A stretch of 64,000 nucleotides of DNA, from contig NZ_CP062221.1 of NCBI RefSeq assembly GCF_021590045.1, positions 434,001-498,000 on the forward strand. Reading direction: 5' to 3'. This DNA is from Cellulomonas palmilytica (GTDB lineage Bacteria > Actinomycetota > Actinomycetes > Actinomycetales > Cellulomonadaceae). Shown here one piece after another: positions 1 to 64,000 of the stretch (position 1 is its first letter; each line of letters starts with the position of its first letter). The translations under genes and the position numbers were made by a program. The notes beneath the pieces were generated by a model, which did not search any database, was not told the DNA's origin, and saw only the letters and a program-made list of their open reading frames with translations.

Positions 1-740
1 CGCCACTTCCTCAGTGGGTCGGTGTCCACCTGGTACTTGGCCGACCATGTCGTCGTGAGCGTGATCCTGGCCGTTCCGAGCTGCTCGTATTCGTGAGTCA
101 GGTCGAAAGCCGGGTAGGGGCGTCCAGGCTCGGCGGTCGTCAGAGCTGTGCCGTCGCCGAACTCCCACGTGTACTCACGCGGCGTCACGACGACGTCCAC
201 GTCGTAGAAATCCATGAGCCGGACGCGGAACTCCTGGGCCGAAGGCTCGGCGTAGACGATGACAGGCTTGCTGATCAGCATCGGCCCGTCGACTGGCTGG
301 TGCTGGACCTCGACCGCCTTGATCTTGAGCTCGCGCAGGTCCGCACCGGTGAACGGTGGCTGCAGGTCTTCAGGGCACGACCATTCCCAACGCAGGTGCC
401 ACGTGCCGGTCGTGTCGCTGCGCAGGCGTCGCCACAGCGGCGGGACGGGCGGCCCGTCCTCGCACACCGTGTCCCTCGGCGGGATCGGCGGCGGGCACGG
501 GGTTTCTTCGGGTCTAGGCACCTTGCACTGAGCTGTGCGCTCGTACTCGTAGTACCCCCGGGAGGCATCCAGGCGACGATCGTGCTCTGCCCTGAAGGCG
601 CCTGCCGCCATGCGGTCCTTGTGACCGATCAAGCCGACCCACGCAGGGGCGTCGGCCAGCGCCGTCGGGGTCCCCGCGGCCGCAATCGCAACAATTGCCA
701 GCGCAACTGCCGCGGCCGCCCTTACTCCTTTTCTGACCAC
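1..740 (-). CDS. secreted PKD-domain protein (3' end outside window)
   Basis: A GTG start at 740 opens a frame that stays open to the left edge (246 codons seen). Residues 1-29 form a signal peptide: basic MVRKGVR, an Ala/Val/Ile-rich core, then TALA before Asp30, so the product is exported. Four cysteines lie in a Pro-rich stretch near residues 75-110. Near residue 190 the motif YTWEFGDGT is typical of PKD/Ig-like beta-sandwich domains. The start lies inside the end of the upstream lipoprotein gene (19-nt overlap), with GGGGTGG just upstream, so the two are probably co-transcribed and both act outside the membrane. Function unknown. The frame and signal peptide are seen; the PKD assignment rests on the motif. 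Confidence 0.75.
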   Translation of the reverse strand, partial: MVRKGVRAAAAVALAIVAIAAAGTPTALADAPAWVGLIGHKDRMAAGAFRAEHDRRLDASRGYYEYERTAQCKVPRPEETPCPPPIPPRDTVCEDGPPVPPLWRRLRSDTTGTWHLRWEWSCPEDLQPPFTGADLRELKIKAVEVQHQPVDGPMLISKPVIVYAEPSAQEFRVRLMDFYDVDVVVTPREYTWEFGDGTALTTAEPGRPYPAFDLTHEYEQLGTARITLTTTWSAKYQVDTDPLRKW

Positions 741-1357
741 TTGACGTCCACCCCGTCGATCGACCAACCGCTCCCTGTCCACGTGGCCAGCAGCTCCACG
801 CGCATGTCGAGCACGTAGTCGACGACTTCCTCCACCGTGCCGTCAGCGCGGAGCACCTGGCCCTCGTGCTCCTTCATCGTGATGCCGACGATGAACTGGT
901 CGTCGACCTCGAACGTGGGAACGGCCTGGGCCGACCTGATCTCGAGGCGGCTGCCCGTCCGTCGCTTGCCTGCGGCTCTGTCTTCCTCGACGTACTCGAC
1001 GGTCGCCGCGCAGTAGTTGCACGACTTCCCACTCAGTGCCTTCCACTCCTCGAAGTCGCCGGTCGCGAACACGTAGGGGGACAGCAACATGAAGTAGGTC
1101 GCGGCGTCCTTGGCGGTCTCTTCCGAGGGCGGCCCGTCGAGGGCCTCAGGACGAGCGGGCGGAACCGTCGCATCGAACTCGTCGACATCGGGCGTTGCAC
1201 GTGCCGTCGGCGTTGGTGATGGCTCGGGAGCTTGGCTGGCAGAAGTGGCCGGGGCTGGTGTCGTCGGGTCGACGGTCGGGGTGCTGTTGTCGCAGCCCGC
1301 GACGAGCACGAGGGCTCCGGTCAGCGAGGCGACCGCGACGAGCTTCGAGAAACGCAT
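722..1357 (-). CDS. lipoprotein resembling DUF6318
   Basis: This 211-residue lipoprotein begins MRFSKLV and has the lipobox LVAGC, followed by a Thr/Pro/Ser-rich spacer. The C-terminal half is the globular part and carries the stretch YVFATGDFEEWKALSG, then a CNYC pair. I associate this pattern with the actinobacterial DUF6318 family, from memory. In-frame ATGs also lie at 1375 and 1384. I chose 1357 because a TAGGTT hexamer sits 7 nt upstream, giving a leaderless start, and because the signal peptide then begins with its basic residues. The gene is followed by the overlapping secreted PKD protein. Function unknown. Confidence 0.8.
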   Translation of the reverse strand: MRFSKLVAVASLTGALVLVAGCDNSTPTVDPTTPAPATSASQAPEPSPTPTARATPDVDEFDATVPPARPEALDGPPSEETAKDAATYFMLLSPYVFATGDFEEWKALSGKSCNYCAATVEYVEEDRAAGKRRTGSRLEIRSAQAVPTFEVDDQFIVGITMKEHEGQVLRADGTVEEVVDYVLDMRVELLATWTGSGWSIDGVDVKWSEKE

Positions 1358-1364
1358 GGCGCCG

Positions 1365-1370
1365 AACCTA
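1365..1370 (-). promoter_or_regulatory. -10 hexamer TAGGTT of the lipoprotein gene
   Basis: TAGGTT lies 7 nt before the ATG at 1357, with no Shine-Dalgarno sequence between them. This is the leaderless arrangement seen repeatedly in this window. Confidence 0.5.
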
Positions 1371-1552
1371 TCCATATCGGACATGGCGCATCACCCGCCG
1401 TCTCACGCCTGTGGATAACACCGGGCGCACCAAAGACGGGCGGCCGATGTCACACGTCGTATCCCTCAACCGCCCCGGTGCTCCTGACGATGAGACAAGC
1501 AGAGCGACGCCGCTCAGCACCCGGCGTCCCTGGACGGCCGAGGAGTCAGCAG

Positions 1553-1762
1553 ATGTTCAGCCCCCGCGAGCGCACCGACGCAGCCGACACGCAGTCCGGC
1601 GCGGGGTCCCTCGCGGTCGCTCTCGGCGTCGCCCACGCCACCCCTCCGGCGATCCACCTGCCGTCGCTGTCGCAGCGCCTGGTCCCGGGCCGCTCGCCGC
1701 TGGAGGCGACGGGTTGGGCCGCTCCCGACGAGCCCGCCCCGGGCAGGCCCGCGCACCGCTGA
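1553..1762 (+). CDS. small conserved-looking protein, copy 1 (69 aa)
   Basis: The ATG at 1553 follows GAGGAG at a good spacing. The 69-residue product has no clear membrane segment. Its central block (ATPPA, LPSLSQR, then VPGRSPLEATGWA and PD) recurs almost unchanged in the small gene at 1996-2190, while the ends differ. Preservation of the same reading frame in two neighbouring copies argues that both are translated. I do not recognise the family. A peptide precursor or a small binding partner is possible, but nothing in the neighbourhood shows this. Confidence 0.6.
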   Translation: MFSPRERTDAADTQSGAGSLAVALGVAHATPPAIHLPSLSQRLVPGRSPLEATGWAAPDEPAPGRPAHR

Positions 1763-1995
1763 CGGAGCACCGCGCGCCGCCCGACGAGGCCCGCGCACCC
1801 TCGTCGTACCCCCGCGCCGCGACGACGACCGACGTCGGACGATCCGCACGACACAGGCCGAACGTCCCTTGCGCACCGAGGTGGACCATCTCGTGGACCA
1901 TCGCGCGCAGATCACTCCACCTCGCCCACGGGGCTTCGCATCATGGATCGCAGAGGGAGCGAGGACGCACCCGGCCAGGTCGAGAGGATGACGCG

Positions 1996-2190
1996 ATGTC
2001 CGGCACGCAGGAGCACATGGTGAACACCGGTGAGCTGTCGCTCGCCGTGATGCTCGGCATCGCCCCCGCGACTCCGCCGGCCGTCCGTGTCCCGTCGATG
2101 GCGCAGCGGATGGTTCCCGGCCGTTCGCCGCTGGAGGCGACGGGCTGGGCCGTTCCCGACGACGTGCGCGAGCTCACCTCCTCGCGCTGA
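1996..2190 (+). CDS. small conserved-looking protein, copy 2 (64 aa)
   Basis: The ATG at 1996 is preceded by GAGAGGA. The 64-residue product shares LAV.LG.A, ATPPA, PS..QR and VPGRSPLEATGWA.PD with the gene at 1553, but has a different N-terminus and ends RELTSSR. Two hairpins follow the stop codon, so the transcript probably ends there. The stretch between the two copies (1763-1995) shows no third gene. Unknown function. The pair looks like an old tandem duplication held under selection in its middle section. Confidence 0.65.
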   Translation: MSGTQEHMVNTGELSLAVMLGIAPATPPAVRVPSMAQRMVPGRSPLEATGWAVPDDVRELTSSR

Positions 2191-2196
2191 AGCGGC

Positions 2197-2246
2197 GCCC
2201 AGCACCGACCCGTTCCCCTTTCCCCCTTCCGGGGCCGGTGCTGGGC
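2197..2246 (+). terminator. inverted repeat after small gene copy 2
   Basis: GCCCAGCACCG at 2197-2207 pairs perfectly with CGGTGCTGGGC at 2236-2246 across a 28-nt loop. It begins 7 nt after the stop codon and is probably a terminator. Confidence 0.55.
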
Positions 2247-2267
2247 AGCCGATGCCACAGGGAAGAA

Positions 2268-2314
2268 CAGCGCCCGGCGCGCACGAACCCGCAGGTCGTG
2301 CGCGCCGGGCGCTG
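2268..2314. terminator. strong 19-bp hairpin between convergent genes
   Basis: Positions 2268-2286 pair perfectly with 2296-2314 around a 9-nt loop. It lies between the convergent small genes ending at 2190 (+) and 2334 (-), so it can stop transcription from both sides. Confidence 0.75.
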
Positions 2315-2333
2315 CTGTGTGAGGGGCCGGGAG

Positions 2334-2471
2334 TCAGACGGTGGTGGCCGCGAGCGCGGTGAGCACGCCCGCGACGGCTCCGACGAGCACGGCGGCGACC
2401 GCGAGCGTGCGGTGCGCGAGCAGGTCGGTGAGGGCGGAGTGCGGGCGGGCGGGGGATGGCGTCGTGGTCAT
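2334..2471 (-). CDS. 45-aa single-pass membrane protein
   Basis: The ATG at 2471 is preceded by AGGAGG at ideal spacing, the best ribosome binding site in this part of the window. The product has a polar N-terminus (MTTTPSPARPHS) and one hydrophobic helix (residues about 22-43) rich in Ala/Val/Leu/Gly, ending TTV. It stands alone, with a strong hairpin at its 3' side and a divergent acetyltransferase gene at its 5' side. I do not recognise it. Small single-pass proteins of this kind often bind larger membrane proteins, but no partner is visible. Confidence 0.7.
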   Translation of the reverse strand: MTTTPSPARPHSALTDLLAHRTLAVAAVLVGAVAGVLTALAATTV

Positions 2472-2689
2472 CGGTCCTCCTGGTCGGCGCCCGGTGGTGC
2501 CGGTCGAGGGCGGTGTTGGTCGAGGGGCGGCCCCGGCGCGGGCGGCGGGGGGACCGCCCGTCGTCGGGCACCGGCCCGCTCCTCGTCGAACGCGACCGGC
2601 TTGACCACCCTCACCCGGCGAATCGGACGCCGCAACCGGAGCGGCTGTCGGTGGTCGGTGCCACGCTTCGCCCGAGGGAGGTGGTCGCT

Positions 2690-3277
2690 GTGGGGGCGTT
2701 GACCGGTGAGCTGACGGTGCGGGCGTTGGACGCGAGCACGTGGGATCTGTTCGAGGGTCTCGCGGAGCGGCACAACGGCGTGTGGGGCGGGTGCTGGTGC
2801 GTGTACTTCCATCCGAACTGCGACGAGAAGCGGGTCTCCGCGGAGGGCAACCGGCTGCTCAAGGAGCGGTTGGTGCGCGAGGGCCGGGCGCACGCGGCGC
2901 TCGTCGTCGACGGCGACGAGGCCGTGGCGTGGTGCCAGTACGGCACGCCCGACGAGCTGCCGGAGATCCAGCACCGCAAGGACTACGAGAAGGCCCTGGT
3001 CGACCTGCCGGACTGGCGGATCACGTGCTTCTTCGTGGACCGCCGCTATCGCCGCAAGGGCACGTCGGCGGTGGTGCTGCAGGGCGCGCTCGACCTGATC
3101 GCGGCCGCGGGTGGGGGTGTGGTCGAGTCGTACCCGCAGGACACGGCGGGTCAGCGGACGTCGGCGTCGTTCCTCTACAACGGGACGCGGTCGCTGTTCG
3201 AGCGCGCGGGCTTCACCTACGACCGCCCGAAGGGCAAGAACCACTGCGTCATGCGCCGCACGGTCGCACCGGCCTGA
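2690..3277 (+). CDS. GNAT family N-acetyltransferase
   Basis: A 195-residue cytoplasmic protein with the GNAT fold: strands near residues 68-82, then the acetyl-CoA pyrophosphate loop RRYRRKGTS (118-126) followed by a helix, and a final strand ending before AGFTYDRPKGKNH. A Cys-rich patch (GCWCVYFHPNC, residues 34-44) near the N-terminus is notable and could line the substrate pocket or bind metal. The open frame extends further upstream. The GTG at 2690 is chosen because GGAGGTG precedes it at 6-nt spacing and the upstream residues are low-complexity. The substrate cannot be told from sequence. Confidence 0.8.
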   Translation: MGALTGELTVRALDASTWDLFEGLAERHNGVWGGCWCVYFHPNCDEKRVSAEGNRLLKERLVREGRAHAALVVDGDEAVAWCQYGTPDELPEIQHRKDYEKALVDLPDWRITCFFVDRRYRRKGTSAVVLQGALDLIAAAGGGVVESYPQDTAGQRTSASFLYNGTRSLFERAGFTYDRPKGKNHCVMRRTVAPA

Positions 3278-3368
3278 TCCCGTCGCCCGTTTGGTCCCCG
3301 TCCACCGCACGGTTCTGGCAGCATCGCTGCCGCGGCCGCGACGAGGGTGCGCGGCGGAGGGGGCGGAC

Positions 3369-4541
3369 GTGGAGGTCCTGTTCGACGGCAGCGTGCACGT
3401 GGACTACCCCTTCCTCGCACTCGAGGCACCGGAGTCGCCGTACGGCCTGGTCGGCACCGGGTTCATGTCGATGGGCGGGCAAGCCAACGGGATCTGCGGC
3501 GCGCGGGTCCCGTGCGCGCTCCTCATGCGGACGGGTCTCCACACGGGCCATGTGCCCCTGCGCGTCGAGCGGTACGACGAGCGCCCGGACCTCGCCGACG
3601 AGTGGGAGGACGTCGTCGAGGTCTCGCTCACGGTCATCGACGCGGACTACGCGATCACGGCATTCGAGAGCACCGACTGGCTCCCCACGATCGCACCCGG
3701 CGAGTACCGCGCCCGGTGGTGCGCGGCCGGCATGGACGCGGGACGCGACCAGGACAACACGGGACGGGACGAGGCGCCGGACCGCTACCTCCTGCAGCTG
3801 TGGCCGCACCCGCCGGGCGCGGAGGTCGTCGTGCGCCAGGGCAGCGAGCTGGCGGCGTACTGGGCGGGCGTCGCCGCAGAGACTTCGCCGCCCGACCTCG
3901 ACGAGCTGCGCGAGCAGGGCTGGGGAGTCGACGCCGACGACCTGCTCGAGGATCGCGAGCTCACGGAGGAGGAGGTCGCGCAGCGCGTGGCTCTCATGAA
4001 CGAGAGGATGCGGGGCGACCGCCCGCCGAACCCGACGCTGCGGGAGTGGGGCGACCAGACGCTCCTGCTCGCCCAGCTCGACCGTGACCTGCTCGACGAG
4101 CTCACGGACCTGAGCCCCGGAGTCCTGCGCGCGCTCGCGGTGCAGGCCACGCGGACGCTCGCCGAGGAGGCCGGTGGCATGGACCGCCCGCCGGTGGTCG
4201 AGGCGCTCGACGTCGTGGCGCGGGGCGGCACGCTGCCGGAGGTCTGGCAGGACTGGGAGTCCGCGGAGCGGATCTTCGCCACGGACGAGGAGGACGACGA
4301 GACCGCCGAGGGCGAGGTGGTGTCCTTCGTGGCCGGCTTCATCGGCGATGAGCGACCTCAGCACATCCCGATGGCGATCGACGTCGCGGCGATCGAGGCG
4401 ATCCGCGGTGCCGCCACCGAGCAGGACGGCCGCGCCGCGGCCCACGCGGTCTTCTGCCTGCTGTCCCGCGCGGACGACCCGGCGGTGGCGGCCGCCGAGG
4501 TCCGCGCGGCCATCACCCGACTCTGCGCGGACGGAGCGTGA
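3369..4541 (+). CDS. unknown protein, first of a tandem paralogue pair
   Basis: A 390-residue cytoplasmic protein without signal or membrane segments. The N-terminal part (about 1-170) looks beta-rich, with landmarks VEVLFDG, GGQANGICGA, TGLHTG, ADEWEDVVEVS, GEYRARWCAAGMDAG and DRYLLQLWP. The C-terminal part is helical and acidic, with RPPN..LREWG and LDVVARGGTLP. The GTG start is preceded by GGAGGGGG. One base separates its stop from the start of the paralogue at 4543, so the two are co-translated. I do not recognise the family. Such beta-rich cytosolic proteins next to helical repeats include immunity-type proteins, but that is only a guess. Confidence 0.7.
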   Translation: MEVLFDGSVHVDYPFLALEAPESPYGLVGTGFMSMGGQANGICGARVPCALLMRTGLHTGHVPLRVERYDERPDLADEWEDVVEVSLTVIDADYAITAFESTDWLPTIAPGEYRARWCAAGMDAGRDQDNTGRDEAPDRYLLQLWPHPPGAEVVVRQGSELAAYWAGVAAETSPPDLDELREQGWGVDADDLLEDRELTEEEVAQRVALMNERMRGDRPPNPTLREWGDQTLLLAQLDRDLLDELTDLSPGVLRALAVQATRTLAEEAGGMDRPPVVEALDVVARGGTLPEVWQDWESAERIFATDEEDDETAEGEVVSFVAGFIGDERPQHIPMAIDVAAIEAIRGAATEQDGRAAAHAVFCLLSRADDPAVAAAEVRAAITRLCADGA

Positions 4542-4542
4542 C

Positions 4543-5811
4543 GTGGAGGTCCTGTTCGACGGCGGGGTGCACGTGCACTACGGCTTCCTCGCGCTGGAGC
4601 CGGCGGACTGGGCGGTCGGGTCGCTCGGGTTCATGCTCGAGTCGATCGGCGGGCAGGCCAACGGGATCTGCGGCGCGGGGGTCCCGCACGCGGTACGGAT
4701 GCAGACGGGCCTGCACACGGGCGAGGTCCCGGTCCGGGTCGAGCGGCACGACGAGCGTCCGGGCGTGGCCGACGAGTGGGAGGACGTCGTCGAGGTCTCG
4801 GTGACCCTCACGGCCGACGAGTACGCGGTGAAGGCGTTCGACACGAGCGAGCCGGTCGGAACGATCCCCGCGGGCGACTACCGGGCGCGGTGGTGCGCGG
4901 CCGGCATGGACGCCGGCCATGAGCTGGACACGCCGGCCCCGGGCGAGAGCGCGCCCGACCGGTACCTCCTGCAGCTGTGGCCACAGGACCCGGCGTCCGA
5001 CGAGGTGCTGCGGCAGACCAGCGAGCAGGCGGCCTCCTGGCACGGCGTCGCGGCGCAGACCCCGGCGGTCGACGTCGCACAGCTGCGCGCGGCCGGGTGG
5101 AGCGAGAGCGACGACGGCACCGGCTTCGTCCCGCCCGACAGCGAGTCGTCGTGGCAGGTCATCCCCGACGAGTGGCCCGACGAGGAGCCCGACGACGTGG
5201 ACATGGTGGCCGCTGCGGACCTGTCCTGGACGCTCACGGAGGTGCTGACCGACGACGACCCCGCGCCCGAGCACGCGATGTGGGGCGACCGCCCGCCGAA
5301 CGACAGGCTGCGCGAGTGGGCGCAGGGCTGCGTCGAGCTCACGTTCTACGACCGCGACCTGCTCGACGAGCTGACCGGCCTCAGCCCGCGCGTGCTGCGC
5401 GCCCTGGCCGTGCGCGCCACGCGCACCCTCGCGGAGCGGGCGGGCGGCGCGGACCTGCCGGTGGTCGTCGACGCGCTCGACGTCGTGGCGCGCGGCGGCA
5501 CGCTGCCGCCGGTCTGGCACGACTGGGACACGGCGCACGCGATCTTCCCGGCCCAGGAGGGAGCCGACGACGAGGTCGCGCTCGGCGTCGAGCTCTTCGA
5601 CTCGATGCGGTCGGGCGACGACGCGCCGCCGCACATCCCACTGAGCGTCGACATCGCCGCGGTCGAGGCGATCCGCCGAGCCGCCGACCCGCACGACGGC
5701 CGCGCGGCGGCCCATGCGGTGTCCGCCCTGATCGGCGCGTCCGAGGACCCGGACCTCGCGATGGCGGAGATCCGCACCACGATCGCCACCCTCCGCGCCA
5801 CCGGCGACTGA
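4543..5811 (+). CDS. unknown protein, second of a tandem paralogue pair
   Basis: A 422-residue paralogue of the preceding gene, collinear with it over the full length: VEVLFDG at the start, GGQANGICGA, TGLHTGEVPVRVER, ADEWEDVVEVS, YRARWCAAGMDAG, DRYLLQLWP, then RPPN..LREWA and LDVVARGGTLPPVWHDW. It carries about 30 extra residues in the middle (an acidic, Trp-rich insert around DSESSWQVIPDEWPDEEP). The GTG start lies one base after the upstream stop, with GGAG 6 nt before it. The arrangement indicates a tandem duplication followed by divergence, and joint expression. Function unknown. Confidence 0.7.
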   Translation: MEVLFDGGVHVHYGFLALEPADWAVGSLGFMLESIGGQANGICGAGVPHAVRMQTGLHTGEVPVRVERHDERPGVADEWEDVVEVSVTLTADEYAVKAFDTSEPVGTIPAGDYRARWCAAGMDAGHELDTPAPGESAPDRYLLQLWPQDPASDEVLRQTSEQAASWHGVAAQTPAVDVAQLRAAGWSESDDGTGFVPPDSESSWQVIPDEWPDEEPDDVDMVAAADLSWTLTEVLTDDDPAPEHAMWGDRPPNDRLREWAQGCVELTFYDRDLLDELTGLSPRVLRALAVRATRTLAERAGGADLPVVVDALDVVARGGTLPPVWHDWDTAHAIFPAQEGADDEVALGVELFDSMRSGDDAPPHIPLSVDIAAVEAIRRAADPHDGRAAAHAVSALIGASEDPDLAMAEIRTTIATLRATGD

Positions 5812-5835
5812 CGCGGCCAACCCCGTGCCCGGCGC

Positions 5836-5920
5836 GAAGTCGTGCGTTTCTCGTGGAGTCGTGCGTTTGTCGCTGAGTCGCGCGGTTGTCTGCGCGACTC
5901 AGCGAGGAACTCGCGACTTC
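5836..5920. repeat. intergenic palindromic repeat, copy 1
   Basis: A perfect 13-bp hairpin (CGCTGAGTCGCGC at 5871-5883 with GCGCGACTCAGCG at 5892-5904, 8-nt loop) sits inside outer arms GAAGTCG and CGACTTC. It lies between convergent genes. The left part matches copy 3 at 16564 and the core matches copies 5-7 at 40.6-42 kb. Confidence 0.75.
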
Positions 5921-5973
5921 ACAGCGAAGCCACGACCAGGCCTCGCCGGCGCGCCGGCCTCGAGCCCACCGCC

Positions 5974-6810
5974 TCACGACGAGCCGGCGTCCGACGCCGG
6001 GCGGCGGAGCCAGTCGGCGGCGATGGAGCGGAACGTCTCGGGCTGCTCGACCCACGGGTAGTGGCCGCAGTCCGGGATCCAGGTGAGCGACGCGGACAGC
6101 GCGGCGGCGTAGGCCGCGACCGGCGCGCGGCCGGACAGCGCGTCCTCGGCACCGGCGACGACGAGCGCGGGCCGGCGGGGCGCGGCGAGCACCTGCGCCG
6201 CGGCGTCGTCGGGCACCCCCTGCGACCAGGCATTCACGGCGGCGAGCGTCTGCTCCCCCACCGGGGCGTGGCGCCGCTCGCGGTCGGTCCACCGCGCGTA
6301 GGAGCCCGCGGCGACCAGCTCGCGCTGCCGCAGGAGCTCGGCCTGGTCGGCGGGCGGCGGCGCGAGCAGGGCGTCGAGCGCGGCGGTGGCGTCCGGGTCG
6401 TCGCGCGCGAGCAGCAGCTCGTCGCCGTCGTGCGGGGTGCCGGTCAGCCACGCCGCGGACGGCGTGACCAGCAGCAGCGACCGCACCCGCGCAGGGTGGC
6501 GGGCCAGCAGCGCGAGCGCGAGCCGCGTCCCGGCGGAGTGCGCGACGACGTCGACCGCGTCGAGCCCCAGGCGGTCGGCGAGGGCCACGACGTCGTCGGC
6601 GTCCAGCCACCAACCGCGCGACGCGGCGCGAGTCGTCGGGGCACCTCGGGGGTGCAGCACGACGAGCGGGCGGTCGTCGGCGAGGCCCGCGAGGTCCTCC
6701 AGGTACTCGACCCCGCGGCACGGCCCGCCGGGCAGCACCACGGCGGGCTCGCCCGCGCCGCCCTCGCGGTGCCACGTCAGCGCCGCGCCGTCCCCCGCCG
6801 TCTCGTCCAC
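5974..6810 (-). CDS. alpha/beta hydrolase
   Basis: A 278-residue cytoplasmic alpha/beta-hydrolase. The nucleophile elbow AHSAG places Ser92, the acid is probably Asp223 in VVAGAED, and His250 lies in DCGHYPW. The oxyanion region LPGGPCRG is near residue 26. Length and motif spacing fit the family well (prolyl-aminopeptidase/esterase-like). The substrate is unknown. I chose the GTG at 6810 over an ATG at 6855 because TACGTT lies 6 nt before it, a leaderless start, and because the ATG has no ribosome binding site. It stands alone, divergent from the membrane protein at 6997. Confidence 0.8.
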   Translation of the reverse strand: MDETAGDGAALTWHREGGAGEPAVVLPGGPCRGVEYLEDLAGLADDRPLVVLHPRGAPTTRAASRGWWLDADDVVALADRLGLDAVDVVAHSAGTRLALALLARHPARVRSLLLVTPSAAWLTGTPHDGDELLLARDDPDATAALDALLAPPPADQAELLRQRELVAAGSYARWTDRERRHAPVGEQTLAAVNAWSQGVPDDAAAQVLAAPRRPALVVAGAEDALSGRAPVAAYAAALSASLTWIPDCGHYPWVEQPETFRSIAADWLRRPASDAGSS

Positions 6811-6816
6811 GCCCCG

Positions 6817-6822
6817 AACGTA
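6817..6822 (-). promoter_or_regulatory. -10 hexamer TACGTT of the hydrolase gene
   Basis: TACGTT is separated by 6 nt from the GTG at 6810, supporting leaderless transcription and that start. Confidence 0.5.
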
Positions 6823-6983
6823 CCGACCGCCCGAAGCCACGCGAACCCCCGGCATCCGCGCCGGACCGGTGCGCTGCGAGCGGCGGGACGTCAGACCCCG
6901 GCGTCGCGGCGTGGTCCTGGGGGCGGAGAGGCCGACGGCAGCGGCCCGCCGGTGGGTGGACGCCGCCGCCGCCGGGCGGTCGT

Positions 6984-6989
6984 TAGCGT
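6984..6989 (+). promoter_or_regulatory. -10 hexamer TAGCGT of the membrane protein gene
   Basis: TAGCGT lies 7 nt before the GTG at 6997. No Shine-Dalgarno sequence is present. Confidence 0.5.
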
Positions 6990-6996
6990 CGAGCGC

Positions 6997-7662
6997 GTGA
7001 ACACCGCCGCCATGACCATCGCCCCGACCGCGACGACGGACGTGCGCCCGCAGCGGGCGCGCAGGACAGCGACGCGCGGCGAGGTGCTGCGCGTCGGCGG
7101 GGTGCTCGCCGCGAGCCTCGTGCTCGGCGGCCTGACGTCGTGGGCGCAGGGGTTCCTGCCGGACTGGGCGTCGCCGTTCGCGAACTCGGCGAGCGGGTGG
7201 GCGGTGCTCACGGTCGCGCTCGTCGTCGGGGCGCGCGTGAGCGGGTGGCGCGCGGCGGCCGTGGGCGCGGCGAGCTTCGTGCTGCTCGTGCTCGGCTACA
7301 CCGCGGCGTCGCAGCTGCGCGGGCTCGCGTACAGCCCGGTGCTGTGGGGCGCGGTCGGGCTGGTCACGGGTCCGTTCATCGGGCTCGCGGCGTCGTGGCT
7401 GCGCACCACGGGCCGCACGGCCGCGCTCGGCACGGCGGCGGTCGCGGGCGTGCTCGTCGGCGACGGCGTCTCCGGCCTCACGCGCGTCGCGGACACCACG
7501 GGCGTGACGTACTGGATCGTGATCGGCGCAGCCGGCCTCGCCCTGTTCGGGGCCATTGCGGTCCGCCGCCTGCGGGAGCGCGGCCTGGTGCTGACCGCGG
7601 TCGCGGGCACGCTCGTCGCGGCCGCCGCGCTCGTCGTCGGACTCCCCCTCGTCGCCGGCTGA
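6997..7662 (+). CDS. multi-pass membrane protein of unknown function (DUF6518-like)
   Basis: A 221-residue integral membrane protein with six to seven hydrophobic helices after a basic cytoplasmic N-terminus (RPQRARRTATRGE). The first helix segment LAASLVLGGLTSWAQGFLP and the following FANSASGW are reminiscent of DUF6518 proteins, from memory. The GTG at 6997 is chosen because TAGCGT precedes it by 7 nt. An ATG at 7012 is the alternative. It converges with the Tat-exported protein gene, 17 nt away. No function can be given. Confidence 0.75.
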   Translation: MNTAAMTIAPTATTDVRPQRARRTATRGEVLRVGGVLAASLVLGGLTSWAQGFLPDWASPFANSASGWAVLTVALVVGARVSGWRAAAVGAASFVLLVLGYTAASQLRGLAYSPVLWGAVGLVTGPFIGLAASWLRTTGRTAALGTAAVAGVLVGDGVSGLTRVADTTGVTYWIVIGAAGLALFGAIAVRRLRERGLVLTAVAGTLVAAAALVVGLPLVAG

Positions 7663-7679
7663 ACCACGACCGCCGGGCG

Positions 7680-9197
7680 TCAGCGCAGGCCGCCCCAGCG
7701 CATCGGGTTGGTCCCCGTCGCACCGAACACGTACCAGGACGTCGCGCCGACGTGCTGCACCTGGAAGTACCCGAAGCCGAACCCGGTGTCGAGCAGCGAC
7801 GAGGCCGCGACCACACCCCCGGTGACCTCCGCACCGCCGAGGTGCTGCCCGCCGCCCAGCGTGGCCTGCGCGTGGCGCACCTGGTCGAGCAGCGCGCGGG
7901 CGCGCGTGCGGTCGCGGTGCGTGCCGCGGTCGACGAGCGACGTCGCGAGCTGTGCGGTGCCCTCGAGCCACACGCCCTGCGGGTGCACGGTGATGCCGTT
8001 GTACTGCGCGGTCGACGTGAGGCTCGCGGTGGAGAACGTGACGCCGGAGACAGTCAGGCCGTCGGGGAGCTGGGAGGTCTCGGCCGACGAGCGGTCGGTG
8101 ACGGCCAGCGCGCGGGCGGCCCAGTCGAGCGCGCCGGAGTAGCGGCGCTCGCGCAGCGCGAGCCAGCTCCACGTCGCGGGGTCGAGGGGCACCGGCGAGC
8201 GGTTGATCTCGATGCCGTCGTTGGTGCCGGTCCAGAACCAGCCGTCGGCGCGCGACCACATGCGCTCGACGAACGCGCGCGCGTGCTCGGCGGCCTTGGT
8301 CCACTTCTTCGCACCGGTGACGGTGCGCAGGATCGTGAAGAACGCGACGCAGTCGACGTTGTGCTCCGTGGAGCCGTTGGGCACGGGGGCGTTGCCCCCG
8401 TCGACCCCGAACGAGAACCCGCCGAGCGGCTTCGTCGACCACGTGTTCGTCGTGATCCACTCCCCGATCCGCACGGCGGCGTCGCGGTACCGCTTGTCGT
8501 GCGTCGCGCCGTAGAGGTGGGCGAGCGCGAGGCCGGGCCACGCCATGTCACCGACGGCCGTGCCGAGGAAGCCGAACTGCCAGCCGATGTTCGCGGTCCC
8601 GTCGGGCAGGACGAAGCCGTACGGCTGGGGGTTGCCGTCGTAGAACGTGTACGGGCCGACGTTGTAGCCCTGGCGCAGGCGGCCGTCGTCGAACGCCGGG
8701 TCGTGCTCCTGCGCGTGGACGAGGCCGTCGCCGAGCGCCTTGGCCGTGGTGAGGCTCGCGCGGGAGCCGTCGGCGATGAGCGCGAGGATCGCGAGGGCGT
8801 TGTCGTAGACGAACGCGGTGGAGAACAGGCCGAGCTCGTCGGCGTAGGACTGCGCGAGGCGCGGGCCGGTGTTGAGGGTCGGGTACGCGTCGGACGCGGT
8901 GCGCAGGAACGCGACGGCGGACCGCAGGGACGACGAGCCGGGCGTGGGCCTGCCGGGGGCGGGGTGCGGGTGCGGGCCCGGGTGCGGACCGGGGCCGGGG
9001 CGCGGGCCGCCTGCGGCGGCGCTGCTCGCCCCGACGGCCACGGCGATCGCCGCCCCGGACAGCGCGAGGAAGGACCGGCGGCCGAGCGCCCCGTCCGGCT
9101 CGGCCGGAGGTGCGGCCGGGTCGTGGGCGGGCAGGGTGGCGTCGGGTGCGGGGGTGGGGGTGGTCTCGTCGCGGCGTGCGTCCAGGTGGTGCGGCAT
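7680..9197 (-). CDS. Tat-exported (alpha/alpha)-barrel protein, possibly glycan-active
   Basis: A 505-residue protein with a twin-arginine signal (GRRSFLALSG, Arg40-Arg41, then AAIAVAVGASSAAA), so it is exported folded. A Pro/His/Gly-rich linker follows (about 64-85). The rest reads as repeated helical hairpins with aromatic loops (NVGPYTFYDGNPQPYGF, ADGWFWTGTND, TEHNVDCVAFF, HPQGVWLEGTAQLA), as in (alpha/alpha)6-toroid glycosidases and related proteins. I cannot place it in a numbered GH family. The start is ATG at 9197 with GGAGGG before it; longer frames upstream lack a ribosome site. A 12-bp palindrome overlaps its promoter, so expression is probably regulated. Confidence 0.7.
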   Translation of the reverse strand: MPHHLDARRDETTPTPAPDATLPAHDPAAPPAEPDGALGRRSFLALSGAAIAVAVGASSAAAGGPRPGPGPHPGPHPHPAPGRPTPGSSSLRSAVAFLRTASDAYPTLNTGPRLAQSYADELGLFSTAFVYDNALAILALIADGSRASLTTAKALGDGLVHAQEHDPAFDDGRLRQGYNVGPYTFYDGNPQPYGFVLPDGTANIGWQFGFLGTAVGDMAWPGLALAHLYGATHDKRYRDAAVRIGEWITTNTWSTKPLGGFSFGVDGGNAPVPNGSTEHNVDCVAFFTILRTVTGAKKWTKAAEHARAFVERMWSRADGWFWTGTNDGIEINRSPVPLDPATWSWLALRERRYSGALDWAARALAVTDRSSAETSQLPDGLTVSGVTFSTASLTSTAQYNGITVHPQGVWLEGTAQLATSLVDRGTHRDRTRARALLDQVRHAQATLGGGQHLGGAEVTGGVVAASSLLDTGFGFGYFQVQHVGATSWYVFGATGTNPMRWGGLR

Positions 9198-9247
9198 CGC
9201 GGGTCCCTCCGACGGCGTCCGGGCTGCGACGGTGCAGCCCCGCGCCG

Positions 9248-9266
9248 AGCGTAATGACACGTGTCA
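9248..9266 (-). promoter_or_regulatory. -10 TACGCT with adjacent operator TGACACGTGTCA
   Basis: TACGCT (minus strand, 9248-9253) would start a transcript near 9241, about 44 nt before the Tat-protein gene. The perfect 12-bp palindrome TGACACGTGTCA (9255-9266) lies immediately upstream, between -10 and -35, where a repressor would block RNA polymerase. The regulator is unknown. Confidence 0.5.
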
Positions 9267-9421
9267 GCGAGGGGAAGACCGGGACGAAACACCCGTCCGA
9301 CGAACGCCGACCCGCCCAGCACCCTCAGCGCCCGGCCCGCCCCCGCACGACCAGCGCCCGGCCCACCCCGCCACCCGACCGCCCCGACCCCGCCGCCGCG
9401 TTCTCGCGCCAACGCATCGAT

Positions 9422-9495
9422 CGCGAGCTCGTGCGTTGCTCGCGAAGTCGTGCAGAGGAACGCACGAGTCCGCGAGGGACGCACGAACTCACGTC
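9422..9495. repeat. intergenic palindromic repeat, copy 2
   Basis: In the 406-base gap 9198-9603, CTCGTGCGTT (9428-9437) pairs with AACGCACGAG (9459-9468), and further TCGTGC/GCACGA words flank them. It shares wording with copies 1 and 3. The remainder of the gap (9267-9421 and 9496-9557) shows no gene. Confidence 0.65.
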
Positions 9496-9557
9496 GTGCA
9501 CGGGCTGACGGCGGGGAGGTGACCGGTCGTCGGTCGGCGGAGGGCGGGTCGACGGAT

Positions 9558-9595
9558 CTATCGACTAGCAATAGGTTTGTGTCGTTAGTCGATAG
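9558..9595 (+). promoter_or_regulatory. inverted-repeat operator of the DUF2975/XRE pair
   Basis: CTATCGACTA (9558-9567) and TAGTCGATAG (9586-9595) form a perfect 10-bp inverted repeat with an 18-nt AT-richer centre. It ends next to the ribosome site GGAGGAG of the DUF2975 gene. An autoregulatory site for the XRE protein encoded two genes along is the likely reading. Confidence 0.65.
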
Positions 9596-9603
9596 GAGGA
9601 GCC

Positions 9604-10101
9604 ATGGGCGTCTGGACCGTGCGCGCGTTGCGCGCCGTGATCGTGGTGGTCGTCGCCGGCCTGCTCGTCGTGCAGGTGCTGATCCTGCCGACGATCGCGG
9701 CCGACATCCGGGACGAGGCGCCGGACCTGTCCGGCCTGCGCTGGGCGGTCGTCGGGATCCTCGCGGCCGGGCTGCTCGCGGTGCAGGTCGCGCTCGTCTG
9801 CGTGTGGCGCCTGCTCACGCTCGTGCGCCGCGACACCGTGTTCTCCCGCACGGCGTTCCGGGACGTGGACGTCATCATCGGGTGCGCGGCCGTCGCCGCT
9901 CTGCTGGCGTTCGCGCTCGGCTTCGTGCTGGCACCGGGCGAGGCGGTCGCACCGGGGATCGTGCTCATGATCGGCATCGGCGGCGTGTGCTGCGCGGGGC
10001 TCGCGCTGCTCGTCGTCGTGCTGCGCCTGCTGCTCGCCAAGGCGGTCGCGCTCGACTCGACCGCCACCGCGCTGCGCGCCGAGCTCGACGAGGTGATCTG
10101 A
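9604..10101 (+). CDS. DUF2975 family membrane protein
   Basis: A 165-residue protein with four hydrophobic helices (about 8-28, 42-65, 90-110, 118-142) and the motif TVFSRTAFRDVD between helices 2 and 3, which is typical of DUF2975. It starts at ATG 9604 behind GGAGGAG. Its stop overlaps the ATG of the XRE regulator (TGATG), the standard arrangement for this family. Such pairs are often autoregulated; the inverted repeat just upstream fits that. The role is unknown, possibly membrane sensing linked to the regulator. Confidence 0.85.
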   Translation: MGVWTVRALRAVIVVVVAGLLVVQVLILPTIAADIRDEAPDLSGLRWAVVGILAAGLLAVQVALVCVWRLLTLVRRDTVFSRTAFRDVDVIIGCAAVAALLAFALGFVLAPGEAVAPGIVLMIGIGGVCCAGLALLVVVLRLLLAKAVALDSTATALRAELDEVI

Positions 10102-10328
10102 TGCCGATCGTCGTCGACGTGGACGTGCTGCTCGCCCAGCGCAAGATGTCCGTCGGGGAGCTCGCGGAGCGCGTGGGCATCACGCCGGCGAACCTCGCGG
10201 TGCTCAAGAACGGGCGCGCCAAGGCGGTGCGGTTCAGCACGCTCGAGGCGCTGTGCGAGGCGCTCGACTGCCAGCCGGGCGACCTGCTGCGCTACGAGGC
10301 CGGGGCCGCGGTGGTGACCGTGCGGTAG
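10101..10328 (+). CDS. small XRE-family DNA-binding protein (YozG-like)
   Basis: A 75-residue protein that is essentially one helix-turn-helix domain of the Cro/C1 type: LLAQRKMSVGELAERVG, then ITPANLAVLKNGRAKAV and FSTLEALCEALDCQPGDLL. That last stretch matches the short regulators encoded beside DUF2975 genes. Translation is coupled to the DUF2975 gene by a TGATG overlap. The likely target is the 10-bp inverted repeat at 9558-9595. Its last 37 nt overlap the convergent ABM gene. Confidence 0.88.
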   Translation: MPIVVDVDVLLAQRKMSVGELAERVGITPANLAVLKNGRAKAVRFSTLEALCEALDCQPGDLLRYEAGAAVVTVR

Positions 10329-10600
10329 TGCTCGACCGTGGGGAACGGGTCGTAGAACCGGTGCGTCAGCGCACGCCAGCGCTGATACTCGACCGACCCG
10401 CGGAAGCCGACGGTGTGGTCCTCGAGCGTGTCCCACTCGATGAGCAGCAGGTAGCGCGTGGGCACCTCCAGGCACCGCTCGAGGCGCAGCGAGCGGAAGC
10501 CCGGCATGGCGGCGACGATCTGGCGGGCCTCGTCGAAGGCCGCCTCGTACTCGTCCTGCATGCCGGGGAAGACGTCGAGGACCACGTGCTCGAGGATCAC
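10292..10600 (-). CDS. antibiotic biosynthesis monooxygenase-like (ABM) protein
   Basis: A 102-residue single ferredoxin-like alpha+beta barrel domain: MILEHVVLDVFPG at the start, GFRSLRLERCLEVPTRYLLLIEWDTLEDH in the middle and FRGSVEYQRWRAL late, all characteristic of ABM dimers. Members range from quinol monooxygenases to heme-degrading enzymes. The heme-binding residues of the latter are not evident, so the substrate is open. It starts with GTG at 10600, with TAGACA 7 nt upstream. The 3' end overlaps the convergent XRE gene by 37 nt. Confidence 0.8.
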   Translation of the reverse strand: MILEHVVLDVFPGMQDEYEAAFDEARQIVAAMPGFRSLRLERCLEVPTRYLLLIEWDTLEDHTVGFRGSVEYQRWRALTHRFYDPFPTVEHYRTVTTAAPAS

Positions 10601-10607
10601 GGACGCC

Positions 10608-10613
10608 TGTCTA
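10608..10613 (-). promoter_or_regulatory. -10 hexamer TAGACA of the ABM gene
   Basis: TAGACA lies 7 nt before the GTG at 10600. Its last base departs from TAnnnT. Confidence 0.4.
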
Positions 10614-10658
10614 GCACGGGCCGTCCGACCGGCCCAGCCTCCGCGCGGCCGTACCGAT

Positions 10659-11078
10659 TCAGGCGGCGCCGCGCGGCTCGCGGCGCAGCGCGGGGAGCAC
10701 CTGGTGCTCGAGCATCGGCGCGAGGTCGGGCGGGAGCGGGCGGGCGTCGGGGTCGAGCCAGCGCAGCTCGGCGATCTCCCGCGCCGCCGCGACGACCGGG
10801 ACGGCGGGGTGCACGTAGACGGTGCCGCGCACCAGGCGGTCGGTCTCGTTGGCGGCAGCGTCGGTGAACACGCCGAGCTCGCGCAGCGCGTCGGGCTCGA
10901 GCTCGACGCCGATCTCCTCGGCGCACTCCCGCACGGCCGTCTGGGCGGGCGTCTCCCCGGCCTCGGGCTTCCCGCCGGGGAGCATGAAGCGCGCCGTCCC
11001 GCGCTTGCGCACGGTCAGCACCTCGCCGGTGGGCGAGCGCAGGACGACGGCGCTCACCTCGATCACGTCGTTCGTCAC
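10659..11078 (-). CDS. Nudix hydrolase
   Basis: A 139-residue cytoplasmic Nudix enzyme that hydrolyses a nucleoside-diphosphate-linked substrate. The Nudix box reads GGKPEAGETPAQTAVRECAE followed by EIGVEL, with all conserved Gly, Glu, Arg-Glu and Glu-Glu positions present. The domain fills the whole protein. The GTG at 11078 is preferred over longer upstream frames because TACGAT lies 8 nt before it and the upstream residues are low-complexity. The substrate (for example 8-oxo-dGTP or ADP-ribose) cannot be assigned. Confidence 0.88.
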   Translation of the reverse strand: MTNDVIEVSAVVLRSPTGEVLTVRKRGTARFMLPGGKPEAGETPAQTAVRECAEEIGVELEPDALRELGVFTDAAANETDRLVRGTVYVHPAVPVVAAAREIAELRWLDPDARPLPPDLAPMLEHQVLPALRREPRGAA

Positions 11079-11086
11079 GGGCAGCC

Positions 11087-11092
11087 ATCGTA
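11087..11092 (-). promoter_or_regulatory. -10 hexamer TACGAT of the Nudix gene
   Basis: TACGAT lies 8 nt before the GTG at 11078. Confidence 0.45.
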
Positions 11093-11480
11093 GGTCGGCT
11101 CCGACGAGCACCGGTCGCGGGTCCGACGAGCGCCCGCGACGACGGTCGTCGGACGCGCCCGTCGTCGGACGAGCCCGTCGTCGGACCCCACGCTGGACCC
11201 GGCCGCCCGACGAGCCCGCAAGTATCGGCAGGCGCGACGGGACACCCGGCACTCCGGACGATGACACCGGTTCCGGACGACGTTAACCATTTCACCGTGC
11301 AACGGACCTGTTCACGCGCACCACGGGCCCGCCCACACTCGTTCGATAACGGTTTCCATCGCGCCTGGCAGCACTCCTGCCTGGGCCGGGGACCGGAGCG
11401 CGGTCACACCGACCGCGCCCGGGCGCCACCGCCGTGCGGGGTGGGAGACGCCCGGACGAATCCGCACGAAGGAGTGCACC
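11093..11480 (+). promoter_or_regulatory. 402-base upstream region of the xylanase gene
   Basis: The gap 11079-11480 holds no gene. Its left part repeats the words CGTCGTCGGAC and GACGAGC several times. Two AT-richer spots stand out: GTTAACCATTTCACCGTG at 11283-11300 and CGATAACGGTTTCCATCG near 11345-11362, the latter framed by CGAT/ATCG. Either could hold the promoter or a catabolite-type operator. The CelR-type palindrome TGGGAGCGCTCCCA is not present. AAGGAG lies 6 nt before the xylanase start. Confidence 0.35.
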
Positions 11481-13520
11481 GTGTCCGAAAGTTTCACGAT
11501 GCGCAGGCGATCGCCACGGCGGTCGCTGCGCGCCTGGGTGGCCCTCGCGGCCGCCGTCACCACGGCCGCTGCCGGCCTGGCCGTGGCCACCCCCGCCTCC
11601 GCAGCGGTCACGTCGAACTCGACCGGCACCAACAACGGGTACTTCTACTCGTTCTGGACCGACACCCCCGGGTCGATCTCGATGGACCTCGGCTCCGGCG
11701 GTAACTACGCGACCCAGTGGCGCAACACCGGCAACTTCGTCGCCGGCAAGGGCTGGCAGACCGGCTCACGGCGCGCCGTGACGTACTCCGGTCAGTTCAA
11801 CCCCTCGGGCAACGCCTACCTGACCCTCTACGGGTGGACCCGCGGCCCGCTGATCGAGTACTACATCGTCGACAACTGGGGCACGTACCGCCCCACCGGC
11901 ACGTTCATGGGAACCGTCAACTCCGACGGCGGCACCTACGACATCTACCGCACCCAGCGCGTCAACCAGCCCTCCATCGAGGGCACGTCGACGTTCTACC
12001 AGTACTGGTCGGTGCGGCAGCAGAAGCGCACGGGCGGCACCATCACCGCCGGCAACCACTTCGACGCCTGGGCGTCCAAGGGCATGAACCTCGGCTCGCA
12101 CGACTACATGATCATGGCGACCGAGGGTTACCAGTCCTCGGGCTCGTCGAACATCACGGTCGGCGAGGGCTCCGGCGGCGGTGGCAACACCGGCGGCGGC
12201 GGTGACACCGGCGGCGGTGGCAACACCGGCGGCGGCACGTCGAACGGCTGCACCGTGACGGCCACCCGCGGCGAGTCGTGGAGCGACCGCTTCAACGTCA
12301 CCTACACCGTCTCCGGCGCCTCGAGCTGGACCGTGACGGTCAACCCCGGCTCCGGCCAGTCGATCCAGAACTCCTGGAACGCGACGCGCAGCGGCAACAC
12401 GTTCACCTCGAGCGGCAACAACTCGTTCGGCGTGACGTACTACTCGGGCGGCAACACGAACACGCCGTCCGCGAGCTGCACCGCCACCGGCGGCAACACC
12501 GGAGGCGGCGGCAACACCGGCGGAGGCGGTAACACCGGCGGTGGCGACCAGGGCGGCGGTGGCAACACCGGCGGCGGCACCAACAACGGCTGGAACTGCT
12601 CGGCCGGCTACGTGGCGCTGACGTTCGACGACGGCCCGAACTCGGGCACGACCAACCAGATCATCAACACCCTCACGGGCAACGGTGCCACGGCGGTCGT
12701 CTTCCCCACCGGCCAGAACGCGCAGAACAACGCGTCGCTCATGCAGGCCTACAAGAACGCGGGCTTCACCATCGGCAACCACTCGTGGGACCACCCGCAC
12801 CTGATCAACATGGGCTACAACGACGTGCAGTCGCAGCTGTCCCGCACCCAGCAGGTGATCCAGCAGACGGCCGGCGTCACGCCGAACCTGTTCCGCCCGC
12901 CGTACGGCGAGACGAACAGCACGCTCAAGCAGATCGAGCAGCAGCTCGGCCTGACGGAGATCATCTGGGACGTCGACTCGACCGACTGGAACAACGCGTC
13001 GTCGTCGACCATCCGTAGCGCCGCGGGCCGCCTCACCAACGGCCAGGTCATCCTCATGCACGACTGGCCGTCGGCGACCGTCCAGGCGCTGCCGGGCATC
13101 CTGCAGGACCTCAAGTCGCGCAACCTGTGCACCGGCACCATCTCGCCGAGCACGGGCCGTGCGGTCGCCCCGGCGACCGGCGGCGGCAACACCGGTGGTG
13201 GTGGCAACACCGGCGGCGGCGACCAGGGTGGCGGCAACACGGGCGGCGGGAACACCGGTTCCTGCACCGTGACCGTGACGAAGGCCGAGGAGTGGGGCGA
13301 CCGCTTCAACGTCACCTTCAGCGTGAGCGGCACGAGCTCGTGGGTCACGACGATCCGCCTGAACGGCTCGCAGAGCCTGCAGAACTCGTGGAACGCGAGC
13401 GTCAGCGGCTCGAGCGGGACGCTCACCGCCCGCCCGAACGGTGCCGGCAACAGCTTCGGCATCACGCTCTACAAGAACGGCAGCAGCACGACGCCGACGG
13501 CGTCCTGCGCAGCGGGGTGA
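11481..13520 (+). CDS. xynD: secreted xylanase / xylan deacetylase (GH11-CBM2-NodB-CBM2)
   Basis: A 679-residue secreted enzyme that cuts the xylan backbone and removes acetyl groups. Signal peptide 1-41 ([10 protein letters not shown], hydrophobic core, ASA). GH11 jelly roll about 45-225 with catalytic Glu126 ([13 protein letters not shown]) and Glu215 ([10 protein letters not shown]). First CBM2-like module 257-333 (bounded by Cys257 and Cys333). NodB-type CE4 deacetylase about 373-550: TFDDGP 381-386, metal ligands in HSWDH 434-438, RPPYGE 472-477, WDVDSTDW 495-502, and LMHDW with His527. Second CBM2-like module 595-676. Gly-rich linkers built of NTGGG units separate the modules. The order matches what I know of C. 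fimi xylanase D. GTG start behind AAGGAG. A strong terminator follows. Confidence 0.95.
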
Positions 13521-13549
13521 CCTGACGAGGTCAGCCCACGGCAGGGCAC

Positions 13550-13585
13550 GGGAGGGCGGGGACACGCGGACGTCCCCGCCCTCCC
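13550..13585 (+). terminator. 14-bp hairpin terminator after the xylanase gene
   Basis: GGGAGGGCGGGGAC (13550-13563) pairs perfectly with GTCCCCGCCCTCCC (13572-13585) around an 8-nt loop, 30 nt after the xylanase stop. Confidence 0.8.
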
Positions 13586-13644
13586 ACTTGTCTGCGCACC
13601 GTGCCGGCCCCCGACCCTCCGACGGCCCCGCGACGAGTTGCTCC

Positions 13645-13650
13645 TAGGGT
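13645..13650 (+). promoter_or_regulatory. -10 hexamer TAGGGT of the SGNH-GNAT gene
   Basis: TAGGGT lies exactly 6 nt before the ATG at 13657, with no ribosome binding site. Leaderless start. Confidence 0.5.
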
Positions 13651-13656
13651 GGCCGG

Positions 13657-14928
13657 ATGGAGCGGCGGGATCTGCGGGTGTGCTTCGTCGGGGACTCGTA
13701 CGTCGCCGGGGTCGGCGACGAGACCGGGCTCGGCTGGGTAGGTCGCGTGATCGCGGCCGTGGCGACGAGGGCCGACGAGCCCGGAGCCGAGCACGGAGCC
13801 GCGCACGGCATCGAGCTCACGGCGTACGGCCTGGGCATCCGGCGCGACACGTCCGTCGACGTCGCTCGTCGTGCCGCCGCCGAGTGCGGCCCCCGCCTGC
13901 GCCCTGCGCAGGACGCGCGCGTCGTCGTCGCCGTGGGCGTGAACGACACCGTCCTCGAGGACGGCCGCACCCGGACCACGCCCGACGAGACCCGCGCGGC
14001 CCTCCGGCGCCTGCACGCCGAGGTCAGCGCCGCCGTCCCGGGAGTCGCGCTGCTCGTCGTCGGACCACCGGCCGTCGACGACGACGCGCAGGTCGACCGG
14101 CTGCGCGAGCGCGAGCACGTGCTGTCCGACGAGTCCGCGGCGCTGGGTGTGCCGTTCGTCGGCTGCCTGGACGCGACCGAGCACGACGAGGTGTGGCGCG
14201 CCGCCGTGCGCGCGGGCGACGGCTACCACCCCGACTCGACGGGCTACACGCGCCTGGCCGAGATCCTCACCGACCCGCTCCTCTCGTGGCTCACCACCGA
14301 CCCCGCCTTTCCTCCGGCTCCACCGCCCCGGACCCGGAGCGATGACGGGGTCGCGGATCCAGGAAGCCGCGAGACCGCGGTTGCTCCGGGTCCGGAGGGT
14401 CGCAGCCGGAGCGATGACGGGGTCGGTGGTGGCGGGGTCGTGGTCGTCGGGATGGGGGGCGAGCACAGGGTCGACGTCGTGCGGATCTACGGAGAGGGGA
14501 TCGCGACCGGGGACGCGACGTTCGAGTCCCGCACCCCGACGTGGGTCGAGCTCGACGCGAAGCTGCTGCCCGAGCACCGGCTGGTCGCGGTCGCGGACGG
14601 CGAGGTGCTGGGCTGGGCCGGCGCGACGGCCACGTCCACGCGCGCGGTGTACCGCGGGGTCGTCGAGCTGTCGCTGTACGTCAGCGAGCGGGCTCGCGGG
14701 CAGGGCGTCGGCACCGCGCTGATGCGGGCGTTCCTCGCGTCGGCGGACGCGGGCGGGATCTGGACCGTGCAGTCCGGGGTGTTCCCCGAGAACGCCGGGA
14801 GCCTCGCGCTGCACGCGGCCGCCGGGTTCCGGGTGGTCGGCCGGCGCGAGCGGATCGGGCTCATGACGCACGGACCGCACGCGGGACGGTGGCGCGACAT
14901 CCTCCTCCTCGAGCGCCGCGCACCCTGA
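13657..14928 (+). CDS. SGNH hydrolase - GNAT acetyltransferase fusion
   Basis: A 423-residue two-domain protein. Residues 1-212 are an SGNH/GDSL esterase: GDS at 12-14 (Ser14 nucleophile), GVND at 94-97 and DGYH at 188-191 carrying the catalytic Asp and His. Residues about 270-423 are a complete GNAT domain of the phosphinothricin-acetyltransferase type (YGEGIATGDATFESRTP, ERARGQGVGTAL, PENAGSLALHAAAGF). The linker 213-268 contains the peptide RSDDGV twice and is encoded by a palindromic repeat found elsewhere between genes (51365). So the fusion probably arose by repeat insertion. Whether one chain or two proteins are made is open; GTG and ATG codons near 14440-14455 could restart translation. 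Confidence 0.8.
   Translation: MERRDLRVCFVGDSYVAGVGDETGLGWVGRVIAAVATRADEPGAEHGAAHGIELTAYGLGIRRDTSVDVARRAAAECGPRLRPAQDARVVVAVGVNDTVLEDGRTRTTPDETRAALRRLHAEVSAAVPGVALLVVGPPAVDDDAQVDRLREREHVLSDESAALGVPFVGCLDATEHDEVWRAAVRAGDGYHPDSTGYTRLAEILTDPLLSWLTTDPAFPPAPPPRTRSDDGVADPGSRETAVAPGPEGRSRSDDGVGGGGVVVVGMGGEHRVDVVRIYGEGIATGDATFESRTPTWVELDAKLLPEHRLVAVADGEVLGWAGATATSTRAVYRGVVELSLYVSERARGQGVGTALMRAFLASADAGGIWTVQSGVFPENAGSLALHAAAGFRVVGRRERIGLMTHGPHAGRWRDILLLERRAP
14298..14353. repeat. 56-bp palindromic repeat inside the SGNH-GNAT linker
   Basis: CGACCCCG (14298-14305) and CGGGGTCG (14346-14353) are the outer arms, with TCCGG/CCGGA inside. The same 56-nt layout, identical at roughly four of five positions, lies in the intergenic region at 51365-51420. 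Its right end, the 20-nt word at 14334-14353, is repeated at 14406-14425. Confidence 0.75.
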
Positions 14929-15101
14929 CCGCACCGCCGGCTCGGCGCGGGGGTCGTCGCGGTGCGGGCGTCGTCGACGAGCCACGGCCGGTGCGGGCGT
15001 CGTCGTCGTGCGGCGGCCGGTGCGTGCGCGAGGTGCGACGACGGGACGGCTCGCGCGGTCGTAGATTGACCCGCGGAGCAGCGACGAGAGGGAGTGCGCA
15101 C

Positions 15102-16154
15102 ATGCGGGCGACGGTGATCCACGGCGAGCGGGACGTGCGGCTCGAGGAGGTCCCGGACCCCGTGCTGCAGCACCCGGGCGACGCGGTGGTGCGGGTCGTC
15201 GCGGCGTGCGTGTGCGGCTCCGACCTGTGGAAGTACCGCGGCGTGCAGCCGGTGCACGAGCCGGTCCGCATCGGTCACGAGTTCGTCGGGATCGTCGAGC
15301 AGGTGGGCGACGACGTGCGCTCCGTGGCCGTCGGCGACTTCGTCGTCGCGCCGTTCTACGTGTGCGACAACACGTGCGTGAACTGCCGCAACGGCGTGAG
15401 CACCTCGTGCCTGCACGGCGGTTGGTGGGGCAGCGAGGACGGCACGGGCAGCTCGGCGGACGGCGGTCAGGGCGAGCGGCTGCGCGTCCCGCTCGCGGAC
15501 GGCACGCTCGTCGTCGTGCCCGGCGGTCTGCCGTCCGACGACCTGGTGCCGGACCTGCTGACACTGTCCGACGTCATGTGCACGGGGCACCACGCGGCCG
15601 TGTCCGGCGGGGTGACGACCGGCTCGACGGTCGCGGTCGTCGGCGACGGCGCGGTGGGGCTGTGCGCGGTGCTCGCGTCGGTGCGGCTCGGGGCGTCGCG
15701 TGTGGTGGCGATGTCGCGGCACGAGGCGCGGCAGGCGCTCGCGCGGTCGTTCGGCGCGACGGACGTGGTGGCCGAGCGCGGCGACGAGGGCGTCGCGCGA
15801 CTCAAGGAGCTGTTCGACGGGATCGGGCCGGACGTGGTGCTCGAGTGCGTGGGCACGAAGGAGTCGATGGACCAGGCGCTGCGCTCGGCGCGACCGGGCG
15901 GGCAGGTGGGTTTCGTCGGCGTCCCGGCGGGCGGGCCGGAGCTGCCGGTCGGGCGGATGTTCTCGACGAACGTCGGCGTGCGCGGCGGCGTCGCGCCCGT
16001 GCGCAACTACCTCGAGGAGCTTCTGCCCGAGGTGCTCGACGGGCGCCTGCGGCCGGGTGCGGTGTTCGACCTGGAGCTGCCGCTGGCCGAGGTCGCGGAG
16101 GCGTACGCCGCGATGGACGAGCGGCGCGCGACGAAGGTGCTGCTGCGCCCCTGA
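15102..16154 (+). CDS. zinc-dependent alcohol dehydrogenase
   Basis: A 350-residue medium-chain dehydrogenase. The catalytic zinc site is Cys38 (CGSD 38-41) with His59-Glu60 (GHEF). The structural zinc lobe supplies cysteines in YVCDNTCVNCRNG and the following TSC. The Rossmann fold has VAVVGDGAVGLCAV, and the substrate domain is of the threonine/sorbitol dehydrogenase type. It oxidises or reduces an unknown alcohol/aldehyde with NAD(P). It starts at ATG 15102 behind GAGAGGGAG. TAGATT at 15063-15068 is a likely -10 with a short leader. It is a single gene between the SGNH-GNAT fusion and the DUF7218-like gene. Confidence 0.88.
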   Translation: MRATVIHGERDVRLEEVPDPVLQHPGDAVVRVVAACVCGSDLWKYRGVQPVHEPVRIGHEFVGIVEQVGDDVRSVAVGDFVVAPFYVCDNTCVNCRNGVSTSCLHGGWWGSEDGTGSSADGGQGERLRVPLADGTLVVVPGGLPSDDLVPDLLTLSDVMCTGHHAAVSGGVTTGSTVAVVGDGAVGLCAVLASVRLGASRVVAMSRHEARQALARSFGATDVVAERGDEGVARLKELFDGIGPDVVLECVGTKESMDQALRSARPGGQVGFVGVPAGGPELPVGRMFSTNVGVRGGVAPVRNYLEELLPEVLDGRLRPGAVFDLELPLAEVAEAYAAMDERRATKVLLRP

Positions 16155-16250
16155 GGCGGCTCGCCCCGGCCGGCGGTCCCGGGCAGCTCCGGATGCGGCC
16201 CGCGCGGGGGCGTGCCTAGCGTGGACGGACGATCCCCCGAGGAGGTTCGC

Positions 16251-16523
16251 ATGCCTGGTCGACGTGATCCCGGTCCGAGCGTCAAGGACTCCGAGCTGTA
16301 CGAGGAGCTCCGCGACGAGGGCAACAGCAAGGAGAAGTCCGCGCGCATCGCCAACGCGGCGGCGGCGCGGGGACGCTCGTCGGTGGGCAAGAAGGGCGGC
16401 GAGTCCGGCTCGTACGACGACTGGACGGTCGAGGACCTGCGCAAGCGCGCGAGCGAGCTCGGCATCGGGGGCCGCTCGAGCATGAACAAGTCCGACCTGA
16501 TCGACGCCCTCCGCCACCACTGA
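16251..16523 (+). CDS. small protein with Rho N-terminal-like SAP domain (DUF7218-like)
   Basis: A 90-residue basic protein. The first half (PSVKDSELYEELRDEGNSKE, then KSARIANAAAARGRSSVG) resembles DUF7218, from memory. The second half (DWTVEDLRKRASELGIGGRS, then SMNKSDLIDALRHH) is a Rho_N/SAP-like helix-extended loop-helix that binds nucleic acid in related proteins. It starts at ATG 16251 with GAGGAGG 5 nt before. TAGCGT at 16217-16222 provides a promoter with a leader of about 22 nt. A DNA- or RNA-binding, possibly stress-related, role is an inference. Confidence 0.8.
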   Translation: MPGRRDPGPSVKDSELYEELRDEGNSKEKSARIANAAAARGRSSVGKKGGESGSYDDWTVEDLRKRASELGIGGRSSMNKSDLIDALRHH

Positions 16524-16563
16524 CCCCGCCCCCCGGCGGCGGGGGTCGCGCATCCGTCGTGAG

Positions 16564-16623
16564 GTCGTGCGTTTCTCGTGAAGTCGTGCAGACAAACGCA
16601 CGAGTTGGCGAGAGACGCACGAC
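16564..16623. repeat. intergenic palindromic repeat, copy 3
   Basis: GTCGTGCGTTTCTCG (16564-16578) pairs with CGAGAGACGCACGAC (16609-16623) with one mismatch, and TCGTGC/GCACGA form an inner hairpin. The left arm also occurs in copy 1. It lies in the 281-base gap between two plus-strand genes. Confidence 0.75.
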
Positions 16624-16804
16624 TTCACGGGAGATGCGCGACCAGCCTGCGCGCGCACATCCGCCGCGGGCACCGCCTTCCCCGTATCCGGACGTACCGG
16701 TCGGCGTCTCGCCGGGCCTTGCGCCGAACGGGGCACGTCGGGAGGTGCGCGCGTCGGCGAGGTCTACGCTCGCGCCGACACAAGCCCCGCGACGAGGACG
16801 AGCG

Positions 16805-18304
16805 ATGCGCGCCACCCACCCGACCGACACCCGGCGACGCCGCCGCCCCGCCCTGTTCATGGCGCTCGCCGTCGTCCTGGTCGGCACGCTGCTCATCCCC
16901 GCCGCACCCGCCGCAGCGACGGTCGGAGGGCTCGTCGGCAGGCTCGTCTACGAGGGGGTCGACCCCCTCGCGGTCACCCCGCAGGTCTGCATCCGGCGAT
17001 TGACCAGCCCCAAGGTCTCGACGTGCGTGCGCGCCCGGGGCAACGCGTACCAGCTGCCGGACGCCGTCCCCACCGGGCAGTACCAGTTGAGTGTGGGCGG
17101 CTTCATGCTCGAGGGCTACCTCCCCGTAGTCCACCGGTTCTCCGTCACGTCCTCCACCCGCGTGCTGCCGACCGCCACGATCAGCGTCGGCAAGCCGATC
17201 ACCGGCCTGGTGAAGGACGTCTATGGCCGCCCGGTGGTCGGGGCCGTCGTCAGCGCCCGCAGCGAGGCGCGGGCGACGTACGGCGCCGGGGACTCCGGCG
17301 AGGAGAAGTGGACGCACACGGACCTGGAGGGCCGGTTCGCGGTCCCCGCACGGCCGGGTTGGACCTACACCGTCAGCGTCGCCGGGAGGTACGTCAGGTG
17401 GGGCGTCCGCGCGGGCGAGGACCTGGTGCTGCGGATGCCGGGCAAGGGCGCGAGCAGCCTGACCGCGACGCTCCTAACCGACGAGGAGCGCAAGGCCCGG
17501 CTCGAGGTCGAGGTGCACGGGCCCGACGCCTGGGGCGGTAGGGTCACCGTCGTCGAGGACGGCAGGGTGGTCGGCCAGGAAACCATCGCCGGCGGCATGG
17601 GCGTCGTCTCGTTGCGCACCCTGGCCGCGGGCAGGCACGTCGTGTGGGTCGTCTTCTCGGGCACGCTGGACCAGGCTCCCGCGCGCATCAAGCGCACGCT
17701 CACGATCACGCAGCCGCTCCCGTCCGTGTCGGACACCACGATCGTCGGCCAGGTGCGGCGGCACGACGGGCGCCCGGCGAAGGACGTCACCGTCCGGGCC
17801 GTCCAGGTGCCGTGCGGCGCGATCCCGAGACTCCCGGTGCTCGACCCCGCACCCGTGCGCAGCCGCAGCGAGTCGATCTTCCAGATCCCGACGCACCCGC
17901 TGGGCTGCTACGACCTGTCCGCGACGGTCGACGGCGAGCTGGTCCGCCAACGGGCGGTCGCCGGCACCCGCCACGACGTGGTCCTCATGCCCAAGGACAC
18001 CCGCGCCGTCCCGACGCACACCTACGTCCGCGCGCCCTCACGGACGACGTCGGGCACCCCGGCGACCATCAAGGTCGGCATGCAGCGGGCGACCGGCGGG
18101 CGCTGGCCCGTGCAGGGGAAGGTCGTGCTGATGGAGGGCACCCGCGCGCTGTCGTCGGCGACGCTCGGGACCTCGCCCGTGGTCGAGCTGCGGATGCCCC
18201 GCACCGCGTCGGTCGGGACGCACACCTACCGGGTCGTGTTCCGACCGGCCGCCGGGTTCGGGGCGAGCCAGGCGACCGCCACGGTCACCGTCGCGCAGCG
18301 ATGA
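16805..18304 (+). CDS. secreted protein with carboxypeptidase-regulatory / Ig-like repeats
   Basis: A 499-residue exported protein. The signal peptide is RRRRRP, a hydrophobic core, then PAAPAAA near residue 37. The mature part is a chain of beta-sandwich units: TVGGLVGRLVYEGVDPLAV, ITGLVKDVYGRPVVGAVVSA (carboxypeptidase regulatory-like), TIVGQVRRHDGRPAKDVTVR (a second such unit), and a C-terminal bacterial Ig-like unit around GTPATIKVGMQRATGG ending GTHTYRVVFRP. No wall anchor is seen. It probably has a binding or structural role outside the cell. ATG 16805 follows GAGGACGAG; TACGCT at 16774-16779 is a possible -10. Confidence 0.75.
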   Translation: MRATHPTDTRRRRRPALFMALAVVLVGTLLIPAAPAAATVGGLVGRLVYEGVDPLAVTPQVCIRRLTSPKVSTCVRARGNAYQLPDAVPTGQYQLSVGGFMLEGYLPVVHRFSVTSSTRVLPTATISVGKPITGLVKDVYGRPVVGAVVSARSEARATYGAGDSGEEKWTHTDLEGRFAVPARPGWTYTVSVAGRYVRWGVRAGEDLVLRMPGKGASSLTATLLTDEERKARLEVEVHGPDAWGGRVTVVEDGRVVGQETIAGGMGVVSLRTLAAGRHVVWVVFSGTLDQAPARIKRTLTITQPLPSVSDTTIVGQVRRHDGRPAKDVTVRAVQVPCGAIPRLPVLDPAPVRSRSESIFQIPTHPLGCYDLSATVDGELVRQRAVAGTRHDVVLMPKDTRAVPTHTYVRAPSRTTSGTPATIKVGMQRATGGRWPVQGKVVLMEGTRALSSATLGTSPVVELRMPRTASVGTHTYRVVFRPAAGFGASQATATVTVAQR

Positions 18305-18345
18305 CCGCGGCCGGCGACCGCCCGGCTGCGCCCGGCCGCGCCGTC

Positions 18346-18351
18346 TAGGCT
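18346..18351 (+). promoter_or_regulatory. -10 hexamer TAGGCT of the DinB gene
   Basis: TAGGCT lies 6 nt before the GTG at 18358. Leaderless. Confidence 0.5.
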
Positions 18352-18357
18352 CTGCGG

Positions 18358-18891
18358 GTGCTCACGACCGACCGCGTCGACCCGCCCTCGTCCGCCGACG
18401 GGCCGACGACGCTGCTGACGTTCCTCGACTTCCACCGCCGCACGCTGCTGCAGAAGGTCGACGGCCTGGACGCCGCGGGGCTCGCGGCGACGCTGGGCCC
18501 GTCGACGATCACGCTCGGCGGCCTGCTGCACCACCTCGCGTACGTCGAGGACCACTGGTTCGGCGTGGTGCTGCACGGCGACGCCCCGGGCGCGTGGTGG
18601 GCGGACGCCGACTGGGCCGCGGACCGGGACTGGGAGTGGACGGCGGCGCGCACGCTGTCCCCCGACGAGCTGCGGCACCGGTTCGTGACGACCGCGGCGC
18701 GCAGCGACGAGCGGATCGCCGCGGCGCTGGCCGCGGGCGGGCTCGACGCGGTCGCGCACCGGCGGGACCGGGACACGGGCGAGCCGGTGAGCCTACGGTG
18801 GATCCTGGTGCACCTGGTCGAGGAGTACGCGCGGCACAACGGCCACGCGGACCTCATCCGCGAGTCGGTCGACGGCCTGACGGGCGAGTGA
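18358..18891 (+). CDS. DinB family protein (DUF664)
   Basis: A 177-residue four-helix-bundle protein of the DinB/DUF664 type. The metal-site histidines are visible at TLGGLLHHLAYVEDHW (helix 2) and in WILVHLVEEYARHNGHADLI (last helix). Actinobacterial members include thiol-dependent transferases, but most have no known substrate. The GTG at 18358 is supported by TAGGCT 6 nt before it. It converges with the methyltransferase gene, 14 nt away. Confidence 0.85.
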   Translation: MLTTDRVDPPSSADGPTTLLTFLDFHRRTLLQKVDGLDAAGLAATLGPSTITLGGLLHHLAYVEDHWFGVVLHGDAPGAWWADADWAADRDWEWTAARTLSPDELRHRFVTTAARSDERIAAALAAGGLDAVAHRRDRDTGEPVSLRWILVHLVEEYARHNGHADLIRESVDGLTGE

Positions 18892-18905
18892 CGTGGCCGG
18901 ACGCG

Positions 18906-19667
18906 TCAGGACTCGAGCCGGTAGACCGAGACGTGCGAGCGTGAGTCGGCGGTGAACGGGGCGCCCGACCAGTCGGCGTGCCGGCTCTCGAGCGCGAACC
19001 CCGCGAGCCGCCCCATGAGGTCGAGCTCGGCGGGCCACACGTACCGGTGCCGGCTGCGCAGCACCCGCGCGGAGCCCTCCGGCAGCGCGTGCTCGTCGCC
19101 GAACCACACGTGGTTCGAGACGACCTGCTGCTCGAGGGTGTCGTACGTGTCGACGCCCAGGTACCCGGGCGACGCGGAGAACACCGTGGCGTCCGCGCCC
19201 GGTGGCAGGGTGCGCAGCTGCGGCACCCACAGCTCGACGACGAACCGCCCGCCCGGGGCGAGGTGCGCCGCGGCGTTGGCGAAGCACGCGACCTGCGCGT
19301 CCTGCGTCAGCAGGTTGGAGATCGAGTTGTAGACGACGTAGACGAGCGAGAACTCCCCGGGCACGCGCGTCGTCGTCATGTCCCCGACGAGCACGGGGAG
19401 GGTGTCCTCGTCGACCTTGCCGCGCAGCACGCCGACCATCGCCGGCGAGTAGTCGATGCCCGCGACGGGCACGCCACGCTCGGCCAACGGGACGGCGACA
19501 CGGCCGGTGCCGACCGCGAGCTCGAGCGCGCGGCCGCCATCCGCGAGCGCGGCGAGGCGGTCGACGGTCGCGGCGAGCAGCTCCGGGGCGAACATCCCCT
19601 CGCCGGGGGTGTCGTACGTCGCCGCGGCGTCCTCGCCCCATCCGTCGGCGACCGGGTCGGTGGTCAT
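18906..19667 (-). CDS. class I SAM-dependent methyltransferase
   Basis: A 253-residue cytoplasmic Rossmann-type methyltransferase. Motif I is ALELAVGTGRVAVPLAERG, with VAGIDYSPAMV after it (acidic ribose-binding Asp), and motif IV falls near FSLVYVVYNSISNL. The C-terminal half (DTLEQQVVSNHVWF) is the substrate cap. It is small-molecule-like; the substrate is unknown. ATG at 19667 follows GGGGG directly, and CATCGT sits 6 nt before it as a weak -10. The ProA-like gene lies upstream on the same strand, separated by 50 nt. Confidence 0.85.
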   Translation of the reverse strand: MTTDPVADGWGEDAAATYDTPGEGMFAPELLAATVDRLAALADGGRALELAVGTGRVAVPLAERGVPVAGIDYSPAMVGVLRGKVDEDTLPVLVGDMTTTRVPGEFSLVYVVYNSISNLLTQDAQVACFANAAAHLAPGGRFVVELWVPQLRTLPPGADATVFSASPGYLGVDTYDTLEQQVVSNHVWFGDEHALPEGSARVLRSRHRYVWPAELDLMGRLAGFALESRHADWSGAPFTADSRSHVSVYRLES

Positions 19668-19717
19668 CCCCCGACGATGCTGACCCGGGCGCGGCCGGGT
19701 CAACGCCTTTTGCCGGG

Positions 19718-21226
19718 TCAGCGGTGCTGGTCCGTGGCGGTGCTCGCGACGAGCCGGCGCGTGGTCAGGTCCGCGCCCGTGAGCACGCCCGCGCGGCCGA
19801 GCAGGCGGCCGTGCTCCCAGTTGGACAGGCCGAGCTCCGGCTGGTTCAGCGCGTACTGGCCGTCGACCCAGCGCGTGAACCCGTCGCCGACGAACGGCGC
19901 GTCGACCGCGTCGAGGAACGCGCGCCACGCGTCGGCGTCGGTCCCGACGAGCGAGGCGACGAACCGCGGCGAGTGCGCGTTGAACAGCGCGACGGCCCGC
20001 GCGACGTCCTCGACGACGACGAGCGAGAGCTCGGGGGTGTTCTCCCACTCCCACTCGCGCCCGAGCTCGTCGGACTCCAGCAGGGACGCGCGCGGCTCGG
20101 GCACGACTCCCTCGGCGCGGTGCACGTCGATCGTGCGCTCGAGCTCGCCCGCGGGCAGCCACTGCTCGCTGCCGCGCACCACGTGCACGCGCGCGACGCC
20201 CCCGCGCGCGGCGGCGGCCTCGTCGGCGGCGGCCAGCAGCACCGGGACCAGCTCGGCGGCGCGCGACGCGGGGATCGCGGCGACGTTGAGCGTGTTGCAG
20301 ACCTTGCGGTCGAGCGAGTTCCTGACGACGGCCGCGAAGCGCTCGGTGTCCGCGCTCGGGTCCGCCACCAGCCACGCGCCGCCCGTGCCGTGCGCGCTCA
20401 CCGGCGTGCCCGCCTGGCGCGCGACCGCCGCGAGCTGCGCGACCGCCGCACCCGAGCCGCGCACGACCGCGAGGGACAGGCGACGGTCGGAGAACAGCGC
20501 CCAGCCCGCGGAGCGCTCGCGGCTCGTGACCAGGCTGATCGCACCGGCGGGCAGACCCGACGCGCGCAGCGCCGGGTCGAGCGCGCCGTCGACGATCGCG
20601 GTCGCGGTGCCGAGCGCGTCGCCGCCGATGCGCAGCACCGCGGTGTTGCCGGTCGCGAGGACGCCCGCGGCGTCCGCGAGCACGTTCGGCCGACCCTCGA
20701 ACACGAAGCCGATCACGCCCAGCGGCGCGGTCACCACGTCGACGTGCCAGTCGGGGTGCGTGACGCGCGGCGACTCGACCTGGTCGCTCGCGGCCTTCTC
20801 GACGAGGTCCGCCCAGCCACGCAGGCCCTCGGCCATCTGGTCGCGCACGCCCGCGTCGATGCGCAGCCGCGTCGTCGAGCGGCCCAGCCCCTCGGCGCGG
20901 GCCACGTCCGCCGCGTTCGCGTCCGCGATCGCGTCCCACGCGGCGACGAGCCCGTCGGCGAACGCCCGGTAGAACGCGGCGACGCGGTCCGCGGCGACGG
21001 TGCGCATCGCGGCCGCGGCGGCCACGGCCGCGTCGACGCTCGTCGTCACCGCGGCGGACACGGCCGCCGGCACGTGCAGGAGCGCACCGTCGTCGTGCAC
21101 CACGTACAGGCGGTCACCCGGCTGGAACGCGGCCGCGAGCGCGTCGTCGACCGTGGTGAACCGATCCCCGCCGAACGGCACGAGCGTGCCCGCGGTGAGC
21201 TGCGTGAGCTGTCCTGTCGTCGTCAT
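19718..21226 (-). CDS. ProA-like aldehyde dehydrogenase with N-terminal extension
   Basis: A 502-residue aldehyde-dehydrogenase-fold protein closest to gamma-glutamyl phosphate reductase (ProA). It carries APLGVIGFVFEGRPNV, the hallmark of ProA, and the catalytic cysteine in DRKVCNTLN, followed by EWENTPELSLVVVE. ProA proteins are usually about 415 residues. Here an extra N-terminal part of about 75 residues (GGDRFTTVDDALAAAFQPGD and RLYVVHDDGALLHVP) precedes the family core. No proB or obg lies nearby, so a role in proline synthesis is uncertain; it may act on another acyl phosphate or aldehyde. ATG at 21226 with AAGG upstream. Confidence 0.75.
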   Translation of the reverse strand: MTTTGQLTQLTAGTLVPFGGDRFTTVDDALAAAFQPGDRLYVVHDDGALLHVPAAVSAAVTTSVDAAVAAAAAMRTVAADRVAAFYRAFADGLVAAWDAIADANAADVARAEGLGRSTTRLRIDAGVRDQMAEGLRGWADLVEKAASDQVESPRVTHPDWHVDVVTAPLGVIGFVFEGRPNVLADAAGVLATGNTAVLRIGGDALGTATAIVDGALDPALRASGLPAGAISLVTSRERSAGWALFSDRRLSLAVVRGSGAAVAQLAAVARQAGTPVSAHGTGGAWLVADPSADTERFAAVVRNSLDRKVCNTLNVAAIPASRAAELVPVLLAAADEAAAARGGVARVHVVRGSEQWLPAGELERTIDVHRAEGVVPEPRASLLESDELGREWEWENTPELSLVVVEDVARAVALFNAHSPRFVASLVGTDADAWRAFLDAVDAPFVGDGFTRWVDGQYALNQPELGLSNWEHGRLLGRAGVLTGADLTTRRLVASTATDQHR

Positions 21227-21374
21227 GGTCCGGCCTTCGGGTCGCGTGCTCGTCGGGTCTGCGGGTCGTCGCGGGTCTGCGCGGGCGCGGCGTCCAGGGC
21301 ACAGCCTGCCCTGCGCGTCGTCGTGCGCGCCGCCCGCGTCCATTGTGCGGTGCACGAGAGAGGAAGATGGGGGC

Positions 21375-22151
21375 GTGATCGAGATCCTCACCCCCGCCGA
21401 GGTCGACAAGGCGCGTGCCACCGGCGCGCTCGTCGGCGCGATCCTGCAGAGCGTCAGGGCCCGCGCGACCGTCGGGACGAACCTGCTGGAGATCGACCGC
21501 TGGGCGCACGAGATGATCGACGCCGCGGGCGCGGAGTCCTGCTACGTCGACTACGCGCCGTCGTTCGGGCGCGGCCCGTTCGGCCACTACATCTGCACGT
21601 CGGTCAACGACGCCGTGCTGCACGGGCTGCCGCACGACTACCGGCTCGCCGACGGCGACCTGCTGACGCTGGACCTCGCGGTGCTGCTCGACGGCATCGC
21701 CGCCGACGCGGCCGTCAGCTTCGTCGTCGGCACCCCGCGGCACGACGAGGACCTCGCCCTGGTCGACGCGACCGAGCGCGCCCTGCGCGCGGGCATCGCC
21801 GCCGCCCGCCCCGGCGCACGCATCGGGGACCTGTCGCACGCGATCGGGACCGTGCTGACCGCCGCCGGCTACCCCGTGAACACCGAGTTCGGCGGGCACG
21901 GCATCGGCTCGACCATGCACCAGGACCCGCACGTCACGAACATCGGCCGGCCCGGCCGGGGCTACACGCTGCGGCCCGGCCTCCTGCTCGCGCTCGAGCC
22001 GTGGGTCATGCTCGACACCGACGAGCTCGTCGTCGACGACGACGGCTGGACCCTGCGCAGCGCCACGGGCTGCCGCACCGCGCACACCGAGCACACCATC
22101 GCCATCACGGAGTCGGGCGCCGAGATCCTCACGCTGCCGCCGGACGCGTGA
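21375..22151 (+). CDS. map: methionine aminopeptidase, type I-like
   Basis: A 258-residue enzyme that removes the initiator methionine. The pita-bread fold ligands are visible: Asp in LTLDLAVLLDGIAADAAVSF (first Asp, then Asp of GIAADAA), His in FGGHGIGSTMHQDPHV, Glu in LLALEPWVM, and Glu in HTEHTIAIT. It is a paralogue-type MetAP with LDL in place of the usual IDV. The GTG at 21375 has AGAGGAAG upstream and GAAGAT 6 nt before it. It diverges from the ProA-like gene, with a 148-bp shared upstream region. Confidence 0.88.
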   Translation: MIEILTPAEVDKARATGALVGAILQSVRARATVGTNLLEIDRWAHEMIDAAGAESCYVDYAPSFGRGPFGHYICTSVNDAVLHGLPHDYRLADGDLLTLDLAVLLDGIAADAAVSFVVGTPRHDEDLALVDATERALRAGIAAARPGARIGDLSHAIGTVLTAAGYPVNTEFGGHGIGSTMHQDPHVTNIGRPGRGYTLRPGLLLALEPWVMLDTDELVVDDDGWTLRSATGCRTAHTEHTIAITESGAEILTLPPDA

Positions 22152-22193
22152 GGCCGCACCGGCGTCGGCGCCGTGGTCCCGACCGCGTGCATC

Positions 22194-22223
22194 GGTCGTC
22201 CAGGTGCCGGTCGTCCAGGTGCC
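22194..22223. repeat. perfect 15-bp tandem duplication
   Basis: GGTCGTCCAGGTGCC occurs twice in direct succession, just upstream of the -10 of the GNAT gene at 22245. It may be a slippage product. Confidence 0.7.
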
Positions 22224-22232
22224 CGGTCGGCC

Positions 22233-22238
22233 TATCGT
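22233..22238 (+). promoter_or_regulatory. -10 hexamer TATCGT of the GNAT gene
   Basis: TATCGT lies 6 nt before the GTG at 22245. Leaderless. Confidence 0.5.
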
Positions 22239-22244
22239 GCTGGC

Positions 22245-22763
22245 GTGTCCCACTTCGCGGAGTACCGACCGAGCGCGCACGGATCGCGTGACGCGACGCT
22301 CGTCGTCCGCGACGCCCTGCCCGGCGACGTCGACGGGATCGCCCGCGTCGCGCGGACTCGCGGCGGTGAGCACGTCGGGCTCGAGGGCCGGCTCAGCGCG
22401 TGGGTGGACGACGACGAGCGGGTGGTGGTGGTCGCCTGCCACGACGAGGTGGTCGGCTGGTCGTCGGCGTCCCGCATGGCCGGTCACGACGACGCACCCG
22501 ACGGCTGGTACGTCTCCTCGCTGACCGTCGACCCGGCGTGGCGACGCCGAGGCGCGGGCGACCGGCTGCTCGCGGCCGTGGTCGCGGCGACCGGGTCCCG
22601 CAGCCCCGTGCTGCGCTCGATCGTCAACGCGACGAACAACGCCTCGATCGACCTGCACACGGCTCACGGGTTCGTCGAGGAGGCACGCGGCTCGTCGTTC
22701 GCGGGCGTCACGTTCCAGGGCGGCGTGGGCGTCCTGCTCCGTCGCGGCCCCACCGACACCTGA
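22245..22763 (+). CDS. GNAT family N-acetyltransferase
   Basis: A 172-residue single GNAT domain. It opens with VVRDALPGDVDGIARVA. The acetyl-CoA loop is WRRRGAGDRLL after VSSLTVDPA, and the C-terminal NATNNASIDLHTAHGF contains the usual Asn and Tyr/His positions. The substrate is unknown. The start at GTG 22245 is fixed by TATCGT 6 nt upstream. A 15-bp tandem duplication lies directly before the promoter. Confidence 0.85.
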   Translation: MSHFAEYRPSAHGSRDATLVVRDALPGDVDGIARVARTRGGEHVGLEGRLSAWVDDDERVVVVACHDEVVGWSSASRMAGHDDAPDGWYVSSLTVDPAWRRRGAGDRLLAAVVAATGSRSPVLRSIVNATNNASIDLHTAHGFVEEARGSSFAGVTFQGGVGVLLRRGPTDT

Positions 22764-22821
22764 CGCCCGACGCCCGGGTCGTGTCTCGCCCGAGCTCGGG
22801 CGTTCGTGGCACCCTCGGCGC

Positions 22822-23127
22822 ATGACCGAGCCGCAGGAGCCACGCAGGCCCGCTGCCACCGCCCGCGAGACGTTCACCCACGAGCTGCGCCGGGCCGGCA
22901 AGGACACCGCGGTCGGGTTCCTGGAGGACGTGCTGTACGGCCTGCTCGTGCTCGTCGTCCTCGTCGCGCTCGTCGGCGGTGGCGCCGCGCTCGGCTCCGC
23001 GACCGGCATCGGCGCGGTCGTGGGCGGGCTCCTCGGCGCCGGGCTGTTCGCCGTGGCCGCCATCGCGTTCCTCGTCAAGGGCGGCGCGGCCGCCGTGCGC
23101 GAGCTACGCGGCGAGCGCCACCGCTGA
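22822..23127 (+). CDS. small membrane protein of unknown function (101 aa)
   Basis: A 101-residue protein with a charged cytoplasmic N-terminus (to about residue 35) and two adjacent hydrophobic helices (about 38-56 and 58-85), the second Gly-rich (GIGAVVGGLLGAGLF), ending in a basic tail ELRGERHR. CACCCT lies 6 nt before the ATG. The stop codon lies in a hairpin shared with the convergent AAA gene. I do not recognise the family. Confidence 0.7.
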   Translation: MTEPQEPRRPAATARETFTHELRRAGKDTAVGFLEDVLYGLLVLVVLVALVGGGAALGSATGIGAVVGGLLGAGLFAVAAIAFLVKGGAAAVRELRGERHR

Positions 23128-23150
23128 CGCTCCCGCGCCGGGAGGTCAGC
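23123..23150. terminator. hairpin containing both convergent stop codons
   Basis: GCTGAC..CTCCC (23123-23134) pairs with GGGAG.GTCAGC (23140-23150) around GCGCC. The stop codons of the plus-strand gene (23125-23127) and of the minus-strand AAA gene (23146-23148) are part of the stem. Confidence 0.6.
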
Positions 23151-24531
23151 GCGCCGGGACGGCCTTCGCGTGCGCGGCGTAGGTCGCGGCCACCACACCC
23201 TGCTCGATCTCGGCCCCTGAGAACCCGGCGGACGCGGCGACGAGCGGCGCGAGGTCCTCGTCGCGCAGCGTGAGGCCACGGCGCGACGCGTGCAGCCGCA
23301 CGAGTGCGGCACGGGCGGGCTCGTCGGGCAGGTCGACGAAGAACAGCTCGTCGAACCGGCCCTTGCGAACCAGCTCGGGCGGCAGCGCGGAGATGTCGTT
23401 CGCGGTGGCCGTCACGAACACCGACGAGCGGCGGTCCGCGAGCCACGTGAGGAACGTGCCGAGCACGCGCCGCGCGGACCCGCCGTCGCCGTCGGACGAC
23501 GCGACGGCCTTCTCGATCTCGTCGATCCACAGCACGCACGGCGCGAGCGCGTCCGCCGCCGCGAGCGCGTCCCGCAGCCGCCGCTCGGACTCGCCCACGT
23601 ACTTGTCGTGCACGCCCGCGAGGTCGAGCCGCAGCAGCGGCACCCCGAGGATCGACGCGGCGGCGCGCGCCGCGAGCGACTTGCCGCACCCCTGCACGCC
23701 CAGCAGCAGCACGCCGCGCGGCGCGTCGAGGTGCGGCGCCGAGCCGTCGAGCGCGGGGCGGCGCAGCGTCAGCCAGTGCAGCACGCGGTCGAGGCCGACC
23801 ACGTCGTCGGGACCCACCGTCGCGTACTCGTAGGACAGGACGCCGTCCGCCGCGAGCGCGTCGAACCGTGCGCGCTCCACGACCGGGACGTCGCGGTGCG
23901 TGATCGCGCCGTCGTCCACCACGGCCCCGCGCGCCAGGCGCGCGACGTCGCTGCGGGACAGCCCCGCGAGCCGCCGCACGAGCAGGTCACGCGCGTGCGG
24001 GTCGACGTGCGGGAAGGCACCCGTCGCCGCCGACCAGCCGGCGACGGTCTCGTCCACGATCGCCGCGCGCTCGGCCGCCGACGGGAACGCGACCGGCACG
24101 CGCACGGCCAGGTGCTCGAGCTCGTGCGGCAGGTCGACCGTGCGGGACACCAGGACGATCGTGCTGCGCCGCTCTGCCGGAACCTGCGCGATGTCCTTGA
24201 GCAGCCGCACGACCACCGGGTCGTCGAACCACGGGTGCAGGTCGAGCAGCACGTACGTGGCCGGCGCGCCGCTCTCGACGACGCCGCGCAGCATCGTCGT
24301 CGCGTCCGCGTTGTGCCGCTGCGCCGAGCCGAGCTCGACGTCGAGGCGCCGCAGCCCCTCCGTGACGCTCCACCGGAACACCGGCCGCCCGCCCGGGCCG
24401 CCTGCCGCGCGCGCCTGGGACCGCACGACGAGCGTGACCGCGGCGTCCTCGTCGGCGGTCTCCAGCACGACGACGGGCGTGCGGGCAGCGATGAGCGCCG
24501 CGACGTCGTCGCGCGAACCGTCCGGGACCAC
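23146..24531 (-). CDS. Ycf46-like AAA ATPase
   Basis: A 461-residue cytoplasmic ATPase. The C-terminal AAA module has Walker A GVQGCGKS (278-285), Walker B VLWIDEIEK (333-341; Asp337, Glu338), sensor region TATAND and the arginine region RKGRFDELF. The N-terminal half is an inactive-looking P-loop-like domain (LDLHPWFDDPVVVRLLKDIA) as in Ycf46 proteins. Ycf46 members are reported in cyanobacteria and elsewhere in carbon-uptake regulation; the role in actinobacteria is unknown. The GTG at 24531 is supported by TATCGT 6 nt upstream. Longer frames are low-complexity. Confidence 0.82.
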   Translation of the reverse strand: MVPDGSRDDVAALIAARTPVVVLETADEDAAVTLVVRSQARAAGGPGGRPVFRWSVTEGLRRLDVELGSAQRHNADATTMLRGVVESGAPATYVLLDLHPWFDDPVVVRLLKDIAQVPAERRSTIVLVSRTVDLPHELEHLAVRVPVAFPSAAERAAIVDETVAGWSAATGAFPHVDPHARDLLVRRLAGLSRSDVARLARGAVVDDGAITHRDVPVVERARFDALAADGVLSYEYATVGPDDVVGLDRVLHWLTLRRPALDGSAPHLDAPRGVLLLGVQGCGKSLAARAAASILGVPLLRLDLAGVHDKYVGESERRLRDALAAADALAPCVLWIDEIEKAVASSDGDGGSARRVLGTFLTWLADRRSSVFVTATANDISALPPELVRKGRFDELFFVDLPDEPARAALVRLHASRRGLTLRDEDLAPLVAASAGFSGAEIEQGVVAATYAAHAKAVPAR

Positions 24532-24537
24532 GCCGCG

Positions 24538-24543
24538 ACGATA
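24538..24543 (-). promoter_or_regulatory. -10 hexamer TATCGT of the AAA gene
   Basis: TATCGT lies 6 nt before the GTG at 24531. Leaderless. Confidence 0.5.
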
Positions 24544-24659
24544 GCGGCCCGCCGACCGGCCACCCGCCCGCGCCCTCCCCGACGACCCCCCACCACCCGA
24601 TCGCCACACCCCCACCCGCCTGCCCACCGCCGCCCGCCTGCCCACCGCTGCCCGGTCGC

Positions 24660-24805
24660 GGATCGCTCGCCAGGTCACGCATGGCTCGCCGGTCGAGTCG
24701 CTCGGTAGGTCGGGAGTTGCTCGGTGGGTCGCGCGTTGCTGGGAAGGTCGCGTAGATGACTGCGCGACCTACCGGGAAGCACGCGACCCACCGACGGATG
24801 CGCGA
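24660..24805. repeat. intergenic palindromic repeat, copy 4 (nested)
   Basis: In the 346-base gap 24532-24877 the outer arms CGGTGGGTCGCG (24722-24733) and CGCGACCCACCG (24782-24793) enclose AGGTCGCG (24745-24752) and CGCGACCT (24763-24770) around a 10-nt loop. Related words (GGTCGCG, GGTAGGTCG) repeat to the left from 24660. The rest of the gap is C- and G-rich low-complexity DNA without a gene. Confidence 0.7.
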
Positions 24806-24877
24806 CCTCGTGGAGCGGGGGGGGCGGGGAGCGGTGGGCGGGCCCGGGGGGCCAGGGTCAGGGTCAGGTGGTGACGG

Positions 24878-25234
24878 TCAGGTGGTGAGGGTCAGGCCCA
24901 GGAGGGCGGCGGCCAGGCTCGCGACGAGCATGCCCGCCGCGTGCAGGAGCGCCGCGCGGGCGCGGCCCGCGCGCAGCAGACGGGCGGCCTCGACGCTCGC
25001 CGTGGAGAACGTCGAGTAGCCGCCGAGGAAGCCGACACCCAGCACCTCGCCGACGTCGCTGCCCGCCGCGATCCCCCCGGTCACCAGCCCGAGCAGGAAG
25101 CACGCGGTGACGTTCACGACGAGCGTGCCCATCGGCACCGAGAGCCGGCGGCTGCGGCGTGCGACGAACGAGTCGACCTCGAATCGCGCGACCGCCCCGA
25201 GCCCGCCCGCGAGCGCGAGCAGCAGCGCGGTCAC
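24878..25234 (-). CDS. crcB: fluoride channel subunit CrcB/Fluc, second copy
   Basis: A 118-residue four-helix membrane protein that exports fluoride. Family marks: GGLGAVARFEVD in helix 1, the helix-2 asparagine in VVNVTACFLLG, and GFLGGYSTFSTASVE, the broken helix 3 with the Phe box and Na+ site. Short length and motifs are standard. It starts GTG at 25234, overlapping the stop of the upstream crcB by GTGA. Actinobacteria often encode two Fluc subunits that assemble as a heterodimer; the adjacent pair fits that. No fluoride riboswitch is seen before the operon. Confidence 0.92.
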   Translation of the reverse strand: MTALLLALAGGLGAVARFEVDSFVARRSRRLSVPMGTLVVNVTACFLLGLVTGGIAAGSDVGEVLGVGFLGGYSTFSTASVEAARLLRAGRARAALLHAAGMLVASLAAALLGLTLTT

Positions 25235-25722
25235 GCGACGGTCCCCTGCGCACGACGAGCACGCGCGCGGCGGTGCAGGCGGTCCGCGAGGACCAGGCCG
25301 AGCACGGCGGCCAGCACCCCGACGACGACGCTCGCCAGCGGGTACGCCACCGCGAGCAGGCGCTCGCCGTCGTCACCGAGCCGCTGCACCTCGAGCACGA
25401 ACGTGGAGTACGTGGTGAACCCGCCCAGCACGCCCGTGCCGCAGCCGAGGCGCACGGCCCGCCGCGGGCCCTCGTCGGCGCCGCGCCCCGCGAGCCCGCC
25501 GAGCAGCAGCCCGAGCGCGCACGACCCCACCACGTTGATCGCGAACGTGACCCACGGCCATCCGGCCGGCCGTGCGAGCGCGTGCTCGAGCGCGAAGCGC
25601 GCAGACGTGCCGAGCGCACCGCCGACGAGCACGAGGCCGATGAGCATCAGGTGCTCGCGCCGGCCCATGGGCGCGCCCGTCGTCGGGACCGTCGGGTGGG
25701 CCGGGTGATGCGGGTGCGTCAT
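25231..25722 (-). CDS. crcB: fluoride channel subunit CrcB/Fluc, first copy
   Basis: A 163-residue Fluc subunit. A His-rich cytoplasmic N-terminus (MTHPHHPAHP) precedes four helices with ALGTSARF, INVVGSCALG and GVLGGFTTYSTFVLE. A basic tail (RLHRRARARRAQG) follows. The N-terminal extension is longer than usual for the family, and its histidines could bind metal. It starts at ATG 25722, overlapping the stop of the TusA-like gene (ATGA), and ends overlapping the second crcB (GTGA). It is likely to form a heterodimeric channel with the next gene product. Confidence 0.92.
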   Translation of the reverse strand: MTHPHHPAHPTVPTTGAPMGRREHLMLIGLVLVGGALGTSARFALEHALARPAGWPWVTFAINVVGSCALGLLLGGLAGRGADEGPRRAVRLGCGTGVLGGFTTYSTFVLEVQRLGDDGERLLAVAYPLASVVVGVLAAVLGLVLADRLHRRARARRAQGTVA

Positions 25723-26006
25723 GCCGCTCCTCCCGCGCGCCGCCACGGGTTCGCCGGGTCGGTCGCGGTCGGGGCGGCCGTGACGCGCACGGCGTACGTG
25801 GGCGTCGCCGCGATCGGCTCGACCGTGCCGAGGTACTCGTGACCGGTCATCCGGCACCACACCGGCAGGTCGATGGGGGCGATCGGGTCGCTCGTGGACA
25901 GGTGGACCACCGTGCCCTCGGCGAGCTCGGCGACGCGCGCGCGCAGCAGGACGAGCAGGCGCGCGCACCCCAGGTCCCCGCCCTCGATCACCACCACGTC
26001 GGACAC
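25719..26006 (-). CDS. TusA-like sulfur-carrier domain protein
   Basis: A 95-residue cytoplasmic protein with the TusA/SirA fold order: beta strand VVVIEGGD, then GCARLLVLLRARVAELA (helix 1), then EGTVVHLSTSDPIAPIDLPVWCRMTGHEYLG. The active cysteine would be Cys14, but the family motif Cys-Pro-x-Pro reads Cys-Ala-Arg-Leu. So sulfur relay is possible but the usual prolines are absent. A second cysteine is in WCRMTGH. GTG at 26006, with GAAGAT 7 nt before. It is first of an operon with two crcB genes (ATGA overlap), an unexpected combination. Confidence 0.75.
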   Translation of the reverse strand: MSDVVVIEGGDLGCARLLVLLRARVAELAEGTVVHLSTSDPIAPIDLPVWCRMTGHEYLGTVEPIAATPTYAVRVTAAPTATDPANPWRRAGGAA

Positions 26007-26051
26007 GGCCCCGATCTTCCCATCACCCGCACCGCCCGCCATGCTGTCCGC

Positions 26052-26357
26052 GTGGACGAGCGACAGACACGGACGTTCCTGGCGGCGGCGGCGTTCGGGC
26101 TGCTCCTCGCGGCGGGCGGCGCGGTGGCGGTGTGGTTCGCGGTGCGCGGCGAGGACACCGCGAGCCTCGAGGGGTGGTTCGCGTACGCCCCGCTCTCGAC
26201 CGACACGACCGCCGAGGAGGTCGACGGGTACGCGCTGGTGGACCCGGTCTCGGACGTGCTCCTGTGGGCCGGGGTCGCGCTGGTCGCGCTCGGTGCGGGA
26301 CTCGCGGGGCTGTTCGGGGGACTCGCTCTCGCGCGTCGCAGCGCACCCTCGGCCTGA
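26052..26357 (+). CDS. two-helix membrane protein of unknown function
   Basis: A 101-residue protein with two hydrophobic helices (about 8-28 and 68-92) flanking a polar extracytoplasmic loop of about 40 residues (RGEDTASLEGWFAYAPLSTD). It starts at GTG 26052 with CATGCT 6 nt before it, a weaker version of the local -10. Divergent from the TusA-crcB operon and followed closely by the flavin oxidoreductase gene. Not recognised. Confidence 0.7.
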   Translation: MDERQTRTFLAAAAFGLLLAAGGAVAVWFAVRGEDTASLEGWFAYAPLSTDTTAEEVDGYALVDPVSDVLLWAGVALVALGAGLAGLFGGLALARRSAPSA

Positions 26358-26372
26358 CGCGATGATGCGGGC

Positions 26373-27332
26373 ATGAGCTCGCACCGGTCGCCGTCCGTCG
26401 GCGTGATCCTGCCCCGTGACCTGCCCGCGGCGGACGTCCTGCCGTTCGCCCGTCGCGCCGACGGGCTCGGGTTCGCGGAGCTCTGGGTCGTCGAGGACCT
26501 GGGCTTCCGCGGGGGCGTCGCGCAGACCGCCGCGGTGCTCGCGGCCACGCGGGACGTCCACGTCGGTATCGGCATCCTGCCCGCGGCGGTGCGCAACGTC
26601 GCGTTCGCCGCGATGGAGGTGGCGACGCTCGCGCAGCTGTTCCCGGGTCGGGTGACGGTCGGCCTCGGCCACGGGATGCCCGGGTGGATGCGCGCGGCCG
26701 GCGCGTGGCCCGCCCGGCCGCTGACGCTGCTGACCGCGTACACGCGCGCGCTGCAGGCGCTGCTGCACGGCCGGACGGTGTCCGACGAGGCGCTGGGCCT
26801 CACGGACGTCGCGCTCGACCCGTCGTCGGTGCCGGACGTCGTGCCGGACGTGCTGCTCGGGGTGCGCGGGGCGCGGTCGCTGGCCGCCGCGGGGCAGGTG
26901 GCGCAGGGCACGGTCCTCGCCGAGCCGACCACGCCGCAGTACGTGCGCGCCGCGCTCGCGCAGGCCGCACCCGCCGGGCCGCACCGGGTCGTCGGCTACA
27001 ACGTCGGCGCGGTCGCCGACGACGTCGCGGCCGCGCTGGCCACCGCACGCCCCGGCCTGGCCTGGATCGGCGACCCCGACTGGGCGCCGCACCTCGTCGG
27101 GCTCCCGTTCGCCGAGGACCTCGCGCACCTGCGCGCGGGCTCCGCGACCCGCGAGGCGTTCGCGGCGGCGCTGCCCGACGCGTGGGTCACGCAGCTCGCG
27201 CTCGCCGGGACGCCGGAGCAGGTGCGCGCACGCCTGGCCGAGCTCGGCGCGGCGGGCCTGACGACCGCGCTCGCGTTCCCGGCGGGTCCCGACCCGGTGG
27301 AGGCGCTCGCGTCGCTCGCGCGCGTCCTGTGA
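26373..27332 (+). CDS. LLM-class flavin-dependent oxidoreductase
   Basis: A 319-residue luciferase-like (beta/alpha)8 enzyme that uses F420 or FMN. Signs: SVGVILPRDLPAADVLPFARRADGLGFAELWVVED at the N-terminus in two blocks, ATRDVHVGIGILPAAVRN (strand 3), LFPGRVTVGLGHGMPGWMR (the conserved GxGHG turn) and LLGVRGARSLAAAGQVAQGTVLAE. Length and motifs are normal. The substrate is unknown. Start at ATG 26373, 15 nt after the preceding gene. Confidence 0.88.
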   Translation: MSSHRSPSVGVILPRDLPAADVLPFARRADGLGFAELWVVEDLGFRGGVAQTAAVLAATRDVHVGIGILPAAVRNVAFAAMEVATLAQLFPGRVTVGLGHGMPGWMRAAGAWPARPLTLLTAYTRALQALLHGRTVSDEALGLTDVALDPSSVPDVVPDVLLGVRGARSLAAAGQVAQGTVLAEPTTPQYVRAALAQAAPAGPHRVVGYNVGAVADDVAAALATARPGLAWIGDPDWAPHLVGLPFAEDLAHLRAGSATREAFAAALPDAWVTQLALAGTPEQVRARLAELGAAGLTTALAFPAGPDPVEALASLARVL

Positions 27333-27395
27333 CCGGCGCCGCGGGACGGGCGCGACCCGCGCCGCCCGGGCTTCCCGACGCGTCGCGGCCCGGCC

Positions 27396-27401
27396 TAGGC
27401 T
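27396..27401 (+). promoter_or_regulatory. -10 hexamer TAGGCT of the cation efflux gene
   Basis: TAGGCT lies 7 nt before the ATG at 27409. Leaderless. Confidence 0.5.
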
Positions 27402-27408
27402 CGGCCGC

Positions 27409-28347
27409 ATGACGGGCTCGGCTCCCGGGCCTGCGAGCCACGGTCACCATCACCATCACGACGACGCGAACCGCACGCGCCTCGCGGTGGCGTTCGGCGT
27501 CACGGCGACGATCCTGCTCGCGCAGGCCGTCGGCGCGCTGCTCACGGGCTCGCTCGCGCTGCTCGTCGACACCGCGCACATGCTGACCGACGCGGCGGGC
27601 CTGGCGATCGCGCTCGTCGCGGCGACCCTCGCGGCCCGCCCGCCCACCGCGCGCCGCACGTGGGGGTTCCGCCGCGCGGAGGTGCTCGCGGCGCTCGCGC
27701 AGTCCGCGGTGCTGCTCGCCGTGGGCGTGTACGTGCTGGTCGAGGGCGTGCAGCGGCTGTTCGATCCGCCCGACGTCCCGGCGCGCGAGCTCGTCGTGTT
27801 CGGCGTCATCGGGCTCGTCGGGAACCTCGTGTCGCTCGCGGTGCTCGCGGGCGGGCGCTCGTCGAACCTCAACCTGCGCGCGGCGTTCCTCGAGGTGCTC
27901 AACGACGCGCTCGGGTCGGTCGGCGTGATCGTCGCGGCCGTGGTGATCGCGACCACCGGCTGGCAGCAGGCCGACGCCGTCGCCGGTCTGCTGATCGGCG
28001 CGCTGATCGTGCCGCGGGCGGTCACGATCCTGCGCGAGGCGACGTCCGTGCTGCTCGAGACGACCCCGCCGGGCCTCGACCTCGAGGACGTGCGCCGCCA
28101 CCTGCTCGGTGTCGACCACGTGATCGACGTGCACGACCTGCACGCCTCGCTCATCGCGACGGGGCTGCCGGTGCTGTCCGCGCACGTCGTCGTGGACGCG
28201 CCGTGCTTCACCTCAGGGCACGTGCCCCACATCCTCGACACGCTGCAGGAGTGCGTCGCGACGCACTTCGACGTCGCGGTCGAGCACTCGACGTTCCAGA
28301 TCGAGCCCGCGGCGCACGCCGCGCACGAGTCGCCCGGTCACCCGTAG
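27409..28347 (+). CDS. cation diffusion facilitator (zinc efflux, CzcD type)
   Basis: A 312-residue six-helix membrane transporter exporting Zn2+ or similar divalent cations by proton antiport. His-rich N-terminus (HGHHHHHDD). Helix 2 site HMLTDAAG and helix 5 site EVLNDALGSVGV give the His/Asp transport-site ligands. The WGFRRAEVLAAL stretch is typical of CDF. The cytoplasmic C-terminal domain (DVRRHLLGVDHVIDVHDLHA, EHSTFQIEP) carries the regulatory metal-binding ferredoxin-like fold. Leaderless ATG at 27409. No metal regulator gene is adjacent. Confidence 0.93.
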   Translation: MTGSAPGPASHGHHHHHDDANRTRLAVAFGVTATILLAQAVGALLTGSLALLVDTAHMLTDAAGLAIALVAATLAARPPTARRTWGFRRAEVLAALAQSAVLLAVGVYVLVEGVQRLFDPPDVPARELVVFGVIGLVGNLVSLAVLAGGRSSNLNLRAAFLEVLNDALGSVGVIVAAVVIATTGWQQADAVAGLLIGALIVPRAVTILREATSVLLETTPPGLDLEDVRRHLLGVDHVIDVHDLHASLIATGLPVLSAHVVVDAPCFTSGHVPHILDTLQECVATHFDVAVEHSTFQIEPAAHAAHESPGHP

Positions 28348-28348
28348 G

Positions 28349-28377
28349 CACCTGGCGCACACCTGGCGCACACCTGG
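28349..28377. repeat. 11-bp tandem repeat
   Basis: CACCTGGCGCA is present twice and then partly a third time, directly after the cation efflux stop codon and before the convergent pyruvyl transferase end. Confidence 0.65.
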
Positions 28378-28386
28378 GGGCGAACC

Positions 28387-29184
28387 TCAGTCGACGAGCG
28401 CGCCGGTCGTCCGCAGCTCGTCGGCCGTCGGGAACGCGAAGTCGTCCAGCGTGAGCTCGACCTCGAACGGGCTGGTCGGCTTGGCGGCGCGGATCGCGGC
28501 GTCCAGGTCCGGCGGCGTCGTCCACGGCAGGCCCACGGACGCGACGTAGTCGCGGTACTTGAGCTCGGGCTCCTCCGTGAGCGGCGCGACGAGCGTGACG
28601 GGGCGCCCGAGCGCGTGGGCGAAGATCAGCCCGTGCAGCGACGACGAGTACACGTGCTCGGCGCGCAGGATCTCGCGCACCAGCTCGCGCGGCGTGCAGT
28701 CGATGTCGATGACGGCCACGTCCGTGCGGTCCGCGTACTGCGGGCGCTCGCGGTAGTGCGGCACGAACACGACGCGCCCCGGCTCGGCGGGCACGGACGC
28801 GACGAGGTCGGCGTACATGACGCGCACGAGCAGGCCCGGGTCGTACTGGTAGCGGATGCCGCTCACGTCGTAGCCCGCCTCGCGCACGGCCTCGAACGTG
28901 AGCGGACCTCGCACGCCGAGGAACCGCACACCGGGGTTCTGCGCCGCCGGCGGGATCGGCGAGCCCTTGTGGCCCACGCCGGACACGACGTCGCCCGGCA
29001 GCACGCGGTGCACGATCGACCCGACGAGCAGCAGCCGCCCGCCGTTGTGCGCGGCGTTGCGCAGCCGCGCGCCGTACAGGTACTCCGCGAGGTCGTGGTT
29101 GAACACGTCCCCCGCGTTGCCGGCACGCCACGCCTTGCTCGTGCCGTTCTTGGTCGCGTCCCAGTAGAACGTCCTCAGCTCCAC
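28387..29184 (-). CDS. polysaccharide pyruvyl transferase family protein
   Basis: A 265-residue cytoplasmic GT-B-like enzyme that adds pyruvate to a sugar of an exopolysaccharide or secondary wall polymer. Marks: WRAGNAGDVFNHDLAEYL near the start, VGHKGSPIP, VRFLGVRGPLTFEA (the RGP block), YDPGLLVR, VVFVPHYRERPQY, and HVYSSSLHGLIFAHALGRPV with the conserved Ser-Leu-His-Gly. It starts at GTG 29184, inside the end of the upstream gene (10-nt overlap), so the two are translationally coupled and probably act on the same glycan. Confidence 0.88.
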   Translation of the reverse strand: MELRTFYWDATKNGTSKAWRAGNAGDVFNHDLAEYLYGARLRNAAHNGGRLLLVGSIVHRVLPGDVVSGVGHKGSPIPPAAQNPGVRFLGVRGPLTFEAVREAGYDVSGIRYQYDPGLLVRVMYADLVASVPAEPGRVVFVPHYRERPQYADRTDVAVIDIDCTPRELVREILRAEHVYSSSLHGLIFAHALGRPVTLVAPLTEEPELKYRDYVASVGLPWTTPPDLDAAIRAAKPTSPFEVELTLDDFAFPTADELRTTGALVD

Positions 29185-30119
29185 AGCTTCTGACTCGCCT
29201 TCACGATGCCGGGCTTCTTGTCGTTGATGCCGTAGCCGAGCAGGAACTCGCCGCCGACCTTGGTGATGCCGGAGAAGTACGTGGCGGACAGCAGGCGCGG
29301 GTTGTGGCGCCGGCGGTGCGGCAGCAGCGACGTCCACGAGTGGACGAGCCGTCGACGGCCGAGCCGCACGGTCGCGTCGGGCCGGCCGAGGTTGGTGAAC
29401 GTCGCGGGTCGGCCCATGTACATGAGGCGGCCCATGATGCGCCGCTTCTCGTGCACGATGCCGTAGTACTTGTTGCCGTCGCGGTGCAGCTGCGTGCCGA
29501 GCGCGTGCAGGTGCACCGGGCGCGGCTCGGACGCCGGGGGCAGCCGCCAGAACTTGAGGTCCTCGTCGCGGCCCAGGGTCCCGCCCGTGTGCTTGAGCAG
29601 GATGAGCGGCTCCACCTGGTAGACCACGCCGATCCCGCCGTCGGGGTGCACGAAGAACACCCAGTTCTTCTCCTGCCGGCGGCGCTTGCGGACCACGCAG
29701 CGCTGCGGCGGGCACAGCTCGGGCGCGACGCGCATGACGTAGATGTCGTTCTTCGCGTCGCCCTTGACGGAGCCGGTGTTGAACGTGACGTACGCGCGCC
29801 CGCTCACGACGAACAGCTTGGGGTCCGCCACGATCGGCACGCCGTGCGCGGTGCCGTGCGCGGTGAGGTCGACGATCTCGCCGGGGTTGCCGCCGTCGAG
29901 GTCGACCGACGTGTAGTACGAGCGGAACGGGCGGGTCGCGCCCTCGTGCGGCAGCGCGCGCCACGCGACGTGCAGGCGCTCGCCGATGCGCACGACGGAG
30001 ACGTTGAAGACGTTGACCTGGCCGGCGCGGGCCGTCAGCTCCTGGAGCCAGCCCACGCGTTCCTTGTCCGTCCGTCGTCCGACGAAGTGGAGGTTGCGCA
30101 GTGCGCGAAGGGAGGGCAC
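29175..30119 (-). CDS. unknown protein, possible five-bladed propeller, coupled to pyruvyl transferase
   Basis: A 314-residue protein without signal peptide or membrane helix. Its repeated short strands (VNVFNVSVVRIGERLHVAW, RSYYTSVDLDGG, PKLFVVSGRAYVTFNTG, WVFFVHPDGGIGVVYQ, PHNPRLLSATYFSG-like C-terminus and GGEFLLGYGIND) suggest a beta-propeller like GH43/GH130-type enzymes, but I cannot confirm catalytic residues. Overlap with the pyruvyl transferase gene suggests a job in making or trimming the same surface glycan. GTG at 30119 with GAATCT 6 nt before it. Confidence 0.6.
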   Translation of the reverse strand: MPSLRALRNLHFVGRRTDKERVGWLQELTARAGQVNVFNVSVVRIGERLHVAWRALPHEGATRPFRSYYTSVDLDGGNPGEIVDLTAHGTAHGVPIVADPKLFVVSGRAYVTFNTGSVKGDAKNDIYVMRVAPELCPPQRCVVRKRRRQEKNWVFFVHPDGGIGVVYQVEPLILLKHTGGTLGRDEDLKFWRLPPASEPRPVHLHALGTQLHRDGNKYYGIVHEKRRIMGRLMYMGRPATFTNLGRPDATVRLGRRRLVHSWTSLLPHRRRHNPRLLSATYFSGITKVGGEFLLGYGINDKKPGIVKASQKLWS

Positions 30120-30221
30120 GCCGTGAGATTCCTGTCCACCGTGAGGGCTCGGACTGCCCGAGCGGGGTCAGACTACCGGCCCGTCGCGCGGGCCCCCACG
30201 GGCGTCCGGCGCGCGTGCCCG

Positions 30222-31442
30222 TCACGACTGGGGAGCGCGGTCCTCCCGGGGCAGCTTCCACAGCGTGTACGCGAGCGCCAGCAGCGCGGTCGCGACGAGC
30301 AGCATGAGACCGACGGTGTAGGAGTGCGCGGCCTCGTCGTACGTCGCGCCCATGACGAGCGGCGGGAAGTACCCGCCGAGCCCGCCGGCCGCACCGACGA
30401 CGCCCGTGACCGCACCCACGCGGTCCGCGGGTGCGCGACGCGCGACCCACGCGAACACCCCGCCTGCCCCGAGCCCGAGGAAGAACGCCATGGCCACGAA
30501 GTCGAGGCCCGCGGGGATCTCGGGCGCGGGCTGGAACGCCATGACGACGGCGGACGCCGCGGCCCCCGCGAGCGAGACGACGACGACGAGCTTGGGGTGC
30601 GTGCGGTCCGACAGCACACCGCCGATGGGCCGCGCGACGACCGCCGCGATCGCGAAGCCCGCGGTGCGGGTCCCTGCACCCGCGAGGTCGAACTCGTACA
30701 CGTCCTTGAGGTACGTCGGCAGGTACGTCGAGAACGCGACGAACCCGCCGAACGTCACGGCGTACAGGAACGACATCTGCCAGGTCACGGCCAGCTTCGC
30801 GGCGGCGGCGAGCTTGGGCAGCACGGCCTGCGTGCTGGGCGTCCACCCCGGGGCGTCGCGCGCGAGCAGCCAGACGAGCGCGCCCGTCACCGCGAGCGCC
30901 ACGGCGACGATCACGTGCGCCGGCACGTACCCGAACCACTGCACGAACCGCGGCGTGAAGAACGCCGACAGCGCGGTTCCGCCCATCCCGGCGCCGAACA
31001 CGCCGGTCGCGAAGCCGCGCCGGGCGGGCTCGTACCAGGCGTTGACGAACGGCACGCCCGCCGCGAACGACGTCCCGGCGATGCCCAGCAGGAACCCGAA
31101 CACCAGCAGCAGCGCGTACGAGCGCTGCTCGCCGGCCCACGCGACGAGCAGCACCGGCGGCACCGACGCGACGCACAGGACCGACAGCATGAGGCGGCCG
31201 CCGTACCGGTCGGTGAGCGCGCCGACCGGGATGCGCCCGACCGCGCCGACGAGCACGGGCGTCGCCACCAGCAGCGACTTCTGGCTCGCGGACAGGCCGA
31301 GCTCCTCGGTGTAGCGGACCGCGAGCGGGCCGACGATCGCCCACGCCCAGAACGTGATGGCGAACGCCCAGGTGGCGAGCGCCAGGTTCAGCGCGCGACC
31401 GGTCGTGGCCGCGGTGGGTGCGCTCGTCGTCGATGCGCTCAT
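30222..31442 (-). CDS. narK: nitrate/nitrite transporter NarK
   Basis: A 406-residue major facilitator protein with 12 helices, NarK type: GLSASQKSLLVATPVLVGAVGRIP at the first loop, RYGGRLML, then GTSFAAGVPFVNAWYEPARR and GFATGVFGAGMGGTALSAF (first nitrate signature), and LGLGAGGVFAWVARRAP with VTGVVGAAGGLGGYFPPLVMG (second signature). It moves nitrate in and nitrite out for the reductase encoded by the genes just upstream. ATG at 31442 behind GGAG, 56 nt after narI, same strand; last gene of the nar operon. Confidence 0.93.
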   Translation of the reverse strand: MSASTTSAPTAATTGRALNLALATWAFAITFWAWAIVGPLAVRYTEELGLSASQKSLLVATPVLVGAVGRIPVGALTDRYGGRLMLSVLCVASVPPVLLVAWAGEQRSYALLLVFGFLLGIAGTSFAAGVPFVNAWYEPARRGFATGVFGAGMGGTALSAFFTPRFVQWFGYVPAHVIVAVALAVTGALVWLLARDAPGWTPSTQAVLPKLAAAAKLAVTWQMSFLYAVTFGGFVAFSTYLPTYLKDVYEFDLAGAGTRTAGFAIAAVVARPIGGVLSDRTHPKLVVVVSLAGAAASAVVMAFQPAPEIPAGLDFVAMAFFLGLGAGGVFAWVARRAPADRVGAVTGVVGAAGGLGGYFPPLVMGATYDEAAHSYTVGLMLLVATALLALAYTLWKLPREDRAPQS

Positions 31443-31498
31443 GGGTGCTCCAGCGGTGAGGGGCTCGGCGGTGGGCCTGGCTCGGGAACGGGTGGGCG

Positions 31499-32254
31499 TC
31501 AGCGGGTCGAGCGGTCGCGGTCCCGGGTGCCCACGGGCTCCCACCCGCGCCGCGGCGCGGACGCGCCGGGCACGGGCCGCCGGTCGCGGCTGCGGTAGAC
31601 CACGTACGGCCGGAACAGGTAGTGCAGGGGTGCGGTGAACGCGTGGACGAGCCGGGTGAACGGGAACAGCAGGATCAGGCCCAGCCCGAGGAGCACGTGC
31701 AGGTGGAACTGCAGCGGGGCCGACGCCATGGCGTCGACGTCGGGACGCAGCGTGAACAGCGAGCGGAACCACGGCGAGACGGACTCGCGGTAGTTGTGCG
31801 CCTCGTGGCCCGCGGTGAACGCGATCGTCGTGACGACGAGCCCGGTGACGATCGCCGTGGTCAGCACGGCGTACATGAGCTTGTCGTTGCGCGTCGTCGC
31901 CATGAACACCGGGCCGGTGCGGCGGCGCCGCACGATGAGGATGACGATCCCCGCGAGCGTGCCGATGCCGGCCAGCGTGCCGATGCCGAGCGCACCCGCG
32001 TGGTACATGTCCTCGGTCACGCCCACCGCGTCCGTCCACGACTCCGGGATCAGGAGCCCGACGACGTGCCCGACGATCACGAACAGCAGCCCGAAGTGGA
32101 ACAGCGGCGACCCGATGCGCAGCAGCTTCGACTCGTACAGCTGCGACGAGCGCGTGGTCCAGCCGAACTGGTCGTAGCGGTAGCGCCACACCAGCCCGCC
32201 GACGAACGTCACGACGACGAGGTAGGGCAGCACGCCCCACAGGACGACGTCCAT
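31499..32254 (-). CDS. narI: respiratory nitrate reductase gamma subunit
   Basis: A 251-residue membrane cytochrome b subunit with five helices. It oxidises menaquinol at the outer face and passes electrons through two b-hemes to NarH. Helices begin VLWGVLPYLVVVTFVGGLVWRYRYDQFG (in two blocks), FHFGLLFVIVGHVVGL supplies heme-ligand His, and LQFHLHVLLGLGLILLFPFTRLVHAFTAP in the last helices supplies the others. The C-terminus YRSRDRRPVPG is cytoplasmic. ATG at 32254 overlaps the narJ stop (ATGA). Confidence 0.95.
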   Translation of the reverse strand: MDVVLWGVLPYLVVVTFVGGLVWRYRYDQFGWTTRSSQLYESKLLRIGSPLFHFGLLFVIVGHVVGLLIPESWTDAVGVTEDMYHAGALGIGTLAGIGTLAGIVILIVRRRRTGPVFMATTRNDKLMYAVLTTAIVTGLVVTTIAFTAGHEAHNYRESVSPWFRSLFTLRPDVDAMASAPLQFHLHVLLGLGLILLFPFTRLVHAFTAPLHYLFRPYVVYRSRDRRPVPGASAPRRGWEPVGTRDRDRSTR

Positions 32255-32937
32255 CAGGACCTCCCGGACTCGGTGAGCGGCAGCAGCCGCGGGTCGGCGG
32301 CGTCGAGGCCGACGCTCTCGGCGGGCGGACCCGCGGCGGCCATGCGGTGCACCGCGGCCTTGTCGGCGGGTGACGGGCCGGGCAGCGTGGCGCACACGGC
32401 CTCGAGCACGCCCGCGTACGGCGTGCCCGCCTCGATGAGCGCGAACCGCGTGAGCTCGAGGCTCGCGCGGTACTCCTGCAGCAGCGCGGCGCCGTCGTCG
32501 GGGTCCGCGAGCGCCGCGTACTCCAGCACGAGCGGCAGGTGGTCGGGCAGCTCGCCGCGCGTGTCCACGAGGAAGCCGGACGCGCGGTACCGCTCCTTGA
32601 ACCCGGCGAGCACCTCGCCGCGGCGGCGCGTGTCGCCGTCGGTCCAGTACGACAGGTACAGCGCCTGCTTGCGGGACAGGTCGAACAGGTGCACGTAGTC
32701 CGACTGGAGCTGCGCGAGCGGCGTCGCGGCCGCGTGGTCGAGGAACGTGCGCAGGCCGTCGCGCGCGCGTCCGGCGGGCAGCTCGTCGACCGCGGCCGCG
32801 AGCAGAGGAAGACGTTCGACGAGCGCCTCGTCGGGGTACGCGAGGCACCACGACGACGCCTGGTGCACGACCCGCGGGACCGCGTCGGGGATCCCGGTCG
32901 GCGGGCCGGCCGACCGGCTGCGGGTGCGGAGCCTCAT
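32254..32937 (-). CDS. narJ: nitrate reductase molybdenum-cofactor assembly chaperone
   Basis: A 227-residue all-helical cytoplasmic chaperone (TorD/NarJ family) that holds NarG while the molybdopterin cofactor is inserted. Typical: VHQASSWCLAYPDEALVERLP, LQSDYVHLFDLSRKQALYLSYWTDGDTRRRGE (the Y.x.FD.....LY.s signature) and LPDHLPLVLEYAAL. Overlaps: ATGA with narH upstream and with narI downstream, giving coupled translation of the last three nar subunits. Confidence 0.95.
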   Translation of the reverse strand: MRLRTRSRSAGPPTGIPDAVPRVVHQASSWCLAYPDEALVERLPLLAAAVDELPAGRARDGLRTFLDHAAATPLAQLQSDYVHLFDLSRKQALYLSYWTDGDTRRRGEVLAGFKERYRASGFLVDTRGELPDHLPLVLEYAALADPDDGAALLQEYRASLELTRFALIEAGTPYAGVLEAVCATLPGPSPADKAAVHRMAAAGPPAESVGLDAADPRLLPLTESGRS

Positions 32938-34673
32938 CGCGCGCCCTCCTCGTCGCGGACCGGGTGGTCCGTCGGGTCGTCGCGACCCTCCATGGCCTCG
33001 TCGGCGCTCTCCGGCGGGCCGTCCTTGCGGGGGAACAACCCGGGCGGCGTGCCGACGCCGTCCCAGTTGAGGAGGTTGACCCGGCCGCGCATCTCCTCGG
33101 ACGGCGCGATGCCCTCCGACGTCTGCCGCTGGCGCAGCGCGTGGAACGTCTCCACCGCGACGGGCACCGGACGCCCGGACGCCTCGCCGAACGCCGCCGA
33201 CTCGTACATGCCGGGGCCCTCGTCGTAGTCGAGCGAGCAGCCGAGCTCCTCGAGCTCGTGCCCGCGCTCCTCGTGCGCCTTGGGGATGACGTAGCGCTCG
33301 TCGTACTTCGCGATCGCGAGCAGCCGGTACATCGCGTACATCGCCTGCCCGGTCATCCCCACGGACTGCGCGACGGACTCGTCGGCGCCGTCGCCCATCG
33401 TGATGCCGCGCAGGTAGGTGCGCATGGCCGCGAGGCGCTTGAGCACACCGGTGACGACCTCAGTGTCGCCCGCGGTGAACAGCTCCGCGAGGTACTCCAC
33501 GGGGATGCGCAGCGCGTCGATCGCGCCGAACAGGTTGCCGTGGTCCTCCGCGTCGTGCCCCTGCTCGCGCAGCAGGTCCACCACCGGGGACAGCGGCGGG
33601 ACGTACCAGACCATCGGCATCGTGCGGTACTCGGGGTGCAGCGGCAGCGCCACGCGGTACGTCTTCGCCAGCGCGTACACCGGGCTGCGACGAGCCGCGT
33701 CGACCCAGTCCGCGGGGATGCCCTGCTCCCGCGCCGCCGCGACGACCGTCGGGTCCTCGGGGTCGAGGATCAGGTCGAGCTGCGCCTCGTACAGGTCCTT
33801 CTCGTCGGGCACCGACGCGGCCTCGGTGACGCGGTCCGCGTCGTACAGGAACACCCCGATGTACCGCAGCCGGCCCACGCACGTCTCCGCGCACACCGTC
33901 GGCAGGCCGACCTCCAGGCGCGGGTAGCAGAACGTGCACTTCTCGGCCTTGCCGGTCTTGTGGTTGAAGTAGATCTTCTTGTACGGGCAGCCCGTGACGC
34001 ACTGCCGCCAGCCGCGGCACCGGTCCTGGTCGACCAGCACGATGCCGTCCTCGGCGCGCTTGTAGATCGCCCCCGACGGGCACGACGCCATGCACGACGG
34101 GTTCAGGCAGTGCTCGCAGATGCGCGGCAGGTAGAACATGAACGTCCGCTCGAGCTCGAAGCGGATCTTGTCCTCCGACTCGCGCCGCACCTTCTCGACG
34201 ATCGGGTCGAGGTGCCCCAGCTCGTGCGTGCCGCCCAGGTTGTCGTCCCAGTTGGCCGACCACGTGATCTTCGTGTCCTCGCCAGTGATGAGGGACTTGG
34301 GCCGCGCCACCGGGAAGTCGTCGCCCAGCGGCGCCTCGACCAGGCGCTCGTAGTCGTACGTCCACGGCTCGTAGTAGTCGTTCAGCTCGGGCTGCACGGG
34401 CGACGCGAAGATCGACAGCAGCCGCTTGCCGCGCGAGCCCGTGCGCAGCGTCAGACGCCCCCGCTTGTTGAGCGTCCACCCGCCGCGCCAGCGGTCCTGG
34501 TCCTCGTACCGGCGCGGGTACCCCTGCCCGGGGCGCGTCTCGACGTTGTTGAACCACACGTACTCGACGCCCGCGCGGTTCGTCCACGCCTGCTTGCACG
34601 TCACCGAGCACGTGTGGCACCCGATGCACTTGTCGAGGTTCATCACCATGGCGACCTGGGCCATCACTCGCAT
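32934..34673 (-). CDS. narH: respiratory nitrate reductase beta subunit
   Basis: A 579-residue iron-sulfur electron carrier between NarI and NarG, on the cytoplasmic face. Four cluster motifs: CIGCHTCSVTCK (C16, C19, C22, C26), CEHCLNPSCMASCPSG, CRGWRQCVTGCPY (Trp in place of a Cys marks the 3Fe-4S cluster) and CTFCYPRLEVGLPTVCAETC. The C-terminal region has the NarH-specific segment RMPMVWYVPPLSPV-like (TMPMVWYVPPLSP). Length is slightly above E. coli NarH. ATG at 34673 with AAAGGGA upstream, 30 nt after narG. Confidence 0.96.
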   Translation of the reverse strand: MRVMAQVAMVMNLDKCIGCHTCSVTCKQAWTNRAGVEYVWFNNVETRPGQGYPRRYEDQDRWRGGWTLNKRGRLTLRTGSRGKRLLSIFASPVQPELNDYYEPWTYDYERLVEAPLGDDFPVARPKSLITGEDTKITWSANWDDNLGGTHELGHLDPIVEKVRRESEDKIRFELERTFMFYLPRICEHCLNPSCMASCPSGAIYKRAEDGIVLVDQDRCRGWRQCVTGCPYKKIYFNHKTGKAEKCTFCYPRLEVGLPTVCAETCVGRLRYIGVFLYDADRVTEAASVPDEKDLYEAQLDLILDPEDPTVVAAAREQGIPADWVDAARRSPVYALAKTYRVALPLHPEYRTMPMVWYVPPLSPVVDLLREQGHDAEDHGNLFGAIDALRIPVEYLAELFTAGDTEVVTGVLKRLAAMRTYLRGITMGDGADESVAQSVGMTGQAMYAMYRLLAIAKYDERYVIPKAHEERGHELEELGCSLDYDEGPGMYESAAFGEASGRPVPVAVETFHALRQRQTSEGIAPSEEMRGRVNLLNWDGVGTPPGLFPRKDGPPESADEAMEGRDDPTDHPVRDEEGAR

Positions 34674-34703
34674 GTCGTCGTCCCTTTCCGCAGCCGGCGC
34701 AGC

Positions 34704-37700
34704 TCAGTACTCGACGTCCTGCGAGCGGCGACGGATCGTCGCGACGATGTCGCGCTGGTTGCCCGTCGGGCCCAGGTAGTTGAACGCGTACGACAGCTGC
34801 GCGTACCCGCCGATGAGGTGCGTCGGCTTGACCAGCAGCCGCGTCACCGAGTTGTGGATGCCGCCTCGTCGTCGGGTCTTCTCCGTCTTCGGGACGTCGA
34901 TCGTGCGCTCCTGCGCGTGGTGCACGAACACCACGCCCTCCGGCATGCGGTGCGAGACGATCGCCCGCGCGACGTAGATGCCGTTCGCGTTCGAGCACTC
35001 GACCCACTCGTTGTCCTTCGCGCCGATCGCCGCCGCGTCCGCGGGGCTCATCCAGCACGTCGGGCCGCCGCGGGACAGCGACAGCATCAGCAGGTTGTCC
35101 TGGTACTCCGAGTGGATCGACCACTTGTTGTGCGGCGTCAGGAACCGCACCGTCACCTGCTTCGACCCGTCCGGGCCGAGCTCCGGCTCGCCCAGCAGGC
35201 GGTGCAGGTCCAGCGGCGGGCGGTAGATCGGCAGCGCCTCGCCCAGGTCCTTCATCCAGCCGTGGTCGAGGAACAGGTGCATGCGGCCCGTGAGCGTGTG
35301 CCACGGCTTGAGCCGCTCCACGTTGAGCGTGAACGGCGCGTACCTCCGCCCGCCCGTCTCCGAGCCCGACCACTCCGGCGACGTGATCACCGGCACCGGC
35401 CGCGCCTGCGTGTCGGGGAACGTGATCCGCTTCTCCTCCGAGCCCTCCGCGAGGTCGTGCAGCTCCTTGCCGATCCGCCGCTCGAGGGTCCTGAAGCCCT
35501 GCGTGGCGAGCTCGCCGTTCGTCGTGCCGGACAGCGCGAGGATCGCCTCGGCGAGCTTGACGTCCGTGTCCAGGGCCGGCCGCCCGTCACCCGCGCCGCC
35601 CAGCATCACGCCGTTCGCGCGCGCCAGCCGCTCCACCTCGTGCTCGAGGCGGAACGTCACGTTCTTCACCGTGAAGCCCAGCGTCGAGGCCAGCGGACCC
35701 AGCGAGCCGAGCTTGTCCGCGATCGCCGTGTAGTCCCGCTCGACCACCTGCATCACGGGCATCGTCACGCCCGGCACCGCGGGCGCGTCCCCGCGCCGCC
35801 AGTCCCCGCCGACCCCGCCGTCGCGCGGCGCCTCGCCCGGGGTGTCGTGCTGCATCGGCACGCTCACCAGGTCGTGCCGCACCCCCAGGTGCGTGCGCGC
35901 CAGCTCGGAGAACCGGCGCGCCACCAGGTGGAACGCGTCGAAGTCGCTGCGCGCCTCCCACGGCGGGTCGATCGCCGGGGAGAACGCGTGCACGAACGGG
36001 TGCATGTCCGTCGAGGACAGGTCGTGCTTCTCGTACCAGGTCGCCGCCGGCAGGACGACGTCCGACAGCATCGTCGTCGACGTCATCCGGAAGTCCGCGC
36101 TGACCAGCAGGTCGAGCTTGCCCTCCGGGATGTCGTCACGCCACGTCACGTCGCTCGGCCGCGCCGTCGGCTCCGGTGCGGCGACGTTCGAGTGCGTGCC
36201 CAGCAGGTACTTGAGGAAGTACTCGTCGCCCTTCGCGCTCGACCCCAGCAGGTTCGAGCGCCACAGCACGAGCGTCCGCGGCCAGTTCTCCGGCGCGTCC
36301 ACGTCCTCCACCGCGAACCGCACCGACCCGTCCTTCAGCCGCGACGCCACGTGCGCCACCGGGTCCGGCGACTCGCCCGCGTCCGCCGCGGCCCGCGCCT
36401 CGTCGGCCAGGTCCAGCGGGTTGCGGTCGAACTGCGGGTAGAACGGCATCCACCCCGCACGCGCCGACGCCGCGATCGTGTCCGCCGTGTGCATCCCGGT
36501 CAGGTGGCCGTCCGCCATCGGCCACGCGAGCTCGTCGGCCGCGTACCCGTCGAACCGCCACTGGTCCGTGTGCATGTACCAGTACGACGTGCCCGTCATC
36601 GTGCGCGGCGGGCGCGACCAGTCCAGCGCGTTCGCCAACGAGATCCAGCCCGTCAGCGGGCGACACTTCTCCTGCCCCACGTAGTGCGCCCAGCCGCCGC
36701 CGTTGCGGCCGAAGCAGCCCGTGAACGCCAGCAGCGCGAGGATCGCGCGGTACGTCGCGTCACCGTGGAACCACTGGCAGATGCCCGCGCCCATGATGAT
36801 CATCGAGCGGCCCTGCGACTGCTCCGCGTTCGTCGCGAACTCCCGCGCGATGCGCGTGCACGCCTCCGCCGGGACCGACGTGTGCTGCTCCTGCCACGCG
36901 GGCGTGCAGCCCTGCGTGGGGTCGTCGTAGCCCGTGGGCCACTCGCCCGGCAGGCCGTCGCGGCCGACGCCGTAGTGCGCGAGCGTCAGGTCGAACACCG
37001 TCGTGACCAGGTGGCCGTTCACGCGCGTCACCGGGACGCCGCGGCGCTGCACCGCGCCCGCACCGCCGGGGTCGTCGAACCGAGGCAGGCAGACCTCGAC
37101 GGCCTGTGGTTCCGTCCCCGAGGTCGCGTCCGACGAGGGTGCGTCCGACGAGGGTGCGTCCGACGAGGTGCCGAGGTCGCTGATGCTCAGCGCGGGCGTG
37201 ACGCCCTCCAGGTCGAGGTTCCAGCGGCCCTCGCCGGAGTCCGTGTAGCGGAAACCCAGCGACCCGTTCGGCACGACCGGCCGCCCGGTGGTCTGGTCCA
37301 GGAGCACGGTCTTCCACTGCGCGCCCTCCGCGTCGGGCGCGGTCACCGGGTCGGTCGCCTGCTCGTCGGACAGGTCCGTGGCCCGCAGGAACCGGCCCGG
37401 GACGTACGCGCCGTCGCGCTCCTCGAGCGTCACCAGGAACGGCAGGTCCGTGTACCGCGAGACGTAGTCGCGGAAGAACGGCACCTGACGGTCCACCAGG
37501 TACTCGCGCAGCACCACGTGGCCCATCGCCATCGCGAGCGCGCCGTCCGTGCCCGCCGCGGCGGGCAGCCACTCGTCGGCGAACTTGGTGTTGTCCGCGT
37601 AGTCCGGCGACACCGTGACGACCTTGGTGCCGCGGTAGCGGACCTCCGCCATCCAGTGCGCGTCGGGCGTGCGCGTGACCGGCACGTTCGAGCCCCACAT

Positions 37701-38489
37701 CAGCAGGTACGTCGCGTCCCACCAGTCGCCCGACTCCGGGACGTCGGTCTGGTCGCCGAACATCTGCGGCGAGGCGACCGGCAGGTCCGCGTACCAGTCG
37801 TAGAAGCTCGTCATGACGCCGCCGATGAGCTGGATGAACCGCGTGCCCACCGCGTGCGACACCATCGACATCGCGGGGATCGGCGAGAACCCCGCGCAGC
37901 GGTCCGGCCCGTACGTCTTGATCGTGTGCACGTGCGCCGCCGCGACCATCTCGACGGCCTCGTCCCAGCCCACGCGCACCAGGCCGCCCTTGCCGCGCGC
38001 CTGCTGGTAGCGCCGCCGCTTGACCGGGTCGCCCGTGATCTCCGCCCACGCGGCGACCGGGTCGCCCAGGCGGCTCCTGGCCTCGCGGAACATCTCGACG
38101 AGCACGCCACGCGCGTACGGGTAGCGCACGCGCGTCGGCGAGTACGTGTACCAGGAGAACGCCGCGCCGCGCGGGCAGCCGCGCGGCTCGTACTCGGGGC
38201 GGTCCGGCCCGACCGACGGGTAGTCGGTCTGCTGCGCCTCCCACGTGATGATCCCGTCCTTGACGTAGACCTTCCACGAGCACGAGCCCGTGCAGTTCAC
38301 GCCGTGCGTGGAGCGGACCACCTTGTCGTGGCGCCACCGGTCCCGGTAGAACACGTCGCCGCGTCGTCCGCCCTCGCGGAACACGGCCCGGCCGTCGTCG
38401 GTCTCGTCCCAGCGCGAGAAGAACCTGCCGGCGCGCAGGAGCACGTCGGACGCAGGTCCGTCGAGGCCGGGCAGCTGCGGGTCTGCCAT
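34704..38489 (-). CDS. narG: respiratory nitrate reductase alpha (molybdenum) subunit
   Basis: A 1261-residue catalytic subunit reducing nitrate to nitrite at a Mo-bisMGD centre on the cytoplasmic side. The FS0 cluster ligands lie in HGVNCTGSCSWKVYVKDG. The Mo-ligand Asp is in TSFYDWYADLPVASP, with FGDQTDVPESGDWW after it. There is no Tat signal; NarG is held inside by NarI. A low-complexity insert SSDAPSSDAPSSDA, made by three 15-bp DNA repeats, occurs about a third of the way along, where E. coli NarG is also variable. The start ATG 38489 has TAGATT 7 nt before it (leaderless). First gene of narGHJI-narK. Confidence 0.97.
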   Translation of the reverse strand: MADPQLPGLDGPASDVLLRAGRFFSRWDETDDGRAVFREGGRRGDVFYRDRWRHDKVVRSTHGVNCTGSCSWKVYVKDGIITWEAQQTDYPSVGPDRPEYEPRGCPRGAAFSWYTYSPTRVRYPYARGVLVEMFREARSRLGDPVAAWAEITGDPVKRRRYQQARGKGGLVRVGWDEAVEMVAAAHVHTIKTYGPDRCAGFSPIPAMSMVSHAVGTRFIQLIGGVMTSFYDWYADLPVASPQMFGDQTDVPESGDWWDATYLLMWGSNVPVTRTPDAHWMAEVRYRGTKVVTVSPDYADNTKFADEWLPAAAGTDGALAMAMGHVVLREYLVDRQVPFFRDYVSRYTDLPFLVTLEERDGAYVPGRFLRATDLSDEQATDPVTAPDAEGAQWKTVLLDQTTGRPVVPNGSLGFRYTDSGEGRWNLDLEGVTPALSISDLGTSSDAPSSDAPSSDATSGTEPQAVEVCLPRFDDPGGAGAVQRRGVPVTRVNGHLVTTVFDLTLAHYGVGRDGLPGEWPTGYDDPTQGCTPAWQEQHTSVPAEACTRIAREFATNAEQSQGRSMIIMGAGICQWFHGDATYRAILALLAFTGCFGRNGGGWAHYVGQEKCRPLTGWISLANALDWSRPPRTMTGTSYWYMHTDQWRFDGYAADELAWPMADGHLTGMHTADTIAASARAGWMPFYPQFDRNPLDLADEARAAADAGESPDPVAHVASRLKDGSVRFAVEDVDAPENWPRTLVLWRSNLLGSSAKGDEYFLKYLLGTHSNVAAPEPTARPSDVTWRDDIPEGKLDLLVSADFRMTSTTMLSDVVLPAATWYEKHDLSSTDMHPFVHAFSPAIDPPWEARSDFDAFHLVARRFSELARTHLGVRHDLVSVPMQHDTPGEAPRDGGVGGDWRRGDAPAVPGVTMPVMQVVERDYTAIADKLGSLGPLASTLGFTVKNVTFRLEHEVERLARANGVMLGGAGDGRPALDTDVKLAEAILALSGTTNGELATQGFRTLERRIGKELHDLAEGSEEKRITFPDTQARPVPVITSPEWSGSETGGRRYAPFTLNVERLKPWHTLTGRMHLFLDHGWMKDLGEALPIYRPPLDLHRLLGEPELGPDGSKQVTVRFLTPHNKWSIHSEYQDNLLMLSLSRGGPTCWMSPADAAAIGAKDNEWVECSNANGIYVARAIVSHRMPEGVVFVHHAQERTIDVPKTEKTRRRGGIHNSVTRLLVKPTHLIGGYAQLSYAFNYLGPTGNQRDIVATIRRRSQDVEY
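37138..37182. repeat. three 15-bp tandem repeats inside narG
   Basis: GGTGCGTCCGACGAG occurs three times in succession and a divergent fourth copy precedes it (37122-37137). Unit length keeps the reading frame and encodes repeated SSDAP. Confidence 0.85.
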
Positions 38490-38496
38490 GCGTCCG

Positions 38497-38502
38497 AATC
38501 TA
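38497..38502 (-). promoter_or_regulatory. narG: -10 hexamer TAGATT of the nar operon
   Basis: TAGATT lies 7 nt before the narG ATG, with no ribosome binding site. Leaderless. Confidence 0.6.
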
Positions 38503-38509
38503 GTGATGT

Positions 38510-38522
38510 GTGTGATCCGCAC
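38510..38522 (-). promoter_or_regulatory. candidate CRP/FNR-like site before narG
   Basis: GTGTGATCCGCAC is an imperfect 13-bp palindrome (4 of 5 arm bases match) centred 27 nt upstream of narG, just above the -10. The position suits a regulator of the CRP/FNR family, but the match to TGTGA-N6-TCACA is only partial. Confidence 0.3.
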
Positions 38523-38624
38523 CACCCGGGACGCACCGTGGAAAATCTTCTCGTTCCCTCCGGGTGCCGCAAAACGCTCGTCGGACCCCGCCGTTATGGC
38601 GTGGGCACGCGCGCGCGCCGCGGG

Positions 38625-38630
38625 TACGTT
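38625..38630 (+). promoter_or_regulatory. -10 hexamer TACGTT of the oligopeptidase gene
   Basis: TACGTT lies 6 nt before the ATG at 38637. Leaderless. Confidence 0.5.
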
Positions 38631-38636
38631 GCGGCC

Positions 38637-40556
38637 ATGACGCCGACGACGCTGCCCTCCGACGACGCCGGCTGGGCGTCGTACCTCACGACGACCATCG
38701 ACGCCGCGCTCGACGAGGCACGCGCCGCCCTGGCGACGCTCAAGGACGGCACGGCCCGCTCCGCCGCCGACGTCCTCGAGCTGTGGAACGCGTCCGACGA
38801 CGCGCTGGCCCGGGCGTCCGCCGCGGCGCACCTGCTCGCCGAGGTGCACCCGTCCGCCGAGCTGCGCGAGGCCGCCGAGGCGCGCGCGCAGGCCGCCGAG
38901 GACCTCGCGACCGAGCGCGGCCTGGACCGCGAGCTGTTCGAGGCGTTCAGCGCGACCGACCCGACGGGCCTCGACGACGACTCCGTCCGCCTGCACGCGC
39001 ACGTGCTGCGCGACTTCCGGCGCGCGGGCGTCGACCGGTCCGAGGCCGAGCGCGAGCAGCTGCGCGCGCTCGCGCAGCGCTGCACCGAGCTGGGCCTGGA
39101 GTTCGCGCGGAACATCCGCGAGGGCGCCCGCTCCATCCGCGTGCGCCCCGAGCAGCTCGACGGGCTGCCCGAGGACTTCGTCGCCGCGCACCCCGCCGAC
39201 GACGAGGACCTCGTCACGCTCACCACCGAGTACCCGGACCTCATCCCCGTGCGCACCTACGCGCGCGACGCGTCCGTGCGCCGGGCCCTGACCGCCGAGT
39301 ACCTGCAGATCGCCTACCCGGAGAACGAGCCGGTGCTCGCCGAGCTGCTGCGCCTGCGCGACGAGCGCGCCCACCTGCTCGGCTACCCGGACTGGCCGAC
39401 GTACGACGCCGAGGTCAAGATGATCGGCTCCGGCGCGGCGATCGCCGAGTTCGTCGAGCGGCTCGACGCCCTCACCGCCGAGCCCGCCGCGCGCGACGTC
39501 GCCGTGCTGCTCGAGCGCTTCCGCGCCGACGACCCGAGCGCGACCGCCGTCACGCCCGCCGACTCGCTGTACTACGACCAGGTCGTCCGCCGCGAGACGT
39601 ACGACGTGGACTCGCAGGAGGTGCGCCGCTACTTCCGCTACGACAAGGTCCGCGACGGCGTCATGGCGACCGTCGGCCGCCTGCTCGGCCTGACGTTCAC
39701 GCCCGTCGACGCGCCGTCCTGGCACGAGTCCGTCGAGGTGTACGACGTGGCGTCCGTCGACACCCCCGACGCCCTGCTGGGCCGGTTCTACCTCGACATG
39801 CACCCGCGCGCCGGCAAGTTCAACCACGCGGCGCAGTTCACGCTCGTCCCCGGCGCGCGCGGCTCGCGCCTGCCCGAGGGCGTGCTCGTCTGCAACTTCC
39901 CCACCGGGAGCATGGAGCACGACGACGTGTGCACCTTCTTCCACGAGTTCGGCCACCTGGTCCACGAGATCGTCGGCGGCCACCAGCGGTACGCAGCGTT
40001 CACGGGCGTCGCGACCGAGTGGGACTTCGTCGAGGCGCCGTCGCAGCTGCTCGAGGAGTGGGCGTGGGACGCGGGCGTGCTCGCCTCGTTCGCGACCGAC
40101 GACGACGGCACGCCGATCCCCGCGTCGCTCGTCGCGAGGATGAACCGCGCCGACCGGTTCGGGCGCGGCGCATGGACCCGCCGCCAGCTCAACTTCACCG
40201 CGCTGTCCTACGGCCTGCACGCCACGCCGCCGGAGGACCTCGACGCGTTCACCGCGCAGGTCGACGAGCACTTCGGCCCCTACCCGCCGCTGCCCGGCAC
40301 CCACCAGTTCACGGGCTTCGGGCACCTCGAGGGCTACGGCTCGGCGTACTACACCTACCTCTGGTCGCTGGTGATCGCGAAGGACTTGCTCACCGCGTTC
40401 GAGGGCTCGCTGATGAACGAGGAGGTCGGCCGCCGCTACCGCGACCTCATCCTGGCCCCGGGCGGCAGCCGCGACGCGGCCGACCTGGTCGAGACGTTCC
40501 TGACCCGCCCCCGCACGTTCGAGGCTTTCGAAACCTGGCTCACCACCACCCCCTGA
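38637..40556 (+). CDS. M3 family oligoendopeptidase (thimet oligopeptidase-like)
   Basis: A 639-residue cytoplasmic zinc metallopeptidase cutting short peptides. The active site is FHEFGHLVHE with HEFGH at about 436-440, and the third zinc ligand Glu falls in DFVEAPSQLLEEWAWD. The substrate-grip motif GFGHLEGYGSAYYTYLWS lies near the C-terminus. The long helical N-terminal channel domain (ATLKDGTARSAADVLELWN) is standard. Leaderless ATG; an alternative start is not supported. Divergent from narG, sharing a 147-bp region. Confidence 0.93.
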   Translation: MTPTTLPSDDAGWASYLTTTIDAALDEARAALATLKDGTARSAADVLELWNASDDALARASAAAHLLAEVHPSAELREAAEARAQAAEDLATERGLDRELFEAFSATDPTGLDDDSVRLHAHVLRDFRRAGVDRSEAEREQLRALAQRCTELGLEFARNIREGARSIRVRPEQLDGLPEDFVAAHPADDEDLVTLTTEYPDLIPVRTYARDASVRRALTAEYLQIAYPENEPVLAELLRLRDERAHLLGYPDWPTYDAEVKMIGSGAAIAEFVERLDALTAEPAARDVAVLLERFRADDPSATAVTPADSLYYDQVVRRETYDVDSQEVRRYFRYDKVRDGVMATVGRLLGLTFTPVDAPSWHESVEVYDVASVDTPDALLGRFYLDMHPRAGKFNHAAQFTLVPGARGSRLPEGVLVCNFPTGSMEHDDVCTFFHEFGHLVHEIVGGHQRYAAFTGVATEWDFVEAPSQLLEEWAWDAGVLASFATDDDGTPIPASLVARMNRADRFGRGAWTRRQLNFTALSYGLHATPPEDLDAFTAQVDEHFGPYPPLPGTHQFTGFGHLEGYGSAYYTYLWSLVIAKDLLTAFEGSLMNEEVGRRYRDLILAPGGSRDAADLVETFLTRPRTFEAFETWLTTTP

Positions 40557-40613
40557 CCCCGCCCCCCCTGCCCTCCCAGCCCGGCCCCGTCCCCAGCCGA
40601 CGCGCTCGTCGCG

Positions 40614-40705
40614 CATCCCTGGAGGGTCGCGAGTCCATCGGTGAGTCGCGCAGTCATCCGCGCGACTCACCGACGAACGCGCGTCCTATCAAGCGACGCG
40701 CGACG
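40614..40705. repeat. intergenic palindromic repeat, copy 5
   Basis: A perfect 14-bp hairpin, TCGGTGAGTCGCGC (40638-40651) with GCGCGACTCACCGA (40660-40673), 8-nt loop. It follows the oligopeptidase gene in a 268-base gap that otherwise shows nothing. The core is nearly that of copy 1. Confidence 0.78.
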
Positions 40706-40824
40706 AGTGGCGCGGGCCGGGAGGGTCGGTCGCCAGCCGACCCCAGGGCCGCGGCGAGGACGGCTCGTCCACAGGGCGGTGGTGTCGCCGCCCGCGGCGG
40801 CGACCGGCCGAGCACCGTGGCCGC

Positions 40825-41772
40825 ATGCCACGGCGTCCCGGATCCAGCAGCGCAGCCCTCGCCGTCCCCCGGCCCGTCGTCGTGCACGCCGACGAACACC
40901 CCTCGTGGGTCATCGCCTCGCGGGTCGCCGCCGGCGAGTGGACCCGGGCCGGGTGCGGCGTGTACGTGCCGACGAGCGTGACCGACCCACGCGCGCTCGT
41001 CGTCGCCCGCGCCGTCGGCGTGCACCGCAGGACGAGCGCACGCCACGTGTTCAGCCACACGACCGCCGCCGTGCTGCACGGGCTCGCGCTGTGGGAGGTC
41101 GAGCCCCACACCCACGTCCGCCACGAGCACCGGGGCAGCGGGAACGCGGACCCCGCGGTCCGGCACCACCGACCGCTGCCGCCGGACGAGCACGTCACGA
41201 GCGTGATCGGACTGCCGGTGACCGACCTGGCTCTCACCGTCCGTGACTGCCTGGTGGGACTGTCCCCGCTGGCAGGCCTCGTCGTCGCGGACGGCGCGCT
41301 GCGCGTCGGGCTCGCGCCGGACCGGCTCGCCGATCTCGTCGCGGGCGCCCGCGGGCCGGGCAGCGCGCGGGCGCGGCTGCTCGTCGCGCTCGCCGACGAC
41401 GGCGCCGAGTCCGCGCGGGAGACGATGGCGCGCTTCGCCTTCCTGCGCGCGGGGTGGCCGCCGCCGCAGACGCAGGTCCGCGTGGTGACACCGCGCGGCA
41501 CCTACTGGGCGGACCTCGGGTGGCCGCAGTGGAAGGTCGCGGTCGAGTACGACGGCGTCGCCAAGTACACCGACGCCCCGCGCCACAAGCTGCTCGAGGA
41601 GAAGCTCCGGCGCGACGCGTTCGCTGAGGCGGGCTGGCAGACGGTGCACCTCACCGCCGCGGACACCATCTCGACGATCATCGACCGCACCCACCGCGTC
41701 CTCCCCGCCGGCGCCCTCCCGCCGACGACCCGCCCCGCCCCGCTCCTGTCCCCGCTCACCGGCCGCCGCTGA
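40825..41772 (+). CDS. AbiEi-like / DUF559 domain protein
   Basis: A 315-residue cytoplasmic protein. The N-terminal third resembles the winged-helix antitoxin-like domain of AbiEi proteins (RVAAGEWTRAGCGVYVPTS, HTTAAVLHGLALWE). The C-terminal third is a restriction-endonuclease-like fold of the DUF559/VSR type: YWADLGWPQWKVAVEYDG supplies the acidic D..(12)..E, then KLLEEKLRRDAFAEAGWQTVHLT. Such proteins are common in actinobacteria with no partner toxin, as here. Function not established; nuclease activity is an inference. ATG at 40825, with CACCGT 6 nt before. Confidence 0.78.
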   Translation: MPRRPGSSSAALAVPRPVVVHADEHPSWVIASRVAAGEWTRAGCGVYVPTSVTDPRALVVARAVGVHRRTSARHVFSHTTAAVLHGLALWEVEPHTHVRHEHRGSGNADPAVRHHRPLPPDEHVTSVIGLPVTDLALTVRDCLVGLSPLAGLVVADGALRVGLAPDRLADLVAGARGPGSARARLLVALADDGAESARETMARFAFLRAGWPPPQTQVRVVTPRGTYWADLGWPQWKVAVEYDGVAKYTDAPRHKLLEEKLRRDAFAEAGWQTVHLTAADTISTIIDRTHRVLPAGALPPTTRPAPLLSPLTGRR

Positions 41773-41810
41773 CCCCCGCCCGCTGGGCTCCCCCGGCACC
41801 GCGATCGGTT

Positions 41811-41895
41811 GGTCGTGCATCTGTCGGTGAGGCGCATGTCCAGCGGTGAGTCGCGCGGATGACTGCGCGACCCACCCACCGACTCACGACCTACC
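41811..41895. repeat. intergenic palindromic repeat, copy 6
   Basis: In the 324-base gap 41773-42096. The core GTCGCGC-GGATGACT-GCGCGAC is flanked by GGTGA/CCACC arms. Almost identical to copy 7, 137 bases further on. Confidence 0.8.
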
Positions 41896-41947
41896 AGGGC
41901 AGTGACGACCAGCGCAGCCGGGGGGACCGCCCCTCCGGACTTCCGGT

Positions 41948-42032
41948 GGTCGCGCATCTGTCGGTGAGGCGCGTATCCAGCGGTGAGTCGCGCGGATGAC
42001 TGCGCGACCCACCCACCGACTCACGACCTACC
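41948..42032. repeat. intergenic palindromic repeat, copy 7
   Basis: The same 85-nt unit as copy 6, differing at about three positions near the left end and identical from 41965 on. Apart from copies 6 and 7 the gap holds no recognisable element except the -10 of the next gene. Confidence 0.8.
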
Positions 42033-42084
42033 CAGGGATGCGCGAACCGGTGGTCGGGGTCGGGGGTCCTGAGGGAGCGGGGGG

Positions 42085-42090
42085 TAGGTT
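42085..42090 (+). promoter_or_regulatory. -10 hexamer TAGGTT of the uridine kinase-like gene
   Basis: TAGGTT lies 6 nt before the ATG at 42097. Leaderless. Confidence 0.5.
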
Positions 42091-42096
42091 GCGCGG

Positions 42097-42774
42097 ATGG
42101 GTGGGGTGATGGGGCGGGTCGTCGGGGTCGTGCTGGAGGCCCGGGCGTCGGCCGGCGGGCGGCCGGTGCGGGTGGGGGTGGACGGGGTCGACGGGGCCGG
42201 GAAGACCTGGTTCGCCGATGCGCTCGCCGACGCGCTGCGCGCCGCGGGCGTCACCGTGGTGCGGGTGTCGGTCGACGGGTTCCACCGGCCCGCGCGCGAG
42301 CGGTACCGGCGAGGGCGGACCTCCCCGGAAGGGTTCTTCCTCGACTCGTACGACTACGCCGCGCTGCGCCGCGAGGTGCTGGAGCCGCTCGGCCCGGGCG
42401 GCGACCGGCGGTACCGCACCGCGGTGTTCGACCACCGGTCCGACGAGCCCGTCGACGCACCGCAGCGCACCGCGCCGGACGACGCGGTGCTCGTCGTCGA
42501 CGGGATCTTCCTGCACCGCGACGAGCTCGCCGACCAGTGGGACGTGTCGCTGTTCCTCGACGTGCCGTTCGAGGAGACGTTCCGCCGCATGGCGGTGCGC
42601 GACGGCTGCCCGCCGGACCCCGACGACGCCCGCAACCGCCGCTACGTCGACGGGCAGCGGCTGTACCTGGGCTCGTGCACGCCGGCGCGGCGCGCGACGC
42701 TCGTCGTCGACAACAGCGACCCCGCCGCGCCCGTGCTCCGCACGCCCCTGCCCCGGACGGACCCCGCGCCGTAG
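42097..42774 (+). CDS. uridine kinase-like P-loop protein
   Basis: A 225-residue cytoplasmic kinase of the uridine/phosphoribulokinase type. P-loop GVDGVDGAGKTWFADAL, then VVRVSVDGFHRPARERYRRG (catalytic Asp and base-binding DGFH), FLDSYDYAALRREVL and VLVVDGIFLHRDEL. Shorter than true Udk and lacking its C-terminal part, as in many actinobacterial uridine-kinase-like proteins; the nucleoside substrate is uncertain. Its TAG stop is also the first half of the next gene's -10 hexamer. Confidence 0.85.
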   Translation: MGGVMGRVVGVVLEARASAGGRPVRVGVDGVDGAGKTWFADALADALRAAGVTVVRVSVDGFHRPARERYRRGRTSPEGFFLDSYDYAALRREVLEPLGPGGDRRYRTAVFDHRSDEPVDAPQRTAPDDAVLVVDGIFLHRDELADQWDVSLFLDVPFEETFRRMAVRDGCPPDPDDARNRRYVDGQRLYLGSCTPARRATLVVDNSDPAAPVLRTPLPRTDPAP

Positions 42775-42777
42775 CCT
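42772..42777 (+). promoter_or_regulatory. -10 hexamer TAGCCT overlapping the upstream stop codon
   Basis: TAGCCT lies 6 nt before the GTG at 42784. Its TAG is the stop codon of the kinase gene. Confidence 0.5.
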
Positions 42778-42783
42778 GGACGG

Positions 42784-43836
42784 GTGGACGCGACGGCGGG
42801 GTCCACCCAGGACGAGCAGGGCCGGCAGGGGCAGCAGGGCGCGCACGACGAGGGGCCGCGCCCGGTCCTCCAGCGCGCTCGCGGCGCCGCGTTGCTGATC
42901 GCCGTCCTGCTGGTGCCGACGCTCGCCGCAGGCGCGCTGGTCGGCGGGGTCGGTGGGCTCGGCGCGGCCGCGGCGGGCGCGATCTACGGCCTGATCCTCG
43001 CGCTGCGGGCGGGCTGGCGGACCGCGCTCGCGCTGGTGCCGGTGCTCGCGCTCGCGACCGTGGGGACGGTGCTCGCGCACGGCTCGCCGTGGTGGGTCGC
43101 GTGGCTCGGGGTGCTGGGGCTGGCGACCGGCCTCGCGGCCCGCGCGGGCCTCATGGGCCCGGTCGCGCTGGTGTGCGCGGGGGCGGCGAGCGTGCAGCCG
43201 GGCTCCGGGTCACGGTTCGTCGTGGTGCTGTGCGCGGTGGCCGCGAGCGTGTACGCGGCGCTCGTCGCGCGGCGCGTGGGCGTGCCGCCGAGCCGCTCCG
43301 CCCGGCGCGTACCGACCCGGGACGCCCTGAGCCTCGGGCTCGTGGCGGGGCTGGGGTCCGCCGCGGCGGCGTGGCTCGCGGACACGTGGGACGCGCCGCA
43401 CGCGTACTGGCTGCCCGTGACCGTGTTCCTGCTGCTCGTGCCGCAGAAGGGGTCGCTCGGGGCGGCCGTGCTGGCGCGGGCCGCGGGGACGGTCCTCGGT
43501 ATCGTCGTCGGGGTGCTCGCCCCGCTCGGCGACCTGCCGCCGGTGCTGCACGCGGTGGCGCTCGTCGTGCTGCTCGTCGCGACGCTCACGTGGACGTCGC
43601 CGCTGTGGCTCAACACCGCGCTCGCGACCGTCGTGCTCATGCGCGTGCTCGACCCGGCGGGGCGCGGGTGGGCGGTCGGCTCGGAGCGCCTCGTGGCGGT
43701 CGTCGGGGCGGTCGTCGTGGTGCTCGTCGGCGCGCTGGCGTTGCGCCTGGTGCCGCGCGCGCCGGCAGCGACCGGCCCACCCGCGCTCACGGACGACGAC
43801 GACGCCGACCGGCCCGCGGGACCGTCGGCGGTGTGA
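42784..43836 (+). CDS. FUSC family membrane protein
   Basis: A 350-residue integral membrane protein with two sets of about five to six hydrophobic helices. The second half, AYWLPVTVFLLLVPQKGSLGAAVLARAAGTVLGIVVGVL (in two blocks), is the fusaric-acid-resistance/YccS-type (FUSC) signature. The N-terminus is acidic and Gln-rich, the C-terminus ends in an Asp run (DDDDAD). FUSC proteins are thought to export aromatic acids, but that is not shown for this one. GTG start fixed by TAGCCT 6 nt upstream. Confidence 0.8.
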   Translation: MDATAGSTQDEQGRQGQQGAHDEGPRPVLQRARGAALLIAVLLVPTLAAGALVGGVGGLGAAAAGAIYGLILALRAGWRTALALVPVLALATVGTVLAHGSPWWVAWLGVLGLATGLAARAGLMGPVALVCAGAASVQPGSGSRFVVVLCAVAASVYAALVARRVGVPPSRSARRVPTRDALSLGLVAGLGSAAAAWLADTWDAPHAYWLPVTVFLLLVPQKGSLGAAVLARAAGTVLGIVVGVLAPLGDLPPVLHAVALVVLLVATLTWTSPLWLNTALATVVLMRVLDPAGRGWAVGSERLVAVVGAVVVVLVGALALRLVPRAPAATGPPALTDDDDADRPAGPSAV

Positions 43837-43845
43837 GCTCGAGGC

Positions 43846-44061
43846 TCAGGCGACGAGCGCGCCCAGCAGCGCCGAGACGCCGACCCCCACCAGCACCCAC
43901 GCGACCATGCTTCCGACGAGGTACCCGACGAACGCCAGACGGCGGGCGGCGGAGCCCTCGAAGCGCGGGGCGGGCGCCCAGCGGACGGTCTCGACGAACC
44001 GGCGCACGCGCACGGAGAACGCGACGGACGGACGGGCTGCGGACAGGCTGACGGCGGACAC
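43846..44061 (-). CDS. small membrane protein of unknown function (71 aa)
   Basis: GTG at 44061 behind GAGGAG at 6-nt spacing. The 71-residue product has a basic amphipathic first half (SVRVRRFVETVRWAPAPRFEG) and a single hydrophobic helix (about 47-71) ending LLGALVA. It converges with the FUSC gene (9 nt between stops) and diverges from the MFS gene. Not recognised. Confidence 0.65.
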   Translation of the reverse strand: MSAVSLSAARPSVAFSVRVRRFVETVRWAPAPRFEGSAARRLAFVGYLVGSMVAWVLVGVGVSALLGALVA

Positions 44062-44173
44062 GACGGACTCCTCGTGGGAACTTCGACCAAAGGGGCGCCG
44101 GGGTCTCCGGCTCTCGTGATCGTCCCACCGGGGGTGCGGGTCGACCAGGGCCTTGAGTCCTCCGGGCGACAGG

Positions 44174-44179
44174 TATCGT
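44174..44179 (+). promoter_or_regulatory. -10 hexamer TATCGT of the MFS gene
   Basis: TATCGT lies 6 nt before the GTG at 44186. Leaderless. Confidence 0.5.
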
Positions 44180-44185
44180 CGCACG

Positions 44186-45469
44186 GTGCTGCGCAAGACC
44201 CTCGACCGGACGGTCGAGCTGTTCACCCCTTCGAGGCTCGGTACACCCTTCCGGTGGGTGCTGGCGTCGTCGTGGACGACGAACCTGGCCGACGGCATCG
44301 TGCTCGCGGCCGGTCCGCTGCTGGTCGCGTCGCGGACGGACGACGCGTTCCTGGTGGCGCTCGCGGCGACCGTGCAGTGGCTGCCGCCGCTGCTGTTCTC
44401 GCTGTGGGCGGGAGTGCTGACGGACCGGCTCGACCGGCGGCGGCTGATCCTGACGGTGGACGTGCTGCGCGCGGTCGTCGTCGGCGGTCTGGCCGTGGCG
44501 GTCGCGCTGGACGCGGCGCCGATCGTGCTGGTGCTGGCAGCGCTGTTCGTGCTCGGGACGACGGAGACGTTCGCGGACAACGCGTCGAGCACGCTCGTGC
44601 CGATGCTGGTGCACCGCGACGACATCCCTGCTGCGAACCAGCGCATCCAGACCGGCATGATCACGGTCAACCAGATGGCGGCGCCGCCGATCGGCGCGGC
44701 GCTGTTCGCCGCGGCGCAGGCGGTGCCGTTCGCGATGTACGGCGTGCTGGTGCTCGCGGGTGCGCTGCTGATCTCGCGCGTACGCCTGCCTCCGCACGGG
44801 CGGCAGCGGCACGAGCGCTCGCACGTGCGCGCGGACATCGCCGAGGGCGTGCGGTGGGTGCGGCACCACGCGGCGGTGCGCACGCTGATCCTCACGGTGC
44901 TGATCTTCAACGTGACGTACGGCGCGGCGTGGTCGGTGCTGGTGCTGTACGCGCGGGAGCAGCTGGGGCTCGGGGCGGTCGGGTTCGGGCTCATCACGAC
45001 GGTGCAGGCGGTCGGCGGGATCATCGCGACGAGCGCGTACGGCTGGATCACGCGGCACGTGACGCTCGCGGACCTCATGCGGATCGGTCTGGTCATCGAG
45101 ACGCTCACGCACCTGGCGCTCGCGCTCACGACGACCGCGTGGGTGGGTCTGGCGGTGTTCTTCGTGTTCGGGGCGCACGCGTTCGTGTGGTCGACGACGG
45201 CCGTCTCGGTGCGGCAGCGCGCGGTGCCGACCGGGCTGCAGGGCCGTGTGCAGGCCGTCAACGTCATGGGCATCTTCGGCGGGCTCGTCGTCGGCTCGGG
45301 GATCGGCGGTCTCCTCGCGCGGCACTGGGGCGTGACGGCGCCGTTCTGGTTCGCGTTCGTCGGGTCGGCGGTGTTCGTCGTCGTGATCTGGCGTCAGCTG
45401 CGGCACGTGGCGCACACCGACGAGCAGCCCGCACCCGCTGACGAGCAGCCCGCGCCGGACCTGACGTAA
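44186..45469 (+). CDS. major facilitator superfamily transporter (MFS_3 / enterobactin exporter type)
   Basis: A 427-residue membrane transporter with about 12 helices. It opens PFRWVLASSWTTNLADGIVL and the loop after helix 2 has LWAGVLTDRLDRRRLIL, the MFS signature. ETFADNASSTLVPMLVHRDDIPAANQRIQ is characteristic of the MFS_3 group, whose members export siderophores or drugs. The cargo here is unknown. The C-terminus repeats DEQPAP twice. GTG 44186 is chosen for TATCGT 6 nt before it over an upstream frame start. Confidence 0.85.
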   Translation: MLRKTLDRTVELFTPSRLGTPFRWVLASSWTTNLADGIVLAAGPLLVASRTDDAFLVALAATVQWLPPLLFSLWAGVLTDRLDRRRLILTVDVLRAVVVGGLAVAVALDAAPIVLVLAALFVLGTTETFADNASSTLVPMLVHRDDIPAANQRIQTGMITVNQMAAPPIGAALFAAAQAVPFAMYGVLVLAGALLISRVRLPPHGRQRHERSHVRADIAEGVRWVRHHAAVRTLILTVLIFNVTYGAAWSVLVLYAREQLGLGAVGFGLITTVQAVGGIIATSAYGWITRHVTLADLMRIGLVIETLTHLALALTTTAWVGLAVFFVFGAHAFVWSTTAVSVRQRAVPTGLQGRVQAVNVMGIFGGLVVGSGIGGLLARHWGVTAPFWFAFVGSAVFVVVIWRQLRHVAHTDEQPAPADEQPAPDLT

Positions 45470-45498
45470 CCCTGGGCCCCGCCGGGACACTTCCTGGT

Positions 45499-46068
45499 GT
45501 GAGCACAGACCAGCCGAGCGACGCGCAGCGGTTCTCCGACCTGTGGGACCGCTACGCCCCCCGCATCCAGGCGTACGCGCTGCGCCACGTCGACCGTGAC
45601 GAGGCGCCCGAGATCGTCGCCGAGACGTTCCTGGTCGCCTGGCGGCGACTGGCCGACGTCCCGGGCGAGCCGCTCCCGTGGCTCCTCGTCGTCGCCCGCA
45701 ACACCGTCGCGTCCCACCGCCGTTCGCGCCACCGCGCTCGCGTGCTGTCCGACGAGCTCGCTCGTCTGCACGCCGTCGTGGCCCCCGCCCCGTCCTCCGC
45801 GGACGAGGTCGTCTCCGAACGTGACGCGTTGCTGCGGGCCCTGGCGGCCCTGACCCCGGTCGAGCGGGAGGCGCTCCTGCTCGTCGCGTGGGACGGGCTG
45901 TCCCCCGGGCAGGCGGCCCGCGTGGCCGGCTGCTCGGTGTCCGCGTTCAAGGTGCGCCTGCACCGCGCCCGGCGCCGCCTCGACGGCTCGCTGGCCGCGG
46001 ACGACCCGGCGAGCCCGCCGGCGGCGCGCACCGACCTGACTCTCGTCTCTCCGGAAGGACGATCATGA
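45499..46068 (+). CDS. ECF-type RNA polymerase sigma factor
   Basis: A 189-residue sigma factor of the extracytoplasmic function class. Region 2: FSDLWDRYAPRIQAYALRHV and ETFLVAWRRLADVP. Region 4: LAALTPVEREALLLVAWDGL, SPGQAARVAGCSVSAFKVRLHRARRRL (DNA-reading helix). It directs transcription of a small regulon, probably including itself. GTG at 45499. The stop overlaps the next gene (ATGA), whose product is the likely membrane-bound inhibitor. Confidence 0.92.
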   Translation: MSTDQPSDAQRFSDLWDRYAPRIQAYALRHVDRDEAPEIVAETFLVAWRRLADVPGEPLPWLLVVARNTVASHRRSRHRARVLSDELARLHAVVAPAPSSADEVVSERDALLRALAALTPVEREALLLVAWDGLSPGQAARVAGCSVSAFKVRLHRARRRLDGSLAADDPASPPAARTDLTLVSPEGRS

Positions 46069-47009
46069 CGACCAGATCCCGACCTTCGGACCGGCTCACG
46101 GAGCTGCGTCCGCCCGATCTCGTGGACCCGGCGGGCCTGTCCGCGGCGCAGGACCTGGTGACGGCCCGCATCGCCGCCGACGAGGTCCCCGACCTGCGGG
46201 ACCGTCTCCCGCGCCGCCGTTCGACCGCCGCGCGCGTGGGGCTCGTGGGTGCCGCGGCCGCCGCCGTGGCCGCGGTGACGCTCGTGCTGCCGAACCCGTC
46301 GGACACGCCGGCGTTCGCGGGCTGGACCGCGGTGCCCGCGTCGGTGACGGCCGACGAGCTCGAGGCCGCGGGCGAGAAGTGCCTCGCGCTGCGCACCGGC
46401 GCCGCGGCGGAGGTGCCCGCCGACCAGCGCGACGGGCTCGACAACCTGCAGGACGCCCAGCCGGTGATCGCGGACCGTCGCGGGTCGACGACGTTCACGG
46501 TGCTGCGCTCCGACGCGGGCCTGCAGTCGTGCCTGATCGGGCCGAGCGTGGCGACGTCGTTCGTGGTGTCGGGCGCAGGGGGCTCGGCGTCGACGGGCCG
46601 CGGCACGAGCGGGGCCGAGCCGGAGGGCGAGTACACGAGCATCGGCATCGTCGGCGACGACACGCCTCCGGGTGCGGACGGCGCGTCGTTCGTGTCGGGC
46701 GGCGTGGAGAACGCGACGTCCGACGAGCCGTGGGGCTTCGGGCTGGGTCGTGTGGGGGCGGACGTGGCGTCGGTCGAGCTGGAGCTGACCGACGGCTCGA
46801 CGGTCGAGGCGACCGTCGAGGACGGCACCTGGGCGGCGTGGTGGCCGTCGACCGCGTCGGTCGCCGAGGTCCGTCCGACGCTCGCGGACGGGTCCGCGGG
46901 GACGTCGCCGCAGATCGACGTGTTCGACGTCGACGCGGTGCTCGAGGGCGCGGTCACGGGCGAGCCGGGCGGCACCGAGGACGTCGGGACGTCGGTCGCG
47001 GAGGACTGA
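46065..47009 (+). CDS. membrane protein co-expressed with the ECF sigma factor (putative anti-sigma)
   Basis: A 314-residue protein with a cytoplasmic part of about 55 residues (RLTELRPPDLVDPAGLSAAQDLV), one membrane helix (VGLVGAAAAAVAAVTLVLP, about 57-77) and an extracytoplasmic domain with two cysteines (CLALRTG, LQSCLIG). This topology and the ATGA overlap with the sigma gene suggest an anti-sigma factor, but the ZAS zinc motif is absent. So the inhibitory role is inferred from position alone. ATG behind GGAAGGA. Confidence 0.7.
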   Translation: MTTRSRPSDRLTELRPPDLVDPAGLSAAQDLVTARIAADEVPDLRDRLPRRRSTAARVGLVGAAAAAVAAVTLVLPNPSDTPAFAGWTAVPASVTADELEAAGEKCLALRTGAAAEVPADQRDGLDNLQDAQPVIADRRGSTTFTVLRSDAGLQSCLIGPSVATSFVVSGAGGSASTGRGTSGAEPEGEYTSIGIVGDDTPPGADGASFVSGGVENATSDEPWGFGLGRVGADVASVELELTDGSTVEATVEDGTWAAWWPSTASVAEVRPTLADGSAGTSPQIDVFDVDAVLEGAVTGEPGGTEDVGTSVAED

Positions 47010-47051
47010 CCCCGCAAGACTGACCCCGCACGACGACCGCGGGGACGACGA

Positions 47052-47094
47052 CCGCCGGACCGGGTGCCGCACGACGCGGCGCCCGGCCCGGCGG
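47052..47094. terminator. 19-bp hairpin between convergent genes
   Basis: Positions 47052-47070 pair with 47076-47094 (5-nt loop) with one mismatch and one G-T pair. It serves the sigma/anti-sigma operon and mntH, which converge here. Confidence 0.75.
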
Positions 47095-47098
47095 CGCG

Positions 47099-48355
47099 TC
47101 AGGACCCGACGAGCAGCACGAGCAGCGTCGCGTTGAGCACGACGACGAGCGCGACGACGAGCACGAGCACGACGTGCAGCCCGGTGCGCGTGCGCGCCTC
47201 GCCCATGACGTCGCGGCTGCGCGTGAACCGCACGAGCGGGATCACGGCGAACGGGATGCCGAAGCTCAGGACGACCTGGGAGACGACGAGCGTCCAGGTG
47301 GGGTCGGCGCCCAGCGCGAGCAGCAGCACGGCGGGGATGATCGTCGCGACGCGCCGCACGAGCATCGGGATCCGCCGGTGCAGCAGCCCGGCCATGATCG
47401 TCGCGCCCGCGTAGGCGCCGACGGACGTGGACGCGAGCCCGGAGGCGAGCAGCCCGACGGCGAACGCGAGCCCGACGACGGGCCCGAGCGCTGTGGTGAT
47501 CGCGGCGTGCGCGCCCTCGATGGTGTCGGTGCCGGGCTCACCGCGCAGCCCGGCGGCCGCGAGCAGCAGCAGGCCGATGTTGACGACGCCCGCGACGACG
47601 AGCGCGATGCCGACATCCCAGCGTGTCGCGCGCAGCAGGCGGTCGCGCCACGGCCCGGGTTCGGCGTGCCCGTGCCGGTCGCGCGCGAGCGCGGAGTGCA
47701 CGTAGATCGCGTGCGGCATGACGGTCGCGCCGAGCATGGACGCGGCGAGCAGCACGGAGTCGGTGCCCTCGAACCTCGGGACGAGGCCGGAGAGCATGCC
47801 GCGCGCGTCGGGCGGGGAGACGACGAGCCCCGCGAGGAACCCGAGGGTGATGACGGCGAGCAGCGCGACGACGACGTGCTCGAACCGTCGCTGCCCGTAG
47901 CGGTCCTGCGTGGCGAGCAGCGCGAGCGACACGGCGCCGACGATCACGCCGCCGAGCCACAGCGGCAGCCCGAACAGCAGGTGCAGCGCGATGGCCCCGC
48001 CGACGACCTCGGCGACGTCGGTGGCAGCGGCGACGAGCTCGGCCTGCCCCCAGAACGCGAGCCGCGGCCCGCGGCGCAGGCGGGCACCGAGCACGTCGGG
48101 CAGCGACTGCCCGGTGACGAGTCCGAGCTTGGCCGACTGGTACTGCACCAGGACGGCCATGGCGTTGGCGGCGACGAGCACCCACAGCAGCAGGTACCCG
48201 TACCGCGCGCCGGCGGTGAGGTTCGCGGCGACGTTCCCCGGGTCGACGTACGCGATGGCCGCGACGAACGCGGGGCCGAGCAGCAGCGCGCCGCGTCGGC
48301 GCGGCACGGGGTGCCGCTCGCGGGGGCTGCGCACGACGACGGGCGCCTCGGCCAT
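47099..48355 (-). CDS. mntH: Nramp-type manganese/divalent metal transporter MntH
   Basis: A 418-residue proton-coupled Mn2+ importer with 11 helices. Helix 1 DPGNVAANLTAGARYGYLLLW contains the metal-binding Asp-Pro-Gly-Asn, and helix 6 MLGATVMPHAIYVHSALARDR has the Met-Pro-His. Helix 2-3 ANAMAVLVQYQSAKLGLVTG is the family consensus. ATG at 48355 behind GAGGAG. Its promoter carries a perfect inverted repeat, the probable target of an MntR/DtxR-type repressor. The regulator gene is not in the window. Confidence 0.95.
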   Translation of the reverse strand: MAEAPVVVRSPRERHPVPRRRGALLLGPAFVAAIAYVDPGNVAANLTAGARYGYLLLWVLVAANAMAVLVQYQSAKLGLVTGQSLPDVLGARLRRGPRLAFWGQAELVAAATDVAEVVGGAIALHLLFGLPLWLGGVIVGAVSLALLATQDRYGQRRFEHVVVALLAVITLGFLAGLVVSPPDARGMLSGLVPRFEGTDSVLLAASMLGATVMPHAIYVHSALARDRHGHAEPGPWRDRLLRATRWDVGIALVVAGVVNIGLLLLAAAGLRGEPGTDTIEGAHAAITTALGPVVGLAFAVGLLASGLASTSVGAYAGATIMAGLLHRRIPMLVRRVATIIPAVLLLALGADPTWTLVVSQVVLSFGIPFAVIPLVRFTRSRDVMGEARTRTGLHVVLVLVVALVVVLNATLLVLLVGS

Positions 48356-48374
48356 CCGGTTCTCCTCGACCTGA

Positions 48375-48395
48375 AGTTCGGTGATCCGAACTCTA
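48375..48395 (-). promoter_or_regulatory. mntH: mntH promoter with operator AGTTCGG-N4-CCGAACT
   Basis: A perfect 7-bp inverted repeat with 4-nt spacer (48375-48392). It overlaps the -10 hexamer TAGAGT (48390-48395, minus strand), so the transcription start lies inside it. Placement fits a metal-dependent repressor. Confidence 0.7.
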
Positions 48396-48413
48396 GGCCG
48401 CCCCGGGCCGGAT

Positions 48414-48478
48414 CCGCACCCGGGGACCGCACCCGGGGACCGCACCCCGGGACCACGCCCCGGGACCGCAAACCGGGA
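48414..48478. repeat. five tandem 13-bp repeats
   Basis: Units CCGCACCCGGGGA, CCGCACCCGGGGA, CCGCACCCCGGGA, CCACGCCCCGGGA and CCGCAAACCGGGA follow each other without gaps. They lie between the end of the YgjV-like gene and the mntH promoter. Confidence 0.8.
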
Positions 48479-48487
48479 CGCCCCGCG

Positions 48488-49138
48488 TCACGCCGCGACG
48501 ACCGCCCGCGTCCATGTCCCGTCGTCCGCGGGCGCGAACCCCACCCTCCGGAAGTAGTCCTGGTTCGTCGCGACCGGCTCCACCACGAGCCGGTCGAACC
48601 CGCGCTCGGTGAACACCCCGCTGCGCCGGTACACGAACTCCCCGGGCGTGAAGTCCCGGAACCGCGGCGTCACGTAGTCGAGCAGCACGCGCGCCGTGCG
48701 CTCCCCCTCGTCGCGCAGCTGCACCACGCCCACCGTCTCGTCGCCGCGCACGACGAGGAACGCGGACGTCGTCCCCGTCCCCGTCGGTCCCGCGGCGCTC
48801 GTCGGCCGCTCCACGGGCGTCGGCGCGAACCGCGCGATGTCGGCGGCGTGCACGTCGAGCACGCGCGCCAGGTACGCGTCGTCCGGCGCGACCTCGACGA
48901 CCTCGTACGCCGCCTCGTCGTGCCGCTCGCGCAGCAGCCGCCACAGCCAGTACACGTCGATGACGGCGATCGCACCGTTCATGGCCGCGAACGGCCACAC
49001 GTCGATCACGACGTTGTAGACGGTCGCGATCGCCGCGCCCGCCAGATTCAGCACCCGGAAGCGCAGCACGCGTGCCTGCATCAGCGACACGACGACGAGC
49101 ACCGAGCCGATCCACCCGACGACCTCGAGCCAGTTCAT
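48488..49138 (-). CDS. YgjV family inner-membrane protein with C-terminal GNAT-like domain
   Basis: A 216-residue protein. Residues 1-75 hold three hydrophobic helices of the YgjV type (MNWLEVVGWIGSVLVVVSLM, LNLAGAAIATVYNVVIDVWPF, NGAIAVIDVYWLWRLL). Residues about 80-216 are a cytosolic acetyltransferase-like domain (FLVVRGDETVGVVQLRD, LDYVTPRFRDFTPGEF, GFDRLVVEPVATNQDYFRRVGF). I know this two-part architecture from other bacteria, so it is not a local fusion. Function unknown. Leaderless ATG with TACCCT 6 nt upstream. Confidence 0.8.
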   Translation of the reverse strand: MNWLEVVGWIGSVLVVVSLMQARVLRFRVLNLAGAAIATVYNVVIDVWPFAAMNGAIAVIDVYWLWRLLRERHDEAAYEVVEVAPDDAYLARVLDVHAADIARFAPTPVERPTSAAGPTGTGTTSAFLVVRGDETVGVVQLRDEGERTARVLLDYVTPRFRDFTPGEFVYRRSGVFTERGFDRLVVEPVATNQDYFRRVGFAPADDGTWTRAVVAA

Positions 49139-49144
49139 GCCCCG

Positions 49145-49150
49145 AGGGTA
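49145..49150 (-). promoter_or_regulatory. -10 hexamer TACCCT of the YgjV-like gene
   Basis: TACCCT lies 6 nt before the ATG at 49138. Leaderless. Confidence 0.45.
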
Positions 49151-49201
49151 GGCACCGAATTCCGGTGGCGCCGGGGACCTTCGCGCGCGCACCCTGTCCA
49201 C

Positions 49202-50311
49202 ATGGTGAGCATCCGGGAGGTACCGGTCACGGCCTCGGCGACGGAGCCGGGGGCCGCGCTGCTGCGCGGGTACACGGAGGCGGTCAACGAGGTCAACCGC
49301 GACGTGTGGGGCAACGACGACTACGCGCGCACGGCCGCCGAGCTGCTCGAGTCGTCGCGCCCGCAGCCGTACGAGACGACGATCCGGCTGGTCGCCGTCG
49401 CCGACGACGCGCCCCCGGACGACGAGGTGCGGCCCGAGCACGTGCTCGGCACCGGCCTGCTCTTCCTCCCGTTGCAGGAGAACACGGCCTGGGCGTACGT
49501 CGGCGTGGTGGTGCGACCCGCCCACCGGCGCGAGGGCATCGGCGGCGCCCTGTACGACGAGGTGCTGCGGCTCGCCCGCGCGCACGGCCGCACCACGCTC
49601 ATGGCCGAGACCGACCACCGCGCCGAGCCGCCCGAGGGCCCGACGGCCCGCTCGGCGACCACCGGCTCCGGACGTGTGCCCGTCGACGACGCCGGCGTAC
49701 GGTTCCTCGCCGCGCGCGGCTGGGCGCTCGAGCAGGTCGCGCGCCGCTCGGTCCTCGAGCTGCCCGTCGACCCCGACGCGCTCGAGTCGTTCCGCGCCGA
49801 CGCCGCGCGGGCCGCCGGCGACGCGTACCGCGTCGTCACGTGGGACGAGCACGTGCCCGACGAGCTCGTCGACCAGGCCGCGGCGCTCTACACGGAGATG
49901 AGCGTCGCCCCGCCGCTCGGCGGGCTCGACTACGAGCAGGACGTGTGGGACGCGAAGCGTGTGCGCACCCTCGAGGACACGCACGACGCGCGGGGCATCC
50001 GCTCGTGGACGGTGGCTGTGCAGCACGTCGCGACCGGCCGGCTCGCCGGATACACGACGCTCGAGGAGATCCCCCCGGTACGCGACCTCGTGCACCAGGA
50101 GGACACGCTCGTCGCCGAAGGACACCGCGGCCACCGGCTGGGGATGCTGCTCAAGGCGGTCAACCTCCAGCGGCTCGCCGAGGTCCGCCCGCAGGCGCGG
50201 CGCATCGACACGTGGAACGCCGAGGAGAACGACCACATGCTCGCGATCAACATCGCCCTCGGGTTCCGCCCCGCGGGCTGCGCGGGCGAGTGGCAGCTCA
50301 AGATCGCCTGA
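49202..50311 (+). CDS. double-GNAT acetyltransferase
   Basis: A 369-residue protein with two GNAT domains in tandem, the MshD-like arrangement. The first has the acetyl-CoA loop RPAHRREGIGGALYDEVLRL (about 101-120). The second has VAEGHRGHRLGMLLKAVNLQRL (from about 300 on) and the end DTWNAEENDHMLAINIALGFRP with the conserved Asn. Usually only one half binds acetyl-CoA productively. It is not assigned as MshD itself, because the length and motifs match the broader family equally well. ATG at 49202, CACCCT 6 nt before. Confidence 0.82.
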   Translation: MVSIREVPVTASATEPGAALLRGYTEAVNEVNRDVWGNDDYARTAAELLESSRPQPYETTIRLVAVADDAPPDDEVRPEHVLGTGLLFLPLQENTAWAYVGVVVRPAHRREGIGGALYDEVLRLARAHGRTTLMAETDHRAEPPEGPTARSATTGSGRVPVDDAGVRFLAARGWALEQVARRSVLELPVDPDALESFRADAARAAGDAYRVVTWDEHVPDELVDQAAALYTEMSVAPPLGGLDYEQDVWDAKRVRTLEDTHDARGIRSWTVAVQHVATGRLAGYTTLEEIPPVRDLVHQEDTLVAEGHRGHRLGMLLKAVNLQRLAEVRPQARRIDTWNAEENDHMLAINIALGFRPAGCAGEWQLKIA

Positions 50312-50355
50312 CCACCGGGCAGTGCCCCGGGTGAGCCGCGACGAGCCGGGGACGT

Positions 50356-50394
50356 CGAACGGCCGGCGACGCGAGATGCGTCACCGGCCGTTCG
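50356..50394. terminator. hairpin terminator between convergent genes
   Basis: CGAACGGCCGG..GACGC pairs with GCGTC..CCGGCCGTTCG (50356-50372 with 50378-50394, one mismatch, 5-nt loop), between the GNAT gene and the padR-like gene. Confidence 0.8.
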
Positions 50395-50412
50395 TGCGTC
50401 CCGAGCCGCGTG

Positions 50413-51246
50413 TCAGGACTCCGGGGAGTCCTGGGGCTCGTCGACCGGGGCGTCCGGCGTCGCGCCGTCGGCCCCGCGGGCCGTGGGCTCGTCCGCCAGC
50501 AGGCGGTACAGCTCGCGGCGCGCCGCGTCGATCGCGGCGACGGCCCGCTCCACCTGCTCCGGCGTGCCCGCGCGCGCGACCTGCTCGGCCGCACCCGCGA
50601 GGGTGTCGATCGCGCGGCGCAGCGCCCCCCCGGGGTGCTCGGGCCGCTCGCTCGCGGCCTGCCACGGGTCGCCGAGCTCGTCGGCGTGCTGCGTGACGTA
50701 CGTGCCGCCCGCCTCGGTGAGCCGGGCCAGCTTGCGCCCGGACTCGCGCTCGATGGTCACCAGGCCCTCGTCCTCGAGCGCCGACAGCGCGGGGTAGACC
50801 GCGCCCGGGCTCGGGCGCCACCGTCCGTCGGTGCGCTGCGCGATCTCCTGGATGAGCTGGTAGCCGTGCATGGGCTGCTCCGCGAGGAGCAGCAGGATCG
50901 CGGCGCGCGTGTCGCCGCGCCCGGCGCGACCGCGGTGGCCGCGAGGGCCGCCAGGGCCGTGGGGACCGCGAGGTCCGAAGCCCGCGCCGAACGGGCCGGG
51001 GCCGAAGCCGGGGCCGAGCGCGGGACCGAAGCCCGGTCCGCCCGGCGTCTCGGGCCATCCGCCGCGGGGACCGAAGCCGCGACCGCCGCGACGTCCGCGC
51101 CGCGGACCGTCCCAGCCCTCGGGGCCTGCGGCCCAGGGGCCGCGCTCGGGTCGACGACGTCGCTCGCCGCGCTCGCGGCCGGTGATGTTCTCGATCGGGT
51201 CGGGGCGCTCGTCGCGCCGCCCGCACCCTGCGTGATCGTGTCGCAT
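50413..51246 (-). CDS. PadR family transcriptional regulator with long Gly/Pro-rich N-terminus
   Basis: A 277-residue regulator. Residues about 20-108 are low-complexity (GPGFGPGPFGAGFGPRGPHG and similar). The winged-helix DNA-binding domain follows: AAILLLLAEQPMHGYQLIQ, PSPGAVYPALSALEDEGLV, and YRLTEAG-like KLARLTEAGGTYV. The C-terminal helix (TPEQVERAVAAIDAARRELYRLL) dimerises. ATG at 51246 behind AAGGAGG. A palindrome 54 nt upstream suggests autoregulation. No regulated transporter lies next to it. Confidence 0.88.
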   Translation of the reverse strand: MRHDHAGCGRRDERPDPIENITGRERGERRRRPERGPWAAGPEGWDGPRRGRRGGRGFGPRGGWPETPGGPGFGPALGPGFGPGPFGAGFGPRGPHGPGGPRGHRGRAGRGDTRAAILLLLAEQPMHGYQLIQEIAQRTDGRWRPSPGAVYPALSALEDEGLVTIERESGRKLARLTEAGGTYVTQHADELGDPWQAASERPEHPGGALRRAIDTLAGAAEQVARAGTPEQVERAVAAIDAARRELYRLLADEPTARGADGATPDAPVDEPQDSPES

Positions 51247-51299
51247 CGGGGTGCCTCCTTGAGGTTCAGGGGTGCGTCGGTGTTCCGACGGCGAGTTAA

Positions 51300-51309
51300 C
51301 GATATATCG
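51300..51309 (-). promoter_or_regulatory. candidate PadR operator CGATATATCG
   Basis: CGATATATCG is a perfect 10-bp palindrome in unusually AT-rich DNA (51294-51325). ATCGCC follows twice (51305-51310 and 51317-51322). It lies in the promoter region of the padR-like gene and fits autoregulation. Confidence 0.5.
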
Positions 51310-51364
51310 CCAATACATCGCCGACAACCCCTCGTGGTCGACATCCCCCGGTCCCTGCCCCCCG

Positions 51365-51420
51365 CGACCCCGCCATCCCTCCGGCTTCGCCACCCCAGAG
51401 CCGGAGCAACCACGGGGTCG
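51365..51420. repeat. 56-bp palindromic repeat, intergenic copy
   Basis: CGACCCCG and CGGGGTCG are the outer arms; CCGGC/GCCGG the inner. The same layout and length as the copy inside the SGNH-GNAT gene (14298-14353). Confidence 0.75.
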
Positions 51421-51468
51421 ACGAGAACAGGCCCGGGGGCCGACCGCGGGGGTGAGGGGAGGCGGGCC

Positions 51469-51474
51469 TAGGCT
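51469..51474 (+). promoter_or_regulatory. -10 hexamer TAGGCT of the small membrane protein gene
   Basis: TAGGCT lies 8 nt before the GTG at 51483. Confidence 0.45.
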
Positions 51475-51482
51475 GTGGGCGC

Positions 51483-51746
51483 GTGATCCCCTTCGGGTTG
51501 GCGCTGTCCGCCGGTGTGCTCGCGGCGTGGCAGGTGCGGCGGCTGCGGCGACGCGGTCAGCGAGGCGCGCTGCTGCTGACGACCGGGGGGCTCGTCGTCG
51601 GGTTCGTCGTGCTCGGCATCGCCGCGTGGCACTGGCAGCAGGGCCGCGCGGCCTACCTGACGCTCGTCCTCGCGTTCGTCGTCGCGACGCTCCTCGGCCG
51701 TTCCGACGAGCCCGAGCCGCACCCCGAGAGCGCCCCGCCCGACTGA
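51483..51746 (+). CDS. small membrane protein of unknown function (87 aa)
   Basis: An 87-residue protein with three hydrophobic stretches (about 2-15, 28-48, 54-70) separated by a basic loop (RRLRRRGQRG) and ending in an acidic tail (DEPEPHPESAPPD). GTG at 51483 with TAGGCT upstream. It converges with the SRPBCC gene, 41 nt away. Not recognised. Confidence 0.65.
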   Translation: MIPFGLALSAGVLAAWQVRRLRRRGQRGALLLTTGGLVVGFVVLGIAAWHWQQGRAAYLTLVLAFVVATLLGRSDEPEPHPESAPPD

Positions 51747-51774
51747 CCGCGCGACGACCGCACGAGCAGGGGGT

Positions 51775-51801
51775 CAGCCCGTGGTGATCAGCCCGTGGTG
51801 A
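51775..51801. repeat. 13-bp tandem duplication at the end of the SRPBCC gene
   Basis: TCAGCCCGTGGTGA occurs at 51775 and again at 51788. The second copy supplies the stop codon of the SRPBCC gene. Confidence 0.6.
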
Positions 51802-52558
51802 CCAGGGGCTCGTGGACGCCCGCGCCCCGCCACCACGCCTGCCAGCGCGCGGCGACGTCCGCGAACGCGTCCTCCTGCAACCCGAAGACGGACAGCACCG
51901 CGGTGACCGTGCCGTGCGGAGGGTGGGAGCCGACGGGCGTCTCGAGCAGGACGAGCAGCGAGTCGGTCACGCCGTGCAGCCGGATGCCGAGCTGGTGGTC
52001 CGTCTTGTAGAGCAGCGTCCCGCCGAGCATCGTGCCGTCCGGCCGCTGCGCCTGCAGGTGCCCACCCACGGGCACACCACGCACACCGTGCAGCCCGAGC
52101 CGGTCGAGCAGGCGCGTGCGGCGCTCGCCGGCGTCGGCGTCCTGCACGACGAGCGTGCGGCGCTCCTGCCCGGCCTGGTGCGCGAGCGCGAACTGCAGCT
52201 GGTGGACGTCGGTGATCCACCGCTCGTCGACCTCGTCCATGTTGCCGTCGAACCGCACGGGCAGGGCGTCGTGGCTGCGCCGCGTCACGACGACCCGCGT
52301 GAGGTGCGGCTCGTGCGCGGCGGCGGTCACGCTCAGCACGTCGTGGTTCGGCCACGTGAGGGTGTGGGTCGTCGAGTCGTGCTCGACGTCGCGTCGCTCG
52401 ACCGCGGAGTCGACGAACGCTCGCGCGCCCGGGTCCTGGCCGCTCGCGTCCGCGCCGTACCACCGGCTGACGAGCGCGGGCTCCCGCAGGTGCTCCCACA
52501 CCGTGGCGAGACCCGCGGGGATCTCGAGGGACACGACCTCACGACGGTCCAACGTCAT
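51788..52558 (-). CDS. SRPBCC (START/AHSA1-like) domain protein
   Basis: A 256-residue cytoplasmic protein. The N-terminal half fits the SRPBCC ligand-binding fold: VVSLEIPAGLATVWEHLREP followed by ALVSRWYGAD, the typical first strand, helix and Trp. The C-terminal half (GTLLYKTDHQLGIRLHGVTD, LVLLETPVGSHPPHGTVTA) repeats a similar pattern and may be a second such domain. Ligand unknown. ATG at 52558 with AGGTG before it. Its stop codon lies in a 13-bp tandem duplication. Confidence 0.75.
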   Translation of the reverse strand: MTLDRREVVSLEIPAGLATVWEHLREPALVSRWYGADASGQDPGARAFVDSAVERRDVEHDSTTHTLTWPNHDVLSVTAAAHEPHLTRVVVTRRSHDALPVRFDGNMDEVDERWITDVHQLQFALAHQAGQERRTLVVQDADAGERRTRLLDRLGLHGVRGVPVGGHLQAQRPDGTMLGGTLLYKTDHQLGIRLHGVTDSLLVLLETPVGSHPPHGTVTAVLSVFGLQEDAFADVAARWQAWWRGAGVHEPLVTTG

Positions 52559-52674
52559 GGCGCTCACCTGCCCGTCTGGTTCGTCGTCTTGGACGCTAGC
52601 CCCGGGACCAGGACCGCGCACGTCGACCCATCCGACGACGAGGACCCGCGACGCCGCACGCGAGCGGGCGGCGG

Positions 52675-53841
52675 TCAGCGCGCGGACGGCGGCGCGAGCG
52701 AGGGGAGGGCGACGATCGCGCCGGGAGCGACGCGGAGGTGGACCCGGTCGCCGGGGGACGCCATGAGGCCGGGAGCGGCGCCGGCCGTGACCTCGCCGAC
52801 GCCCGGCACGTCGACGTGCAGCGTGGGGCTCCCGCGGCGTGAGCGGACCGCGAGCACCACGCCCGCGAGCGCGTCGTCGTGGTCGGCGGTCCCGGCACGG
52901 TCGTCGTCCTGCACGACGAGCGCGCCGGGCGCGAGCGCGAGCGTCGCGTCGGCGGGCGGGTCGCCCGCCGCGTCCCGCACCGGCCGCGGGGCGTCTCCGG
53001 CGACGACGAACGCCTCGTAGCCGAGGAAGCGCGCGACCTCCTCGCTCGCGGGTGCGCGCCACAGCTCCGCGGGGGCGGCGACCTGCAGCAGCCGGCCCGC
53101 GGACATCACGGCGACGCGGTCGGCGACGGCGAACGCCTCGTCCTGGTCGTGCGTGACGAACAGCGCGGTGGTGCCGGTGGCGAGCAGCGCGGCGCGCAGG
53201 TCGAGCGCGAGGCGCTCGCGCAGGGAGCGGTCGAGCGCGGACAGGGGCTCGTCGAGCAGGAGCAGCCGCGGGGCAGGCGCGAGCGCCCGCGCGAGCGCGA
53301 CGCGCTGACGCTCCCCTCCGGACAGGGTGGCGACCGACCGCGGACCCGCACCGGGCAGCCCGACGAGCTCGAGCAGCCGCTCGACGCGCGCGGCGACCTC
53401 TGCGCGCGGCCGGCCGGCGAGCCCGTAGGCGATGTTGCCCGCGACGTCGCGGTGCGCGAACAGCTGGCCGTCCTGGAACATGAGGCCGAAGTCGCGCCGG
53501 TGCACGGGCTCGCCGGCGACGGACCGCCCGTCCCACGTGACGTCGCCGCCCGCGAGCGGCTCGAGACCTGCGACGGCGCGCAGCAGCGACGACTTGCCGC
53601 AGCCGGACGGACCGAGCAGCGCGAGCACCTCGCCGCGGGCGACGTCGAGGCGGACACCGTCGACTGCCGTCGTGCCGGGTCGGTGGCGGCGCGCGGACGG
53701 GTAGCGCACGACGACGTCGCGCACGCCGAGCCCGGTCGATGCACCGGGGCGGGCGCGGCCCGCGGCCCCCGCCGGGCGCGCGGCACTCGTCGGACCCGTG
53801 CCCGTCGGGACGTTCGTCGTCTCGGTGCTCTCGGTGGTCAC
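52675..53841 (-). CDS. thiQ: thiamine ABC transporter ATP-binding protein
   Basis: A 388-residue ABC ATPase that drives the permease encoded just upstream. Walker A GPSGCGKSSLL, Q-loop LMFQDGQLFAHRDVAGN, signature LSGGERQRVALARAL, Walker B LLLLDEPLSALD, and H-loop VTHDQDEAF are all intact. The C-terminal TOBE-like part (ALAPGALVVQDDD, GSPTLHVDVPGVGEVT) is extra compared with short ThiQ. GTG at 53841 is preferred (GGAGG at 6-nt spacing) over the adjacent GTG at 53844; it overlaps the permease stop. The substrate is assigned from the TPP riboswitch and the binding protein. Confidence 0.88.
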   Translation of the reverse strand: MTTESTETTNVPTGTGPTSAARPAGAAGRARPGASTGLGVRDVVVRYPSARRHRPGTTAVDGVRLDVARGEVLALLGPSGCGKSSLLRAVAGLEPLAGGDVTWDGRSVAGEPVHRRDFGLMFQDGQLFAHRDVAGNIAYGLAGRPRAEVAARVERLLELVGLPGAGPRSVATLSGGERQRVALARALAPAPRLLLLDEPLSALDRSLRERLALDLRAALLATGTTALFVTHDQDEAFAVADRVAVMSAGRLLQVAAPAELWRAPASEEVARFLGYEAFVVAGDAPRPVRDAAGDPPADATLALAPGALVVQDDDRAGTADHDDALAGVVLAVRSRRGSPTLHVDVPGVGEVTAGAAPGLMASPGDRVHLRVAPGAIVALPSLAPPSAR

Positions 53842-55616
53842 CACTCGCCTCCTTCTCCCGCGCGCCGCAGCCGCTCGCACACCGCGACGACGCTCGCGGT
53901 CAGCAGCGCGAGCACCACGGACGCCGCGAGCGCCGCGCCGTAGGACTCGGGCCCGGGCCGGCCGATGAGCCGGAAGATCACGACGGGCAGCGTGGGCCGG
54001 TCGGGCCGCGCGAGGAACGCCGTCGCGCCGAACTCGCCGAGCGACGCGGCGAACGCGAACCCGACGGCCAGCCCGAGCGCGCGACCGGCCAGGGCGAGGT
54101 CGACGGAGCGCAGGACGCGTCCGGGTGCCGCGCCGAGGGTCGCCGCGGCCTCGCGCAGACGCGGGTCGATGGCCCGCAGCACGGGCAGCACGGTCCGCAC
54201 GACGAGCGGCACGGCGACGACGGCCTGCGCGATCGGCACGAGCAGCGGGGAGCGGCGCAGGTCGAGGTCGAGGCCGAACGGCTGGTGCATCGCGAGCAGG
54301 AACCCGAACCCGACGGTCACGGCGGACACCCCGAGCGGCAGCATGAACAGGGCGTCCATCCCGGCCACGGCGCGGCGCGCGGCGGGCCGGCGGGGGCGGC
54401 GGGACACGACGAGCGCGACGAGCCCGCCCACGAGCAGCGCGAGCAGCGTCGCGTCGACCGCGGTGCGCAGCGACGTGAGCGCGGCCTCCCAGACGGTGAC
54501 GGTGACGCCGCCGCGCACGCTCGACAGCGCGACGTAGTGGTCGAGCCCCCACCCGTCGCCGACGCGCAGCGAGCGGACGACGAGGTTGACGAGCGGGAGC
54601 GCGAGGAGCGCCACGACGAGCGCGGTGACGGCGGCCGCGGCGCGTTCGAGCCCGAGGCCGTCGTCTCGTGGCTCCCCGGCGCGACGGCGCAGGCGCAGGG
54701 GCCGCACGGCCGTCTCGGGGCTCGCGAGCGGGAGCGCGCGCTCGCGACGCCCGCGCGCGCGGTTGGCGACGAGCAGGGCGGCCACGACGACGACGAGCTG
54801 CACGACCGACAGCACGGCGGCGGCGCGCAGGTCGAGGAACTGCGTGGTCTGCACCCAGATCTCGGTCTCGACGGTCCCGTAACGCAGGCCGCCGAGCACG
54901 AGGACCGTGCCGAACGCGGTGGCGCAGAACAGGAACACGAGCGACGCGGCGGACGCGATCGCGGGTGTCAGCGCGGGCAGCGTGACGGTCCGGAACGCGC
55001 GCCAGGGCGTCGCGCCGAGTGCGCGGGCGGCCTGCTCGGCGCGCGGGTCGAGGCGCTCCCACATGCCGCCGACGCCGCGCACGACGATCGCGTAGTTGAA
55101 GAACACGAGGGCCGCGACGACGGCGGCGAACGTCCCGTCGAGGTGCAGGAACCCGAGCGGCCCGTTCTCGACGAGCAGGGACCGGAACGCGACGCCGACG
55201 ACGACGGTCGGCAGCACGAACGGCACGGTCACCAGGGCGCGCACCGCGGCGCGCCCCGCGAACCGGCGCCGGTAGAGCACGTAGGCGCCTGGCACGCCGA
55301 GGAGCACGCTCACCGTCGTCGCGACCCCGGCCTGCGCGAGCGTCTGCCCGATGATCCGCCACGTGCGGGGCCGCGCGAACACGTCCGCGAACCCGGACAG
55401 GTCCAGCCGCCCGTCGGAGACGAAGCCCCGCCCGACCATCACGGCGACCGGGTAGGCGAAGAACACGACGAGGAACGCGAGCGGCACGAGCGCCGCGACC
55501 GTCCACGCCGCCCCACGACCGAGGCCCGCGCCCCGGACGCGCGCACCGGTCGACGGGCGTGCGGGCCCGTCCGGTGCGTCGCGCACGGGGCGCGGGAGTG
55601 CGGTCGTCGCGGTCAT
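53838..55616 (-). CDS. thiP: thiamine ABC transporter permease
   Basis: A 592-residue double-length permease (about 12 helices), a fusion of two membrane domains as in ThiP. Each half has an EAA loop contacting the ATPase: AEQAARALGATPWRAFRTVT in the first and LREAAATLGAAPGRVLRSVD in the second. The N-terminal half ends in the basic segment RARGRRERALP. ATG at 55616 lies one base after the thiB stop; its own stop overlaps thiQ (GTGA). Confidence 0.9.
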   Translation of the reverse strand: MTATTALPRPVRDAPDGPARPSTGARVRGAGLGRGAAWTVAALVPLAFLVVFFAYPVAVMVGRGFVSDGRLDLSGFADVFARPRTWRIIGQTLAQAGVATTVSVLLGVPGAYVLYRRRFAGRAAVRALVTVPFVLPTVVVGVAFRSLLVENGPLGFLHLDGTFAAVVAALVFFNYAIVVRGVGGMWERLDPRAEQAARALGATPWRAFRTVTLPALTPAIASAASLVFLFCATAFGTVLVLGGLRYGTVETEIWVQTTQFLDLRAAAVLSVVQLVVVVAALLVANRARGRRERALPLASPETAVRPLRLRRRAGEPRDDGLGLERAAAAVTALVVALLALPLVNLVVRSLRVGDGWGLDHYVALSSVRGGVTVTVWEAALTSLRTAVDATLLALLVGGLVALVVSRRPRRPAARRAVAGMDALFMLPLGVSAVTVGFGFLLAMHQPFGLDLDLRRSPLLVPIAQAVVAVPLVVRTVLPVLRAIDPRLREAAATLGAAPGRVLRSVDLALAGRALGLAVGFAFAASLGEFGATAFLARPDRPTLPVVIFRLIGRPGPESYGAALAASVVLALLTASVVAVCERLRRAGEGGEW

Positions 55617-55617
55617 G

Positions 55618-56772
55618 TCAGCCGATCACGGTCTGCGACCACGTCGAGAGCCAGACGTCACGCTTGGAGGCGATCTCGGCCGGTGCGACCTCGAACGGGT
55701 GCTCGGCGAGCGGCGCCCACAGCGTCCACCCGGCGGGCAGCACGACCTCGGACGCGACGGGGTACATGTACATCGAGCCGGGGATGTCGACCTGCACCTC
55801 GTAGGACAGCAGGTAGTCGAGCAGCGCCCGCGCGCCCGCGGGGTTCCGGGCGCCCGTGAGGACGCCCGCGTACTCGACCTGGCGGAAGCACGTGTCGAGC
55901 AGCGCGGACGTCGTCGGCTCGTCGGCGCCGTCCGGCACGGTCGCGGGCGGCGACGACGCGTAGGACAGCACGATGGGGCGCGGCCCGTTGCCGCCACCAC
56001 CGGAGAAGTCGGTGAAGTACGCGTCGGACCAGCCGTCGGCGACCTTGAGGCCGTTGTCGACGAGCTCGTCCCAGTACTGCGGCCACGCGTCGCCCTTGGC
56101 GCCGACCGTGGCGAGCAGGAACGCGAACCCGGGCGAGGACGTCACGGCGTTGGGCACGACGAGCAGGTCCTTGTACGCGGGCTTCGTGAGGTCGTCGAGC
56201 GTCGTCGGCGGCTCCACGTCGTGCTTCGCGAACCACGCGTCGTCCACGTTGAGGCACACGTCGCCGAAGTCCACCGCGGTGAGCGCACCGTCGGTGTCGC
56301 CCTCGACGGCGAAGCCGAGCGCGTCGGCGGCCGCGTCGCCCTGCGACCGGTACGGCTCGACGACCCCCTCGGTGAGGGCACGCGACGCGAACGCGTTGTC
56401 GATGCCGAACACCAGGTCGCCGAGCGGCGCGTCCTTGGTGAGCACGAGCTGGTTCACCAGGGCCCCGGCGTCGCCGGGCTGGACGACCTCGACCTCGACG
56501 CCGGTCTCCTCGGTGAACTTCTCGAGCAGGCCGTCGGACAGCGCGAACGAGTCGTGCGTGACGAGCGTGACGGTGCCGCCCAGCTCGGGCGACGCGGTGG
56601 CCCCGGCGGTCCCGGAGCTCCCGGGAGGCGTCGGGGCGCCCGCCTGCGGGTCGTCGTCCGTGAGCGAGCAGCCCGCGAGGACGAGGGCGGGGACCAGCAG
56701 ACCGCCGAGCAGCGCGGCCGTGCGGCGGGTGGGTCGGGATGCGCGCGTGCGGCGCACCGTCGGACCGGTCAT
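55618..56772 (-). CDS. thiB: thiamine-binding lipoprotein of ABC transporter
   Basis: A 384-residue extracellular binding lipoprotein. Lipobox LVLAGC with Cys35 after a basic signal (VRRTRASRPTRRT). Mature protein is of the ThiB type: GGTVTLVTHDSFALSDGLLE, EKFTEETGVEVEVV, APLGDLVFGIDNAFASRALT, and DFGDVCLNVDDAWF, VLSYASSPPATV near the C-terminal lobe. First gene of the thiB-thiP-thiQ operon, behind a TPP riboswitch. ATG at 56772 with AGGAGG upstream. Confidence 0.92.
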   Translation of the reverse strand: MTGPTVRRTRASRPTRRTAALLGGLLVPALVLAGCSLTDDDPQAGAPTPPGSSGTAGATASPELGGTVTLVTHDSFALSDGLLEKFTEETGVEVEVVQPGDAGALVNQLVLTKDAPLGDLVFGIDNAFASRALTEGVVEPYRSQGDAAADALGFAVEGDTDGALTAVDFGDVCLNVDDAWFAKHDVEPPTTLDDLTKPAYKDLLVVPNAVTSSPGFAFLLATVGAKGDAWPQYWDELVDNGLKVADGWSDAYFTDFSGGGGNGPRPIVLSYASSPPATVPDGADEPTTSALLDTCFRQVEYAGVLTGARNPAGARALLDYLLSYEVQVDIPGSMYMYPVASEVVLPAGWTLWAPLAEHPFEVAPAEIASKRDVWLSTWSQTVIG

Positions 56773-56864
56773 GGGGTGGTGCCTCCTGGCGTCGTCTGCG
56801 AGGAGGGGTCCACCGGCCCGTCGCACCGAGCACCCCGGCACGACGGGGCGGAGGTGAGAAGTCC

Positions 56865-56960
56865 CGACTCCCTACGCCGGTATCACCCGGATCAGGTTCG
56901 AGGGTCTGCGGTTGTCCCGCACTCTCAGCGCCCTGGTGCCAACCCGGCGCTCCCCTGTCG
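56865..56960 (-). ncRNA. TPP riboswitch (THI element)
   Basis: Read on the minus strand, the RNA has P1 arms CGAC/GUCG, the conserved CUGAGAGU (56921-56928), and the pyrophosphate-sensor segment GACCCUCGAACCUGAUC followed by CGGGUGAUACCGGCGUAGGGA in the standard order. It binds thiamine pyrophosphate and lowers expression of thiBPQ when thiamine is plentiful. About 90 nt lie between it and the thiB start, room for an expression platform. Confidence 0.95.
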
Positions 56961-56971
56961 TTCAGGGGTCG

Positions 56972-56977
56972 ATGCTA
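56972..56977 (-). promoter_or_regulatory. -10 hexamer TAGCAT of the thiamine operon
   Basis: TAGCAT lies 11 nt before the first paired base of the riboswitch, so the transcript would begin just ahead of it. Confidence 0.5.
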
Positions 56978-57021
56978 CCCGCGCCCGCGGGGTCGACCTG
57001 CGGGCGCGGGTGGCACGTGCG

Positions 57022-59046
57022 TCACTCCCGGAAGGCGGGACGCCCCTCGCGGCGGCGTGCTACGACGACCGCGCCGGCACCGCCGACGCCCAGGCCGAGC
57101 GCCAGCAGCGCGAGCAGCGCCACCTCGACACCGGTCACGGCGAGCGGCGCACGGTCGACCGGCTCGGCCTGGTCGACGGGCGCGGCGGGCGCGGCGGGGT
57201 CGGCGGGATCGACGGGGTCGACGGGGTCGGCGGGGTCGGCGGGGTCGGCGGGCGCCTCGACGTGGAGCGTGTGCCGGTCGGTGGCCGACGCCGCCCTGCC
57301 GTCGAGGCCGGGCGTCGAGGACGACACGGTCGCGGTGACGACGACGTCGCCGGTCAGCCACGAGGCAGCGGACACCCGCAGGTCGAGCCGGGCGACCTCG
57401 CCGGGGGCCAGCGGGGCGTCGAGCGCGCACACGACCGTGGACGTGCCGGAGCACTCCCAGTCCGCCGTCGACGCGGCGGCGACGTCCGCGACGTCCACTG
57501 CGGACGTCAGCCCCGCGGGCAGCGTGGCCGTCACGACGACGTCGCGCGCGTCCGACGGGCCGCGGTTCGCGACCTGCACGCGGTACACGCCCGTGCCGCC
57601 GGCGACCGGCGCGGTCAGGACGGCCGTCGCGAGGCTCAGCTCGGCGTGCGCGGTGACGGTCGTCGTGACCTCGTCGTCGTCCTGGTCGCCCTGCCAGCGC
57701 GACCCGACGACCGCCGTGGTGACGACGTCGCCCGTGACGCCGGACGCGACGGCCACGTCGAACGTGAACGACGAGGCCGCGCTCGCACCGACGCCGAGGA
57801 CGCCGTCGAGCGCGCACACGACGCTCGTCGTGCCCGAGCACGTCCAGTCGTCGTCCGACGAGACGCCACCGGCGTAGCTCAGGCCCGCGGGCAGGTCGGC
57901 GGTCACGACGACGCCGTGCGCGGCCGACGGGCCGTCGTCGCGGACCGAGACGCCGAACGTCCCGGTCCCGCCCGCGACGAGCGCGTCGACGACCGTCGTG
58001 GTGATGCCGAGCGACTCGGCGTGCGTGACGGCCGTGCTCGTCGCGTCCTCGTCGTCGTGCGCGTCGTCGCCCTGGCCGGTGGCCGGCGTGACCTCCGCGG
58101 TCACGACGAGCGGGCCGTCCGCCGGGAGCAGCGTCGCGTCGACGAGGCCCGTGACGTCGACGCCCACCGACGCACCGACCGCGAGGTCCCACGGGCGCTC
58201 GCAGGTCAGCGTCCGGCCGGACACCGCGCAGACCACGCCCGTCTCCAGCAGCGTCGTCACGGACAGGCCCTCGGGCAGCGTCACGGTGACGACGACCGGG
58301 TCGGCCGCCGAACCGTGCGAGACCGACGGGCCGTGGTTGGTCACCACGGCCGACCACGTCGCCGAGGCGCCCGCGGCCGCGGAGCTCCCCGTGCCGCGGT
58401 ACTCGCCCCGGCCGCCGTCGTACGAGTCACCGCCCGCGGGGTCCGTCACGTGCGTGACCGCCACGACCGTGGTGTGCGCGGCGGCCGACCCGCTCGCGGA
58501 CCCGGCGGCCGAGGTCGGTGTCGCGTGGTAGCGCAGCACCACGGAGGCTCCCGCGTCGAGCCGTACGCCGGCGGGCAGCACGTCCGACCAGGTGAGCGTG
58601 CTCGTGCCCGTCGGGTCGTCCAGCGCGACCGCGCCCGCGGCGCCGACCTGGACGGTCGAGCTCCCGTCGACGTACTGCCATCCCGTCGGGAGGGTCGCGG
58701 TCAGCTCGACCGACGCGGCCGGCCCGCTGCCCGCGTTGGTCAGGACCACCGCGTACGCGACCGCCTGGCCGACGACCACGGGGTCCGGGGTGGTCTGCGA
58801 CACGGTGGCGTCCACGCGCGGCAGCTGCGGCGTGACGCTCACGTTCGCCGGGGCGCTGGGCCCGTACGAGCGTCCGCCCGTGGGCAGCGACGTCCAGGAC
58901 GTCGCGCGCGCGGTGCTCGTCAGGGTCCCGAGCGCGAACGTGTCGGCGTCGTCCAGCATCACGTCGTAGCCGACCTCGTCGTGGTCGCCCGAGGCGACGG
59001 ACGCGACCGTCCGGCTCAGCCGGCGCGTCGAGGAGTCCCACGTGGA
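57022..59046 (-). CDS. sortase-type wall-anchored DUF11-repeat protein, N-terminus missing
   Basis: About 675 codons of a surface protein. Four or five beta-sandwich repeats of DUF11/CARDB type each show a pattern like DPVVVGQAVAYAVVLTNAGSG or DDGPSAAHGVVVTADLPAG, and three repeats carry C-x(6-8)-C pairs (DWTCSGTTSVVCALD). The end is a wall-sorting tail: Pro/Asp/Ala spacer, LAVTG, hydrophobic helix and RRREGR, as for class E sortases. No signal peptide exists: the first protein-like residues (STWDSSTRRL) are at 59046, and beyond them the frame becomes arginine-rich shadow of the next gene. The gene is probably a 5'-truncated remnant. An ATG at 58959 could start a non-secreted product. Confidence 0.7.
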   Translation of the reverse strand, partial: STWDSSTRRLSRTVASVASGDHDEVGYDVMLDDADTFALGTLTSTARATSWTSLPTGGRSYGPSAPANVSVTPQLPRVDATVSQTTPDPVVVGQAVAYAVVLTNAGSGPAASVELTATLPTGWQYVDGSSTVQVGAAGAVALDDPTGTSTLTWSDVLPAGVRLDAGASVVLRYHATPTSAAGSASGSAAAHTTVVAVTHVTDPAGGDSYDGGRGEYRGTGSSAAAGASATWSAVVTNHGPSVSHGSAADPVVVTVTLPEGLSVTTLLETGVVCAVSGRTLTCERPWDLAVGASVGVDVTGLVDATLLPADGPLVVTAEVTPATGQGDDAHDDEDATSTAVTHAESLGITTTVVDALVAGGTGTFGVSVRDDGPSAAHGVVVTADLPAGLSYAGGVSSDDDWTCSGTTSVVCALDGVLGVGASAASSFTFDVAVASGVTGDVVTTAVVGSRWQGDQDDDEVTTTVTAHAELSLATAVLTAPVAGGTGVYRVQVANRGPSDARDVVVTATLPAGLTSAVDVADVAAASTADWECSGTSTVVCALDAPLAPGEVARLDLRVSAASWLTGDVVVTATVSSSTPGLDGRAASATDRHTLHVEAPADPADPADPVDPVDPADPAAPAAPVDQAEPVDRAPLAVTGVEVALLALLALGLGVGGAGAVVVARRREGRPAFRE

Positions 59047-59071
59047 GCGCGCACGCCCGGCCCGCGGGCGG

Positions 59072-59077
59072 TAGCGT
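59072..59077 (+). promoter_or_regulatory. -10 hexamer TAGCGT of the DUF4235 gene
   Basis: TAGCGT lies 8 nt before the ATG at 59086. Confidence 0.45.
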
Positions 59078-59085
59078 CGGCGTCC

Positions 59086-59355
59086 ATGGCAGCCAAGCCC
59101 TCGACACCGATGCTCGCGAAGATCGTCGGACTCGCCACGGCGGCCGCAGCCGCGTGGCTGGCGAACCAGGCGATCAACCAGACCTGGAAGGCCGCGCGCG
59201 GCCACAAGCCGCCCAAGGCGGAGGACCCGGGCGACTCGCAGCTCGCCGAGATCCTCGTCGCCGCGGCACTCTCGGGTGCCGCCGTGGCGGTCGCCCGCGC
59301 GCTCGCGACGCGCGGTACCGCGCGGTTCGCCGTGAAGTCCGACCTGACGGACTGA
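59086..59355 (+). CDS. DUF4235 family membrane protein
   Basis: An 89-residue protein with two hydrophobic helices (about 10-28 and 52-72) joined by a basic, Lys/Pro-rich loop (WKAARGHKPPKAEDP). The sequence KPSTPMLAKIVGLATAAAAA, then AEILVAAALSGAAVAVARAL fits actinobacterial DUF4235. Function unknown. ATG at 59086. The gene lies head-to-head with the truncated wall protein, suggesting a rearrangement joined the two here. Confidence 0.82.
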   Translation: MAAKPSTPMLAKIVGLATAAAAAWLANQAINQTWKAARGHKPPKAEDPGDSQLAEILVAAALSGAAVAVARALATRGTARFAVKSDLTD

Positions 59356-59371
59356 CCCGCGACCTGCGCCG

Positions 59372-60859
59372 TCAGGGCCGCAGGTCCGGGACCGTCGTGA
59401 TCCCGAAGACGTCGCGCATCGCGCGCCGCGCCGCGAACCAGCCGCCGAGCCCGTGCACGCCCGGCCCCGGCGGGGTCGACGACGAGCACAGGTAGACCCC
59501 GTCGAGCCCGACCGCGTACGGGTCGGGCCGCGGCGTGGGCCGGGCGACCATCTGCCACATCGTGATCGCGCCGGCCGCGATGTCGCCGCCCACGTAGTTC
59601 GCGTTGTGCTCGGCCATCCGCGCGGCGGGCACGCACCGGCTCGCGACGACGACGTCGCGGAACCCCGGCGCGTACCGCTCGACGTGCGCGGTGACCGCCT
59701 CGGTGACGTCCACGTCGGAGCCCGCGGGCACGTGCGCGTACGTCCACAGCGGCCGCAGCCCGCCGACGACGCGCCCGGGGTCGACCACCGCGGGGTCGCT
59801 CAGCAGCGTCATCGGGCGCTCGGGGTGCTGACCGCGCGCGACCTGCGCCTCGGCCGCCGCCATCTCGGCACGCGTCCCGCCCAGGTGCACGGTCCCCGCG
59901 AGCGCGACCTCCGGGTCCGTCCACGGCACCGGGCCGGAGAGCACGAAGTCGACCTTGCTCGCGCCGTCGCCGTACCGGAACGCGGACAGGGCTCGGCGCG
60001 CACGGTCGGGCAGCCGGTCGCCGAGCACGTCGACGACCGTGCGCGGGCTCGTGTCGAACAGGTAGGCGTGCGCGCCCGGCAGGTCCGCGGCGGTCCGCAC
60101 GGGGTGGTCGGTGACGACCTGGCCACCGTGCGCCTCGAGATCGGCGCGCAGCGCGTCGGTGATCGCACGCGACCCGCCGCGCGGGATGGACCACCCCTCG
60201 CCCGCGTGCGCGAGCGAGGCCAGCAGCAGCGCGGTGCCGGCGGCGGCGAGCGACGGCAGCGGCGTGCTCGCGTGGGCCGCCACGCCGGTGAGCAGCGCGG
60301 GCGCGACGTCGCCGGAGAACCGGCGGTCCCACGCGCGCGTGCCCTGCTCGAGCACCGCGAGCCCGAACGCCGCCGCGGTCGGCACGCCGCCCGGCAGCAG
60401 CCCGGGCGGCAGGTGGCGCTTGTCGCCCAGCGCGATGCGCACCACGTGCGGCCACTGCTCCGACAGCCGTCCGACGAGCGTCCGCCACGCGGGCCCGTCC
60501 GCGCCGAGCGCGTCGACCGTGCGGTCCAGGTCCCGGTACGCGATCCCCGAGCGCCCGCCCGGCAGCGGCTGCGCGTAGGACACCTCGGGCGTCAGGAGCT
60601 CGACGCCCCGCGCCGCGAGGTCGAAGCCGCGGAAGAACGGCGACGCCCATGCCATGGCCTGCACGGCCGAGCAGATGTCGTGCACCACGCCGTCGGCGAG
60701 CCCCAGGTCGAGCGTGCGCGCGCCGCCGCCGCTCGTGCTCTGGGCCTCCAGGACGGTGACCTGCAGCCCGGCGCGCGCGCACGTGACCGCCGCGGCCAGC
60801 CCGTTCGGGCCAGAGCCCACGACGACGACCTCGGTGTGCCCCTCGCCGCGCCCGCGCAC
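59372..60859 (-). CDS. phytoene-dehydrogenase-like FAD-dependent oxidoreductase
   Basis: A 495-residue flavoprotein of the CrtI-like/NAD(P)-FAD oxidoreductase family. Dinucleotide-binding fold VVVVGSGPNGLAAAVTCARAGLQVTVLE at the N-terminus (GSGPNG), GEGWSIPRGGSRAITDAL (substrate-domain signature), and the C-terminal FAD motif GVYLCSSSTPPGPGVHGLGGWFAAR. Actinobacterial members of this type are not tied to carotenoid genes; none are present here. The GTG at 60859 follows GAGGGG; the longer frame reaching 60913 would need a TTG. Confidence 0.88.
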   Translation of the reverse strand: MRGRGEGHTEVVVVGSGPNGLAAAVTCARAGLQVTVLEAQSTSGGGARTLDLGLADGVVHDICSAVQAMAWASPFFRGFDLAARGVELLTPEVSYAQPLPGGRSGIAYRDLDRTVDALGADGPAWRTLVGRLSEQWPHVVRIALGDKRHLPPGLLPGGVPTAAAFGLAVLEQGTRAWDRRFSGDVAPALLTGVAAHASTPLPSLAAAGTALLLASLAHAGEGWSIPRGGSRAITDALRADLEAHGGQVVTDHPVRTAADLPGAHAYLFDTSPRTVVDVLGDRLPDRARRALSAFRYGDGASKVDFVLSGPVPWTDPEVALAGTVHLGGTRAEMAAAEAQVARGQHPERPMTLLSDPAVVDPGRVVGGLRPLWTYAHVPAGSDVDVTEAVTAHVERYAPGFRDVVVASRCVPAARMAEHNANYVGGDIAAGAITMWQMVARPTPRPDPYAVGLDGVYLCSSSTPPGPGVHGLGGWFAARRAMRDVFGITTVPDLRP

Positions 60860-60986
60860 CTGCGACCCCTCGCCTCGCTCGTCCCACCCGCTCGTCCGGA
60901 CCCCGCCATCCAACCACCCCCACCGGGACGACGAGCGGCGGGCAGACCTCCCCGCAGCGCACGGGCGGGGTCGTGTGAGCAGGTCG

Positions 60987-61003
60987 GGGCGCGAAACGCG
61001 CCC
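60987..61003. other. small perfect hairpin
   Basis: GGGCGCG, AAA, CGCGCCC. It lies between the divergent oxidoreductase and the gene at 61077; operator or attenuator role unproven. Confidence 0.3.
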
Positions 61004-61076
61004 GCACGATGTGCCCCTTCTGGCAGAGTTCGTGCCGGCTGCCCGAGGGGGGCGGGGCGCGGACGCTGGGGGACGG

Positions 61077-61514
61077 GTGAGCAGGTCTCAGGACGTACGA
61101 GCACGACGACGCGCGCGTGCGGTCACGTGGGGCGTGCTCGGCGTCATCGCCCTGGGTGCGCTGGTCGAGGCCGAGGTGTGGCCCGTGAGCGCGTTCCGCC
61201 TGTTCAGCACCGTGCGCACCGCGGAGGGCGCGTCGACCGTGCTCGTCGCGACCACCGTCGACGGCGTGCGCGTGCCGGTGCCGATGCCGGGCTCCGAGCC
61301 GCTCGTCGCGACCTCGCACCAGCTCGTCGACCTGCGCGACCTGCCCACCGGCGTGCGCCGGGAGAAGGCCGTCGCGTGGCTGCGGCTCGCGGGTCTGGAC
61401 CCGGCCGGGTACGCGTCGGTCGCGGTCGAGCGCACGCGCTGGACGATGGACCCGACGACGCGCGAGCGCCGCCCGCACGGCACGACGACGGTGCTCGCGG
61501 AGGTGACGCTGTGA
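61077..61514 (+). CDS. single-pass membrane protein encoded with an HTTM protein
   Basis: A 145-residue protein: basic N-terminus (RARRRARAVT), one membrane helix (WGVLGVIALGALVEAEVWP) and an extracytoplasmic domain (FRLFSTVRTAEGASTVLVAT, LDPAGYASVAVERTRW). The stop overlaps the start of the HTTM gene (GTGA), so the two proteins are made together and may form a complex. GTG at 61077 behind GGGGGACG. Family not recognised. Confidence 0.75.
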   Translation: MSRSQDVRARRRARAVTWGVLGVIALGALVEAEVWPVSAFRLFSTVRTAEGASTVLVATTVDGVRVPVPMPGSEPLVATSHQLVDLRDLPTGVRREKAVAWLRLAGLDPAGYASVAVERTRWTMDPTTRERRPHGTTTVLAEVTL

Positions 61515-62500
61515 CGGCCGACGCGACGACGCCGACGAACCCGACGCACCCGACGAGCCCGGCCGGCCCGACGGGCCCCGCCCCGGCGACCTCCGGGCAG
61601 CGCCCTCGGGGCGGGCGACTGCGCGCGGTCGTCGGGACCCTGGACCGCCGGCTCACCGCACCGGGGCGCGGCTACCGCCTGCGCGAGGTGCACACGCTCG
61701 TCGCGCTCGTCATCGGCCTGCGCCTGGTGACGCGCGACTGGTCCGCGATCGCCGACCGGCCCGCCGCGCTGACCGACGGCCTGACGGTCGTCTCGTGGCT
61801 GCCGGACGCGCTGCCCGCGGGGCTGCCGGTCGCGCTCGCCGTGCTGGGCGTCGGCGGGGTGGGGCTCGTGCTCGCGCGGCGCCGCGCGCACGCGGGGTTC
61901 GTCGTCGCGTGGGCCTGCTACGCGGTGCTGTGCGCGCTGTGGGGGTCGTCGGGCAAGGTCCTGCACAACGACGTCCTGACGGTGTGGGTGGGTGTCCCGC
62001 TGCTGTTCGCGAGCCTGCCGAGGCCGGGCCACGACCACCGGCGGGCGGTCGCGTGGGGCTGGCCGCCGCGCGCGGCGCTGGCCGCGCTCGCGCTCGTCTA
62101 CTGGCTCACGGGTGTGCAGAAGCTGCGGCACTCGGGCGTCGGGTGGGCGCTGTCGGACAACATGACGTGGGTGCTGCGGCAGGGCGTCTCGCCGCACGCG
62201 GACGGGCTCGCGCAGTGGGTGGCCGACCACGTGGTGGTCGCGAGCGCGCTCGCGACGGGTGCGCTGCTGCTCGAGCTGACCGCGCCGCTGTGGCTCGCGT
62301 GGCGCCGGACGCGCGCGCTGTTCGTGCTCGCGGTCGCCGTGATGCACGGCAGCATCTGGCTGTTCCTGGGCATCGACTACTCGGCGTGGGTGCTCACGGC
62401 CGCGGCGGTCGCGCTGCCGATGAGCCTCGCGCCGACGCGCCGGTTGCGCGACGCGCCGGGACCCCTGGGACGCCTGGTATCGGCTCTCGCACGGGCGTAG
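61511..62500 (+). CDS. HTTM-domain membrane protein
   Basis: A 329-residue protein with about eight hydrophobic helices resembling the HTTM (vitamin-K-dependent carboxylase-like) fold: LREVHTLVALVIGLRLVTRDW, SSGKVLHNDVLTVWVGVPLLF, LALVYWLTGVQKLRHSGVGW (the conserved Tyr/Lys-Leu region) and AVMHGSIWLFLGIDYSAWVL. Bacterial HTTM proteins have no settled function. The N-terminus is a Thr/Pro-rich cytoplasmic tail. The preceding overlapping gene is its probable partner. Confidence 0.8.
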   Translation: MTADATTPTNPTHPTSPAGPTGPAPATSGQRPRGGRLRAVVGTLDRRLTAPGRGYRLREVHTLVALVIGLRLVTRDWSAIADRPAALTDGLTVVSWLPDALPAGLPVALAVLGVGGVGLVLARRRAHAGFVVAWACYAVLCALWGSSGKVLHNDVLTVWVGVPLLFASLPRPGHDHRRAVAWGWPPRAALAALALVYWLTGVQKLRHSGVGWALSDNMTWVLRQGVSPHADGLAQWVADHVVVASALATGALLLELTAPLWLAWRRTRALFVLAVAVMHGSIWLFLGIDYSAWVLTAAAVALPMSLAPTRRLRDAPGPLGRLVSALARA

Positions 62501-62655
62501 AGACCGTTTCCGGCCGACTTAATCGTTACATTCGGACAAATCTCCGCGCGTCGGACGACAAGATGCCACCCAAGCGGGTCGTCGGACCTCGGCGTACCCG
62601 CGGCCGGCTCTCCCCACGAACCCCGGCCACCCCCGACGCAACGCTGCGAGGCGCC

Positions 62656-63342
62656 ATGTCCGTGCTGTCCGCCTGCGACCTGGTCGCACGCACCGGATCA
62701 CCGGCCGAGCTGCGCGGTGCCCATCTCGAGGTCGCCGACGGCGAGGCCGTCGCGCTGCTCGGGCCCGCCCGCTCCGGCACCACCACGATGCTCCAGGCGC
62801 TCGCCGGGCTCGTGCACCCCGTGCGCGGTCGCGTGCGGCTCGACGGCCGGGACCTCGCGTCGCTGCGCCCGCACGAGCTCGCCGCCACGCGCCTGAGCGC
62901 GCTCGGCCTCGTCTTCCCCGACGACGACCTGCTCCCCGAGCTCACGCTCGTGCAGAACGTCGAGCTCCCGCTGCTGCGCATGGGCGTGCCCGGCACGGAG
63001 GCCCGGCACCGCGCCGCGGCGCTGCTCGGCCGCCTGTTCGTCGGCGCCGGTGCGGACCTGCTGCCCGAGGCCGTGTCGTTCGGTCAGCGCCAGCGCGCCG
63101 CCGTGGCGCGCGCGCTCGTGCACCGGCCGCGCGTGGTGCTCGCCGAGGACCCGACCGCCGGCCTCGACTCGTGGCGTGCGCTCGCGCTGTTCGGGCTGCT
63201 CGTCGCCGTCGCGCGCGACACCGGCACCGCGGTGGTCGTCGCCACCCAGGACCCGGAGCTCGCGCAGCTCGCCGACCGCGTGGTCGAGCTGCGCGACGGC
63301 CTGCTCGTCGAGAGCCCGACCGCGCGCACCTACACGCGCTGA
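62656..63342 (+). CDS. degenerate ABC ATP-binding protein (probable pseudo-ATPase)
   Basis: A 228-residue full-length ABC domain of the LolD/MacB type, by overall layout (LLPELTLVQNVELPLLRMGV, RADRVVEL-like ADRVVELRDG). Every catalytic motif is altered: Walker A GPARSGTT (36-43) lacks the Lys (Thr42), the Q-loop has Pro88 for Gln, the signature is VSFGQ (140-144) instead of LSGGQ, Walker B reads AEDP with Asp165 where the catalytic Glu should be, and the H-loop has Gln198 for His. The frame is intact, so it is likely to be kept for a non-hydrolytic role. No permease is adjacent. An in-frame ATG at 62562 is an alternative start; GAGGCG precedes 62656. Confidence 0.85.
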   Translation: MSVLSACDLVARTGSPAELRGAHLEVADGEAVALLGPARSGTTTMLQALAGLVHPVRGRVRLDGRDLASLRPHELAATRLSALGLVFPDDDLLPELTLVQNVELPLLRMGVPGTEARHRAAALLGRLFVGAGADLLPEAVSFGQRQRAAVARALVHRPRVVLAEDPTAGLDSWRALALFGLLVAVARDTGTAVVVATQDPELAQLADRVVELRDGLLVESPTARTYTR

Positions 63343-63369
63343 GCCGGTCGCGCCCGGGCGACGAGCGCG

Positions 63370-63756
63370 TCAGGCGTCGTCGCGCGTGCGCGCCTCGCGC
63401 AGGTCCCGCGTGAGCTCGTCCGTCACCAGCAGGTCGTTGCGCACCTTGCCCGTGCGGTAGCCCGCGCGCCCCACCATGTGCGCCGCCACGGGCGCGGTGA
63501 GCAGCCCGAACACCGCGACGAGCACGAGCGCCCACACCGCACCGCCCGAGCGCAGCCGCAGGCCCAGCCCGACGAGCACGAGGACCAGCCCGAGCACCTG
63601 CGGCTTGGTCCCCGCGTGCATGCGTGAGAGCAGGTCAGGGAACCGCAGCGCCCCGACCCCCGCAGCGAGCACCAGGAACGAGCCGCCGAGCAGCGCCACC
63701 ACGGACACCACGTCCGCGAGCGTGTCCCAGCCCGAGCCGCCCTCGAGACCGTTCAC
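63370..63756 (-). CDS. mrpG: Mrp Na+/H+ antiporter subunit G
   Basis: A 128-residue subunit with three helices: ADVVSVVALLGGSFLVLAAGVGALRFPDLLSRMHAGTKPQ (in two blocks; RFPDLLSRMHAGTKP is the family hallmark) followed by LGLVLVLVGLGLRL and VFGLLTAPVAAHMVGRAGY. Part of the Mrp/Mnh complex that exchanges Na+ or K+ for protons. GTG at 63756 overlaps the mrpF stop (GTGA); last gene of the operon, whose upstream genes lie beyond the right edge. Confidence 0.93.
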   Translation of the reverse strand: MNGLEGGSGWDTLADVVSVVALLGGSFLVLAAGVGALRFPDLLSRMHAGTKPQVLGLVLVLVGLGLRLRSGGAVWALVLVAVFGLLTAPVAAHMVGRAGYRTGKVRNDLLVTDELTRDLREARTRDDA

Positions 63757-64000
63757 CGGACCTCCCCCTCAGCGCCGCCGCCGTGGTGCTCCTCGGGCTC
63801 CGCCGCGGGTCGCAGCTCGGCCTCCTCCGCCTCGCGGCGCGCGGCCTCCTCGGCGGCGACCTCCTCGCGCGTGCGCACGCGGCCCTCGCCCTCGGGCTCG
63901 ACGGCCGCGAACCGCGCGATCGTCACCGACCCCACGAAGCCGACGAGCGAGAGCACGACGAGCACGGGCACCACGTCGGCGCGGCGCTGCGACGCCGCGT
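63753..64000 (-). CDS. mrpF: Mrp Na+/H+ antiporter subunit F (5' end outside window)
   Basis: The frame is open to the right edge, so only the C-terminal 81 residues are seen. The last helix ADVVPVLVVLSLVGFVGSVT, then IARF, is as in MrpF. A charged tail follows (REEVAAEEAARREAEEAELR, GGGAEGEVR) that is longer than in typical MrpF proteins and could form a coiled coil. Overlaps mrpG by GTGA. Confidence 0.88.
   Translation of the reverse strand, partial: AASQRRADVVPVLVVLSLVGFVGSVTIARFAAVEPEGEGRVRTREEVAAEEAARREAEEAELRPAAEPEEHHGGGAEGEVR

Follow-up and report, generated by a model that had tools for sequence, protein, structure and literature searches.

A selectively kept ABC domain with a replaced ATP site in Cellulomonas palmilytica, possibly a non-hydrolysing partner in a mixed pair of motor domains

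The gene described here lies in a 64,000 nt stretch of the Cellulomonas palmilytica genome (contig NZ_CP062221.1, positions 434,001 to 498,000; hereafter the window) and encodes a real, conserved ABC domain that, judged from its sequence, is probably non-catalytic. We regard this protein, the pseudo-ATPase, as an intact and selectively kept relative of the MacB/LolD type. The reading we put first, with a probability of somewhat more than one in three (about 0.37), is that it forms a mixed motor pair with a working ABC domain encoded elsewhere and is the member that does not hydrolyse ATP. The initial annotation had proposed that a mostly non-catalytic ABC domain is retained by selection at this position, and both the motifs of the orthologues and the dN/dS values bear this out.

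The frame had been described as complete, and it is indeed a single ORF of 228 codons and a stop (Table 1). The gene measures 687 bases in four of the five genomes that carry it and 681 in the fifth, G019. The protein matches ABC_tran (PF00005) with 73.4 bits and passes the Pfam cut-off of 25. An AlphaFold2 model built from a 72-row alignment reached a mean pLDDT of 93.0 and a pTM of 0.90, and the best solved matches of this predicted model in Foldseek were MacB (5lj9, TM 0.88), YbbA (9ge6, TM 0.91) and LolD; because of these scores and matches, a complete MacB/LolD-type ABC fold is predicted. Among the NCBIfam models LolD, MacB and DevA came out on top, all of the 25 best models listed being far under their cut-offs. 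As the curated cut-offs were missed for LolD (151.7 bits, cut-off 307.75), MacB (139, cut-off 966) and FtsE (128.1, cut-off 264.85), the protein is none of these three proper. A midpoint-rooted protein tree of 81 sequences groups the pseudo-ATPases, by topology alone, into a single long-branched clade next to working domains of actinobacteria, with the ATP-binding subunits of MacB, LolD and YbbA as nearest relatives. The pseudo-ATPase is thus like these FtsX-class (type VII) proteins in fold, with TM values of 0.88-0.91 to solved ABC domains, in best family models and in tree position, but differs from them in its replaced ATP-site residues, in having no adjoining permease and in its low family scores.

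Table 1. Features of the pseudo-ATPase gene and its surroundings, in window coordinates
Feature	Position	Strand	Remarks
FAD-dependent oxidoreductase gene	59372..60913	-	Assigned by Pfam; flank of the conserved site; 5/5 carriers
145 aa protein gene	61077..61514	+	Conserved upstream neighbour, 5/5 carriers
HTTM-like protein gene	61511..62500	+	PF05090 25.3 bits, under the cut-off of 27.7; conserved upstream neighbour
AT-rich block TTAATCGTTACATTCGGACAAATC, possible promoter region	62519..62542	+	Upstream; partly alike in 4/5 carriers
CTGCGAGGCGCC, likely ribosome-binding stretch	62644..62655	+	Immediately 5' of the ATG; identical in 4/5 carriers; putative function
Pseudo-ATPase ABC domain gene, 228 aa	62656..63342	+	Open frame, ABC_tran match, fold model, purifying selection
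A-loop position 13, Thr for Phe/Tyr	62692..62694	+	Position from alignment; Phe/Tyr in 181/191 listed relatives
Walker A GPARSGTTT	62761..62787	+	Ser38 to Ala, Gly39 to Arg, Lys42 to Thr; Gly36, Gly41, Thr44 kept
Q-loop, Gln88 to Pro	62917..62919	+	Gln in 191/191 listed relatives
Post-Q-loop segment 88-107, LLPELTL..NVELPL kept	62917..62976	+	0.66 agreement with the majority of 113 listed relatives
Signature VSFGQ	63073..63087	+	Ser141, Gly143, Gln144 kept; Gly142 to Phe
Walker B strand, Asp164-Glu165 changed to Glu-Asp (AEDPT)	63133..63150	+	
D-loop	63157..63168	+	Leu170, Asp171 kept; Gly168 to Ala
Switch His198 to Gln	63247..63249	+	His in 191/191 listed relatives and 5/11 orthologous sequences
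MnhG subunit gene, Mrp antiporter	63370..63756	-	PF03334 81.3 bits; convergent downstream neighbour; 5/5 carriers

For comparison with working relatives the best 120 matches of each of two protein searches were taken, giving 198 distinct proteins; seven are orthologues (P0001-P0007, 60-100% identity) and 191 are not. A smaller set of 113 relatives consists of the non-orthologues among the matches listed in the first search. In the 191 listed relatives Ser38, Gly39, Lys42, Gln88, Asp164 and His198 are each invariant, Gly142 is found in 190, Glu165 in 189 and Phe or Tyr at the A-loop position in 181. We place the A-loop at position 13 on the basis of the alignment. Every one of these residues is replaced in the window protein. 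As had been noted initially, the Walker A Lys, Q-loop Gln, catalytic Glu and switch His are all changed, which leaves none of the four members of the catalytic ABC ATPase set in place, and to these we can add the A-loop aromatic, as well as Ser38 and Gly39 of Walker A. The Ser-Gly core of the signature had been called replaced as well; here only Gly142 is changed, while Ser141, Gly143 and Gln144 are retained and half of that core thus survives, so the statement that all catalytic motifs are replaced is true of most of them but not of the signature, which is mostly intact. Val140 of the signature is ordinary, being Val in 35 of the 113 listed relatives. The segment following the Q-loop faces the permease in ABC domains, and Leu92, Asn101, Val102 and Pro105 within it are kept in all seven database orthologues.

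The replacements are mostly a family trait. Among 221 genomes of the family, 11 had matches with E values no higher than 1e-45, and five of these hold an orthologue (65-100% identity), namely the window's own genome (G000), G076, G020, G031 and G019; the remaining matches have at most 50% identity. The seven database sequences and four other genome copies make up 11 orthologous sequences, P0003 being a near-duplicate of the G020 copy. Lys42 is Thr in all 11, Gln88 is Pro in nine, Gly in one and Asn in one, and Gly142 is Val (6), Phe (3) or Ala (2) and in no case Gly. The A-loop position holds Ala (5), Thr (3) or Pro (3) and never an aromatic residue. Gly39 has become Arg in nine sequences and Ser in two (G019 and P0007), Glu165 is Asp in nine and is retained in P0007 and G019, and Asp164 is Glu in four. 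At position 198 we find His in five sequences, Gln in three, and Ala, Gly and Arg in one each. Close homologues with normal motifs had been named as the sign of simple decay; such motifs are absent in the orthologues, Lys42 and Gln88 missing throughout. The description of all motifs as replaced does not, however, extend to the whole set, with the switch His retained in 5/11 and the Walker B Glu in 2/11.

Further, it is the ATP site that the loss has hit. Among the 40 positions conserved to at least 95% in the 113 listed relatives, 31 are kept and five lost in all seven database orthologues and four vary among them, and by our own sorting of the 40 into motif and other positions all nine of the lost or variable ones fall in ATP motifs (9/19 motif against 0/21 other; Fisher p 3.4e-4). 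Within the same seven sequences conservation is highest in the signature helix (0.94). From the distribution of residues we infer that the A-loop aromatic, Lys, Gln and signature Gly were the earliest to be lost, that the Walker B Glu followed and that the switch His was replaced on several occasions, as would be expected once the catalytic constraint is gone.

Selection was measured with the pairwise codon model GY94 with F3x4, run from our own script on the ten pairs among the five carriers. Omega was 0.053 for G000-G076 and 0.052 for G020-G031, the two closest pairs, and 0.054-0.141 for six further pairs; in G076-G020 and G020-G019 the synonymous sites are saturated and omega is meaningless. 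An omega of 1 was rejected in all ten pairs (2 delta lnL 78.3-127.8), hence the neutral dN/dS that was to indicate decay is not what is seen. As controls, the same measure gave 0.011-0.037 for a working ABC domain (6 pairs, G019 left out), 0.023-0.064 for MnhG (9 usable of 10 pairs), 0.035-0.076 for MrpA (10 pairs), 0.040-0.090 for the FAD oxidoreductase (10 pairs), 0.034-0.132 for the HTTM-like protein (9/10 pairs) and 0.039-0.195 for the 145 aa protein (8/10 pairs). The constraint on the pseudo-ATPase gene is strong, and looser than that on the working ABC domain. In the G000-G076 pair, dS is 0.47 for the pseudo-ATPase gene against 0.72-0.99 for its neighbours and the working control domain.

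Neutral evolution was simulated in 3000 runs per pair for three pairs. For G000-G076, 10 amino-acid changes were observed in the first 225 residues against a neutral mean of 35.1 and a minimum of 24, and for G020-G031 (24 observed, neutral mean 57.9) and G000-G020 (49 observed, neutral mean 84.5) the observed number was likewise under the minimum of all 3000 runs. The lack of stops had been put forward as an argument against decay; this turned out to be weak evidence, as the frame stayed stop-free in 65% (G000-G076), 41% (G020-G031) and 33% (G000-G020) of the neutral runs, and at 77% GC an open frame alone says little. No frameshift and no broken frame occurs in the five carrier genes. Simple decay to a pseudogene was rejected because of the omega values near 0.05, the rejection of omega 1 in every pair, the simulations and the five intact genes. 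A slow decay that has brought no stops so far would fit the variable switch His, Walker B and signature Gly positions among the orthologues, the share of stop-free neutral runs, and the dN of 0.21-0.25 in pairs with G019, about 2.5 to 3 times that of MrpA (0.08-0.09; the 145 aa protein has 0.26-0.31). Such decay is nevertheless very improbable, given the low omega of the close pairs, the amino-acid changes below every neutral run in all three pairs and the absence of frameshifts in five genomes.

ABC domains form head-to-tail pairs in which the A-loop, Walker motifs, Q-loop and H-loop of one domain build an ATP site together with the signature of its partner, as set out in the extracts of PMC7756269 that also cover the role of the A-loop in the site. 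In the pseudo-ATPase residues of the own (cis) site are lost, with the A-loop aromatic, Lys42 and Gln88 gone in 11/11 orthologous sequences and Glu165 in 9/11, and of the residues acting in trans Ser141, Gly143, Gln144 and Asp171 are retained in 11/11 and Gly142 is lost in 11/11. Such a combination, the cis set lost and the trans set mostly kept, would be typical of a dead half in a mixed pair. As the A-loop aromatic, Lys42, Gln88 and, in most sequences, the catalytic Glu are missing, we infer that the protein uses no ATP at its own site; because Ser141 and Gly143, which act on the partner's ATP, the D-loop Asp171 and the permease-facing segment are kept, it may well still pair with another ABC domain. 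The kept signature and D-loop would then be lent to a working domain from elsewhere in the genome. One composite ATP site of such a mixed pair would be dead, the second, to which the partner would contribute the Walker motifs and the pseudo-ATPase the signature, could still hold ATP, and the transporter might consequently fire on one ATP or run slowly. It should be noted that the half meant to act in trans is itself damaged, since the first signature Gly is lost throughout. Nor is the dead half here fused to or encoded with a transmembrane part and a partner domain, the gene order being the same in all five carriers. The rarity of the gene (5/221 genomes) and a hint of its loss in G021 and G008, from weakly supported trees, also speak against the mixed pair, as does the comparison of FtsX loci described below, which yielded neither an orphan permease nor a system specific to carriers.

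All five carriers share one gene order, in which the FAD oxidoreductase is followed by the 145 aa protein, the HTTM-like protein, the pseudo-ATPase and convergent MnhG, and the 145 aa protein has no matches in Pfam or NCBIfam. In trees of the neighbouring genes the non-carriers G021 and G008 fall near G019, on weakly supported branches (56 to 81), which hints at loss of the pseudo-ATPase gene in these two genomes, or at transfer. The initial remark that no permease is adjacent holds for the immediate neighbours, as neither an ABC permease nor a second ABC domain adjoins the gene among its neighbours in the window, but an HTTM-like protein lies directly upstream and a thiamine-type ABC importer is found at about 53242-56841 (-). 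This importer comprises a binding protein (TIGR01254, 224.4 bits, cut-off 93.4), a permease with two BPD_transp_1 stretches and an ABC domain. Thiamine-type importers are of another ABC class than the FtsX type, for which reason we consider it an unlikely partner.

In the window's own genome 19 matches to the FtsX domain fall into 12 loci. The idea that an orphan FtsX permease is the dedicated partner was rejected, as all 12 loci have an ABC domain nearby and none is left awaiting the pseudo-ATPase. We then compared the FtsX loci of G000, the four other carriers and the non-carriers G021 and G008 (71 stretches), matching the ABC domains by reciprocal best hits. Four loci are common to all five carriers, and since the same four also occur in G021 and G008, a carrier-only FtsX partner was discarded; a partner of the FtsX class, if there is one, would not be carrier-specific, and the four shared loci are the candidates. 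In G000 (C1) their ABC domains lie near 912535, 1516745 and 1517782, 1885541 and 1886537, and 3300897. The shared locus near 1886537 is putatively FtsEX-like by size and conservation, and one extra ABC domain beside it has no reciprocal best hit in G008. G019 has a second FtsX locus with two ABC domains (L150), 66-77% identical to its shared one and with no reciprocal best hits in the six other genomes compared. Two other leads were dropped. The sequence ATTCGGACAAATC, the core of the AT-rich block, had seemed recurrent before other ABC genes in the translations of related loci, but the regulon idea was abandoned because it occurs a single time in the own genome by exact search, and a single time in the window when up to two mismatches are allowed. 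In viral contigs 48 pattern matches were obtained, none of them a relative, and a viral copy was thus not found.

Apart from the mixed pair, a regulator that blocks or titrates fits almost as well, although we still hold it to be rather unlikely: the protein would join an ABC domain, or dock on an FtsX-type permease, and stop the transporter, its own level setting the activity. The solitary gene with no partner beside it, the replaced ATP site, the kept permease-facing segment and the possible loss in some lineages, which is conceivable for a regulator, all agree with this, and the missing first signature Gly would harm the partner's site too. A named target is missing for the blocker just as for the mixed pair, and the invariance of Ser141 and Gly143 in all 11 orthologous sequences counts against it, as a pure blocker would have no need of them.

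A role as scaffold for a protein other than an ABC transporter, for example the HTTM-like neighbour, we judge improbable. In its favour, all five carriers have the HTTM-like and 145 aa genes upstream on the same strand, and the Foldseek matches listed include PhnK bound to C-P lyase (7z15-7z19), an ABC domain on a permease-less complex. PhnK itself is an active ATPase, and C-P lyase genes are absent among the neighbours examined. Against the scaffold, the identity of PhnK to the pseudo-ATPase is only about 27%. Moreover the HTTM-like gene occurs in 21 of 81 genomes of the genus, in all five carriers and in 16 others without the ABC gene, which excludes it as an obligatory partner, and 155 bases separate the two genes in the window. 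The most unusual alternative, and a still less probable one, is a sensor of nucleotide or phosphate with a rebuilt pocket, in which Arg39 of the Walker A loop would replace the lost Lys, by analogy with the WNK kinases, where the catalytic Lys has moved. Residue 39 (62770-62772), which is Arg in 9/11 orthologous sequences and Gly in 191/191 listed relatives, could rebuild a phosphate contact, and Gly36, Gly41 and Thr44 of Walker A are kept. Against the sensor, G019 and P0007 have Ser39 and yet lack the Lys too, and the A-loop aromatic and Q-loop Gln are gone throughout.

The degenerate halves of Pdr5, TAP, MRP1, TM287/288 and mycobacterial MsRv1273c/72c come fused to, or are encoded alongside, the transmembrane part of the same transporter. 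From these Pdr5- and MRP1-type halves the pseudo-ATPase differs in standing alone and in being of the FtsX class; it shares with them, as far as the extracts of PMC7756269, PMC10305233 and PMC12038006 describe these degenerate halves of asymmetric transporters, a dead or weak own site. A precedent is the NBS1 of Pdr5, where likewise Walker A has lost its Lys, Walker B its Glu and the H-switch its His (PMC7756269). MRP1 has an Asp for Glu in NBD1 and a changed signature, LSVGQ, in NBD2 (PMC10305233), the latter resembling the signature of the pseudo-ATPase with its first Gly lost. By the head-to-tail rule this LSVGQ lines the poorly hydrolysing site, which would point to tolerance of such a change for ATP binding, not for hydrolysis. 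Among the titles and beginnings of abstracts listed in a literature search, no stand-alone bacterial pseudo-ATPase of this kind was recognised.

In the systems named above the dead ABC ATP sites sit in domains physically or genetically joined to the transporter, which makes their role hard to separate; a free dead domain under selection in soil-type bacteria could be deleted, over-expressed or purified on its own. We further speculate, as a possible though doubtful extension of the mixed pair, that a free-standing pseudo-ATPase makes a symmetric FtsX-class transporter asymmetric on demand, swapping into the motor pair and resetting its ATP cost or switching it off. If it does swap into a working pair, it would offer a natural handle on the number of ATP per transporter and on switch-off.

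As for the site itself, the interval between the HTTM-like gene and MnhG (L138-L142; 62500-63370 in the window) holds an ABC-F-like frame in G033 and G047 and other frames in G058, G039 and G001, and because of these different inserted genes in related genomes it looks insertion-prone. The ABC domains near MnhG in G033, G047 and G011 were set aside as unrelated (31-32% identity to the working query domain, frames of 528, 528 and 610 aa); by their look we take them to be ABC-F-like. The HTTM-like gene directly adjoins MnhG in G021 and G028, with no ABC gene between, and in 11 of the 25 non-carrier loci among 30 MnhG loci fetched it is the oxidoreductase that adjoins MnhG. Beside the oxidoreductase the window has a DUF11-repeat protein (57022-59205, -, 727 aa, four stretches); the DUF11-like frames of G020, G031 and G019 measure at least 1985 aa, hence the window copy may be shortened.
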